DNA of 64,000 nucleotides from Monosiga brevicollis MX1 (Eukaryota > Opisthokonta > Choanoflagellata > Craspedida > Salpingoecidae): NCBI RefSeq assembly GCF_000002865.3, contig NW_001865042.1, positions 1,532,207 to 1,596,206 of the forward strand, given 5' to 3'. Numbering within the stretch: the stretch's first letter is position 1; the number at the start of each line of letters is the position of its first letter. This document shows, one piece after another, positions 1-64,000 of the stretch. Made by a program: the position numbers and the translations under genes. The notes beneath the pieces were generated by a model that was not told the origin of the DNA, did not search any database, and worked only from the letters and a program-made list of their open reading frames with translations.

Positions 1-295
1 CAGGCATGGACCAGTTGTGGTACGCTGCTGTGGAGTGGGCAGAGGTGACAGAGGCCGCGTCGGATATTTCAGTGACCAAAGGCGTCGCATTGGTACGCCG
101 CTTTGCTTATCGGATTGGTGAAGCGTGTCGAGGCACCGGGTGTCATGCCTGGAGTTGTTCGCTCTTGACTATTGGTTTTGATGTCTTGGGTAGGAGAGTG
201 CGACGTCGCTCGTCTCGGTCAGTCGGCGGCATTTGGCCAGCGTGGTCTTGGCCGGTGGTCGTTCCGTGCAGTTGGTGGATCTCGATCCTGTCTTG

Positions 296-336
<41 letters not shown>

Positions 337-391
337 GGACGAGGACGAGGATGACAATGACGAGGCAGGGGGGATGGAGGTAGATGCGTAA
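1..391 (+). CDS. 3' end of an unrecognised gene with an acidic C-terminal tail (partial)
   Basis: The best supported piece is an open frame from about 193 to the TAA at 389-391. It follows a TAG that could be a splice acceptor. It encodes a short neutral segment (HLASVVLAGGRSVQLVDLDP) and then a run of about 14 aspartates, mixed D/E, and a short end (GGMEVDA). Tails like this are common in histone-binding and RNA-processing proteins, but that alone does not identify the family. Upstream, another frame (6 to about 115) looks protein-like (QLWYAAVEWAEVTEAAS). I could not find a phase-consistent junction between the two, so the exon structure is unresolved. The rest of the gene lies outside the window. 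I do not recognise the protein. Confidence 0.4.
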
Positions 392-995
392 GGCCACGGC
401 CAGCTCTTAGACACACGGTCGGACTAACACCCATTTCGTCCTCATCTGCATGCCTCTTACCCGTCATCCCATTTTCTTTTGCAATTCATAGTACCAAGAC
501 ACCCAGTCCTTTTTTTTCTTCTCTAATTTCATACCAATAGTTTAGCATAGCACCGCCCTCGACCGCGGCCCGCCCCGATTCATCTCTCCCTCGTATGAGC
601 CCAACGCCGCGCCGCTTATGAAGCCCAGAGCTCACCGCCGCGCCTCTTATGAGCATCCAGATAATCGTCTGACATTTGCACTTTTGCACACGTGACGACC
701 AAAATATTTTTTGTATTTTTTGCTGACATCTTTTCTTGACGATTGATGGCGTTGGGTATGAGACTTTGGCAATACAATTGGAGAGAAAAATCAGATCATA
801 GTGATACAGAAATGTCCGACGCTGGGCGAGAGGTCACATGTGGAAGGTTCCAGCACCGCCTTTGCTCTCAAGGCCCGCCTTCTGCCCCTTACGCCCGTCT
901 TGCGAGAAACAAAAGAAAACTTCTCGGACCCCTGCTGACACGTGTACACACCGATTGCTTGTGACGTTGGTTGGTACGGCTTTGTGTGCTTCTGG

Positions 996-1063
<68 letters not shown>

Positions 1064-1464
1064 CGAGAACAAAGAGTCGCGTCACACAAGCACGCTTAAC
1101 GTTATTTCTGGCAAAAGGTAGTCTAAGAAACGCCGTGCAACGTGTCGGTGTTCAGTGAGAAGGCGATGGAAGTTATGGCATCGCCGGGGCACGCGGTTCG
1201 AGAGCAGTGGGGGCCGGCGGCTCGAACTTTCCATGCATGCTCTCATGAATAGTGGTTGACGTACCGAATGCATTTGTCGCTTCGTCAGTAGTGTTGGCTA
1301 CGTGCACGGCTTTGGTTCCACTTGCCTGTGTGAGGTGTGTGCTCGGACTTCTTGGTGCCTCGCAAGCGTCCGAGGCGGCATTTTCCAACTCTGGGATTTA
1401 CCGGTGTTTGTGCCACTTTAGTTTTATTAGACCCCGCTGCCCTTTTCTCTTATCCACCGTCACC
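392..1464. other. Intergenic region upstream of HSP90
   Basis: No convincing gene is seen. It holds an (AC)n microsatellite (997-1060) and the presumed HSP90 promoter. I looked for arrays of alternating GAA/TTC heat-shock units in the last 300 bases and saw none that were clear. Confidence 0.6.
997..1060. repeat. (AC)32 microsatellite
   Basis: An uninterrupted dinucleotide run of about 64 bases. Open frames crossing it (poly-Cys-Val, poly-His-Thr) are artefacts. Confidence 0.97.
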
Positions 1465-3879
1465 ATGTCGGAGGTTGAGACCTTTGCCTTCCAGGCTGAG
1501 ATTGCTCAGCTGATGAGCCTGATCATCAACACCTTCTATTCCAACAAGGAGATTTTCCTCCGCGAAATCATCTCCAACGCCAGCGATGCCCTTGACAAGA
1601 TCCGCTACCAATCGCTCACCGACCCCTCGGTCCTCGAGGCTGAGAAGGAGCTCAAGATTGACGTAAGTTGACACTTGTTCTCCTCTGCGCTCCACGCTTG
1701 GCTCTGGCCAATCGCCTCGCTGCCCTTTGCTGGGCGGTTGGGTTTCATGGCACACATGCAGGATCGATGATCGGGTTGCCACGTCACTTGTTGCGCGTGG
1801 CAGCGCGGGCAGCATTGACCTGCTTGCCGCAGCCCATCATCAAGCCTGTTGTGTCATCGTGCCGGCTGGTGTGATGTTCCTTGCCCCATTGTTTTGCCCG
1901 CGCATCACTCATCCGCATTCCATCGTTTGTGCGCATGTCTGTTTCGATAGCTCATCCCCAACAAGGAGGCCAAGACCCTGACCATCTCGGATACCGGTAT
2001 TGGTATGACCAAGGCTGACCTCGTCAACAACCTCGGTACCATCGCCAAGTCGGGCACCAAGTCTTTCATGGAGGCCCTTCAAGCTGGTGCGGACATTTCC
2101 ATGATTGGTCAGTTCGGTGTCGGTTTCTACTCGGCCTACCTGGTCGCCGACACCGTCGAGGTGCGCAGCAAGCACAACGACGATGAGGGCTACATCTGGC
2201 GCTCAAGCGCCGGTGGCTCTTTCACCATCCAGGTCGACGAGGAGGGCTCTGTCAAGCGCGGTACTCAGATCATTCTGCACATGAAGGAGGATCAGCTCGA
2301 GTACCTCGAGGAGAAGCGCATCAAGGAGATTGTCAAGAAGCACTCGCAGTTCATTGGCTACCCCATCAAGCTTCACGTCGAGAAGGAGCGCGAGGTTGAG
2401 GTCGAGGATGATGAGGCCGAGACCGAGGAGAAGAAGGACGAGGCTGCCGAGGGTGAGGACAAGCCCAAGATTGAGGAGGTTGAGGATGATGAGGAGTCCA
2501 AGGACAAGGCCAAGAAGAAGGTCAAGGAGACTTACATGGACGAGGAGGAGCTCAACAAGACCAAGCCCATCTGGACCCGCAACCCCGATGACATCAGCAC
2601 TGACGAGTACGCGTCGTTCTACAAGAGCCTCACCAACGACTGGGAGGATCACCTTGCCGTCAAGCACTTCTCCGTTGAGGGTCAGCTCGAGTTCCGTGCT
2701 CTCCTCTTTATCCCCAAGCGTGCCCCCATGGACATGTTCGAGAGCAAGAAGACCAAGAACAACATCAAGCTCTACGTGCGCCGTGTCTTCATCATGGACA
2801 ACTGCGAGGACCTCATCCCCGAGTGGCTCAACTTTATCCGCGGTGTCGTTGACTCTGAGGATCTGCCCCTCAACATCTCTCGTGAGATGTTGCAGCAGAG
2901 CAAGATCCTCAAGGTTATTCGCAAGAACATTGTGAAGAAGTGCCTCGACCTCTTCTCTGAGCTCTCCGATGACGAGGAGAACTACAAGAAGTTCTACGAG
3001 CACTTTGCCAAGAACCTCAAGCTTGGCGTGCACGAGGACAGCACCAACCGCAAGAAGCTCTCCGATCTCCTCCGCTTCTACACCTCCAAGTCGGACGAGG
3101 ACATGATCTCCTTCAAGGACTACGTTGGCCGCATGAAGGAGAACCAGAAGGACATTTACTTCATCACTGGCGAGAGCAAGGAGGCCGTTGCCAACTCGAC
3201 CTTTGTTGAGCGCGTCAAGGCCCGCGGCTTTGAGGTCCTGTACCTCATCGACCCCATTGATGAGTACATGATCAACCAGCTCAAGGAGTACGATGGCAAG
3301 AAGCTTGTCTCCGTCACCAAGGAGGGCCTTGAGCTTCCCGAGGACGAGGAGGAGAAGAAGAAGTTTGAGGAGGACAAGGCCAAGTATGAGCAGCTGTGCA
3401 AGGTCATGAAGGACATCCTTGACAAGAAGGTTGAGAAGGTTACCGTCTCCAACCGCCTCGTCTCCTCTCCCGGTTGCATCGTCACTGGACAGTACGGCTG
3501 GTCCGCCAACATGGAGCGCATCATGAAGGCCCAGGCCCTGCGCGATGCCACGTCCATGGGCTACATGGCTGCCAAGAAGCACTTTGAGATCAACCCGGAT
3601 CATGCCATCATCAAGTCGCTGCGCGAGAAGGTTGAGGCTGACGAGAACGACAAGGCCGTCAAGGACCTTGTCATGCTTCTTTTCGAGACTGCCCTCCTGA
3701 CCTCTGGCTTCTCCCTCCAGGACCCTACCACCCACGCTTCTCGCATCCACCGCATGATCAAGCTCGGCCTTGGCATTGATGAGGACGACGAGGCTACCGG
3801 CGCTGCCGCTGAGGACATGCCCGACCTCGAGGAGGCCGAGGATGACAACGGTGCCACCGAGATGGAGGAGGTTGACTAA
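1465..3879 (+). CDS. HSP90: Cytosolic heat shock protein HSP90
   Basis: ATP-dependent dimeric chaperone of the cytosol that matures kinases, receptors and other clients. There are two exons, 1465-1662 and 1951-3879 (708 aa). The intron is in phase 0, with donor GTAAGT and acceptor ATAG. The N-terminal GHKL ATPase domain shows [18 protein letters not shown] and [11 protein letters not shown] charged linker rich in Glu, Asp and Lys follows at about residues 215-265, then the middle and C-terminal dimerisation domains. The protein ends in MEEVD, the TPR co-chaperone docking motif that marks the cytosolic paralogue; there is no ER signal or KDEL. The start ATG sits in CACCATG and begins the conserved N-terminus, so it is secure. 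Codon use is strongly GC-ending, as expected for high expression. An AATAAA lies about 80 bases after the stop. Confidence 0.98.
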
Positions 3880-3960
3880 ACAACCTGTTTCTTCCTTGTG
3901 TGATTAACTTTGACCTCTTGTGGTTGGTTGGTTGCCGCTTTCCTCTTCGGAAGCGTGAAT

Positions 3961-3966
3961 AATAAA
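3961..3966 (+). promoter_or_regulatory. Poly(A) signal of HSP90
   Basis: Canonical AATAAA about 80 bases downstream of the HSP90 stop codon, the expected position for 3' end formation. Confidence 0.75.
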
Positions 3967-4063
3967 GTGAAAAACACAGCTTAAACAGCATCAAAAACTC
4001 TCAATCGAATACAAACTCTCTTCCTTCCTTTTGTATTGCGGTGCTTCTGATTTTGAGGAGTTG

Positions 4064-4082
4064 AAAAAAAAAAAAAAAAAAA
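4064..4082. repeat. Poly-A tract (19 A)
   Basis: Homopolymer between the HSP90 3' UTR and RCE1. It could be a slippage tract or the scar of an old retroposed tail. No flanking duplication was seen. Confidence 0.9.
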
Positions 4083-4166
4083 CAACCGAAAACACAACGC
4101 GTTTCGTTTCGCACTCTGTTCGAATCAAGTAAAATACTTTCACGCGGCGCGCATTCACGGCACGGC

Positions 4167-4907
4167 ATGTCGGCGTCCATCTTGAGCAGCTTGGCGCTGT
4201 CCGCAGGCTATGTTGGGTGCCTGTACGTGCAGCCGACAGGGCTGCCACGGGATCATCCCGAGACGATGCGGCGTCGGATGCTGGCTGTCGGACTCTTCAC
4301 GGGCATCGTCGCACCTTTGTTCTGTTGGGGCTTGCAGCGAGGGGCGGGGCTCCCGCTGCAGTGGGTGGATCTGGGTCTCACGCCGAACTGGCGCACCTTG
4401 GTGGTGGCTCCGCTTCGAGCCGTGGGCGTCTTTGGGCTCCTCTTCTTAGGGCCGCTGCTGGAGCTAGCCCTGACCTGGCGCGAGCGCGCCCCCGAGCCAC
4501 ATTCGCTGATGATCTGGCGTAACTATGTGGTGGCGCCTGTGACCGAGGAAATTGTGTACCGGGCCATGGTGCTCGCCCTCTTGCAGACGGAGACCTCCTC
4601 CACCAGTGTCCTCGTGCTGGGATCGCCCCTCTTTTTTGGCCTGGCCCATGTGCATCATCTCTGGGCTGGTGTGCCCTGGCCTGCCGTACTTGGACAGTTT
4701 GGCTTTACGACGCTCTTTGGGTGGCTCAATGCCTGGACCTTTCTACGGCTTGAGTCATGCTATGCCGCCATCGCCGCCCACTCGTTCTGCAACTACATGG
4801 GCTTGCCCACCTTTGGTCAAGGCGTGGCACCCCACTGGCGGCTACCCGTTGGCCTCTGCTACGTGACTGGTCTCGCTGCTTTTGCATACTGTTTTCCCCG
4901 GCTGTAA
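4167..4907 (+). CDS. RCE1: CAAX prenyl protease 2 (RCE1)
   Basis: Intramembrane endopeptidase of the ER that removes the last three residues (AAX) of prenylated CAAX proteins such as Ras and lamin-type substrates. It is a single-exon gene of 246 aa. Several hydrophobic segments span the protein. The three ABI/CPBP motifs are present: adjacent glutamates in VTEEIVYR (about residues 127-128), a histidine in FFGLAHVHH (about 161), and a histidine and asparagine in AAHSFCNYMG (about 205 and 209). These are the catalytic or metal-like residues known for RCE1. The protein is shorter than the human enzyme (about 330 aa), mainly at its ends. The ATG follows a G/C-rich leader, and no in-frame upstream ATG was evident. 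The gene lies 287 bases after HSP90 on the same strand, with no sign of co-transcription. Confidence 0.93.
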   Translation: MSASILSSLALSAGYVGCLYVQPTGLPRDHPETMRRRMLAVGLFTGIVAPLFCWGLQRGAGLPLQWVDLGLTPNWRTLVVAPLRAVGVFGLLFLGPLLELALTWRERAPEPHSLMIWRNYVVAPVTEEIVYRAMVLALLQTETSSTSVLVLGSPLFFGLAHVHHLWAGVPWPAVLGQFGFTTLFGWLNAWTFLRLESCYAAIAAHSFCNYMGLPTFGQGVAPHWRLPVGLCYVTGLAAFAYCFPRL

Positions 4908-6049
4908 ATCATAGTCCGAGTGTGCCCCCTTGCTCTGTGTTGAGCTTTACTGTGGCTTGCCGAGCAAGCGTATGTAGTACCGAAAGCGAATTGATGAGCT
5001 AGAACAGATCTTGACGCCCATCCTCTTCAAGCTGGATCAGGTGAACCAGGGGATGGCACGAGTACGAGTCAGAGGAAATGAGAGGTCGACACAGAGAGGA
5101 AGAGCGAGGGAGCTCGCTCGCGGCAAGAAGAACCGCGGCCAACGCACAAGACACAGGGGCCATGGCGTGAAGGTAACAAGGCAGCTGCTGTCTTCATTCC
5201 TATACATTCCTATAGCTCCCACTGCAAACCACGATGGTCTGTGCTCTGTGCTTGTGAGAACAATGACCGCACCACAGGCATGGGTTAAAAGCTTCAAAAT
5301 GAATTTGCCTTGAGCATTGTAGCCGTATCAGCGCCCGTCATCAATGGGCATCAACCATTGCTATTGTTAGAATGAGCAAAGTCGAGCAACGCGCAACTCA
5401 AAATTACACGGCGTAGCCGCAAGCAAAAGGAGGCTGCCAAGACTCACAAGCAGCTTACTCGCAACAAAGCACCCGGCTCCTTCTGGCGTGGAGGCCAGCT
5501 CTTGAGCAAGCCCAAGGGACCGGGTGGCAAACGGGAAGAACAAACAAGCAGAAATGATGCCAAACGAGAGCATGCCCGTACGTACAAAACAAGTTTAGAA
5601 CATGAAAGCAAAGCTAAGAAAAGGTTTTATGATGTCGGTACACCCAATCACAAGGTGTACACCTGTTACGCAAAAACAATCGATAACACACAAGTGTCGA
5701 GGAGCAAACCCCCGCCGTGGAGCTGGCTGAGAGCTGTCAGAGCCTGCCAACGGGCTCAGGCCAGCCCTGCGGTGGATGGCCCATAGGTACGACATGGCGC
5801 CCGTGTCCAGGTAACACGAATGACCGGCATGAAAATGCCAGGTCGGTCCGTGAAATCTTGCATATCGCAGCGCGGCCAGCGCGTGTGAGAGACGGCGCAA
5901 ATCTCATTCGATCGAGATGGCAAGCATCTGGAGCGACTTGAACATCAAAGTTACATGACAACATCTGGCTCTGCCGATGGTCAACTCTGTGCTCAAAATC
6001 AGCTGGTGTGGACATGGATTTCCACGAGCAAGTAGATGGAAAATGGGGC
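4908..6049. other. Unassigned stretch with possible basic coding exons
   Basis: No recognised gene. Two plus-strand open stretches look somewhat protein-like. One is at about 4977-5170, after a possible TAG acceptor (IDELEQILTPILFKLDQVNQ, then Arg-rich). The other is at about 5375-5640 (KQKEAAKTHKQLTRNKAPGS, then a Lys/Arg-rich part). They could be exons of a small basic protein or simply 3' flanking DNA. I found no defensible start codon or joined model. The minus strand over the same region is also open in parts, so the strand is uncertain. Confidence 0.3.
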
Positions 6050-6433
6050 TCACGGGGTTGGGCTTGACGATGTTCGCTTTGTGGGCTGCTGCATTCTTGC
6101 TTCCGCTTTGGCCTCGGGTTCGTCATCCTCATCCTCCTCTCCGCTCTTGTCCTCGTCCTCCTCTGCATTCTCGTTCTCGAGGCTGGCTTCGCTCGAAAAC
6201 TCATCGTCATCTTCTTCCTTGGCGATCTTGTCCTGCTCCTCCTTGTCCCGTCGGCCTGTGAGCTGATCCTGAAGCTTCCGCCTGCGAGTAGCAGAGCTGG
6301 CTGCGTCCGGCGCAACCTCCCCGCTTGCAGTGGAGCCTGTGGCTTTGGCACAAGACGCTTCATGCTTGCGACGGTTGCTCGAGTTGGCAAACGTGCGGTC
6401 GCACCACTCGCACTTGTAAGGTTTTTCTGTGCC

Positions 6434-6470
<37 letters not shown>

Positions 6471-7385
6471 ATGAGGAGCAGATTGACTTGGGTGAAACGG
6501 AAGCGACGAGCGCAGGGGTTGGTGGGCTCCCAAAAAAGAGCGCTTACCACCGGTGTGAATTCGCATGTGCCGCACTCGATTGGAGGAGTTGCTAAACATG
6601 CGACCGCAAATATGGCAAGCCTTTGGTTTCCGCCGTCGGCGCTTTCGTGGGGGAACAGTTGGCTTGATCGTGGATGTGACTGCGGTGGCGGTTTGAGGCT
6701 GAGCCCTTGACAGGCCTTTGCGCTCGCCGTGCGCCGCGGCTGCAGCAAGAAGTGCTGCAGCTGCTGCTTTGGAGCCATGTGAGTCTGTTGCACTTGAGTG
6801 CTCTTTGTGGGCGCGTTTCGCTGCGGGCTGATCCTTGGTGAGTGCATTGGCGCCAATTTGGCCGAGAACTGGAGAGCCATGCTGAGGCGAGGTGGGCATT
6901 GACCCGCTGAAGGGGAGTCCACTGGCAATGTGATTGGGTTGCATCTGTTTTGTGAGTGCGGCATACCCGTCAGAGTTCATGAGAAAGGGCATGTACATCC
7001 AAGGCATGGTGCCAAACGAGGCCATCATGGCGGCTTGAGCTTGTGCGTGTGCTTGATTCTGTTGTTGATCATACTGCTGATTGTTGTGCTGCTGTTGCTG
7101 CTGCTGCTGCTGTTGTTGTTGTTGTTGTTGTTGTTGTTGGAGGGCGAGGGCAAACGCATCCGGAGTCAAGGATTGGCCCATCATCAACGGCATGTTGGCG
7201 GCGAACCAGTTGAAAGGGGTAGGGGGAACGGTGGAAGTTGGGGTGCTAGCCAGCGAGGCTGCGGTTGTTGTTGTCACTGCCATGCCGGGCATGGGGTTAA
7301 AGCCTGCAAAAGGCATTTGGGGTATGGCATTGGCGTGGGAGCTGTGACCCGATGGCGGCAAGCCTCCGGGATCCATGACATTCAT
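6050..7385 (-). CDS. C2H2 zinc-finger protein with polyglutamine tract
   Basis: Probable nuclear DNA-binding regulator. Two exons, 7385-6548 and 6426-6050, give 404 aa. The N-terminal two-thirds is low complexity: Met-, Pro- and Ala-rich, with about 17 glutamines encoded by mixed CAA/CAG codons. A basic RKRRRRK patch, a likely nuclear signal, precedes two fingers: CHICGRMFSNSSNRVRHMRIH and CEWCDRTFANSSNRRKHEASC (C2HC-like end). The fingers are near duplicates, with SNSSNR or ANSSNR in the recognition helices. The intron falls exactly inside the TGEKPY linker: the exons join as HTG plus EKPY. The C-terminal about 90 residues are strongly acidic with coiled-coil character. An in-frame stop lies just upstream of the chosen ATG. 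Targets are unknown. Confidence 0.9.
6436..6468. repeat. 33-base poly-A/T tract inside the zinc-finger intron
   Basis: On the coding (minus) strand this is T33, ending seven bases before the CAG acceptor. It acts as an extreme polypyrimidine tract in a 121-base intron. Confidence 0.95.
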
Positions 7386-7889
7386 TGGTGCAGCGTGGCG
7401 GGAGGCTCAGCATTGGATTGCTGGCCAAAGGTGGGAAGGCATTCTATCAAATAGCACATTGGAGCAAAGTCGCAGCAGCTGTGAGGAGATGCACGCTAGC
7501 CATGTAGCTTGAGGGAATGAGGGTGCCATTGGCACTTGACTGGCTGAATAACATGTCACTTGTTGAGTGTCGGTGTGTGAGTGTGAAGAGGAGTGCGTGC
7601 GTGTGTGTGCGTGTGTGTGTGTGTGTGTGTGACACGAAGGCAGTGTGTGACACGAAGGCAGTGTGACACGAAAGCAGCAAGCGTGGTGCGAAAGGAAGCG
7701 TGACAGCGGTCACGCACTGGATCAGCTGATCGTCTCACGCCGGACATGCCTTGCGAATGGGGCTTTTCCACAATGTGGCAGAAAGCAGGGGGGAGTGTGT
7801 GGTGGAAGGGCAGTGGAGCAGTGGGAGCGAGCAACACATCCACGGGCAACCTTGTCGCGAGGAAGGAAACTGCAAGGCAATATGCCAAT
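7386..7889. other. Region upstream of the zinc-finger gene
   Basis: Contains a (GT)n run near 7600-7630 and three imperfect copies of a GACACGAAGGCAGTGTG-like unit at about 7631-7675. No gene is evident. It probably holds the 5' UTR and promoter of the minus-strand zinc-finger gene. Confidence 0.5.
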
Positions 7890-8199
7890 NNNNNNNNNNN
7901 NNNNNNNNNNNNNNNNNNNNNNNNNNNNNNNNNNNNNNNNNNNNNNNNNNNNNNNNNNNNNNNNNNNNNNNNNNNNNNNNNNNNNNNNNNNNNNNNNNNN
8001 NNNNNNNNNNNNNNNNNNNNNNNNNNNNNNNNNNNNNNNNNNNNNNNNNNNNNNNNNNNNNNNNNNNNNNNNNNNNNNNNNNNNNNNNNNNNNNNNNNNN
8101 NNNNNNNNNNNNNNNNNNNNNNNNNNNNNNNNNNNNNNNNNNNNNNNNNNNNNNNNNNNNNNNNNNNNNNNNNNNNNNNNNNNNNNNNNNNNNNNNNNN
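7890..8199. other. Assembly gap (310 N)
   Basis: A run of Ns. Open frames spanning it are meaningless. Confidence 0.99.
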
Positions 8200-11100
8200 T
8201 GGGGGTCAAGACGTGCAACCACGTCTCGTCGTTGTTACTTACAAGCACCCACAACGACTTGAACTTGATGGCAGGAGGGAGGGGTATTGGTGTCCGATGC
8301 GGCTGCCAGGGCAGTGCGTATGTGCGTGTACGAGTGTGCGTTTGTCCGAAGCAAAGATCGCCTTGAACACAACAGCGTGGCCGGGCGGCAGGGTCCAAGG
8401 AGCGCCACACCGTCAAGAGTGTGTCGGCTGCGGTCTCGGTGCTAAGGAGGAGTCTGACTGGGAGAAAATGACACACACTTGTGGGATCCGGGAATGAAGT
8501 GTCACTGCTCCAATCATTGAAGAGGGGACGAAACGCAGTGATGAGAGAACCATGAGACAACAACGTAAGAAAGAAAAAAAAAGAAAAATGAAGAGAGAGA
8601 GAGATTCATCGAAAGAGGGAGAGAGTCGTGTGGTGTTGTGCCAGAGGATCGGGATGGTGCTGAAAAGAGAACAAGCGACGCGTGTGCACAGTGCACAGTA
8701 CAGGGGCGGGTGCATCAAGAAGTAAAAGAAACAAAAAAAAAAAAGCAAGGGACAACACCATGGGTGGGAGGATGGGGGGATGGGGAAAGGTAGGTTCGGG
8801 AAAGGTCGGAGCGCACGTTGAGAGAGATTGAGTGGCAAGGATCAGATGATATACCACGACGAAATTAAACTGAATGTGAGGGTGAGGGGTGTGGATCGAT
8901 CCAAACGCAGCACCCGCCGTTGGTTATGGCATCGACGAGGTGGCGGGACCAGGGCAACACACACGGCTCACATCCACATGGCGGCGCCCGGTCGCCAAAC
9001 AGATGCAAGCAAAAAGAGAGTAGAGTGTGTGCACTTACCACAGGACGATGGTGCAGTGGCGACAAGAGGATGCTAAGTGTGTAAGAGGAGGAGCGACAAG
9101 GCTCCGGTGGAAGAAAATGCCATCACATGACTGCGTGAATGTGTTAACTCGGTCGCCCTGCACACTTTTTTTTTTGTCACCATGTGCGCTTTGTGGTGTG
9201 TCATGCCCTCGTTAAGAGGTGTGTGTGTGTGAGAATGAGAGAGAGTGCGTGTGTGTGAGTGTGTGTGCTGTGCCTAGCTCTTCAGCTCCTACTGGTCGAA
9301 CCCACTTGCGCCGCTGCCATTGCGCCAGGATTTGACAGTAGCGAAACGCCTCTGCATTGCATAGTCAACCATGGGATGGGAAAGACAGCCATATTATTTG
9401 GTAGAAGGAGTAGGGAGGAGGAGGAGAAGGAGGAGGGGAGAGAGGGACAGAAGCAAAAGAGAGGAGGAGGAGAAGGAGGAGGAGAAGGAGGAGAAGGAGG
9501 AGCAGCTTGACAGGCAGTCGGCACGCAGAGGCAGGCAGAGAAGTGATACACACACACACATTCATGTACACACACACACACACATCAGACAGAAATAGAG
9601 GAATCTATGCGCATCCAACCTGGTGGATGGGTGGGCTTGAATCATACCTTGGCAGCGGCCAAGCCGAAATAACGATAAAGACTTAATGTCCTGAGTGTAT
9701 ACGGAAGCGTAGGTTTGTGGATGGTAACGACAAGCTAGCTTTTGTGGGCATATCATGGGTCTCCTGCCCTAAACAAACATGGCGAGCAGGGACATGTAAC
9801 CGAAAGGTGATGCTTTGATTGGGCGTTTAGATCCCCCAAGGCACAAGGCACAATTGCCTCCTCCTGCTGCTCTTCTTTTCTTGACATGTGAATGTGAATG
9901 ACTCCATAACATTGTAAAAAAAAAGTGTGATGTAGTCGCCAGTCCTGCAATCGGTGGCGCATGGGCTTTTTTTTTGCGAGTGACGCGTGGCGACGACGTT
10001 GCCAAGTGGGTGGGCGCCACGAGTGCGTTATGCAGGTGTGTGCAGGTGTGTGCAGGTGTGTGCAGGTGTGGGTCGAGTCCACGCAGCGAACCAATTAAAT
10101 TCAGAAGAATGCTGTGTGGGCGACGACGTTGGCACCATGGTATGCTGGAACGGCCCTTTCAGGTCGGTACACCAGCTACGTGCGGCGCTGTCACGATACG
10201 TGTGTAGCAGTAGCAGAGAAGTGGCAGTTGCCCGATGAGTAGGACCGTCTGCAAGTGGGATCTACATCCATAATGTAGCTTCAGTCACACTACAACTGGC
10301 ACGCGCCAACTGAAATGACAAAATTCAATCGAAAGGGACACGGACTGAGAGACAGCACATTGGGTGAATCAAACCGTCGGCGCCATCGAGCCAGTGTACC
10401 GTCAATGGCCATGAGCGCTGGCCATCCATGCTTGCCAAATTTTTTACAGTTAATTCAAATTTTTTGGGCACCAGGCGTCTCACATTCGCTCAATCAGGCG
10501 TTTGGGGCTCCTCGAGACAAAAAGCATCACAAAACAGTGCCAGCAGTGACAAAAGAGGAGGGCAGACTGCCAACCGACCACCTCACCCATGCGTGCCCCA
10601 TCAAACCGTGTCACGCCCGTTCCCACCAACTGGCCAGGGGGCACAGCAAGCCAAAGAGAGTGCGCCTGACCTGCGCCGGCCTGCTTTCTTCTTAGCACCA
10701 ACCAGTTGAAATGGATATGAGTAACAGGAGGAGGCCTGTTGCACAGTGATGATGGGTTGACCTGTAAAGTCCAAGGGTTGACACGATTCCTATTCCAGTC
10801 CACGCTTGATCAATAATTGGTCAAGTGCCGTTTGTGCGCTCCTGCCGTCCGAGCAACGTGCCAGTACTCCTCTCCGCTCTGCATGATATGTCGATAAAAT
10901 AATATTAATGTTAATGACACATTGTTATGAATAATAATACACGTAACATTATGCCCATGGCAGCCCCACCCCCTGCACGCGGCGGGAGTATAATAATCAT
11001 CAGCATCACATCGTGCTGGCTTCGTTCGATCAGTGAAGGGTTGCAAAGGCGGTCCCCGGCCCATCTTGTCTCTCTGTCTCCCCGCGTCAGTCTCTCAGTC

Positions 11101-11317
11101 TATGTTGTCAGCATAAAATGGTTGTCAGCACTGTGGAAATGCATGCGTGCTCGCTCTTGCCAATTTCGTCGTTGGCCTGATAGTGTTGGGATAGACGGCA
11201 CTCGCTCAAGACTCTGCTTCGGGCCACGTCAACGGGGCCAGCCAGGCACCAGCGCTGCAGCGCGTGCACAGCGCCACTGGAAGACCTGCTCTCAACATCG
11301 TCCCGAGATACCTGGAC
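8200..11317. other. Long low-complexity intergenic region
   Basis: About 3.1 kb without a gene I can support. It contains purine-rich GGA/GAG repeats (about 9411-9505), short CA/GT runs (about 9225-9265 and 9549-9585), a tandem 10-mer (about 10031-10068) and A/T-rich patches near 10890-10950. Short open frames here lack conserved motifs and consistent splice signals. Confidence 0.5.
10031..10068. repeat. Tandem 10-mer repeat (GCAGGTGTGT), about 4 copies
   Basis: Four head-to-tail copies of a 10-base unit. It is a minisatellite-like tract with no spacers, so not a CRISPR array. Confidence 0.9.
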
Positions 11318-12869
11318 ATGGCAGCCGCCGCCCAAACCCTGACGGCCGGCCTTGTCGTCCTGCTGGCGCTGAGCGCCGCTAATCCCGTGCCGCTGCAGGG
11401 GTCGGACGGCAATGAGTGGACCTTTGAAACGCATCTGATCAAGCAAGTGGTTCAGATCCGCTCGGTGCAACGGCAACTTTGACCCATCCCATCCTGTCTC
11501 AAACTTTGACCTGACCCTCGACTGGTTTCGTGCCAGCAGATACGGAATCAACTTTGACGTGGGGCTGGCCACTTTCCTGCGCCTGCTCGAGCCTGCCACC
11601 GTGCTCGAATTTGGCTGCGGCCTGGGCCTTTATGTCGACTATCTCGCACGGTTTGGTTATCGCTCTTCCTGCGCGGCATGCTTCTCTTGCGACCATGGAC
11701 AGCGAGGCGACAGACAACTTTGATCATTCGACTATTGCAATGCGTTGCGATTGCTGATCACCTTGCATCCGATAGATTCACAAACGCCAGCCCTGTCTAT
11801 GGCATTGAGCCCGAAGAGATGCTCTTTGAGGGCTCTGTCTTTGCCTCTGTCAATGATCCCGTCGCCCGGCCAGCCCAACTAGCCATCAATGTTCTCCAAC
11901 CAGTGTGTCACCCCGCCAACCACGCTTATTGTTCTGCACTATTGTGTTCCCACGACTACGATCCAGCTCACCCGAATGCGCTGGTGGCACACAGGGCACA
12001 ATACCCGATACACTTGAGAACGCACTGGCTGCTCCTTTTGATCTCGTCTACAGCGTCGAAGTTTGTTCGGTTTTTACCTCCGTGCTTACAGGGAGAGAGG
12101 CAAAACAATAAAAAGTCTGTGTTTCGCTTAGCAATGCCTCATTCTGATGTTGTCTTGGGCTTGGCTTTGCTTCTGGACCCAGGTGCTGGAACATATACCG
12201 CTCGAGTTTCATCCGATGGTCACAAAATGGCTGGCTCCCCGCGTCGGACGCGTTCTCGTGTTTGGGGCAGCCCGTCCCAACCAAGAAGGCGTGGGCCACA
12301 TTGCCCTGCGCACCCGCGTATGCCAGTTTGGCCCTCGAGTATTTTCCAGCCGCACATGCGCTTGACATTGCCACCGTCGCCTCATGCTCGCCGCATTGTT
12401 CCCCGGTTCCCCGTGCTCATGGCTAGGATGACTGGGTTGCAACCTGGGAGGCCGCGGGGCTCGTACACATGCCTGCCCTCTCTGACATGGTAGGTTTTTC
12501 TGTTTGCGCGCTTTTTTCTGCATGTTCGCGACGAGGCACCCGTGCACTTCTCGGCCTCGCTGCCCGGCTTCTCAAGTGACTCTTTGCTGTTGATGGCCCC
12601 TTTTGTTTTTGATTCCGGTTCTTCTCCTGGCTGGCGGGTGTCCCCGTTTGTGTACGATATGCGTGCAGCTGCGCCAAATGTGTGACGCGCGCAACGTGAA
12701 TCATCGTCACAACTTGCTCGTCTTTGCCAAGCCTACCGCTGTAGCCGAGCTGGAATCATTCCATGCGACACGGCTTCAAGTTGAAGCGGGTCACGATGGC
12801 CCTACGTTGTGGCCACAACTGGTGGCTTTGGTCGAACGCCTCCGCCGTGAACGCCATGCTCAAGCATAG
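11318..12869 (+). CDS. Secretory-pathway methyltransferase-like protein
   Basis: Probable S-adenosylmethionine-dependent methyltransferase of unknown substrate. Six exons: 11318-11650, 11776-11902, 11995-12060, 12183-12317, 12427-12489 and 12669-12869 (about 307 aa). The N-terminus is a signal peptide (MAAAAQTLTAGLVVLLALSA). The Rossmann-fold motif I is VLEFGCGLG, with an acidic GIEPEEML further on. VYSVEVLEHIP matches the motif seen after strand 4 in class I methyltransferases, and GRVLVFGAARPNQEGVGHIA follows. One oddity: the signal-peptide frame and the downstream frame (KWFRSARCNGNFDP onward) differ by +1 near 11440, with no usable intron between them. This implies a one-base sequence error or a real frameshift. 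All later junctions close in phase. A plausible alternative is a start after the frameshift. The gene converges with the PDI gene, about 300 bases away. Confidence 0.72.
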
Positions 12870-13165
12870 CCCCATTCGTGCCCAAAGCAAGCCCGTGCTG
12901 CGATGTACCGAAACTGAGATGGGCTGGACATTCTTTGTTTCATGACAGGATCAAAGAGATGGTTGGTGAATCGATTTTCATTGATTTCGCACCTAGTTCA
13001 TGGTTGGAAAACCAAAAAAAAAAAAAAAAACTGAAGGAGAAAAAAATGCAACAGAAATGAAAAGCCACCAATTCTGGTGGAGGGGGAAGGCGTGCGTGTG
13101 CACGTCAACACATCACATAACAAAAAAGAAATGTGACAGAAGATGCGCCGTCAAAAGCAAATGAC

Positions 13166-14932
13166 TTAGAGCTCCTCGTGCTTGGCACCAGTGGCCTTGC
13201 TGTCAAGGAAGGCAGTGAAGTCAGCAAACTCGCGACCGCCCTTGTACTCCTCACCAGCGTTGCTGCGCGAGTTCTTGGGGTAGAAGCGGATGGTGGGGAA
13301 GCCACGGACGGACAGGCCGTCAACCTCGTTGGAGGTACCGTCCATCTGGGCAATGACAATGTCACCGCTGTCCTTGTAGTGCTCGGCCAGCTTATCAAGA
13401 GTGGGCTGGAGCTTCTTGCAGTGGCCGCACCAGGGAGCATAGACCTCGAGCAGGACGTTCTTGGTGGGGTCGAGAACCAGATCCTCAAAGTTCTTGCCCA
13501 CAACCGTGTACAGGGGACCGTCGTTGGAAGCAGGAACGGGGTCCGACTTGAAAGAGGGCTTGATGGAGCCTGAGGCATGAGCAGAAAGGTGGGCCTTGAC
13601 GGCATCAGCCGTGACCTCACCATCCATGGGGAACTTCTTCATGCTGCCGCCAGTCTCGACAATGAAAAAGACGGGGAAGTCACCCTTCTTGACACCAAGG
13701 TAATCGGTCAGGCGCGACTCGGAGGAGGGGGCAGTTGAGAAGATGTACTTGCCCTTGTACTCGTTGGCAATCTCGTTGAAGAACTCAGGGGCGGCATCAT
13801 CAGTGAAGAGGAAGGCCACCTTGCCAATGGGGGACTGGAAGATATCGCCAGCGACGTCCATGGTGAAGGGAATGATGAGAGGCATGCGGTTGGCAGCCAC
13901 AAAGGTGGCAATGCTGCTGGCCTCGTAGGCACCGTCAAAGACGTTCTTGCCCTCGTCAAACTTCTTGTGCAGAACAATGGCAGGGCCTGAGACACCCGCG
14001 GCCGAGGCGGCAGCAGCGTCGGTGGTCACACCAAAGGCGTTGTCCTCATCAGCGCTGGCAGCAGCAATAAAGGCATCGTACTCGGCACCGGCAAGCTCAG
14101 TGAAGTAGCCAACGACGACAACCTTGGCGCTGTCAATGAAGCTGGCCACATCAGCAGCCGTTTCGAGGGTCTTGGCCGGGGGGCCGGTGGCCTTGCGGAT
14201 GTAGCTGACAATCGTGTCCTCCGTGCGGCCGCCCTTGTACTCGGTGGCCTTGCCGTTCTTGAAGAGCTTCAGAGTGGGGTAGCCACGAACCTGTGTTGGG
14301 TAAAAAAAGATGAATCAAAAAAGCTTGAGCCACCGTACAAAACACTCCTGCTCAAAAAGGGGGAAAAAAAAACAACAACGGCGGATCAAGCAAGGTGACA
14401 AATGAACGTCATCAACTTACACCAAACTGAGAGGCGAGATCCTTCTCGATGGTGGCATCAACGGCACCGAGGACGACACCATCAGCCTTGAGGGCGGTGG
14501 CAGCCTTGGCGAAGTGGGGAGCTGCGAGCACACAAATGCCGACAAGCCAGAGGCAGAAAAGGGTCAGATTATGCTCGAAAAATCGACGGCAGCCTCGCAA
14601 TGCTGGAGAAAGAAAAGTTGTTACGCACCGAGGTTCTTGCAGTGGCCGCCTGTTTACAATTCATGAGTACAAAGCGATCAGGAGCGAGACATGAGGGATG
14701 TTACCAATATGACTAGGTGCAGACAGACAGCGATGTGCCAATCGGAGCTGAACGATGGCGGTCGCAAATTGGACAGGGGCAGACCAAAAGACTTACACCA
14801 GGGTGCGTAAAACTCGACAAGAACGTAGTCGTTGCCGTTGATGGTCTCATCAAAGTTGTTCTTGGTGAGAGTGACGACATCGTCAGCCGCCACGAAGGCG
14901 GCAAGAGCCAAAAGAGCAAGAAGCTTCATCAT
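13166..14932 (-). CDS. PDI: Protein disulfide isomerase, ER-retained
   Basis: ER-lumen oxidoreductase and chaperone that forms and rearranges disulfides in secretory proteins. Four exons: 14932-14797, 14649-14629, 14521-14421 and 14290-13166 (460 aa). A signal peptide (MMKLLALLALAAFVAA) is followed by the thioredoxin a domain with active site WCGHC (about residues 45-49), two inactive b-type domains, and the a' domain with a second WCGHC (about residue 373). The C-terminus KHEEL is an ER-retrieval signal. The second exon is only 21 bases and carries most of the first active site (GHCKN), so the motif is split across three exons. The protein is somewhat shorter than animal PDIA1 (about 500 aa). 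It probably supplies folding capacity for the disulfide-rich surface proteins encoded in this window (inference). Confidence 0.97.
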
Positions 14933-15885
14933 CGTGACGGGATCTGTTGATCCAAGGGAGCAAGACAGGTTCAATCAAAGAGATGGATGAGACAAATGGC
15001 TCATGCAACGTTGCGTTTGTTCCCCGATCGAGCAGGCCACTGCACAGTCGCGCTGCCACCACCACCATCAACACCAGCACCACCGCTGCCATCCATTCGG
15101 GCCATGGTGATATGACAGGTGCTGGTCATGCATTCACGTGTGGTAAAACACCGTCAAAGCCATGATCCCAGCTGAGAGCAAGCTCCAATCGACGTCCCCG
15201 TGGCTCTGATCTCCCTCCCCGCCTCCATCATCTCACGAGTCGCGCTGCCATCTTCATCCGGCCCACTGAACACACACACACAAAAGGAAGTCGAATGCTT
15301 TGCTCCGTACCGTGAAGAAGCGTAAAGTGCTTCACCAAGAACGTACGCAGACGCAGAAGACAAAGGCGTTACGTGATGTGTGAGTGTGTGTGTGTGTGTT
15401 GGTGCTTGGTGCCACGTCATAAACATGTGGCAGCGGTCACACTTTGTTACTTGACTGCTTTGCTTGACAAGGGGAATGTGTGAGGGAATGTCTGAGTGTG
15501 TGACGATGACGCTTGTTCGCTTCAACCGGTGAGGGTGGCTTTTTGAATGGGCAGACATAAACTTTTGGCCGCTCATTGATACAGAAAATCCAGACTTCCT
15601 CCTCAACGCCAGATTGTCAGATCAGGTAATGTCAGACAATATGATAATACAGGTGTGTAGTTAACATTGAAGTGCGAGACTTTTTTTTTTTTTTTTTTTC
15701 TGACTTTGGTGGCGCTGCGGCTCTGCGGCATCGTTTCGGTCTGCGAAGCAGTCCAGCACCACCACGCGCAGTCTTCTGATCTGTTCTCTGGTCAGACACC
15801 AGAGCAAAAAACTCAGGCCCTGGGCAGTCTTTTTTTTTTTTTTTTGGCGAGCTTGTGGTGGACGGAGAACCGCCTGTCCACCAAA
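14933..15885. other. Divergent promoter region between PDI and sulfotransferase
   Basis: No gene is seen. It holds a (GT)n patch near 15380-15400 and T-rich tracts at about 15681-15700 and 15830-15845. A CCAAT with GACGTC and CGTGG lies at about 15185-15204 (see findings). It should contain both transcription start sites. Confidence 0.5.
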
Positions 15886-17517
15886 ATGGCGCTACTGCCT
15901 TGGTTTGGGTTGTCAACGCTCCTCTGGATGTGCATCTGGTACTCCCCGGTCTCCTCGACAGGACCTTCAGAGCAATTATGTCATCAACCTGCACCGACTG
16001 CCCATGTCCCGAGGCGCTTGGATACGTTCCGCTGGCTCCACTTTCCCAAAGCCGGTGCGCGTCTCGGTTCACGGCTGCCCCTGCACCAATCATGTCAGCT
16101 CATATCCCACGCGCCCCCCCCCCCCGTCAAACTTTTCCCTTTTTAGGCTCCAGTCTGGCAAGCACCCTATATCACTATGCCTGTCCTGCCCTGCCCCCTG
16201 GTCTGCACTGGCTTTACTCTGCTCGCATCGGTTGCCCTTTTGACTGTTCCCGATCTGGTCGTCTCATGAATGCGTGCCTGCATGCACCAGACGCACAGCC
16301 TCATCTGCCGCCGGGCACCAAGGGGTCCATCGTGCAGGTGTGATCGACTGGCCTCTGGCTTCGCCAATGAGCTCAAAAGTCATGTCAACGACGCGGACTC
16401 AACACCTGCCCTCCTGCTGCCACCACAGGTCTTTGAGAGCCGCTATCCCTTTGCCACATACTGCAATGTTTCGCAATGGATCGGCTCGCGCGTCGGCCAC
16501 ACGCCCTTTCGCCAGCGAAGCGGCACTGGCCATGCGCAAGTCCCCTTGGCCCTCTGCCCCCTTGTTTTTGCCCTTGAAATTTGTGTCGGAAGCCTCTAGT
16601 CCCCAACGTCTGACTCTGCTGCCCACTTCATTCGCTCGGGCTGACCTCGTTTTTGGTTTTTGAAACCAACATTTGATTTAGGGAGGATCTGGTTCTGATG
16701 GTCCGTGACCCCCGCCACCGCATCTGGTCGGGTATGTCGACCTCGCCACTCATAGACCAGTGTCTGTTATCTGCCGGTTGCCCCTTATGCCGGGTGCAAA
16801 TTTGCCATGGCTTCGCGCTGGCGGCATGTACCAGACCTGATCCATCTTTCTGACTGCCCGACAGCGTACAACTACGACATGCATGCCCATGGCATGCGCA
16901 GCGCAGGTCGACAGGAAATGCTGGGCTCTGTACACAATGTGCACGAATTTGCAGCTTTTCATGGCATTGCATCCTGTCAGGTCTGTCGCCTCCCGCATGT
17001 CTTCCGAGGCCGACTCTGAATTCAAACGAAGCCTTCCCTCAAGACAAGTTTGACATCAATTGCACTGCTGCAGGTGAAAATGCTCTTGGGGCATCATTGC
17101 GCAGCTCCATTTATCGTGACGAACCAATCGTTGGCCAAAGCAATTTCAATTTTGCAACGCGCTGCCTTCATTGGCATTACCGACGAGTGGAACGAATCCA
17201 TTTGCCTCTTTCACGCCATGTTTGGCGGTACCACCTTTCCCGTGGAGTTCCAAAACGTGCGCCCTACCACCAATTTTCATCGGTAGGTCTTCGCACCAGT
17301 GCACACACGAGTACACAGCCTCAGTACCTGCTCATGGCAGTCCCGCGCTGGTTTGATCGTCTCTCTTCTGGCTAGTTACAACGCTTCAAACTTTCAAGAA
17401 GTGAATGCGGAGGAGGACATGTACGACTGGCTGTTGTACCAGGAGGCCTTGAGCATATTTCGCAAACGGCAGCAAGAATATGGCTTGCCAACATATAGGC
17501 CGCCTGCGGCGGGGTAA
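15886..17517 (+). CDS. Golgi-type carbohydrate sulfotransferase
   Basis: Predicted to transfer sulfate from PAPS to a glycan in the Golgi lumen. Eight exons: 15886-16054, 16147-16200, 16291-16337, 16429-16535, 16682-16731, 16865-16980, 17074-17282 and 17376-17517 (297 aa). A hydrophobic N-terminal segment (ALLPWFGLSTLLWMCIWY) fits a type II anchor or signal. The 5'-phosphosulfate loop is LHFPKAGSS and the 3'-phosphate site is LVLMVRDPRHRIWSAYNY, both hallmark PAPS-binding motifs. The C-terminal part (FIGITDEWNESICLFHAMFGG) resembles Sulfotransfer_2-like and galactose sulfotransferase relatives. The exon 4 donor appears to be GC rather than GT (GCAAGT at 16536). With it, all phases close and the motif spacing is right. 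The acceptor sugar cannot be read from the sequence. Confidence 0.85.
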
Positions 17518-18274
17518 CACTCTTTGTGCACTTGTCGGAAGGAGCCGCGAGTCGCATGCTGCTACCGATTCCAGCCCCTGTGACCTAGCTTGGGTATTTT
17601 TTGTGCCTGCACTGGTGTGCACCTTTGTGCACCTCCAACCTTCCTGCTCGCAGCTCAACCTGTCTTCCCGTCGCCGAATCTGGACGCTGAGCGTCACCGT
17701 GACAAGGCGCCACGATAACGGCTGTCCCGCCTTTCCAACTTTAATGCGTGATGACAGCTGAAATGGATGGCAACATAATTTTGGTTCTCGCTCACGGTCT
17801 GACAAGGCTCAGACGTAACCGGGGGAGTCGTACAGCCCTCAGGTTCAAATGTACCATCACATGATAGTGAGGTCCAACACACCAAAAGATAAAGCATCCG
17901 GATGTGTGTTTGACTGTATCGGAGTGACTGCAGCGTTGCCAGCGCATTTTCCTCTTTATTCCGAGCATGGGGGGGGTCAAGCAACCGCCAAGCATTGACG
18001 CGTCATCACATTTCGCCTGTGCCAACACAAGAGTCCAACGAGCCCTTCGAACAGTGCATGCATGCATGCAGGTTCCATGTGATGACTCGTGTAGATTTCG
18101 TGGCTGAGCCTTTTTGATCTGTGTCAATGGCTGATGCACTCCTTCTGGCCACACCCCACTTGTCGATTCTGGCTGCCCCTCGCTCCTGGGGACTCTACGT
18201 TCATTCTCACAGCACGCACATCAAGCCAAGCTTCTGTCCGAGGCGTGCTGAAGCTTGAGGGTGGAAGCGTAGCC
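17518..18274. other. Intergenic region before tandem glycosyltransferase copy 1
   Basis: No gene is supported. The last about 25 bases (GTGCTGAAGCTTGAGGGTGG onward) are shared with the region just before copy 2. Homology between the two copies therefore begins upstream of the start codon. Confidence 0.5.
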
Positions 18275-19327
18275 ATGATGGGTGGCTCGACTAGCTTGGG
18301 CCCGCTGGCCTTGGCCTTGGTCACCGCCGTCTTCGTCGCTTCTGCGGCCGACGTCAAACACATCGACAACGCACCAGTGCCCGGTGCTGTCACCTCTCTG
18401 CCCCCGTCTGCCACCACTGTGCTGGAGCGCGAGGAGTTTTACGTGAGCCAAAACGCTCACCATGCCGACCACCCAGCCCCACACAACTGGTTGTACAACT
18501 ACGTCGATCGCATTGTTGTGGCCACGCTGCAAGAACGCCGTGAGCATATGCGCCAGTTCCTCGATCACATCAACGTCGACGCCATCCTCTTTGACGTTCA
18601 CCTGGGCTCGGAGGCGCGTGAGTCGGCCACGGACATTGAGGCACGGTACATCAAGGAAATGGACCGCAAGTTCAACGGGGGCACGAAGCTGGCCCTCGTG
18701 CACACCAAGCGCGATATCGCACATAATGGGCTGGCGGCTGGTGCCGAGCGTCTCTTCTTCTTCGAGGACGACTTGGCCATTGACAGCTTGAACGTGACGG
18801 ACCTGCAACAGCGTTTCGCCAACATGTGGAGCGTGCTGCCGCCGCGCTGGAACATTTTCAACTTTGGTCGCTGCTATGCGTTTTGTGACAAGCAGATTCA
18901 GTTCCCACACAACGTTGTCCAGGACCTGTTTTCTCTCTGCCATCAGAGCATCATTTTTGACAACGTGACGATGGCGGCGCTCGAGGATGTATTTACGCAT
19001 CACCTGCTCCCGCTGGGTGCGGATGTGATTCTGGGGCGCTTGATGGTTCGCGGACAGCTCGTTACCATGGGCAGCAAGAAGCCTATTTTTCACCAAGCAC
19101 GCAAGACCATTACAAGCACCTTGTTTCAAGAAGGCGACGCTCGAGGCAACAAAGAGCCTCCTGTGTGCATGACCGCAAATACTCAACGGTCCTTTCGCCG
19201 CAATAAACTCAAGTACTTGGGACACCCAACCTTTGATCTCTTTGCCAACTCCAGCGCACCCACCTTTCGCATCAATGTGACTGAAGCCTTTGGCCCAGAC
19301 CCGTACGAGGTGTCCAAGAACTTTTAG
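18275..19327 (+). CDS. Glycosyltransferase-like secretory protein, tandem copy 1
   Basis: Single-exon, 350-aa protein with a signal peptide (MMGG to ASAADV). The central region resembles family-25-type glycosyltransferases: VVATLQERREHMRQFLDHIN matches the start of such domains, and LFFFEDDLAID resembles the acidic EDD motif that binds the metal-nucleotide sugar. NVT and NSS sequons suggest glycosylation in the lumen. Enzyme specificity is unknown, and the assignment rests on motifs only. I chose the double ATG at 18275 because it is conserved in copy 2 and directly precedes the signal peptide. The frame is open further upstream, but that stretch is not shared. Copy 2 lies 2.5 kb downstream in the same orientation and has identical length. 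Confidence 0.8.
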   Translation: MMGGSTSLGPLALALVTAVFVASAADVKHIDNAPVPGAVTSLPPSATTVLEREEFYVSQNAHHADHPAPHNWLYNYVDRIVVATLQERREHMRQFLDHINVDAILFDVHLGSEARESATDIEARYIKEMDRKFNGGTKLALVHTKRDIAHNGLAAGAERLFFFEDDLAIDSLNVTDLQQRFANMWSVLPPRWNIFNFGRCYAFCDKQIQFPHNVVQDLFSLCHQSIIFDNVTMAALEDVFTHHLLPLGADVILGRLMVRGQLVTMGSKKPIFHQARKTITSTLFQEGDARGNKEPPVCMTANTQRSFRRNKLKYLGHPTFDLFANSSAPTFRINVTEAFGPDPYEVSKNF

Positions 19328-20138
19328 TCACACGCTTGAGAACCCAACATCGTCTTAGGAAGGAGCATCCGTGGTTTAAGTCTTGCAGGTTCAGGTTTAT
19401 ACTCCAATCTAGATTTTTAGAGGTTTGTCTGATCAATTGAGTTCGGGCGTTTCATATCTTCTGGAGGTTCCTCATTGTTGTGTTCGCGACGAGAGCCAGC
19501 ATTGAGCCACACATTATTTTATTGTTTCAAGTGGCCATCTCGAGTGTCGCTCATAAAATCCCGAGGTAAGGAGGTCTGAAGACCTCATTACAGTGACAAT
19601 GGCTCTGCAGTTGGAGCAAAGATGATTGAAAGATCTGTGGGGTTGACTGCTCTGGTGTCTGCCAGGGCCGAGTCTTGATTTGGCTTTCATGCACGCTCCG
19701 TGATCCTTGATACTTTGCATTGGAATATCCCAACAACATCATCGTTTTGCCAAAATGGAGGGTTTGTCGTTCATCGCTTAAGAATCAGCACTTTTTCCTG
19801 AAATGCATGGCAGCATGACTTTGCCACCTGTTGATGGTCGGACAAGGCTTGTATGTCACTGAGCGCGTCGTCGAGCACACAAGCCCTTTGGTCCAGGGTG
19901 TCACAGCTTTATTGAAACGTGACCTCTCTGCATGACCTCAACACTAAAAAAAAAAAAACAAGATAAACATTTTGGAATGGTTAATGTAATGCCAGCACGT
20001 TTTCCCCTTTTCCGAGTGTCGATCAAGCCACCCACACGACGCCAGCGTGGCAGGGAGGAGGGAATGAGCCAGGAGATCCTCAAACTCCAACATCGATGGT
20101 TCAGTGTGAACACATGTGACTGAAATTCAAATTTCTCC

Positions 20139-20194
<56 letters not shown>

Positions 20195-20197
20195 CTG

Positions 20198-20270
<73 letters not shown>

Positions 20271-20782
20271 GTCCCTCTCTCTGTCTCTCTCTGTCTCTCT
20301 CTCTCTGTCTCTCTGTCTCTCTCTGTCTGTCTCTCTTTCTCTCTGTGTCTGTTTTTGTGAAAGAAAATTTTTTGTAGATGTCAAGCTTCACACATCTGAT
20401 GTGCTTTGTGTGTCATCTGAAAATGAAATGTGAAAACAACAAAATCGTCCAGAACGGGACATGTATGCTTGATCAAGATCTATCAGCTCCGAAAAAGAAA
20501 GGACTTCTTTTTGTCGATCTGGGTGGAAGAGGACCTTTTTGGCATTTTTTGAAGAAATCAAACACGTGTACATGGCAGATGCTGCTGCGACCCGAGCTCG
20601 GCTGACAGCACCTTCTTGATTTTCTGAACCCTTGGACGCCATATTTGACTCCAAAGAGCCTGCATTTCGGGTTGACTGGAACTCGACCTTTCACAGTTTG
20701 ATTCTGGTCGCTCCAGACGGCGCGAGCAACAAGCGAAGATTTTGTCCAATGCGTGCTGAAGCTTGAGGGTGGAAGCGTAGCC
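19328..20782. other. Spacer between the tandem glycosyltransferase copies
   Basis: No gene is seen. It includes a short A run (about 19946-19957) and a large pyrimidine microsatellite (about 20137-20345). The 3' flank of copy 1 (TTTAGAGGTTTGTCTGATCAATTG region, about 19418-19470) is recognisably similar to the 3' flank of copy 2 but diverged. Confidence 0.5.
20137..20345. repeat. (CT)n / (CTGT)n microsatellite, about 200 bases
   Basis: Nearly pure CT repeat with interspersed CTGTCT units. Open frames through it on both strands are artefacts. Confidence 0.97.
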
Positions 20783-21835
20783 ATGATGGGTGGCTTGCCT
20801 AGCTTGGGCCCGCTGGCCTTGGCCCTGATCATCGCCATCTTCGTCGCTTCTGCGGCCGACGTCAAACACATCGACAACGCACCAGTGCCCGGTGCTGTCA
20901 CCTCTCTGCCCCCGTCTGCCACCACTGTGCTGGAGCGCGAGGAGTTTTACGTGAGCCAAAACGCTCACCATGCCGACCACCCAGCCCCACACAACTGGTT
21001 GTACAACTACGTCGATCGCATTGTTGTGGCCACGCTGCAAGAACGCCGTGAGCATATGCGCCAGTTCCTCGATCACATCAACGTCGACGCCATCCTCTTT
21101 GACGTTCACCTGGGCTCGGAGGCGCGTGAGTCGGCCACGGACATTGAGGCACGGTACATCAAGGAAATGGACCGCAAGTTCAACGGGGGCACGAAGCTGG
21201 CCCTCGTGCACACCAAGCGCGATATCGCACATAATGGGCTGGCGGCTGGTGCCGAGCGTCTCTTCTTCTTCGAGGACGACTTGGCCATTGACAGCTTGAA
21301 CGTGACGGACCTGCAACAGCGTTTCGCCAACATGTGGAGCGTGCTGCCGCCGCGCTGGAACATTTTCAACTTTGGTCGCTGCTATGCGTTTTGTGACAAG
21401 CAGATTCAGTTCCCACACAACGTTGTCCAGGACCTGTTTTCTCTCTGCCATCAGAGCATCATTTTTGACAACGTGACGATGGCGGCGCTCGAGGATGCAT
21501 TTACGCATCACCTGCTCCCGCTGGGTGCGGATGTGATTTTGGGGCGCTTGATGGTTCGCGGACAGCTCGTTACCATGGGTAGCAAGAAGCCCATTTTTCG
21601 CCAAGCACGCAAGACCATTACAAGCACCTTGTTTCAAGAAGGCGACGCTCGAGGCAGCAAGCAGCCTCCTTTGTGCATGTCTGCACATAAGCAACGCACC
21701 TTTCGACACAGTAAACTCAAGTACTTGGGGCATCCAACCTTTGATCTCTTTGCCAACTCGAGCGTTCCCGTCTTTCGCATCAATGTGACTGAAGCCTTTG
21801 GCCCAGACCCGTACGAGGTGTCCAAGAACTTTTAG
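20783..21835 (+). CDS. Glycosyltransferase-like secretory protein, tandem copy 2
   Basis: Second copy of the gene at 18275, also 350 aa and single-exon. From the end of the signal peptide to about residue 235 the two genes look identical in DNA, including third codon positions. Differences cluster in the signal peptide (LPSLGPLALALIIAIF here versus STSLGPLALALVTAVF) and in the last about 80 residues, for example FRQARK versus FHQARK and CMSAHKQRTFRHSK versus CMTANTQRSFRRNK. The FEDDLAID motif and the sequons are kept, so both copies look functional. The function is the same tentative glycosyltransferase assignment as copy 1. Confidence 0.8.
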   Translation: MMGGLPSLGPLALALIIAIFVASAADVKHIDNAPVPGAVTSLPPSATTVLEREEFYVSQNAHHADHPAPHNWLYNYVDRIVVATLQERREHMRQFLDHINVDAILFDVHLGSEARESATDIEARYIKEMDRKFNGGTKLALVHTKRDIAHNGLAAGAERLFFFEDDLAIDSLNVTDLQQRFANMWSVLPPRWNIFNFGRCYAFCDKQIQFPHNVVQDLFSLCHQSIIFDNVTMAALEDAFTHHLLPLGADVILGRLMVRGQLVTMGSKKPIFRQARKTITSTLFQEGDARGSKQPPLCMSAHKQRTFRHSKLKYLGHPTFDLFANSSVPVFRINVTEAFGPDPYEVSKNF

Positions 21836-23327
21836 TTGCACGCTCCAGGACTGGGTTTAGGGAGGTTCATGTTTCAAGTTCTAGTATATTTATATAGCAG
21901 CAGATTTAGAGGTTTGGTTTGTCTGATCAATTGAGTTCGGGCGTCTCATGTCTTTTCGAGGTGTGGACAATATCTGCTTTTGTATTTTCCCACTACTTTG
22001 TAGTCAGCCTCCACAAACTTTTATTGTCTCAAGTGCCAAGCCAACATCTCAGGCAAGGTCAGAAGGTCCCCTTGATACAATGATGATGCTTCTGTAGTCG
22101 AGCAACCATGAATAGAACTGTAGATGTCCAACGCAACTGGGAAGCGCGCCGCTTACGGCCAGCAATTGCCTGAGCGTTTTATAGTACCGATCACCGTGCC
22201 CGGCGACTGCTAGGGCCTAGTGTTTGCTCCATGATTGTCAGGCTCCAGCACATCTGTAGGCCAGTTTTGGGTTGCGAGGAAGCGCGTGGGTGTGAGGAAG
22301 AGTTTTGAGAGAGGTTTGAGGTACTTGGCATGTGTAGCTTCACACACGGGTTTTATCATTTGGCCATAAAACAGGTTTTGGCGTTTACTGCTTCAGATTC
22401 GGCCCTTCCATGGTCATGCGGCTCGATCAAGCGTGTTCTTGATTACCAGCAGGTGGACGTGGGGACCAATAATAATCGTTATGGCCGTTCTCCTTCTGAT
22501 GTTTGCCTTTGTTCATATGGCCCATTCTGATGAAATTTGATATGGGGATTTCTTTGCAAACGTCGAGGGTCAAGACAAGCAAGCACCATGAAAGCGCATG
22601 GGTGCGTATGTCAATTTTCGACTCGGTTCAATCGCCCTTTCTCGCTGAGATCCGAGTCTCGGGGCTTGTTATGCAGCCGATGGTACCTATTTTTTTTTTT
22701 TTTTTTTGGGAATAATTTTTGTGCCAATTTTGTTTATTCTCACCATGTTCGCTCGCTCGATTCTTGGTCGTCATTCCAGAGTTACACAAACCTTCTTTTA
22801 CGCTGCATAATCTCTTTCTGATGTTTTATTACAAACAGCAAAAAGTATATTTTTGCTGCATTAGCTTCGACATCTAGTTGACCCGCCCCCTCTTTGTCGA
22901 CTTTTTTTTTTTTTTTCACTTAAACGGCAGTCGCTTGCTTCGAGCTGGCCTCAGCTTACCTCTCCTTGCGCAGGGCCCTTTGCATTTCACAGGGTCTGTG
23001 CTGGTTAATGACGGTTGATGACGGTGGCCCACTGTGCCTGCTTGGTCTCTGAGTGGTGGTCACTTGCTGCTGAACGGCGACGTCATTGTTTTTTTTTGCT
23101 TCTGCGCAGAGGCTCGGAACGGAATGGGTTCGGGTTTGAGGTGTTTGGACGGAGCCGGGCTGGCGCGTTGAATCCTGTTTTGACTGTGCCATCGCTTGGC
23201 CTCGATCTGTGCACAGCACCGTTCGTGGGACTACTGGTGCTGTGGACGACCTTGCTCGAGGGGGGCCTGTCTTCACACCTTGGGTCCGGAGCCACCTCGA
23301 ATCGGAGCGCGAAGAAAAGCGGCAGCC
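21836..23327. other. Intergenic region upstream of the plexin gene
   Basis: No gene is supported. It has T-rich tracts near 22690-22707 and 22900-22916 and the presumed plexin promoter and 5' UTR. Confidence 0.5.
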
Positions 23328-26300
23328 ATGGCCAGCCTGGCTGCACCAACTGTGCGCCATGGGCCATGGCCTGTCACAGTCACAGGCTGCTCTGTGCGAG
23401 CTGCGCATACTTGGCGCATCTCTCTATTTCTGCTGGTGGTGGTAATAATGCCCTTCCTGGGGACCAACGCTGCAGCCAGTTCGGCCACTGCCACCGTGAC
23501 AGGCTATACTCGCATCACGCATCTCCTATATAGTAGCGACGTAGACGGCATCATTGTCGCTCATAGTCAAGGTCTCGATCTGCTGGACCCCACATCTCTG
23601 AGCACGCGCGCCTCATACTTTGCCGGTGATCCTGCTTTTTGTAATGTTTACCACACGGGAAATTATCCCGGTGCCGCCTACGACGATAATACCTCTTCCT
23701 GCTGGGGCTTGTCTCAAACTGCCTGTAATGCTCGCGACGACTGCTTATACTTTGGCTCTACCAATGGCTGTCGCACGACTTATTTTGCCTCCAACTGCAA
23801 CGGCAATGTCTTTTATCAACTGCAATCCCACAATGCTTCTCACCTTCTGGCATGCAGTGCCCTTGATCAGTGCCGCTTTTATGACAAGACCACCCTCAGT
23901 CCGTCACCCTCCACCTCCTACGACTACCCGCAAGGCTACTTTTGTGATTATCCCGTGGGCTTTCCTGGCATTGATTCGAGCCCCGTTCAAGAAGCCACCC
24001 TTCAGAATTGTCCCACCTGGCGCTACGGCCCGAGCTCATCAGCCCCCATCTCGGTGCGTCTGACACACACTCTTCGCAACTTGTTGCTCACCCATTCCCC
24101 GCTCAATCTTGCGAGCGAAGCTGCTATGCTCTTTTCAACTTTGTCAATCACACCCTAACATCTCTTGGGGCGGGGGGCTTCTGCTTTTCACGTGACAGGA
24201 CCAACTATACTCTCAAGTGGCCTTTGTCACGGCACCCGACCTGTCAGATCCGAATACGCCGAATGTCATCTTCATGGCAAGCTCGGCTCAGCAGTCACGG
24301 GATAGCTTTCTGGCCGGAATGTATGAGACTCGCGTGGAACAGTTGACCAAGCGTCGATTTCCCGATTTTCAGTCAGTTGCCTTGTGTATCAAAATTCTGC
24401 TCGCCGACCCTGCTCGCCGCAGACGTCCGCACCAGGTTGCAGCGTTGCCTCACCTGCCACCACAGCATTGCCTGCGCTCAGGCGGGGGCTACCTGTGCCA
24501 ATGGAGTTCCAAGTAGCGACAATTACATCCCTCCCACCTCGGCGGGCGAGAACAGCCAAATTGTTGAGGGGCGATCACACCACTACCTGGCCGGGCACTA
24601 CACGGACGATTTTGTTTACTTTCTTATGCTTGAAGCGCAAGCCACTTCGCCTTCACAAGCCATTGCTATGCGCTTCTGTCGCAATCCGCCCAAGTCAGCA
24701 GCACGTGGGATTGCGGGAAATGCCAAAGAGTGCATCTCTGACAGGCGATTGCCCGTTTTCCACAATGCACCTCATCATGCCTCACGTCGCCTTGCTATAT
24801 TGTTCTCTCTCTGACAGTGCACTGGGCAATCAGTACAACGGCTTTGCCCGTTTGCGCTTTGCCTGCGGGGGGGACGAGACCATTACTTCTGCCTTTGCCT
24901 TTGAGGTCAGCGCCTGGCATGACCTTGCGCCTGGCATCACGCAGCCTACTCGCTTGTACCGGCCGGACCTGACGACGCTACGTTTTGCCCGTTGCCAATT
25001 GCCTTGGTCGCTCTAGCTCATTGGAGATCTCACCTCAAGTCGTGCTGAAGGAGGTTTGGGCGTGGCCGGACCCAGCTTCATCGCCACAACCACCGATGGT
25101 GTCTGTCTGTTCACGCTGAGCGGCGATGACGTCGCCACCGCAGCCGTTCGTTCTTTGCACATTGCCTTCTGGCCTGGGTGTCGTAACACAGATCTACAGA
25201 TCAAGTCCAACTCATATCATGTCCCATGCTTCACAGGGAGAACCGAGCAATTACATCGATCTCAACGTTGATATGGAGGGTGCCTTTTCTGAGACACAAA
25301 GCCAGGAAGGCTGCACGGTTGAACAAGGCAGCTTGCACGACTATACAGACGCTATCTATGTGGGCGCTGACGCCAGATTGGTGACGGTACGACTGTTCAT
25401 GATGCCTGGTGGGTATCGTGTGATTGTGCTCACGAGCCAACTCCCGGCTTTGAGCTTAGGCCCACGAGCTGACTGCGGCCACCATTGATCAGATTAACGG
25501 CCATTTCGTGGTGTACACGGGTCACAGCAACGGCACGGTGTTACAGCATTTTATCACAGATGTGCGTGTGTTGAGGGATGGCCCGTCTTCTCTCAAAGTT
25601 GAGGGGTTCTCAGCAAATTTGGAGAGTCTGGAATGGGCATGTTTTGCTAGCCTGCGAGCTAGTTATCATTTTTCACCCTGTACTTGTCTTGCTCGCTGGG
25701 TGTCAGATTGAAGTGGATCAAACCACCGGTTCATTCACCCGGGTTGCTACTTCATCGGTCTTGACGGCTGCCTCCGACGTCACGGCTATTACAGTCGATG
25801 CCCTGCGCGACCAGCTGATTGTGTCATCGAGCTCCAACGTCAATGTCGTTGACGCAGCCAACTGCGCTAACTATGACTCTTGTGCTGCCTGTGCTGCTGC
25901 TGCGTGCGTGCCCGGTTCTCTCCCCTCGGGTTAACTGATTGACGTCCAAGTTTGCGTCTACTTTGCTTTCTCCAGCGCCGTAGTATGCTGGCTTCCAAGA
26001 ATGTATTCTCTCGATTCACCCGCGCTGTTCTCTCATCTGTTAGGAATCCGAGCTGTGGATGGTGTGTGTTGGAAAGCCGCTGTAGCACCAAGGCCGCTTG
26101 TACCGCCACAAAGGAAGAGCCGCGCGAGGCCAAGTATGACGGGCCACACTGGCTACATCTCGTCGACTCAGTGCTAGCGAGCTGTCCAGCTCTGGTGGGT
26201 GTGGCACCTCGAGCCGCACCAATCGGGGGCTCGATTAATGTCACCATCACGACGTCAGGCGTACCGGATGCTCTTGCCGGTAAGACACGACTGTTTGCTT

Positions 26301-29300
26301 GAATTCTTTTCACGCGCGAAGCCCATTGCGGCGGGCTAACCTTTGCTCCCATGTTCAGGTGGCAGTTTTGGCTGCGTACTCAATGAGACGGAGCAGTTTT
26401 TTGAAGCCACGAAGATTGGTGACAACTTTGTGTGCACCGTGACCCCAGCCGAACACAACAATGCAGAGGAGTTTGAGGTCCTTGAGTCGGTAGCTTTGAC
26501 CTACAATGGGACACGTGTCACCCTGTCCAACCACGCTGCCGTCAACGCCTCGCTTCACATCTACGACTGTAGCGTCCTCGAGCCCCAGGGCTGCAATGGT
26601 GCGTCTTTTGATCAAAGCTGGTGCCTTAAATCTGCTTCACGATGCCTCAAGCTTGCAGGCTCGCTGTGACAAAATCAAGCGTTTGCGTGCGTCCTTGCAT
26701 GTCTCACGGATTCTCGTATGGTTTGCTCTGTATGGCTTTGCCGGCCAGGTTGCCGGGAGCCTTGTGGCTGGTGCAGCCACGATAACACATGCACGTTTGC
26801 TGACAGCCAGTGCCGACTGCCTGCCCACTTTATTACCAGCGCCTCTGCCTGCCCACAGGCCTCTGAGCTAACGCCAACGCAAGTGCACAGCGCCAGCAGT
26901 GGCGAAACTGCGCTCTTGGTACTCGGTGCTTCTCTCCCTGACCCCGACACGAACGAGGGCGACGAGTACACGTGCACTGTCGAGCCGAGCACTGGCCTGA
27001 GTGATAATGTGTTGACGGCCACTTTTGTCAATGCCAGTGTCGTGCAGTGTGATTTGCCCGCCATCGCGGCCTCTGTGCTTCCCGATACGGGGATCTTGGC
27101 GCGAACCGTTGAGTTACGCTTCAATGGACGAGCTGTTCAGGCGCCAAACGTGAAAGCCCCGGCCTCCTTTGACCTGCAATCCTATGACTGCCCCATTATG
27201 GGCGGGGGTAGTGTTGCGGGCGAGTGTGGGCGCTGCTTGGCGGCCAGCCATATTGGCTTTGACTGCGGCTGGTGCATGGAGACGCAACAAGCCTGCACGC
27301 GCAACAGCTCGTGTTCTAGCAGCGTCGAGTGGATCCCTAATGCTGATGGCGCCATTAGCGCATGCCCTCAGCCAGAGATTATCAGCGTGGAACCCATCCG
27401 CGTGCCCAATACAGGCGGGTCGGCAATCACTATTCGCGGGACCAACCTCGGGCGCAGTCAAGCAGACATTCAAAGCGTTACAATTGGCACGACGATCTGT
27501 GCTGTGGACAGCTTTGTTGTTGCCTCGGGTCGCCTCGTCTGCTTGTTGGCGGCGACAACAGAGGCAGGCGCCCTGACGGTCGCGGTCACGGTTGATGGCG
27601 GCGATGTGATACAAGCTAGTCAGCGTGTGACGGTGGTCATTCCCACCGTTGCTCGTGTCACGCCCCAACAATTTATCGCCGCTGGCGGAGCGCAAGCCAG
27701 CATTGCCGGCACCAACCTCCAGACCGGTTCGAGTTTGAGTGTTGCCATTGACGGTGTGCCCTGCGTTGTTAACAGTCATACCGATGCTCTTATTCGCTGT
27801 ACCATGTCGGAGCGGCCAGATGACGACCGCCGCCGCCGCCGTGACGCCCAAACGCCCGTGTGCCTCGTTTATGATGGCGCCACAGAGTGTGCTGCCAGTC
27901 AGGTCCCTGCAGGCAGCGTGACCGTCGTGGACAATCCCACCATTGCCGGCATCAGCCCCAGCGTAGCACCGAGGAGTGGCGGTGTGGTTGTTGACGTGTT
28001 GGGTGAACGCCTGGCCGCCGTGTATGCCGGGGTCGCCACCGTTTTGAGTGATGCCGGGGTGGTAATTGGCCGCTGCAGCCTGGCCGTCAATGGCTCGCGC
28101 TTGCGTTGTCGTGGTGTGCCGGGGCTGGCAGAAGAGCCTGTAGCGACGGGCGTGATATCTCACTGGATGGTCACGCTGGACAATTTGGTCCTGAACACCA
28201 GCGGCTGTCGCTACTTTCCGGATCCAGTGGTGACCAGCATCTCCCCCGGCGAAGCGCAGCCTGGGGATTTAGTCCTGCTTCAGGGAAGATTCCTAACGCG
28301 CGCCGGCAATGTCACTGTGTTGATCGGGGGCGTGCCCTCGTCCATCGAGTCTGCCTCGGATGATCAGTTGACTGTTCTGGTGCCAGACCTGGCTATTGAC
28401 TCGCAGGGGTTTGTGGATGTTGAAGTACGGCTGGGCAATGCCAGTTCAGTCCTTTCTGGGGAGACGCTAGCCGTGCGCGCCGCTTCGTCGGCCGGGTCTG
28501 ATGCCGCCATGGCCATTGGCCTGGCTGTTGGCCTTGGCGTCTTAGTGGTCTTGGTTGTCTTGGGATACTTTTTAACCCAGCGGCGTCGCAAGGCTGCCGA
28601 GCGCAAGCTCATTCGGGAAATCGAGGAGCGTGAGTCCTCCGTCATAGAAGTAGCCAAGAAAGGTTTCGCGGAGCTTCAGGCTGCTGGCGTGCTGGCCGTT
28701 GACAGCGACAACATTACCCCGCGACGCTTTGGTGCGTTTGATTCGTCTTGGCAGAAGAGGGCATGCCCTGAGTACTGCCGCTTTTGAAAGCTGTGCTTGT
28801 GTTTTAGTGGTTCGCTCACGCTCGGTAGAGGCATCATACTTCATGTCGTCTCATCCCATTTGTCATGTCGGCCTCATCCTTGCCTAGATGACTTTGCACG
28901 ACGAGTTTTTTTCACACACCCCCAGACTCACCCGGCGCCAAGTCAGGTCCTACCGGGTACTTCCGAGCTGAGCCGCCAATTCAAGGCAATGCTGCTAGAC
29001 GAGAGCTTTGTTCTGGAGTTTATCGGCGGCTTGGAGGCGCAGGGCCGCGGATTTGCCATCCGTGACCGCTGTCAGGTGGCTTCACTGCTCACGCTGGCGT
29101 TGCGCGACGATCCTGAATACCTTTTCCATATACTCGAAATGCTCTTGGCTCAGCAGGTGGAGCAAAGCGTCAAGCGCAATCATGCCAAGCTGCTGCTGCG
29201 CCGCACTGAAAGCGTGGCCGAGAAGCTCCTCACCACCTGTCTGTCTCTGGGCATGTATGGTCACATTCGCCACCACGCTGCGGCCGAACTTTTCAATCTC

Positions 29301-31125
29301 TACCAAGTGCGCGTACCTGCCTTTGCTTGTTGTTTCTCGAGCCAAAAACCCTGAAGTCGTCTCTCGATAGTTGTGCTTTCTCGCTCGAGGTCCGTCTCAG
29401 GGGCTCATGCGCTCGCGACTGTTGGGTGTTGAGCTTAGGCGTTGACCATGCAGACGGAGAAGGGCCCCATGGACGCGGTGACGGGCGCGGCCATGTACAC
29501 ACTCAATGCTGACACATTGCTGCGTGAGCGAGTGGACTACCAAACCGTTGAGGTGACGGCACGTCTTTCGGACGGCACGACCATATCTACCACATGCCTT
29601 GACTGTGATACCATCAGTCAGGTTACGGCGAAGCTCCGGCGACACCACGAGTCTGAGGTTGAAAAGACGGTGCTGTCGGAGCTGATTGATGGCGTGCTGC
29701 GTGAGGACGGCAGTGGGCGCATCTTGCAAGACGTAGATGAAACTTCTTTGGTGACAGCCCGCAGTGTCCAGTTGAACACCTTGCGTCATTACGGACTTGT
29801 TCGAGCTGTGAGCTGCACCATTTTGAGTCGTCAAGCCTTTGAGGCCGATCTTGCCGCGCAAAGCGGGCGGCGTCCAAACAAGCGGCGCTTTACTCGGGGC
29901 TCAGTGTCCCAGACGTCTGATGGTGCGCAGGCTACCCTGGCGCAGTGGCACTTGGTCAAGACAGAGACTGAGGCTGCTGCCAACAAGATGCCCTCGGAGG
30001 TCTTCTTGACCTACCTGATGACGGTCAAAATGACGGTGCAACCTTTTGTTGAGAAGCTGCTAGATGCCATGTTCAACGCAAAAGCTTATCCTGTGGTGGT
30101 CAAGCGCGTTTTTGATCTGTTGGACCGGTTGGCTGGCGAACAAGGCATGACAGACCCCGAGGTTCTGCATGTGTGGAAGAATAACGCCGTCACGCTTCGT
30201 TTCTGGATCAACCTGATCAAGAATCCCGAATTTCTCTTTGAGGTGGACAAGAGTTTGGCTGTCAATTCTTGTCTCAGCACCGTTGCTCAGGTGGTCATGG
30301 ACGCTTCGTCAACCTCGGAGCAGCAGCTCGGCAAGCACTCGCCTGCCAATAAGCACCTTTACCGGACAGAGGTTGCCGCTTACAAGAACAAGGTACACCA
30401 CCAGCATGAGCCTGACGTGGGACGTGATGTTTTTTAGCTGTTTTTCATCCTTTTTGTCTTCAGACGCACTCGCCGCACTTGCCTACTATTGTCTGCGCGT
30501 ACGCTCACTCCTCTTTCTTATTTGGCTTGGGGTTTAGATTCAAGAGTATTATGCCTCTGTCCATGACCAAGAGCCGGTTGAAAACGAAGCGCTGCGCCGC
30601 GCTTTTGAGGAGGCTACCAGTGATGCCGATCTGCCATCAGCCGCTGCCGCTCTTCAGGCACTGGCTGAGTATGGGCAACGGCATCAGGAGGGCTTGCAGG
30701 TTAGTCTGTGGACGATGACGGAGCGCCAGCAGCACATGCTGTGCACATCACGACGCTAGCTGACAGTGGTGATAACATGTTATTAGACACACATGCGAGA
30801 CCATGGTCACGTCGACATGGCTGCTGATCTCGGCCAGTTGTTGACCTTTTATAAACAAGCGGCCGATCAACCGTTTGAAGAGCACCATGGGAGTGATTCG
30901 AGTTTGCAGACGGGCACAGTGAGTGAGGCCCCAACCGACTACCTGACCATTCGCGGCAGCCAAATCATTGACGAGGATCTGTTTGACCTCAGCCGAGCTC
31001 AGGCGGAGGAAGAGGATGAGGCGCAGCGGTGCGTGGCCCGTGCATCAAAAATTGCGTTTGCATTTGTGTGATGGTGCTGCTTCTTGGTTGACAGCAAAGC
31101 TCATATCGTGATGTGTGTCGCATGA
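23328..31125 (+). CDS. PLXN: Plexin receptor (Sema-PSI-IPT-TM-RasGAP)
   Basis: Single-pass receptor; animal plexins bind semaphorins and switch off Rap/Ras through a cytoplasmic GAP domain. Sixteen exons: 23328-24053, 24199-24385, 24423-24693, 24818-24905, 25017-25145, 25237-25380, 25460-25561, 25707-25903, 26044-26279, 26359-26598, 26749-28731, 28888-29306, 29454-30392, 30538-30699, 30787-31028 and 31095-31125 (2031 aa). Order: signal anchor, Cys-rich N-terminus, divergent Sema domain ending near GHSNGTVLQ, three PSI modules (NPSCGWC, CREPCGWC, GFDCGWC), at least four IPT/TIG repeats, a TM at about residue 1360, and a juxtamembrane helix. The GAP domain has both arginine motifs (LLLRRTESVAEKLL and LRFWINLIKNP) and is interrupted by the Rho-binding ubiquitin-like fold (EKGPMDAVTG ... 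LDCDTISQV). The exon 2/3 junction (37-base intron) is the weakest call. Confidence 0.94.
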
Positions 31126-31417
31126 TGTCAGGTCGCTGGCTCTGCAAATGCAACGAACGACCGAGTTGTAGAATCCTTGATGACGGACGTCATAGTCGAG
31201 TGGATGCAAGGCAGTTGAATGCGACATAAATTGATCGAGTCGTGCGTCAGAAAGCTGCTGCCGGCGTTTGGCAGGGGCTAGCATACAAATAACACGCTGG
31301 ACGCTTCTCTGGCTTTTGGCATATCTGGTGGCCAGGGCATTGTCAGGTGCTTGGGAGCAACCGAACATTGCAGCCAGCCAAAGAGATGGAAGCTGCAGCC
31401 ATCCGTGCCAGATTGAA

Positions 31418-31897
31418 TTATAAAAGGTCTAGGCAATTGGTGAAGGAGTCTGCTTCAACCTTGCTTGAGCCCCTCACTGCGAGGAGGGGGGTTGTGAATC
31501 CTATTGCCCATTGGTTGATGGTCAAGTCAAGGCATGCCAGGTTGATGAGGGGGAGGGGGGAGAGAGAGACAGAGGACTGGGTCCAAAGAGTCACCTTGGG
31601 GCTCGGAGCTTTTGGAGCGCTGCTCCCGCTGGCTGAGCCGCTCCCGGGAGCGCGCGTGCTCTGACTGGCATTCTTAGCCGCAACTGAGGCATCCCCAAAG
31701 GCCTCGCGGGCCACCTTGAGGGTCTCGGCAATTTTCGGGAGCACCCGCTTGGGCCCTGCCGACACGATTCCTCGCAAGTTGAATCAGCTAACAAGCGACC
31801 CATGAATGGAGAAACCCAAGTGGTCAGCAGACGCACCGATAAACAGGCAGGCTCCCGCGACGGAGATGAGCACAATCTCGCCAACTCCAAATGGCAT
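31418..31897 (-). CDS. tatA: TatA/Hcf106-like protein translocase subunit
   Basis: Small twin-arginine-translocase pore-type subunit. Exon 1 runs 31897-31837 and exon 2 begins at 31755; the intron is 81 bases (donor GTGCGT, acceptor GGCAG). The joined start has the TatA layout: a polar glutamate near the start of a short TM helix (GVGEIVLISVAGACLFI), the hinge and FGP-like turn (FIGPKRVLP), then an amphipathic helix (KIAETLKVAREAFGDAS) and a Ser/Ala/Pro-rich tail. If exon 2 reads through, the stop is at 31418 (132 aa). If a donor at 31594 is used, the tail is shorter or different. The ATG lies three codons after a possible CAG acceptor, so an upstream exon with a mitochondrial presequence may exist; I could not define one. 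It is convergent with the plexin, about 290 bases away. Confidence 0.78.
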
Positions 31898-32195
31898 GTT
31901 GATCTGCGGCGGGATGCAGCGAGCGTCAAGATTAGCGCACGGCAAGCGACGACCGTATGCTGAAGCATCATGCTGGGACGGTGTAGAGCCCCACCTGTTT
32001 GAGCGGTCTCCCACTTGCACACGAACAGGATGACACGGCTCAAGGACCTGTACACCACCGCCACACACGCCCCGTTAACACACGGCTGCAAGTCACCTCT
32101 CAAAGTCACTCCCTCTCTGCCAAAAAGCTCCAAAACCGCGAAATTGAGAGAACAAATCGAAAAAGAAAAAACATAACGAAATCACCACGAAAGAC

Positions 32196-32261
<66 letters not shown>

Positions 32262-32516
32262 TGTGTGTGTGTGTCTGTGTCTGTGTGTGGTGGATTTGAA
32301 TGACGGCTGATGTCGGGCGTTCGGTCGCCGGTCGAGGTGGGGTTAGAGAAAGGATGACGCTGGCACGGCGCAAGGGTGTGTTGAAGAAAAGTTGACAGGT
32401 TTAGAATTCACAGGATGGCAGGCGGTCTGGCTGCTTGCACGTGCACGAGAAAGAAAGCAAGAGAAAGACAACCCGAGCGAGTTTTGAGGCACCGGTCGCC
32501 GCAGAGAGTCTGTTGT
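31898..32516. other. Intergenic region between TatA-like and PH-domain genes
   Basis: Contains the (GT)n run at 32199-32288. It may hide a 5' coding exon of the TatA-like gene: a basic, ATG-ATG-initiated stretch (MMLQHTVVACRALILTLAAS) lies at about 31968-31900 on the minus strand, but in a different frame. Confidence 0.45.
32199..32288. repeat. (GT)n microsatellite
   Basis: About 90 bases of GT repeat with a few CTGT interruptions at the 3' end. Confidence 0.97.
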
Positions 32517-33666
32517 CTACTGGGCAGCTTGGGACTTGAGCCATTCTTGATGTTCACGCTCTTGACGCTCGGCTTCTTCGCGCTCGGCGCGCTCCATCTC
32601 TGCGAAAAAATCATCCTCATCCTCCGAAACATCACCCTCTGCAACCTCCGGCTCTGGGTCAGCTGCCGGGGTGCTTTCTTCAGCAGCTTCTTTCTCCAGC
32701 TCAGCAGCGGCCTGCTTCTGTGCCTGCTTCTGTGCTTCACGCTCAGCCAGGAAAGCGAGTCGCTCCTCCTCTTGACGTCGCTCCTCTTCTTCTTCCATCT
32801 CACGGAGCAGGCGCACGTCCTCATCCTCCTCAAAGTCTTGTGCCTCCTCTTCGGGCTGCCCAGTCTTGCGCAGCGCTGCCCATCGGGCATTGTCAATGGC
32901 AGCGCCATCAATTTCGCCATCGCCACCCCGTGATCGAGCTAAACAAACGGCGAGAAAGAGACACCTGGTCAGCTACTACACCGTGCTCGACTCCAGGCAA
33001 CCCACGAGAGCCCGAGCTCGCAGAAGCGTAGCCAGCTCAGGAACCCATTCCGGATAGATGGCGCAAGTCCCATTCGATTCTCGCTGCCGTGCGAGCAATT
33101 AAAAAAACAAAAAAAAAATAAGATGCAGGCTACGACGTACTGTTTTCGACTGTCACGTCGGCCATGAGCGCGTTGAGGTCGAGGGACAGACGCTGCTGCA
33201 AAACGCGCTGCGAGTTGCCACTGCCCTGAGAAGCCAAAGACTGCGTGTCCCCATTGGCGGCAGCAGCGGCGGCGTCACGACTGGAGGTGGCTGCCCGCTT
33301 CAGTGCAAGTACCCATTGGGTGGCTTGGTCTACCTGATTTGCATCTGTGGCCAAGGTGATGGTGCGCGAACCCTGAGCGCGAGGCGTTTGAATGCTGAAG
33401 GTCCCGGGCTTCTTGGCCGGGCAGATGACAGCATCGCGGAGCGTACAAGAGCCGCGAAACAGGCGGCCCTCATAATACTCGAGTCGCGATTCACGAGACA
33501 CTGGGTCCTGCTTCAGCACAAACCAGCGCAGCTTGGTCGAGCGAATCAGTCCCTTGGCCAACTTGGACTTGGACAGGTAGCCCTCGCGCAAAATCAACCA
33601 GTCACGCGTCTCCAGCGGCCACTGCAGGCCCAGCGACGCCGACAAACTGGCCTCTGCCTTGGCCAT
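32517..33666 (-). CDS. PH-domain protein with acidic coiled-coil tail
   Basis: Two exons, 33666-33141 and 32938-32517, give 315 aa. The N-terminal PH domain begins at about residue 27 (REGYLSKSKLAKGL) and runs through KLRWFVLKQD, SRLEYYEGRL and GTFSIQTP to the invariant C-terminal-helix tryptophan in QATQWVLALKRA. The basic beta1-beta2 loop (KSKLAKGLIRSTKLR) is compatible with phosphoinositide binding. An Ala/Ser/Gln-rich linker follows, then about 110 residues of Glu/Arg-rich helix (EEEEERRQEEERLAFLAERE). A membrane-recruited adaptor is the simplest reading; no enzyme domain is seen. The gene is divergent from the FERM-domain gene. I cannot name an orthologue. Confidence 0.87.
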
Positions 33667-34572
33667 GCTGTCCAGTCAGAAAGACAAACTTGCCAATTCC
33701 TCGTGCACCCGCTTCCTGCGCGCACAAGCGGCGACCGCTTCGCTTTCACACGCCTCTGAGGTCGGTCACAACCCGTGCTCTTGACATTCATCCAATGGTA
33801 CAAACACCACAAGGATCAAGAAAATACACCGTTAACCAGAAAATAGAAGCAGCAACGTAATAGAAGCTGCGAACACCGCGCTGCCGTTGCCGCTGCCGCT
33901 GCCGCTGCCGTTGCCGTTGCCGCTGCCGTTGGTGGGCGTTGACGTCGCCGTTCTTCTTCCACTGTTTTCGATGGTGCGTCCCCGCCGAGCCAAATAAGGC
34001 TGACAAACAGCTGTTGACAACAGATAAAATTTACGCTTCCAGCGCGTTTTTTCTGGATTTTCAGTTGTACCCCTGGGAAGTTAAATTCTACTCGGCGGAT
34101 CGGGCCAGAGGTGGTGAACGGCAGCGGCGGCGGCGGCAACCGGCGGCGGCAACCGGCGGCGTGATCAGACGCCTCGGTCGCTTCTGCTCTTTTGATCCAG
34201 GGTGGTTTTATAGAGGTGGCGTTCTTTGTCAAGATTAGCGGGGTGCAAGTGCCCGAGCGGCTCGGCTATCGGGCTGCGAGCAACGAGTGAGTCGTGCGCG
34301 TGATTCGTCAGCCAACGCGTGTGTGCTTGCGGCTTGACGCTCAGCCTCGGCTTCCGCTCACCTCTTGCCGCATCTGCATCGGACCTTGATATGCTGCAGG
34401 CTTGTGTTACGCTTCACTGTGCGGCTTGGCCTTGCTATCCGTGTCCTGCCCTTGACGCCAAGTGAGCGCCAAGGGGCGGGACTCAGATCCTGATATTTTA
34501 ATCCGAGCATTCCTTCACATTTCCGCGCGCGATCCCTCCTCTTCTTGGCGCCGCCGAAAGGCAACCGGAGGC
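33667..34572. other. Divergent promoter region, PH-domain and FERM genes
   Basis: No gene is seen. CCGCTG/CCGTTG hexamer repeats (about 33878-33935) and GGCGGC repeats (about 34118-34160) give an unusually GC-rich, CpG-rich stretch, probably the two transcription start regions. Confidence 0.55.
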
Positions 34573-37517
34573 ATGGCCGATCGAACTTGCCGAGTCCTCA
34601 TGTTGGATGATTCAATCCGCAATTTCCCTGCCTCGGTCAGATTGTGTCCCGTCGAGCTCCCTGTCCACACCTCTTGTGCGCCTGCGCTCTCACACTCACG
34701 GCCCTCAACGCCTATCTTGTTGGGCCGCCTGTTCATCACAGTCCTCAATCACAGGCGCCGAGCTCTTTCAAATGGTCGTCTCCCAGTACGCGCTTCATGA
34801 AAAAGATTATTTTGGGCTCTGCTTCGATCACCCGGAACGGTCAGTCTTCTTTGACAGAAGCAGCACGGGCACTCCCACTCAGCGCACACTTTTTAATCTC
34901 AACTTCATATCGGCGCTCTCAGCGCACACTTTTTAATCTCAACTTCATGTCTGCCCCCCGTTCCCGTTCTCAGACCTGGCCTTTCCATGTGGCTGGAACT
35001 TGATCGCACCGTCAAGGAGCAGGTCAAGTCTCGCACTTTTCCCCAGCTGACGTTTACCGTGCGATATTATCCGAGCGACATACGAATTGTCAAAGAGCTG
35101 AGCACCCAGCGTCTCCTCTTTCGCCATGCCTTGAGACTTTTGTCCTCGGGTAATCTGGCGTGTCCCACGGATCAAGCCATGACACTAGCAGCTCTTGCAC
35201 TCCAGGTATGCTCGGCCAAGATTCTCATTTGAGGGTCATCGTTGCGGTAAAATGGACCAGCCAAGGGAAGGTGGCGATATGAAGTTACACTCATCTGTCA
35301 ACCCACCCTTTTCTCCTTGGTGTTGAGCCAATTTGAACGTTGATGGTTCATCCCACTAATCTGTACCTTTTGCCCCGGCCCCAGACCATTGAAGGTGACT
35401 TTATCGACGTCTCGGCCACACGACATCATTTGGACAACCGCAAGCTTATCGCCGATGAGGTCCTCGTGGCGCAGGGATCAAGCCTCGAACTCTGCACGCA
35501 ACAGGTGTCGGCCATCTACAAGACCTTGATTGGGATGGAGAATACCAGCGCCATGCTGAGCTTCATGACGATCGTTCAAACGTTGCCTCAGTATGGCATC
35601 CACTACTTCAAGGTGCAGGTGTGTAGGCGTGGTTGCCGACTCTTGCCCCATGAAGGGAAAGAATAGGTAAATATACCCTGCTTACTTCCTGTGCGCTGTA
35701 CCATTGACCCTGCAGGACAAAAAGGGGATGCCCTGGCTCCTGGGCATCAATCAGCAAGGCATTCGCCAGTATTACTACTCGGACCCAGCTGAGCCTCGAC
35801 GAGTGAGTTCCAGATTCTCCCTCCCAACACGAAATTGGTCCTTGCGGGTACTGGCCGCTGGTCTCACTTGTCGTGGCCGCTGTTCATGCTGGTCTGTTCA
35901 TGCTGGCCTGGGCTGCAATACAAACTCACCTTTGATGCCAGATGCTACCTTGGGGCAGCATCGTCAATCTCAGCTATGTCAAGAACCGTTTCCATGTTGG
36001 CGTCGACTTTTCAGCCGACCCAGATCGACTGAGCCAAAGTGAAGCGTCTCGTAACGGTGGAAGTAAAACCGACAGCCCAGATGCCTCGACCCGAGCCAGC
36101 GCAATCTCTCCCTTTAGCAACAGCAGCAGCACTGGAGACCAAAGTCGTCCCGCCGCACGACCTCGGAGTAGGATCTTTTCTCTCAATAGCAGCAAGAAGC
36201 GCGCTGGCAGCAGCGATGGTTCCCATGAAGGTGAGTTTGTTAAGGCCCTTTCATTCTCCTCTGTCTTCTTTTTTGTAGTTGTGTTTCGGTGGCTGGGACT
36301 GGCCCAATCAAGCCTCACGATCAACATGCCACGCGCTTTGGGTTGCTGCATCTTTCGTGCATGCTAGTGTGGATCACGGACAGTGTGGACCACGCCAAGG
36401 TGCTCATGGAGTGGGCAGCCGATCAGCATCGATATCATCTGGCGTACCGCAATGAAGTTGCTGTTGGCAACTCCATGCGCCGTCGTCACAGTGCTCGGGC
36501 TTCCATCTTTGCCTCGGGTGATCAGACCGCGCTCCCTGCACAGCGGCGCATTCGCCTGCCCAGCAACAAACAAGTGCAGGAAATGATGCTGGCCATAGAT
36601 CCCCATAGCAAGCCAGTGCTGACGGAGGCCATCGAGGAGATGGTCGAAGAGGGCTCCCATGCTGAGCTGGAACGGTTGCAAAAGCGGCGTCGTCAGCTTG
36701 CCGCCGAGCTGGAGCGCAAGTTGGCTCTTTTGCAGAAACTTGAGATTGAGGAACGGGATTGGATGTAAGTGCGCTCATCCTCTTTGCCCAAAGTATTTTC
36801 GACACCAAACTTGGGGTCATTTCTTTTTAAGCCATGCCTTGGGGCGACCCTTTTGTCATTCTTATCTATCGTTGACGCACCAACGTTGCCTTGTTTAGTT
36901 CCTCTGTCCAAGGCCAGCCCACTGCATCGCGCAGACTCTCTGTGGCCCAGCAGGCCGAAAACATCCCGTTGGACCAGGGGGAGCGTTCAGAGTCACCGGA
37001 AGTTTTGCCTTTGCAGCAGGAGCACATCACGCCTTATTTGAGCCCTTCGCCACTTGAGCGCACCAATACAAACATTAGTGACATTAGCATTGGCCTCGAG
37101 GCAGCACGACTGCAAGAATCAGACGGCAACAGCGATGAGGTGGAAATGACTTTTCTTCGTCGGCCATCGACACCGACCGGCAATGACCCTGTATCGGCCC
37201 CTGAACATGGGTCGAATGAGTTGGTTGATGCTACGCAGACCACGACGGCTCCGAACCTCAGGCCTGGCGACGAGTCGAATGAGCCTGTAGTGCTGGTGCC
37301 ACGAAGTAGCCGCACATCACTGGGTGACCGCAGTCAGATGACCGTGTTGCAGCCCTCCAAAGTGTCACCGATCAAACGCGCACACGTTGAGGTGAGCCTT
37401 GTCAGTTCGACCAATGAACAAGGAGTTGCCACGCCTGATGCGTCACCGGCGCCATCAACGACGGACGGGCTGGACACTAGCTTTATATCCAAAGATAGCA
37501 CCGTCTCCGTCGTCTAG
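34573..37517 (+). CDS. FERM-domain protein
   Basis: Probable membrane-cytoskeleton linker. Eight exons: 34573-34635, 34742-34839, 34974-35205, 35385-35618, 35716-35802, 35942-36230, 36368-36764 and 36899-37517 (672 aa). The F1 lobe starts at VLMLDDSIRNF and contains TGAELFQMVV and EKDYFGLCF. The F2 lobe contains FTVRYYPSDIRIV, RLLFRHALRLL and LAALALQ. The F3 lobe includes WLLGINQQGIRQYYYSD, PWGSIVNLSYVKNRFHV and, after a Ser-rich insert, WITDSVDHAKVLMEWAADQH. A predicted coiled coil (HAELERLQKRRRQLAAELER) precedes a Ser/Thr/Pro-rich tail with no recognised actin-binding end, so it is not an obvious ERM protein. For exon 7 I chose the 36368 acceptor because it alone closes the phase; a nearer acceptor would hit a stop. 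Confidence 0.87.
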
Positions 37518-37789
37518 ATTTGAAGTTACATGTTAGCTTGGTATCCGAGTTGTGTGTGAGTGAGGCCGGTTTGAATTGACTGCACTCTTAACGCTGCAAA
37601 TGATGAATGGGTCTCAAGTCAATTGGTGCTGAGGTGGCATGGTGCAGGTCGGGTTGTCTGTTAACACCACGGCCCGCCCACTTCAGCAAGATACACACAC
37701 GAAAGAGGATGGCATGCGGGTGCACCTGATTTATTGGGTGTCAAAGCAGGTCAAAGGGAGCGTGCAAACATTGTGCATGTGCTTTGTTC

Positions 37790-38202
37790 TCATTCTTCCG
37801 CATTCTGAGCTGCTTCATTCTCGAGGAGCCGTTGCTTGAAGCGGGCATAGATTCGCCTCCGCTCAAAGTGTTTGACCTAGACCATGTTCCATGCCCCCCC
37901 CCCCCCCCCAGAAAAAAAAAAGAAAGAAAGAAAAAAAAAACCCAACCAGACGACCGGTGAGCGCCCGTTCGTCATGTGAGTAGGCATCTTGAGGTAGGCG
38001 TGAACAGCGCGTGTGCGTGCTTGGGGCGATAGAGGACCAAACGTACCCATGCCTCGGGGCAAGCAGCTACAAAGCTCTTGCGCAGGTCCTCGCACTGAGT
38101 CGCACCCTCGCCGTTCTTCTCCAGGCACTGCTGATACTCATCACGAGCAGCCCAGCACGCCTTGCGCTGGGCTGCCGATACCACACCACTTGAGTCTGGC
38201 AT
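37790..38202 (-). CDS. COA6: Cytochrome c oxidase assembly factor COA6
   Basis: Mitochondrial intermembrane-space protein that helps deliver copper to the COX2 site of complex IV. Two exons, 38202-38047 and 37876-37790, encode 80 aa. The twin-cysteine pattern is intact: KACWAARDEYQQCLEKN gives CX9C, and TQCEDLRKSFVAAC gives CX10C. AW then precedes the basic FERRRIYARFKQRL, matching the COA6 end. Length is close to the family's usual 80-125 aa. The intron is phase 0 and contains a C-run next to an A-run (about 37895-37940). There is no cleavable presequence, as expected for an oxidative-folding (Mia40) substrate. Confidence 0.92.
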
Positions 38203-38732
38203 CCCCCGGGATTGTGGCCCTCGTTCCGAAGCCCCAGCGTCGTTCCAAAGCGTCAGTCAAACGCGCCGCCACTCGTTCGACGGCCGTGCTCGAATCAAAT
38301 TTGCGCCTTTTTTTTCGTCGTCGTCTCTGTCTGGAAATTTGTCTGCAACTGCCAAAAAGTATGACATCATGGAGTTTGTGTTTTGAGTGTGTGTTGTGGT
38401 GAAAAAATCTTGTGGTTTTAGGGGTGTTCAATTTCGGTTTGACAGGAGGGCGTTCGCTGTCTGGCAAGCAGTCGGCGAAGGCATCTGCTGAAATCGAAGC
38501 GGTGTGCAAGGGGCCCAGCGTGGATGGGCGTTGCAACCATGCAAATCAAGAATGGAAAAAAATTCAAACACGACGCAAAGAAAATGGCAAGCTGATATAC
38601 AGGGCGATGTGGACCTGCCCACCTTCCTCACAACAGCCACACCGAACAAACAGTCCAAAGAAAGCTCAGAGAGCAATGGTTTCAATCAACAAATTGGCTC
38701 GTGGAACCATGGATCCCATTGTAGACCCTTGC
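38203..38732. other. Intergenic region between COA6 and the Kazal/MAM gene
   Basis: No gene is seen. It contains the COA6 promoter on one side and the 3' UTR of the large minus-strand gene on the other. Confidence 0.55.
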
Positions 38733-41700
38733 TTACAAAACATCGTCCTCTGGCTGCTCGCCGTAGTAGGGATTGTCAAAGGCGAGGACTGACGAGCTAA
38801 GGGCGAGAAGAGCAGACGCAACAACGTCAGTGCGCGCAAGGGGCGGGTCAAAAGGCCAGAGGGTGGTGCAAAGTACGTACTTTGTATTAAAGGTCGGGTT
38901 GGCATACTCGCCATTAAACTGGTTAGACATAAGATCCACCGCGCCGGCTCGTCGACGACGTGCATACAAGGCAGCGAGCACAGCAACAATGGCAAACACC
39001 ACTAGAGAACCCACGACAGCCGCAATGACAACGCTACGCTTCTTCCCGCCATCGTTTGATTTGCCTACGCACAGATATCCAGTGATGCAGGACATACGGT
39101 GAAGGTGGAGAAACCATGGAGTAACAAGGCTATTTAGCAAGATGAGTGTCATTGGGGAATTAAAACACGAAACAAACCGGTGGAGGGTGAGTTGGTGACT
39201 GGCTCAGGTGCAATGGCCGATGAGGTTGATGCGTCACTTGACGGCGTCGATTTCGCCGAGGCCGTAGTCGTTGATCCGCCTGGTGAAGTGGAAGATTCAA
39301 CAGCGGTGCTCGAGATCGAACTTGAAGAAGAAGGGTTGTTGCTATTGGGTGTTGTATTAACAGAGCCAGGAGTGGACGAGCCGGGGTTGGCAGTGGATGC
39401 GTCGGGCGTCGTAGTGACTGAGCTGGGGTTGGCAGTGGATGCGTCGGGCGTCGTGGTGACTGAGCTCGGATTGGCAGTGGATGCGCCGGGCGTGGTGGTG
39501 ATCTTTGTAGTAGTAGATGCGCCGGGCGTGGTGGTGACTTTTGTAGTATATGTGCCGGGCGTGGTGGTGATCTTTGTAGTAGTAGATGCGCCGGGCGTAG
39601 TGGCCGTTGAGCTGAGCGCTTGTGTCGCGCTCGTAGTACCTAGTGTGGTGTGTGATGCAGTCGTCGTGCCAGAAGCAGTAGTACTCACCCATGAAGTTGT
39701 GCTGTCCGCAACTGTCGTGGTTATGGCGGTCGCAGCCGTTGTCGTGCCGAGAGCTGATGTGGTAGACGATATGGTGGTGGTTGCAGCCGTTGTCGTGGCC
39801 GGAGATAATGTGGTAGATGATGTGGTGGTGGTTGCAGCCGTTGTCGTGGCCGGAGATAATGTGGTAGATGATGTGGTGGTGGTTGCAGCCGTTGTCGTGG
39901 CCGGAGATAATGTGGTAGATGATGTGGTGGTGGTTGCAGCCGTTGTCGCGTCGGGGGATGATGTGGTAGATGATGTGGTGGTGGTTGCAGCTGTTGTCGT
40001 GGCGGGAGATGATGTGGTAGATGATGTGGTGGTGGTTGCAGCCGTTGTCGTGGCCGGAGATAATGTGGTAGATGATGTGGTGGTGGTTGCAGCCGTTGTC
40101 GTGGCCGGAGATAATGTGGTAGATGATGTGGTGGTGGTTGCAGCCGTTGTCGCGTCGGGGGATGATGTGGTAGATGATGTGGTGCTGGTTTCAGCCGTTG
40201 TCGTGGCGGGAGATGATGTGGAAGATGATGTGGTGCCTTCTGTAGTTGTGGTCGAAGTCGATCTTTGGGCGTTTGTCGTCCACATCGGAGTCGATGAGCC
40301 TGGCGTAGGAAAAGCATTGGACAGGCTGGCTGTCATGCCACCGACCACAAAGTTCCCTGCTTGAATGCTGTTGAACAGAGCAGTCTGTGCATCGGAGTCA
40401 CAACGACAATAAAGCATGAGCTAAGCAGCGATGAACATCTGCCATTGAGCACGCCAAATTCAATACACATACCGCAGAGTCTGCAGAATTCAGCTCCACA
40501 GTGACCTGGATGCTGCCCGGTGCCACGAACACTCGAACGATGGAGTAACGTGGTACAAACGACTCTGCCTGATAACGCACTGCTGCTTTAAAAGCAAGTA
40601 TGCTTTGTTCTGAGGGGAGATAGTCGTCGTAGGATGCATCAAAATACATGGTCACATTGGTAAGCTGAGGTGCAGGGGCCATTGTTGTGGAGGAGGTGCT
40701 CCAAGAAGCTGGCTCCCCAGAACAAAACGTTTCAGGACAGTAGATCTCGGCAAATGTGCTGGTGCACTGCGCCTTTGGCTGGACGTAAACGTAACATTCG
40801 CCAACTACACAATGGCAATGCGCGAGGGTCCCTGGGATTGGGGCAAACAGGTCGTTGATCAATGGGGCCGACAACGCATAAAAGGCCCCGTCAGCGTTGA
40901 CCAGGAACGGCTTCTCATCAGCACGTCCTGTGCTTGCAGACCCATGACCTTTCGGATGAGTTGTAACCACAAACTGGCCTTGACTGCCCGGCGCCACGCT
41001 AACATGGGTGCCATCCAAGGTAGCAAATGTAGCATGGTCTTGGAACGTTTCGTTGGAGAGGATCAGATGACGATTCACCAGCGCCCGGACCGTGGCCACA
41101 AACAGCGTTCGGTTGTACGAGCTCAAATTGAGGAAGAAGGGCATCATAGGGTGAAGACCGTCATCCGTGGGAAGTACACCAATGAATGGACCATTGCCAT
41201 CAAAGTTGCTCGCGATATCCGCCGTTGTGATTAGATATGTGAGGTTGGTGAATCGCGCATCTTCACCCAAAGCTGTTGTGAGATCAGCAGTGCACGCCTA
41301 AAATGCAGCGGAACAATGCAAACAGCCCATTCATGCGAGCGGTGAGATACACAGAGGTTGCTTTTTTTGAGATGCACCAGGGAGGACAAAACAGGTCTCA
41401 ACGACACTGCACAACGAACCCCGGTGGCATCGAGGCTGTAGCCTGCATCGCACTTGCAGTCACCAAAGTCCTCAGCGTCACAGACGACCTCAATGTCATC
41501 AAGACCAATGTCACCCTGTACACCGTCGCCGCGGAAGCCTTTGAAGCGCAGTTGGATCATGTCCTCATAGCTAATTGAACACGAATGGAGAGGTCGTAAG
41601 CACCGGCGAAACCCAAAGAAAAACAAAAACAACAGACCAACAAAACAAGAAAAACAAGAAAAACAAATCGCTATCGACAGCGTACTTTGTGAGCCAGTGT

Positions 41701-44700
41701 TGGCCATGACGCCAACGGTCGTAAATGCTGGGCTCGGCCGAGTCAACAGGGGCAACCGCAACCCATACAGGGACAAAATCGCTGTCCCCAGCTCCTTGTA
41801 TCTCAAGCGTCAAGTTCTCAACGTTTTGGCCCAGCATATGGTAGTAAAAGCTCAAATGACAAGCGGAGCCAAGTTCGCTAATGTTGAACTTGGGTGACGT
41901 GAGCTGGGCAAAGTGGTTTGACTGCTGACCAGATGCGTCAATGTACATGAAGTGTCCCTCAGCAGTGCCGTAGGTGTGATCCACGGAAGGTCCGGTACCA
42001 GCAGTATACGTGCCGTTGGATCCTGTAAAAGAAGGACAAAAAAGAACGAAAAGGGAAAGAAAAGAAAAGAAAAGAAAAGAAAAGAAAAGGAAAGACAGCA
42101 GCAATCATAAGCACGAGACAAGCTGACAAGGGGATCACACATCAAGCGAGGCATGCTGTCGCCACCCACGCCCATGAATGAACAAACCCACGGGTCTTGA
42201 GAACCCGGAATTCAAAAACACACCTAGCTTCCAGTCAAAGTCATCAGCGGAAATATCGTTGGTCCAGCCACACAGCTTGGGTGTGCCATCTTCTCCTTCA
42301 AAATTGCAGTCAGCCACGGTCCGGGCGCAGCTCGAGTGGGCCGGGCACACGAGGTCGGCACACGACTCGTGGTAAGCAGGCTGCCCACACACACCCCCAA
42401 TGATGACGTCAGATCCATAGCCCAGACACTCGGCGCTAAGTTTTAAGCATCGGCGGACCATGGTCGAGTGAGTCTGAAATGGAGCTTGGCTGCGGCAAGC
42501 CACGAGCAAGTGAAATGGAGAAACAGGCAAGGTACAGGTGACGGAATGCATACCATGGCAAGCTGCGGACAGTGTGGGTGCCATTGGCGCAGACCGGGTC
42601 CAGGGCTGAGAAGCTGCAGAGGAGGACCAGCGAGTCGTCGTGGCCGTTTTCGGTTGAGCATGTTTCATATGTAGAGTTGACGCCACATTCACGCGGGTTG
42701 TTGACCTCATTAACAGAGGCCCCGTTGCACACCGCGCACTGTGGGTTTGCATAGTTCTGTCCATTATAGCATGTGATCTCCAGGGGCATTGTGTAGCAAA
42801 GCTGGGTGTAGATCGGCGAGGCATCACGGGGACAAGTGGTGATAATGTCAACGCCGGGTTCCAACTGATCGCAGCGGCCGCGACGGAACTCAGTGACTCC
42901 GTTGCAATGAGCGCTGTTGTCGTAAAAACATGGTGATTGAGAAAAGCGGTCTTACATTTAGTTTGGTCTCTGCGACTACACATTATGGGGCGAAAAGGGT
43001 CGCAAGTTGGCGTCACAACGGGCGAGGGGGCTCTACGTACCAATAGGCGCTGGCGTAGCTCGTGTCAGTGGCTTCATCGCACACATCAGGCAGGCTGACA
43101 GCGTTTTGCCGACATAGCAGGGCTGTCAAAAAGTTGGCATTGCTTGGGCAGGTTTTGACAGGGGCAGTAGGCGGAAGGGTTGAAGCAGGGTACTCATTGG
43201 GATCTGCAATGCAGTAGGTTTCACCATCGCCGGAGTAACCCGGATCACTGCGAGAAGGGTCACACGAGAACATCAGCATTATGACCAGCCAGAGCGCAGA
43301 ATGAGCGGAAGAGGAAGAATGACCCACCAAACGCAACTGCCAACAAAATCGTCATCGCACACCAAAGCGACATCATCAATCGCGATATCGGCTTCGGGCC
43401 CAGTCACGCCAGCGTGGAAGCGCAGCTGCACGATGCTGTCATCGTAGGCACTGTCTGGAGCAAGTGTGATGCTGTGTTGGCGCCAGACATCAAACGAAGA
43501 TTCCCCGGGAGTGCTCGGTTCATACTGCCATAGCGTTTCAAACTGCTCAACAACAGTTTCGGGATTGCGCTTCATATCCACTGCCAGGTACTTGATGTCG
43601 CGACCGAAGGTGTGATACCAAAAGTTGAGGCGGCAACGGTAGCCCTCGTTTGCTGGATTGACCATGGGGCTCAACAGGTAAGCCGTGGAGAGAGGGCCTC
43701 GCGGCAAGCCAGAGGCCTCAATGTAGGCAAAGTGGCCACGGGGTGCGGATGTCGCGACCGGGCACTGGCGCGTTTGAGTCGTATTCAAAATGCAAGACTC
43801 GGGATAGTATGTGTGGTCCAAGGCCTGTGGGTAAGATGCAGCGAAAACAGGAGTGCCATCCATGGGCAAACGAGTGAGCCTATGCGTCCTATGCGTCTGA
43901 ACGTGTGGTTTGTGCTGACGTGTCAACAATTTGCAGAGACAAGCAGACGTACCGGACCAGTCTCCGCAGATGGAGTCGATGATCCGATATACCAAGTCAA
44001 GTCGTCACCCTCGGAGTTGTCCCAGCCGCCAAGTCCCGATTCAAAGTCGGCATCGGCGATGGTCAGCTTGCAGGTTGCATGAGCCGCACATTGGACAGCG
44101 TCACAGGGCTGTGCTGGCTCTGGATCGGCACAAGTCCCGGTCGTGTACTCGCTCACACCGTTGCAACGGGCGCAGGATGGGTTCATAAAGGTGGCCAGGG
44201 AGCCGTCCGATTGTACGCCACAGACGAATGCGTTTTCAAACCAGCGGCATGCTTCGATGGACCCATCCGCACAGGTGGAAATGCTGTTTTCTGGCAAGCC
44301 ACTGCATGGACCCGCAGAGATGGCAGCCGGGCCATAGCCACTGCAAATGGCACAATTGCGATTGGCTGCGGTTTAACAGGTGTCGACACATGAGCACGGA
44401 ACGCTTTGCGGTAATTCAACAAGCTACAAGAGCTGACTACGTCCGAGCAAGAGAAGCGCGACGGTGCATACCATAAGTTCGGTCGTTGGCACAGACGTAG
44501 CTGTTGGTTGAATCGGCACTGTTGAGACAGCCCGCTTCATAGGTGGCGAGCTCGGGGTGAGCAGACATGTTTAATGCGCAGGACTTGTAAATTTGCTCCG
44601 TGGCCGAGGGGATGGTGCCGCAAGCGCCCGAGGTTGCGTGACTGAACGAGAAATTAGCTACCGAGCAGTACAGGCAACTACGCGATCGCGAAACAAGGTC

Positions 44701-47435
44701 ATGCGGCGCTTCGATGAGGGAAGTGCAAGGGGGCATGGGGTAGACTCGGACCACCCTTTCGAAAACCAAAGTAGCTCGATGCAGCCAGTGTGGACAAAAC
44801 AAACAGACGGAGACAAAGACCAGTCAGAGGAGGCTTCGAGGTGCGACATACATCTCATTCTTGTACGTAACTCCATCATAACAAACATAGCGAGTGAGGT
44901 CTTCGTTGAGGCAGGATTCGTTGAGCCGGGCGCGCTCGGTCGGAGAGGCCAACTTGGCCAAGCCTTCAGCCGTGCAGGTCTGGACAGGGGGCTCCGTGGG
45001 AGAGATTGGCGGCTCTGAGCAGAGTCCCATGGAAAAGCGGTCGACACCATTGCAGGCAGCACAATACTCGTTCTTGTACAAGGTCAGGTTGTTTGTTGCC
45101 GGTGATGCATAGTTGACGCCACAGACCAGACTCTGATCCCGACTATGACAATAGTCCGCGTATACTCTATAAATAAAAGCAGCGATCAAGATGTGTGTGA
45201 ATGAGGCAAGAAGCACCGTGGCGGGTCAGCATCCATCGAGGCATGGCCTCTGGGTTTGCAACTTACCCATCGGTTGTGCAAGTGTCGACACCGACGACGG
45301 GGGGCTGGTCAGTGGGCGCAATCTCATCCGAGTCGACAACGCACTGGACCGCCTCGGTTGCGTTGTTGACGTCCATGTAACCGGGTAGGCAGGCACATTC
45401 ACCCTCGGTGGCTTCACCGCAGGCGAGCTCGATGTTGTCCAGGGCAATGCGACCCGAAGTGGGGGCTGTGGCTTCAATTCGCACCGTGACATTGGTGTCG
45501 ACGGAGCGGATGGGGACGCGAACCAGCTGCCAGCGTTGAGACACGAGCTGGCCGATCCAGGTATCGCTTTCTTCAAGCCCAGTCGAGTTGACGATGTGTG
45601 TGGCAAACTGGGTGTCGCTGGCGTCCGAGGTCCAGACATACATGTTTAGGACGCAGTTGTAGCCGAAAAGGATGGTGGGCATCCAGGGACTGACGAGGGT
45701 GCCGTGCTGACCAGCCTTGATTTCGGCAAACTGATTGTCATCCGAGACGGTGACGTCTGACAGGGTTGGGTCATTGCTGATAGCCACGTTGGAGCGCGTC
45801 CACCCGCAAAAGCTGTCGGCCTGGCCAAAGTCGCAATCAGCGACCGTGCGCGTGCACTCGGCGTTGCTAGGACATTCGACCGAGTCGCAGGGTTGGTAGT
45901 CGATGGTGGCATTGCAAGGTCCAGTCACAAAGTCTCGAACGCCGTTGCACTGGGCGCATTGGAAGTTTTTGTACGTGACATCCGTGTCTAGGCCGCAGAC
46001 GGGGTCAAAGTCAAAGAAGGTACAGCCGTGATCCTGTGAATCATGGGTGCAGTTGCCGACAAAGTCAAATCCAATGTCGCACTCGCCCGCGGTAATCTCT
46101 GACTGGGCTAGGCCGTTGCAAATGGCGCAGGCTCTGTTGCGGTAGGTAGCGCCGCGGCTGCAGACCAGATCCTCGTCACGCTCATGACAAGCAACGGTGT
46201 AGAGAGCAGCGATGCCCGTGGTATTGGCAAGACAGGAGGAGATGACGACGCTGGGCTCGGATTGCTGGTGGCAGGTGCCAATGGTGAAGTCAGAGTGACC
46301 GGCACACTGCGCGCAATAGACATTGGAATATTGAAGCATGTTATCAACGCAAACTGTTTGGCAGAGTTGTGAGTCCGGATAAGGGCAGCTGTTGCAGCGG
46401 GTTTGAAACAGGTCTGCCGTACAGGAGGAAGCAGGGACGTCCACGACAGCACCGGTAGCGCAGTAGCCTCCGTAGCTGGCAAGCACACCGTTGCATTCAG
46501 CGCAGTACGTATTGTAGTACTGGCGGCCGTCATCGCCACAGACGAGCTCCCGAGGGGCGTTGCGGGCCATGCAGTATTTGGCGGCGGTGGTTTCTGGATC
46601 GGCGCAGGTTTGAATGCCCGAGCACGGGCTATCGTAGAGGACCGTTGCGCCGTGGCAGCGGGCTTGGCAGGCGTTGCCGTAGGTGTGGAGGTCACTGCCA
46701 CATACCGGCTGGTAGTTTTCAGGACAAATGCAGGGACTCGCGGTGGAGGCTTCACCACTGCCGTCACCGCCGGTGGGGCAAGCGCCGTTCACGGGCAAGG
46801 TGGTGTGGATGCGGGTTCGATTCAACGCGCACCAGGCGCATTGTTCATTCTGGTACAGAGTGCCGTTGTAACAAACCGGCAAGCCGTTGGAGCGCTCACA
46901 GAGCAGGTAGAATTCACTACTCTTGGTGCAGGAAGCCACTCCAGGACTGCCAGGAAGGCACGCGCCTCTGGTGTAGGCGACGCCAGCGCAGTGGGCCAGG
47001 CAAATTGAGTCGTACGTGAGCCCATCGGCTCCGCACACTTGGATGTTGGTGGAATTGGCATGGGTCTCACATCCGCAGTGGGTTTTGCTGGACATGCTGC
47101 ACGATGGGCAGCCCGCTGAGACAAAGAAAGCCAGTTTGGTTAATACGCACGAATGCAGGCCAAAGGAAGCATCAGCAAAGAGACACAGAGACGGAGAGAT
47201 CGCGTGACAGCGAGGCCAGAGACGGAGAGAGAGGAGAGAGGGAGAGGCAGAGAGACTACGCCACTGGTTCAGTGTGCTTTCGCAACGCACCTGTGCTATA
47301 CTGAGGCAGTTGATGAGCCAAGCAAGGTGCGACCGTCGGGCAGTCCTGAGCCAGGACCAGGGAGTGGACAGCAAGATGTGCAAAGAGCACCAGGCACAAC
47401 GGCGCAAGCCATGCCCCTGGACGCAGGCACGCCAT
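38733..47435 (-). CDS. Giant Kazal/MAM/FAS1 mucin-type transmembrane protein
   Basis: Fifteen exons (minus strand): 47435-47291, 47115-45267, 45166-44852, 44641-44472, 44365-43953, 43824-43328, 43247-43041, 42913-42571, 42473-42224, 42022-41686, 41570-41408, 41297-40473, 40384-39178, 39064-38881 and 38796-38733 (2322 aa). Order: signal peptide; many Kazal-like Cys modules (pattern VCG.D..TY.N.C...C.G); MAM 1 (CDFGQADSFCGW); a short EGF-like unit (CACLPGY); more Kazal units; MAM 2 (GLGGWDN) and EGF-like CVCDPGY; Kazal units; MAM 3 (CNFEGEDGTPKLCGW) and CKCDAGY; a FAS1-like domain (NLTYLITTADIA ... HLILSNETF); a SEA-like segment; a Thr/Ser stalk; a TM (SVVIAAVVGSLVVFAIVAVL); and a short tail with YANPTF and FDNPYY, the latter an NPxY-type motif. 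Probably a surface adhesion or protease-control receptor (inference). The exon 8/9 junction is the least certain. Confidence 0.9.
39728..40245 (-). repeat. 51-base coding minisatellite (mucin stalk)
   Basis: About ten head-to-tail copies of a 51-base unit encoding a 17-residue Thr/Ser/Ala block (TTTAATTTTSSTTLSPA). Single-base variants alternate between LSPA, SSPA and SSPD types. Shorter related repeats (TTTPGAST, SSVTTTPDASTA) follow at about 39400-39620. Confidence 0.95.
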
Positions 47436-48563
47436 GGTCCGAGGTCTCTCTAGTTGATGGTCGGATCAGAGATGGCATGCAACTCGGCAACCGCGGGAAC
47501 CGGGGCGGGGGATAGGAAACAGGGTCGCGCGATTCCGGAGCAAGCTTACAAATTGCGAGCTGGCGTCGGTGCCGCGCGGTGGCGTGGGCGACAGTGAAGC
47601 GTCCCCTTGAGTTGGCGGCCCACAGCAGGCCCTGTGATCGAGTAGGCGGGCCCAGTTGTGGTCTGTTCTGCTCCTGGGATTGGCCTGGGGCTGGCCGCCA
47701 TCGTCGAGCGATGGCGGGATGACACGCACGCAAACGGGGTGAAGGTGAGCGAACAACATGGGACTTCAACGTGAGAAGCAGACATGTGCCAAAGGTAAGC
47801 CGTTCGACTTGGCGCGGACCCTTGAGAACGCGGTAGGTCCGCGCCTTTTAGTATCCAAGCACGGGTGCAGATCGCAAACAGTGGCCCTCCAGGGGCTGTA
47901 GCGCAGCAGTCCGCCGAATCAGCATGGCGCGCACCTCAGAATGCTCCTGTGAAAGTGAAAGCCGTTTCAGGCAGCCAGCGTCTGAGAGATGGGAGGTGGA
48001 GAGGGATGATGTGGAAGAGAACTTGCTCAAGTGGGTCAGCTTCTGAGAGAGGGATTGCAACTCGGCATGGGTTGTTAGAGTTTTGGACAAAAACGAGAGA
48101 TTTTGGGATATGCTAAAGGTACTTTTCAACGTACACCAGAGGATGCGAGAACGCGGCAGACTGTTTAAGAGGACGTTCAAGAACGAGAACAGAACACGAG
48201 AGAGTCGTTGAGATCGGATGACAACCTCCAGAGAGAGAGTGATAGAGAGAGAGAGAGAGTGATGGGGTTCGTGTGCGCTTGCCTCGTGACGAGGGCCGAC
48301 ATCGCAAAAAGCGCTGACATCTGCCAAGCGTGTCTGACAATTATTGTCAGATATTTCTCATCCCCCGCCGCCTTTGACGATAAAGGGCTATAGTTTACCG
48401 GGAAAAATTGTGGCTCAGCTTGATAGAGAATTTTGACACCCCCAGTTTGCTTCAGTTCCACGGATCGAGCGAGCGAGTGGAGCTTGTGGCAGTCGGCAGT
48501 CACTTTTCTGCGCGAGTTGTTTTTTCCATTTTGTCTCGTGAACGACCCTTCATCGCCAGCAAC
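47436..48563. other. Intergenic divergent region
   Basis: No gene is supported. It holds the promoter of the minus-strand Kazal/MAM gene and of the plus-strand small membrane protein. Purine-rich GAGA patches occur near 48230-48265. Confidence 0.5.
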
Positions 48564-49170
48564 ATGGTGGGTTTTGCGTGCTCTGGTGGGCGGGTTATCG
48601 CGTTGATCTGCTTGGTGCCATGTTTTGGAGCTGATTACCGATTGGTGCACAGGGTGGTGGCGCACGCTACGCATATCCCAAGTATGTCTGGTCCCCGGCC
48701 GGCGGCTGGTGGGCGGAACCCCGCTCTTGGAAGGCCAACACCATCATGGCTGGTGTTTTGATCGCTGCCGCTTGTGTGCCCCTGGCTTACCTCTCCTCCC
48801 AACGCGAGGTATGGCGCACCATCTGTTAGCGCGTGCATGGCCTAGCCGACGCATAGCTTGGTTGCTCACTCCGCTTCATTCATGCAGAGGAGACCCATTG
48901 CTCCCGTTCGTCACACCATGACTCAGCGCATGGCCAAGTTTGGTGCGGTGCGTAGCTCTCAATCTTGTCTAATCAATCAAAGTAAAGAGGGGAGCCAGGT
49001 GTTTTTTGGCGGTTGCGTGCACAGGCTCTCGCATTCGCTCGACTCTTCTCTCCTTTTGCTGCAGCTCTCCGTTTTTGAACCCATTCTTTGGCGGACCGCT
49101 GAGACACAGTCCAACTCACTCGTGCTGCTCTGTTTGTCCGTAGATTGATGACCCCAGCCTCCAAAAGTAG
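48564..49170 (+). CDS. 81-residue single-pass membrane protein, conserved-looking
   Basis: Four exons: 48564-48566 (the ATG alone), 48653-48808, 48888-48947 and 49144-49170, giving 81 aa. The protein reads GGGARYAYPKYVWSP, GGWWAEPRSWKANT, one TM helix (IMAGVLIAAACVPLAYL), SQRERRPIAPVRH and a C-terminal DDPSLQK. The layout (YPK.VWSP.GGWW..P..W..NT, TM, basic stretch, DDP) resembles a small uncharacterised family I recall from fungi and plants, likely in the inner mitochondrial membrane. That recollection is not verified here. The Trp/Gly-rich front and exact phase closure argue for a real gene. The first coding exon consists only of the start codon. Confidence 0.8.
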
Positions 49171-49684
49171 ATTGAGACTTGTCTTGATTTGCGTGTCTCG
49201 TGTTCTGACCTGTCACCAGGGCTCTGCACCAACCGTGTTGGTGACGACAGGTCGTCGATGGGCCCGAAACAGCTTCTCGGGGCAGCCTTGGCTCTGATAT
49301 AGCAGGGCCTTTTCCAGTCCGCGGGGTCGATCCGTTTGGGTGCTACCTGCGCACTGTTTTGTTTGATTTCTTTCCCTTTCGCCAATTCTCTCTGCAATTT
49401 CTATGCCCACCAAGGTCCTTTTCCCCTTCTCTCGATCGTGGCAGGCCTTTCTTGACAGAGCGAGGTGCCGTTCCTTGTGTCCGTGTCGTTGTTGAAGGTG
49501 GTCGCCCGCCCCGTCTCTTCGTCTTTCCGTCTCTGTGTCCCAATCCAAACCTCGACTTTGGGCATCAAGACGTGACTGGTCATTTGGCGGACAGCCACCT
49601 TGATGTCATTTGGTAGCAACTTTTGAGAGAGCGAGAGAGGGAGACAGAGAGAGACAGAGAGAGAGAGAGAAGAGAGAGAAGAGG

Positions 49685-49777
<93 letters not shown>

Positions 49778-49791
49778 TGAGACAGAGAGAC

Positions 49792-49842
<51 letters not shown>

Positions 49843-50241
49843 CAGAGAGAGAGAGACACACAAAAAGACAGAGAGACATTTCAGCTGTGTGCGAGTGCCG
49901 GGGGGGCGCGGCAGGCAGGGTCTCTCTTGTCTCTCGGAGCGGACGTGAAGGGGTTGGTCACCTGCATCTTCATTGATTGGGGTGGCCACGGCGGGGGCTG
50001 CTGGGGCCAGTGGATCGCTGCCTTTGCTGCAGTTCTGCTTCTGCTTCTGCTTCTTCCTCCCCTTTTTTTCATGGACACGCACGAGCTGGATCCCTCGACT
50101 TTGCGCAGGAATTTGAGGTCTCTGGCAGTGCAAATCGCTTTGACGAGGGCTCACCTGTCGAACGCGTTGCTGATTCATTGATGTACGGGCAGAGTAAGTG
50201 CCAACACGCCGATAAGAACCATAGCAAGCGCAAAGGCAACA
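49171..50241. other. Intergenic region with GA satellite
   Basis: No gene is supported. A (GA)n tract fills about 49622-49870. The rest is probably the promoter and 5' UTR of the gene starting at 50242. Confidence 0.5.
49622..49870. repeat. (GA)n / (GACA)n microsatellite, about 250 bases
   Basis: Purine-rich repeat with periodic GACAGA interruptions. Open frames through it are poly-Ser-Leu or poly-Arg-Glu artefacts. Confidence 0.97.
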
Positions 50242-53200
50242 ATGGCAGCCACAAATGGCGGGGTGACAGTGGTCGCGCCCCGCCAGCTCCAGCCCAACAA
50301 CGATGGACCCACCGGACTGGAAAGCACCACAGCTCCCATTGAAGCAGTCGATCTCACAACGTCTGCCCCTGAGTTGCCGGCATCGGGCGGTGCTTCGCCA
50401 CAGACATCTCCTCGTGCCATTGTCAAGCGGCGGCAACGTTCCCCGCGCCACCTACCTTCCTCACCCCGTCAAGACGATGGTGCGTTGCTGCCCATGTCGG
50501 CTTCGATCACGCCAGCTGCCCCCTTCCTCCAGGGGTTCTGCCTTACTTTCATATCCCTCACATTCCTGGCCGTTTTGCCTCGTGGCTTCCCGCATATCTC
50601 TTTGAATGACTCTAGCTGCCTCCGGGCCCACTTCGCCAGTTTTGAGCACTGTCGTGCCTCGACGGAGCAGCTCGCGACTCACAGCCACACACAGCAATGA
50701 TTCGCAAGCGTCGGCCGCTTCGCGTTCTCGTCAAGGTATGCCTTTGCCCTGCCATGCATTTGCCTGTTCCCAAGCAGACTTGTCATTTTGAAGCACTCTC
50801 ACCCTGGAACATGGACTCCAATTAACTCCCAGGGTTATCTGCTCCCTCCAGCGCAGCATCTGTCAAGTCGCCTCGTCGCCGCTCGCGGCCCTCTGACACA
50901 AAGCCTGCTACACCGGGTAGCACGGATGATCGCTTGCGCGCCGTTCAAGCGCGGCGCGCGCGCATGGAGGCTGCGGCACGCCAGAAAGGCGAGGAACTCA
51001 TGCGCCGCAAAATGGAGCGCCTCGAGTCGGCACGCCTTCAACGAGAGCAACGCCTCGATGCCGAACGTGAAAAACACAACGCCGAATACCAGGCGGCGAA
51101 ACAAAAAGTTCGTGCCGAGCGGCGGCGTGCCTCGGAGATCAAAGAGCGTGCCACAGAGCAGTTGCGTCTCCGCTCCGAGCGCGAGCGCATCAAAATTGAA
51201 GAGTCGCGCCGGGTCGAAGCCGAAAACCGAGCCGCCGCCGCTCGCCGCGCTAATCTGCTGGTTGCGGAGCGAGTGCGGCAGAGCCAAGAGCAACAACGTG
51301 CTCGACAACAAAATATGGCCAACGACGACTCGACTGTCTCTGCCGCCTCCGACGCTACCCCTGAACGCGGTCGACGACAAGCATCCGGCCACTCCCTTTC
51401 CCCGGTTCTTTCCACGCGGCGCGCCAAGTCCAGCCCCAAGAGACTTCCAGCGCCCCGGCAGCACGCAAAAGCCCAGTTCCTTGAGCGACGCGCCTCCTCG
51501 CAAGGAAATGAGCGCCGCTCGCACGCACCTCCGCGTCGCCTTCTGCCAGATGCTGGTGCTTCCACGCCGCTGCGCCACAGCAAGGGTGGACCACGCCGGC
51601 GCAGTGCTGCCTCCAATCTAGTCAGCCCCCCAAAGCAGGTGGGGGGCCCTCCACAGCACAGCACCCCTGCTCGCGGCCCAGCCAAGCGCATTCGCAGTAA
51701 GACAGAGCCCACTCCCATGAGTCCCGATGTCTTGGAGTTGGAGAAACTGCCTCACCCTCGCACCCCGAGCCCCGAGCTTAAGAGTGACATTGCCACTGAA
51801 CCGAGTCCAGCCGGTCCTTTTGCGGCACCCTCCACAGGCTCGGCGATGCCATCAGAACCGCTCGACCCAACGTTTGGGGCCTCAACCCCTCGTGCAAAGT
51901 TCAATGATTCTCAAGCCCATGACGTGGCCTGGGCCGACACATCATCAATGTCTCATCTCCAGGAGGTATCCATGGTGCAGCTGGAGACCACCGCGTTACT
52001 GGCCGATGCCTTGAATATGACAGTTGATCAGGCGCCGAGTACAACGAGCAAGCCGGACGCCAGCCCAGAAACAGAGACCTCAAAAATGGAGACGTCCCTT
52101 GATGTCACGACACTAACAGAGACGCCCATTCAAGTTGATCCAAAAGTTGCCGAGCTCAAGCCGGAGACCCACTTGGAGTCGGATGACCAGCATCAACCCG
52201 TGCCAGAAAGTCAGCCCGAGCTTGAGAATCAGCTTGAGCTTGAGAGTCAGCCTGAGCTTGAGAAGCAGCCTGCGCTTGAGAAGCAGCCTGAGCTTGAGAG
52301 TCAGCCCGAGCTTGAGGGTCAGCCCGAGCTTGAGGGTCAGCCCGAGCTTGAGAGTCAGCCTGAGGTCGCGAGTCAGCCTGAGGTCGATCAAGCGCCAATG
52401 TTTGCTGAGACCACATCCCAGGAGACCGCAGCAACAGAATCCGAGGCTGCAGAGGTTGAACCCACCACCCCACCAGCGGGCACTTCCGCATCGACCCTGC
52501 AAGAGGTGCCCGAGGAAGAACTGCCTTTTGTTGAGCCTACACCGAAAGGTCCAGGTCCAGCAGTGCAGACAGCGTTTGAACAGGATGCTGCACCTGTCGA
52601 GAACCGCAGCGCGGCTGAGCTGCTTGAAGACCACTCTGAGCCCTCTGGATCGCAACTTGAGAGCAAGTCCGTGTTGGAGATCATTTCGTCTCGCAAAGCG
52701 TCTGCTGCGCAATTACTGGTATCCGCTGACACAACCAAGACGGCTCAGATGGACGAGGGTGCCGACTTTTTCGACACTCGGGTGGAGGAAGGGCACCAGG
52801 AAGCAGACGATGATCAGGTGACGGGTGAGGAGGTGGCGGCCGAGCCAGTGGAAGAACCTGCAAGCCCTCGCCCTAGCCTGCAGGGCCCTGGACTCACTGG
52901 TGACGCGCGGAGTCGTGCGCAGCAGCTAGTGGCTCAGCGCATGGAGCGCGTTCATGCGCTCATGGAGCGCACGCAGAAGCTGCCAAACCGCGCTGATGAT
53001 ACGCCGCGCTATGAGGTTGAAACCATTGCGTCTGAAGATCAGCCGCAGGACCGCCACGCCAAGCTGGTGGTCTCGGCTCGTGCCCGCCGTGTCCGTCGTG
53101 AGCGCATTCGGGCCAACGAAGCCGCCGAAGCCAAGGCATCTACACCGACTGCTGACCCTGGCAGCTCTCCCGCGCTTGCCAGCTCGCCGGTTCGCCCTTC

Positions 53201-53877
53201 GACGGCCGACTCTTCCTTTGACACCGATGGGTTTGCTTCAGAACCCGTGACGCCGGTGATTCATCGCAGCGTCTCATCTCGGGCGCACACTCCCAGTCTC
53301 GCGCGACTATCCGAGTCTTCCAATGACCCCGCCGTAGCGGTCGACATTTTTTCTCCTGGTAAGCTCCCTCGTGCCCCCTTCACCCGACTGTTGCACTGTC
53401 TCGTGTTCTTGTGTGTTGCATGGCCAGTGAGACTGCTCATTGCTCTGGCAACCCTTAGATCAAGCCTTTTCACCAGACCGATCAGCCGTGCTTGTGGCAC
53501 GCACGCAACGTCCCGTCACTGATGCTGCGGGGGAGATGGGTACGGATACGGCTGTCACGGCAGCTTTGGAGCGCCGCCGGCGCCGTGTCCGTCGTGACGT
53601 TGCCGGCAATGGCGCAACAGCCGATGCAGTCCCACCTGGAGGGGTCACTGGCCAACCCGTGGGGTCGGTCAGTGACGCTCAACCTGCTCCAGTCGCATCA
53701 GCGCCCGAATCGGATGCCACCTCTTCACGGGCCAGCAGCACAGGGGAACCAGCCCCCAAGCTCAGCGTTCGTGAGCGAGCCAAACTAAAGGTGGCCAAGT
53801 TTCGTGCCCAAATGGAGGAGAAGGCGCGCAAGCAACGGGAGGCCAAGTTGTCCATGGACGAAGGGGCCTCAGCCTGA
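50242..53877 (+). CDS. Coiled-coil / low-complexity protein with hexapeptide repeats
   Basis: Four exons, 50242-50479, 50616-50735, 50833-53358 and 53459-53877, encode 1100 aa with no recognised globular domain. After a Ser/Pro/Arg-rich N-terminus, a long Arg/Glu/Ala helix (about residues 150-275: RAVQARRARMEAAARQKGEE onward) looks like a coiled coil or single alpha helix, resembling MAP7/ensconsin-type microtubule-binding helices. A basic, Pro-rich stretch follows, then an acidic region with about ten QPELES-type hexapeptides (about residues 575-640). Near the C-terminus are two further Arg-rich helices of similar wording: ARRVRRERIRANEAAEAKAS and RRRRRVRRDVA, the last followed by KLSVRERAKLKVAKFRAQME. 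A cytoskeletal (microtubule) role is a guess from composition. Confidence 0.85.
52211..52390 (+). repeat. 18-base coding minisatellite (QPELES)
   Basis: About ten imperfect copies of an 18-base unit encoding QPELES, QPELEK, QPELEG or QPEVAS inside the long exon of the coiled-coil gene. Confidence 0.95.
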
Positions 53878-54216
53878 TCGTCCCTTGTCGCAGGCTTGCT
53901 TTTTCATTTTAAACCTTGAAATTGACATGAAACCTTGTGGTCCGTTTGAAATGGAATTCGTATTGAGGCACACCGCATCACACATGGGCTTCGATTCAGA
54001 AGAAGACTAGGCGCTGCGCGCCAGGGAAGAAGAACGAAGACAAGCGGCGAGGAGACACTTGGCGCGTAGAAATGTCAAAACCACGCAAAGTTGGGGAGAC
54101 CAGGGCCTGACAAGAGGTACATGGATGCACAGAGGCGCATGGCGCCAGCGGGCAGCGGTCGTTCGGAGCAAGATGGAGAAAGACAAGGTGAGGACGAGGG
54201 AAGCTAGAGTTGCAAA
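53878..54216. other. Intergenic region between convergent coiled-coil gene and NEDD8
   Basis: No gene is seen. It should contain both 3' UTRs. Confidence 0.55.
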
Positions 54217-54864
54217 TTAAAAGCAGAGGCCACCGCGAAGGGCAAGGACGAGGTGAAAGACGGTGCCGCTCTCAATCTTGTACTCTTCCAGCGTCTTTTC
54301 GTCGTTTCTATCGCAGCGCGTGCGAAGACGAGTGAGGCAGGGGGTGGGAAAAGGGTCGGAAGAGCACTGATGGGGTGCGTGCGCAGACGTACAATTGTTT
54401 GCCGCTGTGGATGAGACGCTGCTGCTCCGGAGGGATGCCCTGCTTCTCTTCCACGCGTTCCTTGACACGACGGATCTAGGCGAGAGGAAGGGGCGGTGAG
54501 CAACAGCTCCGAGTGACACGACGTTCGGCACCACACACCGTGTCACTGGGTTCGACGTTGAGCTCAATCTATGTGGTAGCACCGGGTATGAGACAAGTTT
54601 ATGAGTGCATTTGGGAGGAACCTTTGGTGGGCACGAGGTGGCAGGCGTGCTGAAATGGAGTGAAAAGGTCGTTTTTTGGGGGGGGGGCAACATGATGCGC
54701 CACACACCTCGCGGCCGGTCAGAGTCTAAAGCGAGCGCGAGAGGAAGCGTGAGACAAATGCAGCGCGCAAAAGTTCCGGGCCTGGTCATGGGAATGCGGC
54801 GTCAGGGCATGACCACAGGCTCTGCGCCTGGGTCATCAAAGCTCACCTTGACTTTGATCATCAT
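54217..54864 (-). CDS. NEDD8: NEDD8 (Rub1) ubiquitin-like modifier
   Basis: Ubiquitin-like protein conjugated to cullins to activate SCF-type ligases. Five exons: 54864-54847, 54725-54708, 54568-54539, 54475-54393 and 54307-54217, encode 79 aa. The joined protein starts MMIKVKTLTGREIELNV and continues [33 protein letters not shown] and HLVLALRGG, then a three-residue tail (LCF) that must be removed. Alanine before LRGG (ALRGG rather than the RLRGG of ubiquitin) is the residue that separates NEDD8 from ubiquitin for E1 choice. The first two coding exons are 18 bases each and the third 30 bases. All phases close. The gene is single-unit, not a polyprotein. Confidence 0.97.
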
Positions 54865-55447
54865 CGTGACGGTGTTGGACAAGGCTATGTAGCAAGCAGG
54901 AACTTGGTTCGGACAGAACAGCGCCGCGATGAGCGGAGGGCCAGTGAGGCGTCAAAGCTCGCTCGACGTCATACAGCAACACAAGAAGAAAAAACAAGGA
55001 GCAGTGAACCCCTCGCACTGCAAACGCCAACCCTTTTCCCACCGCACTACCCAGGCCAGGGGTGGCGACCGCTGTGGCTCGTACACGACGCCACACGGCT
55101 CGATGCCCGCCGCTGCCCGCTTACCCAAAAAGGAAAGACGTGTCAACTGTGACTTTGAACTTTGAGAGCACAAAGAGAATGAGAGAGAGAGAGAGAGAGT
55201 GAGTGAGTGAGAGTGAGAGAGAGAGAGTCTGAGAGACTTGAGAGAGAGAGTTTGAGAGACTTGAGAGCGAGAGTTTGAGAGAGAGTTTGAGAGTTTGATA
55301 GAGAGAGTTTGAGAGTTTGGAGAGAGAGTTTGAGAGAGTTTGAGAGAGTTTGAGAGTTTGAGAGTTGAGCGTCTGAGAGTTTGAGAGTTTGAGAGTTTGA
55401 GAGAGTTTGAGAGAAAGTTTGAGAGAGTTTGAGAGAGTTTGAGAGAG

Positions 55448-55483
<36 letters not shown>

Positions 55484-55495
55484 AGAGTTTGAGAG

Positions 55496-55545
<50 letters not shown>

Positions 55546-55878
55546 AGAGTTTGATAGAGAGAGTTTGAGAGTTTGGAGAGAGAGTTTGAGAGAGTTTGAG
55601 AGAGTTTGAGAGTTTGAGAGAGAGAGGGAGAGAGAACAAGAAAAAAACAACTGCTGATTTTTTTGTCCCAACTGACTGCTCGACTTTGAAATGACTGGGT
55701 GGCTGCTGCTGAGACGACGCGCTTCTTCCCTGTCCACGCCTTGGCGAGAGGGCGCGATCATTTGAGCGCAATGACGGTTGTAGGCAACCAAGGTCCTAGG
55801 TGCTTGGAATATAGACAGTGGTTCAATTATCGAGGGTTGTTTTTACCAACGAAATGCGCAACACTCGTGGGTGAACGA
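54865..55878. other. Intergenic region with GAGTTT satellite
   Basis: No gene is supported. It holds the NEDD8 promoter and, from about 55170 to 55635, a GAGA/GAGTTT satellite. Confidence 0.55.
55170..55635. repeat. (GA)n / GAGAGTTT compound satellite
   Basis: About 465 bases built from GAGA runs and GAGAGTTT or GAGTTT units. A longer block containing TTTGATAGAGAGAGTTTGAG followed by TTTGGAGAGAG recurs at about 55281 and 55540, so the array has higher-order structure. Confidence 0.93.
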
Positions 55879-57398
55879 TCATGAGACGGGTCGATCGGCG
55901 TAAATGGCTTCAACATGACGGTGCAAAGCATCGACAGCAGGTTCAGTGCAGCCGTAGGCGCGTGTGCGCAGATTCACACACCAGCAATGCCGGCCAGGCA
56001 GTTTGTGCATCATGTAGTGTCGGGACCCCCACGTGTTGGCACCATGAAATAGTCGAAAGTATAGCCCGGGGTCGTTCTTCCAGGCCACGACCTTGAGCTT
56101 GCGTTCGCGCAAGCGGGCGAGGTAAACAGAGTCCTCCCGCTGGGCCAAGGCAGGGTACTGTGCCGAAGCTGCTGTCGCAGTCTTGTGGACAAGCAGCGTA
56201 CCCTTGATGCCACGAGGCACTGCGAGCAGGCGCACGATTAATGAAGGTTCGCTGGTGGAACATTTTGCGTGCACACGACACACACGATAACAGACTAGAG
56301 CTGGGAAACCGAGAGGGAACGTACGGCCAAAAGTGTAGCTGCTGTTCATGTCAAGAAAATAGCGATATTGAGCGGTCATGAGAACGACGGCGGCCTTTTG
56401 CTTGATCATCTCCTGAAGCTGCGCCGCCACGCAATCAGGCGCATGCCAGTCTGCCAGGTTTGCAAGGAGCGCACAACGCAGACCACCAGGTGAGCCGGAG
56501 CGAGGATGATGGGAGCGGCAGGGACAAGCGCAGGCGCACCGTCATCGTCCCATTGTACCCAAAAGGCGTCGGTGGGAATGGCATTGATGCCTGTGTTGCG
56601 CAGTTCACCCAAGCTGTGTTTTCCCGGCGGCACGTGCAATTCCACGAGGCAAGGGTAGTTGCGGGCGGAGATGCGATAAAGTGGTGAATCGTTTACAACA
56701 ACCAACACCTTGAGTTTGTGGGTCTGGTTGAAAAAGGACTGCACCGACTTGTGCGCCAGATACTCGTGTTGTGCATCCTTGCCGGTGATCATGGTGCCAA
56801 AGACCACGGCGGCGGCTGCAGAGGCAAGTGGGTCAGTTGAAGGCTGTCGCAGGCGAATCTGCACGCCAGTCGGGGTCTTGGAAACAGTGTAATCAATCAA
56901 GGGGCACGCCGATGAAGAATAGGTAGTGCCCGCAAGAGACGAGGGCGAGGCTGGCTCGTCCTCGTCATTGCGCGCACCATTCCCCTCGGCCTGGGCATCG
57001 TCTCCGGCTTGCGCGTCGTCTTGGTCATTATCATCATCATCGTCGCCATGGGCTTCTTGGTCGTCTTCGTCACGAGCAGGGGCTTGCGTTTCGCGTGCAG
57101 CGGGCCGTGTGCGAAGTGAGGCAAGTTCGTCTGAGATGCTAAGCGCGGCCTCTCGACGAGGCACAGCTGTGGGGTGGCTCGTTGAAAGTCGCGACTCGCG
57201 TTTGATGGGCACGCCATTCGTGGGATTTCGATTGTGAGCCATGGTCTGAGGTGCATCACCTCCATTGGACGTTGCAAGGATAGCCCGCGGCTCAGCGTCG
57301 CTTTGTTCGGCGTAGCCCATTGGGTCATAGGTCAGGAACATGACCCCCATCATGAGGACAAGCATCAGCAGCATGCTGATTATTGCCCGTTGGCCCAT
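55879..57398 (-). CDS. Type II membrane glycosyltransferase (family-2-like)
   Basis: Three exons, 57398-56540, 56450-56325 and 56219-55879, encode 441 aa. A short cytoplasmic start (MGQRA) is followed by a Met/Leu-rich signal anchor (IISMLLMLVLMMGVMFL) and a long luminal stem with an Asp-rich run. The catalytic part begins near VVFGTMITGKD and contains HKLKVLVVVNDSPLYR, LGELRNTGINAIPTDAFWVQ and, across the first splice junction, WDDDDWHAPDCVAAQL. The DDDD is the metal/UDP-sugar acidic motif typical of GT2-like folds. The last exon has EDSVYLARLRERKLKVV, like the EDxxL region after the acceptor site, and FHGANTWG. It is probably a Golgi enzyme; donor and acceptor are unknown. The upstream frame is open, but the first ATG directly before the anchor was chosen. 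Confidence 0.82.
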
Positions 57399-58455
57399 GT
57401 GGCCGGTGGCACTTTGAACGGTGAGGTGGGAAAGCACGAGCTAGGCTTCCGAGCTGAGGCTCTTCTCATTCAGCCACAAACGTAGCATGTGCGTCGACAA
57501 CTGGAGTTGTACTTGACACGAGTGAGACCACCCAGCCCAGTGACAGCACAAAGGGGCCGAGCCGCTGGCCCGATGCTTGCGGATGATGTCCAACGCACGA
57601 CGGCCACCGCAACAGTGGAGCCTCTCGGTGGTATTCTGAGTCAGGTCACACGAGAGCAAGCATGCAAGCAACCCAAATTGATCTGACAATACCAACAGCT
57701 GTTGACGCCAGCAGTTGTTCTGTACGAGCGCTCGAGCGGACAAGAAAGGAGGAGCAGTGAACAATATGAACACACACACACAGAGCATCCGCCCACAACA
57801 AAGCCAGTTCGTTATGGCAGCGGGCAGGCGGGGCTGTGAGAAAGGAGGAACTTAGCTTTGGCGGTGGCGGGTGGGGCGGTCGGCATTTGTGCGAGATTAG
57901 AGAAGCTGTCAGGCACCCCTGAGGCGGCAATGTGAATCTACCGTACGATCCTGATGAAGGGAAGCAAGACCCAAGCAGAGAGGAGGTTGCTGAGCTTGTC
58001 AGGCTTTTCGCTATGGGAATATGGCACGAATCAGTCAAAGACCGTGCCAACAGAGTGCAAGCGACCGAGACAGCGTGACGTCGAGACGGCGAGACAGAGA
58101 TGGACGGCGAGACGGAGACAGGCGGCGGGACGGGGAGATGAGAGGGAGAGGGCACGCAGAGGAACCAAACGAGGGCATCGAGAAAGAGAGAGAGAGAGAG
58201 GAGTTAGAGAGTCGAGTCAGTGGATGAGACAATTCAGAGATGTGGCAACAAGCAAGAGAAACGCGGAGAGAGAACAGTAGAAACGCAGAGAGGGAAACAC
58301 GATGAGCAAAAAGAAAACAGGAGCGGCCAAAAAACAAAAGGGTTTTTGGTTTTATTGGAGAGAGAGAGAGATTTAGAGATTTAGAGATTTAGAGAGAGAG
58401 AATTGAAGAGATTTGGAGATTTAGAGAGAGATTTAGAGAGAGAGAGAGAGAGATT

Positions 58456-58490
<35 letters not shown>

Positions 58491-58917
58491 GAATCGAGAG
58501 AGAGAGAGACAAAAAGAGAGAGCATTTTGTGCAGAGGTGCGTTTTCATCAACGCCCCTGCCTGCCTGCGTGCCAGTTCAAGACTGTTGCTGTGTGTGCTT
58601 GGCCTTTGGCCGTGTGAATATAGCCCTTGGGTTTGGGCGAGTACCGATAGCTGCCTCCTCCTGGTTGGCAGTGGGAGGGGCATGGTGTCGGGCAAGACCT
58701 GAGCTTGGTGGCTTGATTTGCATTTTTTTTCCGCCCCCTTTGGCTGGCTGGCTGGCTAGCTGGGTGGCTGGGTCGGCCGCGCGCGCCAAGACCGGGGTTC
58801 TACGTCATCTTTGACGATTGGGCGGTTGGACTTTGCGGCAAGAGAGCTTGCTAGGGTGTTTCTGTCCGTTGTGCGAGCCCCACTTGTGGCTGCTCGACCC
58901 CTGGTCGACGAGCCAAG
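57399..58917. other. Divergent intergenic region, glycosyltransferase and myosin III
   Basis: No gene is supported. It contains (GA)n patches near 58180-58210 and a GA / GATTTAGA satellite (about 58352-58525) and should hold the promoters of both flanking genes. Confidence 0.55.
58352..58525. repeat. (GA)n / GATTTAGA satellite
   Basis: GA repeat mixed with GAGATTTAGA units, similar in style to the satellite at 55170 but with a different interrupting word. Confidence 0.93.

Positions 58918-64000
<5,083 letters not shown>

Follow-up and report, generated by a model that had tools for sequence, protein, structure and literature searches.

In fungal and animal mitochondria, the folded Rieske protein is inserted by Bcs1. 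A divergent, mtDNA-encoded TatC is found as the only Tat component in Naegleria and Oscarella, the tatC of the latter having reportedly been described by Pett and Lavrov. Plant mitochondria, as described in PMC5855863 and PMC6251230, contain a TatBC system that pairs a nuclear-encoded TatB-type protein with a mtDNA-encoded TatC, have no inner-membrane Bcs1 and carry a Tat-type signal in the Rieske protein. The plant work further places the nearest Bcs1 relative in the outer membrane and reports that loss of mitochondrial TatB is lethal, while alteration of the Tat signal blocks Rieske assembly; Chlamydomonas seems to be without both Tat and Bcs1 (PMC5855863). In the jakobid Andalucia godoyi, the genes for TatA and TatC reside in the mtDNA and that for TatB alone in the nucleus; no BCS1 was detected there according to the available text of PMC7050145, which also mentions Bcs1-domain proteins in Naegleria. 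Petru 2018 (PMC6251230), as far as its available text goes, restricts mitochondrial TatA to jakobids, cryptists, ochrophytes and Ancoracysta, always mtDNA-encoded, and nuclear TatB to plants, stramenopiles and cryptists; the absence of nuclear TatA is called a mystery there. That text lists neither protein for opisthokonts, and the literature searched contained no report of a nuclear TatA or TatB in this group. TatC together with one A/B protein may suffice for a Tat system, according to parts of PMC3097184.

Here we describe a candidate nuclear gene for such an A/B protein in the choanoflagellate Monosiga brevicollis MX1, found in a stretch of 64,000 nucleotides (the window; contig NW_001865042.1, positions 1,532,207 to 1,596,206). 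The proposed arrangement resembles that of plants in its nuclear TatB-type partner, its mtDNA-encoded TatC, the Tat-type signal in its Rieske protein and the lack of a detected Bcs1. It differs from the plant system in belonging to an opisthokont, in the size of the product (about 74-87 residues), in its short conserved helix and in having no visible presequence. Andalucia likewise combines A/B-type subunits with TatC; in M. brevicollis, by contrast, a single A/B protein turned up, encoded in the nucleus. Naegleria and Oscarella share the divergent mtDNA TatC, whereas M. brevicollis has a candidate partner for it and, unlike Naegleria, yielded no Bcs1.

Gene structure and predicted product

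The candidate gene lies on the minus strand, with an ATG at 31897 and a spliced product that begins MPFGVGEIVLISVAGACLFIGPKRVLPKIAETLKVAREAF. The coding part of exon 1 (31837..31897, 61 nt, minus strand) encodes MPFGVGEIVLISVAGACLFI and the first base of a Gly codon, thus covering the very short N-terminus, Glu7 and a single hydrophobic helix. It is followed by intron 1 (31756..31836, 81 nt, minus strand), a GT-AG intron in phase 1 (GTGCGT...CGGCAG) in which a CTGAT branch-like motif can be seen by eye. The position of its acceptor appears to match that in a metagenomic protein discussed below. Exon 2 (31595..31755, minus strand) continues with (G)GPKRVLPKIAETLKVAREAFGDASVAAK and encodes the hinge, a helix and a Ser/Gly/Pro-rich tail ending in APSPK. 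The spliced product reads MPFGVGEIVLISVAGACLFIGPKRVLPKIAETLKVAREAFGDASVAAKNASQSTRAPGSGSASGSSAPKAPSPK, and when no second intron is removed the frame stays open for 132 residues to a stop at 31418. A sequence-only reading of the locus had proposed an intron-bearing nuclear gene with this intron and this 132-residue frame; both were recovered here, although a second donor at 31594 suggests a shorter protein.

This probable intron 2 (31501..31594, minus strand) starts at AAG|GTGACT, with its first base at 31594, and is pyrimidine-rich. Because a GT donor is here combined with a pyrimidine tract, exon 2 probably ends at 31595, predicting a protein of about 74-87 residues. The acceptor AATAG|GATTC, one of 10 candidates enumerated, would lead to a possible but uncertain last coding exon (31474..31500, minus strand) that reads DSQPPSSQ followed by a stop; three of the 10 acceptors give products of 90-117 residues. 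Upstream of the start, no in-frame ATG that could add a presequence is available without splicing. Allowing one intron and counting only extensions of at least 12 residues gave five options, all from an ATG at 32174 and with 32-57 extra residues, none of which is supported. We infer that the gene is expressed.

Relationship to the TatA/B family

The N-terminal layout agrees with the Tat A/B pattern, comprising a short N-terminus, Glu7, one helix and a G-P hinge (MPFGVGE(7)IVLI...IGPKR.LP). The sequence-only reading had gone further and described a full TatA signature. While the Tat-type N-terminus stands, that wider description does not: the hinge, F-G in TatA, is here I-G-P and contains one inserted residue, the form seen in proteobacterial TatB, and the helix after the hinge shows no amphipathicity clearly above chance in either frame. 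The hydrophobic moment of 0.393 was equalled or exceeded by 1,035 of 10,000 shuffles, and that of 0.313 for the second frame by 2,559 of 10,000. Moreover, the PF02416 match predicted by that reading, which had itself named its absence as a refutation of the proposal, was not obtained for the 132-, 74- or 48-residue product, nor exon by exon across the genome.

Other comparisons point to the family. With the 48-residue core as query, NCBIfam (18,950 models) listed Tat A/B/E subunits and nothing else at E<=10 (E 0.0077-0.083), in four families: PRK14857 (16.6 bits, E 0.0077), TIGR01410 tatB (13.8 bits), PRK14861 (13.4 bits) and TIGR01411 tatAE (12.5 bits), every match falling far below the curated cut-offs of 53.9-77 bits. 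All three families listed for the 74-residue product were again Tat, below cut-off, as were three of four for an 82-residue product and one of two for the 132-residue product; the remaining family was in both cases an FEA1-related lipoprotein (E 8.5 and 6.2, respectively). A weak TIGR01410 match on another contig, C18 (E 0.14), contains two stops and was rejected as chance. The best PDB match is the chloroplast-type TatA 7b7o (E 0.9), where FG.G...E and LLFGPKK-LP-I resemble FGVGE...LFIGPKRVLPKI; this is a plastid protein, and its F-G corresponds to I-G plus one inserted residue here.

Our own profiles were based on Pseudomonadota, with 37 sequences for TatA and 35 for TatB. With HMMER, the product scored 12.9 bits against TatB and 0.2 bits against TatA. 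Taking sequences without a reported match as lower, scores as high were reached against the TatB profile by 0 of 5,000 full and 2 of 5,000 block shuffles (best 18.5 bits), against the combined profile by 6 of 5,000 of either kind, and against the TatA profile by 379 and 636 of 5,000, respectively. Profile-profile alignment with hhalign gave probabilities of 92-94% for TatB (E 1.5e-7 to 6.3e-7, as a single comparison), 7-10% for TatA and 92-94% for the combined profile. The product's score was out of reach for all 400 block shuffles, both against the TatB alignment (32.7; best shuffle 22.2) and against the combined profile (31.4; best shuffle 27.6), with a single combined-profile shuffle exceeding 50% probability. 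Taken at the level of its translated sequence, the product thus probably belongs to the TatA/B family.

Assignment to one paralogue is less clear-cut. The I-G-P hinge, the Glu near the start and the better scores against proteobacterial TatB profiles are TatB traits. The order in NCBIfam is opposite to that of our own profiles, TatA there outscoring TatB by a small margin (16.6 and 13.8 bits, respectively). TatB is described with a longer matrix helix (parts of PMC6251230); the conserved stretch here ends near residue 48, where a Ser/Gly/Pro-rich sequence takes over. Since hinge and proteobacterial scores favour TatB, while size and NCBIfam order favour TatA, we leave the paralogue at the A/B level. 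A nuclear TatA/B-family subunit is the safe description, whereas the name TatA is not secured.

A metagenomic homologue

One homologue was found, a metagenomic protein of 112 residues (P0001; E 5e-3, one of four candidates from 5.77 billion proteins). It is identical at 19 of 20 residues to the exon 2 core GPKRVLPKIAETLKVAREAF, before which it has no membrane helix and reads MVCCNDDCTRSNRRA instead. Its residues AG would be encoded by a GCAG|GG acceptor identical to the one in the window, and after ...SVK the protein reads VREH, fitting an AAG|GTR AGR donor after the same Lys. Judged from its protein sequence, P0001 is apparently a gene caller's read-through of introns at the same two positions, and its source is probably a eukaryote in the metagenome. 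Neither a two-sequence-profile search nor a longer query revealed any protein beyond P0001, and among viral contigs the 38 stretches that fitted a search pattern included no relative.

The spliced product was also ranked against 44,049 distinct hypothetical ORFs of the window with zero or one intron. It came first with the TatB HMM (12.2 bits, E 0.29), the next distinct ATG reaching 9.8 bits. With the combined and TatA HMMs, the best product from ATG 31897 was a different splice form, at ranks 6 and 62, respectively. Among 628 window ORFs that have a hydrophobic stretch at the N-terminus (a subset of 1,482, limited to six per ATG), the highest hhalign score against the TatB alignment was 20.2. 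We consider the gene almost certainly real.

The mtDNA-encoded TatC

The same assembly contains a 76,568-bp mtDNA (contig C57) with a tatC of 234 residues under translation table 4, in agreement with the 76.6 kb and 234 residues given in the available part of PMC7027106. The encoded protein matches PF00902 (E 5.1e-20, 79.2 bits over profile positions 1-208), in support of the sequence-only reading, which had noted that some mitochondrial genomes retain tatC, reportedly those of choanoflagellates among them. At 22 positions compared with 77 alphaproteobacterial sequences, mostly from Bradyrhizobium and its kin, TatC retains H12, E15, F68, L99, E103, T208, PPD209-211 and E227 (E. coli numbering); twin arginines are bound by E15 and E103. 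It is changed at R17, P48, F94 (to Y), Y126, E/Q170 and Q215. Naegleria TatC, which according to parts of PMC6251230 does not complement E. coli, is also without E170 and F94; as a non-complementing TatC shares some of the losses, we regard these residues as mixed evidence. A tatA in the mtDNA was considered and rejected, PF02416 finding nothing across the whole assembly. The nuclear product is a likely partner of this TatC. Upstream of tatC, a frame of 166 residues (L001:666-1166 on C57) looks by reading like ribosomal protein S13.

Bcs1 and the Rieske protein

The Bcs1-specific models PF08740 and PF25426 gave no candidates in the M. brevicollis assembly, a result that shows little taken alone, the controls being prokaryotic and unable to give a signal. 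The ATPase region of yeast Bcs1, used as a query, gave 18 genome matches at E<=0.1, each of which we read as another AAA-type protein. Named by their reading frames, these are i-AAA and m-AAA proteases, CDC48, AFG2, NVL and proteasome ATPases, together with katanin-type, ATAD1-type and peroxin-like AAA proteins and midasin. One match reaches residue 146 of the 189-residue query and the others at most residue 127, leaving the Bcs1-specific C-terminal part unmatched. In the PDB, the same query gave 195 bits for mouse Bcs1 and at most 104 bits for other AAA proteins (best 60 of 277 matches); an ordinary Bcs1 orthologue should therefore have ranked first. The genome likewise had no match to a degenerate pattern representing the Walker motif of the Bcs1 type. 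All of these genome searches concern one assembly.

The Rieske protein is encoded on contig C50 (L008:1219-2067) and contains YSRRAFTYLMGAGG, including SRRAFTYL, before its membrane helix. In yeast, the Rieske residues D139, D145, E201 and D210 are described as complementary to Bcs1 (available text of PMC12219900). M. brevicollis retains E201 and has H, E and N in place of D139, D145 and D210, respectively. As E at position 145 also occurs in the mammalian sequences compared, and yeast Rip1 mutants with single charge reversals at such Bcs1 contacts are described in the available source text as growing normally, these changes are a hint only. RR motifs in Rieske proteins do not track the presence of Tat, and the Rieske fusions of Petru 2018 did not depend on Tat, as the accessible portion of PMC6251230 has it. 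The failure to find Bcs1 strengthens the case for Rieske as a Tat cargo; on balance this assignment is plausible, with slightly more doubt than confidence.

Proposed role and alternative explanations

The spliced frame, the family-level relationship, the homologue, the mtDNA tatC, the missing Bcs1 and the RR motif in Rieske together support a two-part Tat system. In the explanation that we favour with some confidence, the gene encodes a TatA/B-family subunit, TatB-leaning in its predicted hinge and TatA-like in size, that works with TatC to export folded Rieske in place of Bcs1. The protein would be imported into mitochondria although no presequence was seen; we would guess at an internal import signal placed behind the helix, an arrangement that Bcs1 itself shows. 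It would span the inner membrane with one helix, the short N-terminus facing the intermembrane space and a basic helix lying on the side of the matrix. There it would pair with TatC and move folded cargo, chiefly the Rieske protein, out of the matrix.

A single helix with a basic helix behind it is the build of many small inner-membrane proteins, and the product might be a real, conserved single-span protein outside the Tat family, with a GPK.LP hinge and Glu that arose by convergence. The missing Pfam match, the weak scores in NCBIfam, PDB (E 0.9) and TatA HMMER (0.2 bits) and the unremarkable amphipathicity all fit such a protein. We nevertheless think it unlikely, given that NCBIfam listed only Tat families, four in number, for the core, that none of 400 shuffles reached the hhalign score and that the assembly's own mtDNA encodes TatC. 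An artefact of picking one splice among many, with no gene at all, would accord with the TatB HMM E-value of only 0.29 in the window-wide enumeration; with P0001 identical at 19 of 20 residues in a match that sets in precisely at the exon 2 boundary, and hhalign above all 400 shuffles, we find this very hard to credit.

A further alternative accepts a genuine Tat A/B relic that works with TatC and assigns it to another cargo or to a non-translocating TatBC-like complex. The loss from TatC of several residues conserved in bacteria is consistent with this, and Petru 2018 could not show Tat dependence of Rieske signals (available portion of PMC6251230). Chlamydomonas, moreover, appears to manage without either machinery, according to parts of PMC5855863, so that a missing Bcs1 is no proof of Tat use. 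Against it, Bcs1 was not found in M. brevicollis and SRRxF is kept in its Rieske protein, and we judge this alternative improbable, slightly more so than convergence.

Export of Rieske by an A/B-TatC pair, if true, would answer how Rieske crosses the M. brevicollis inner membrane, its insertion being otherwise unexplained with no Bcs1 found. The nuclear partner would also explain why tatC persists in the mtDNA of choanoflagellates and perhaps of oscarellid sponges. Andalucia, plants and Monosiga on one side and Naegleria on the other suggest a wider proposal, which we offer tentatively and hold somewhat doubtful: choanoflagellates kept a working two-part mitochondrial Tat with a single bifunctional A/B subunit that moved to the nucleus, Bcs1 was lost since Tat still inserts folded Rieske, and it is the presence of an A/B partner, and not of TatC by itself, that predicts the loss of Bcs1 in eukaryotes generally. 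The question of Tat versus Bcs1 would thereby become testable in a culturable member of the sister group of animals.

Genomic setting

The assembly comprises 39.47 Mb in 57 contigs, and the contig with the gene exceeds 1.5 Mb. The convergent neighbour on the plus strand (29439..30437) encodes the cytoplasmic region of a plexin (PF08337, E 1.6e-69; PF20170, E 2.5e-16), a eukaryotic gene that we do not count as part of the Tat system. Bacterial contamination, against which the earlier reading had already invoked eukaryotic flanking genes and the intron, is rejected on the strength of this neighbour, the long contig and the introns. The gene looks single copy in M. brevicollis: a search with the spliced query recovers both of its exons, with E 0.09 for the match that follows. 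Upstream, a Glu/Arg-rich, coiled-coil-like frame with no Pfam match occupies 32517-32972 on the minus strand, and a long TG microsatellite lies at 32200-32290, between the upstream neighbour and the 5' region of the gene.
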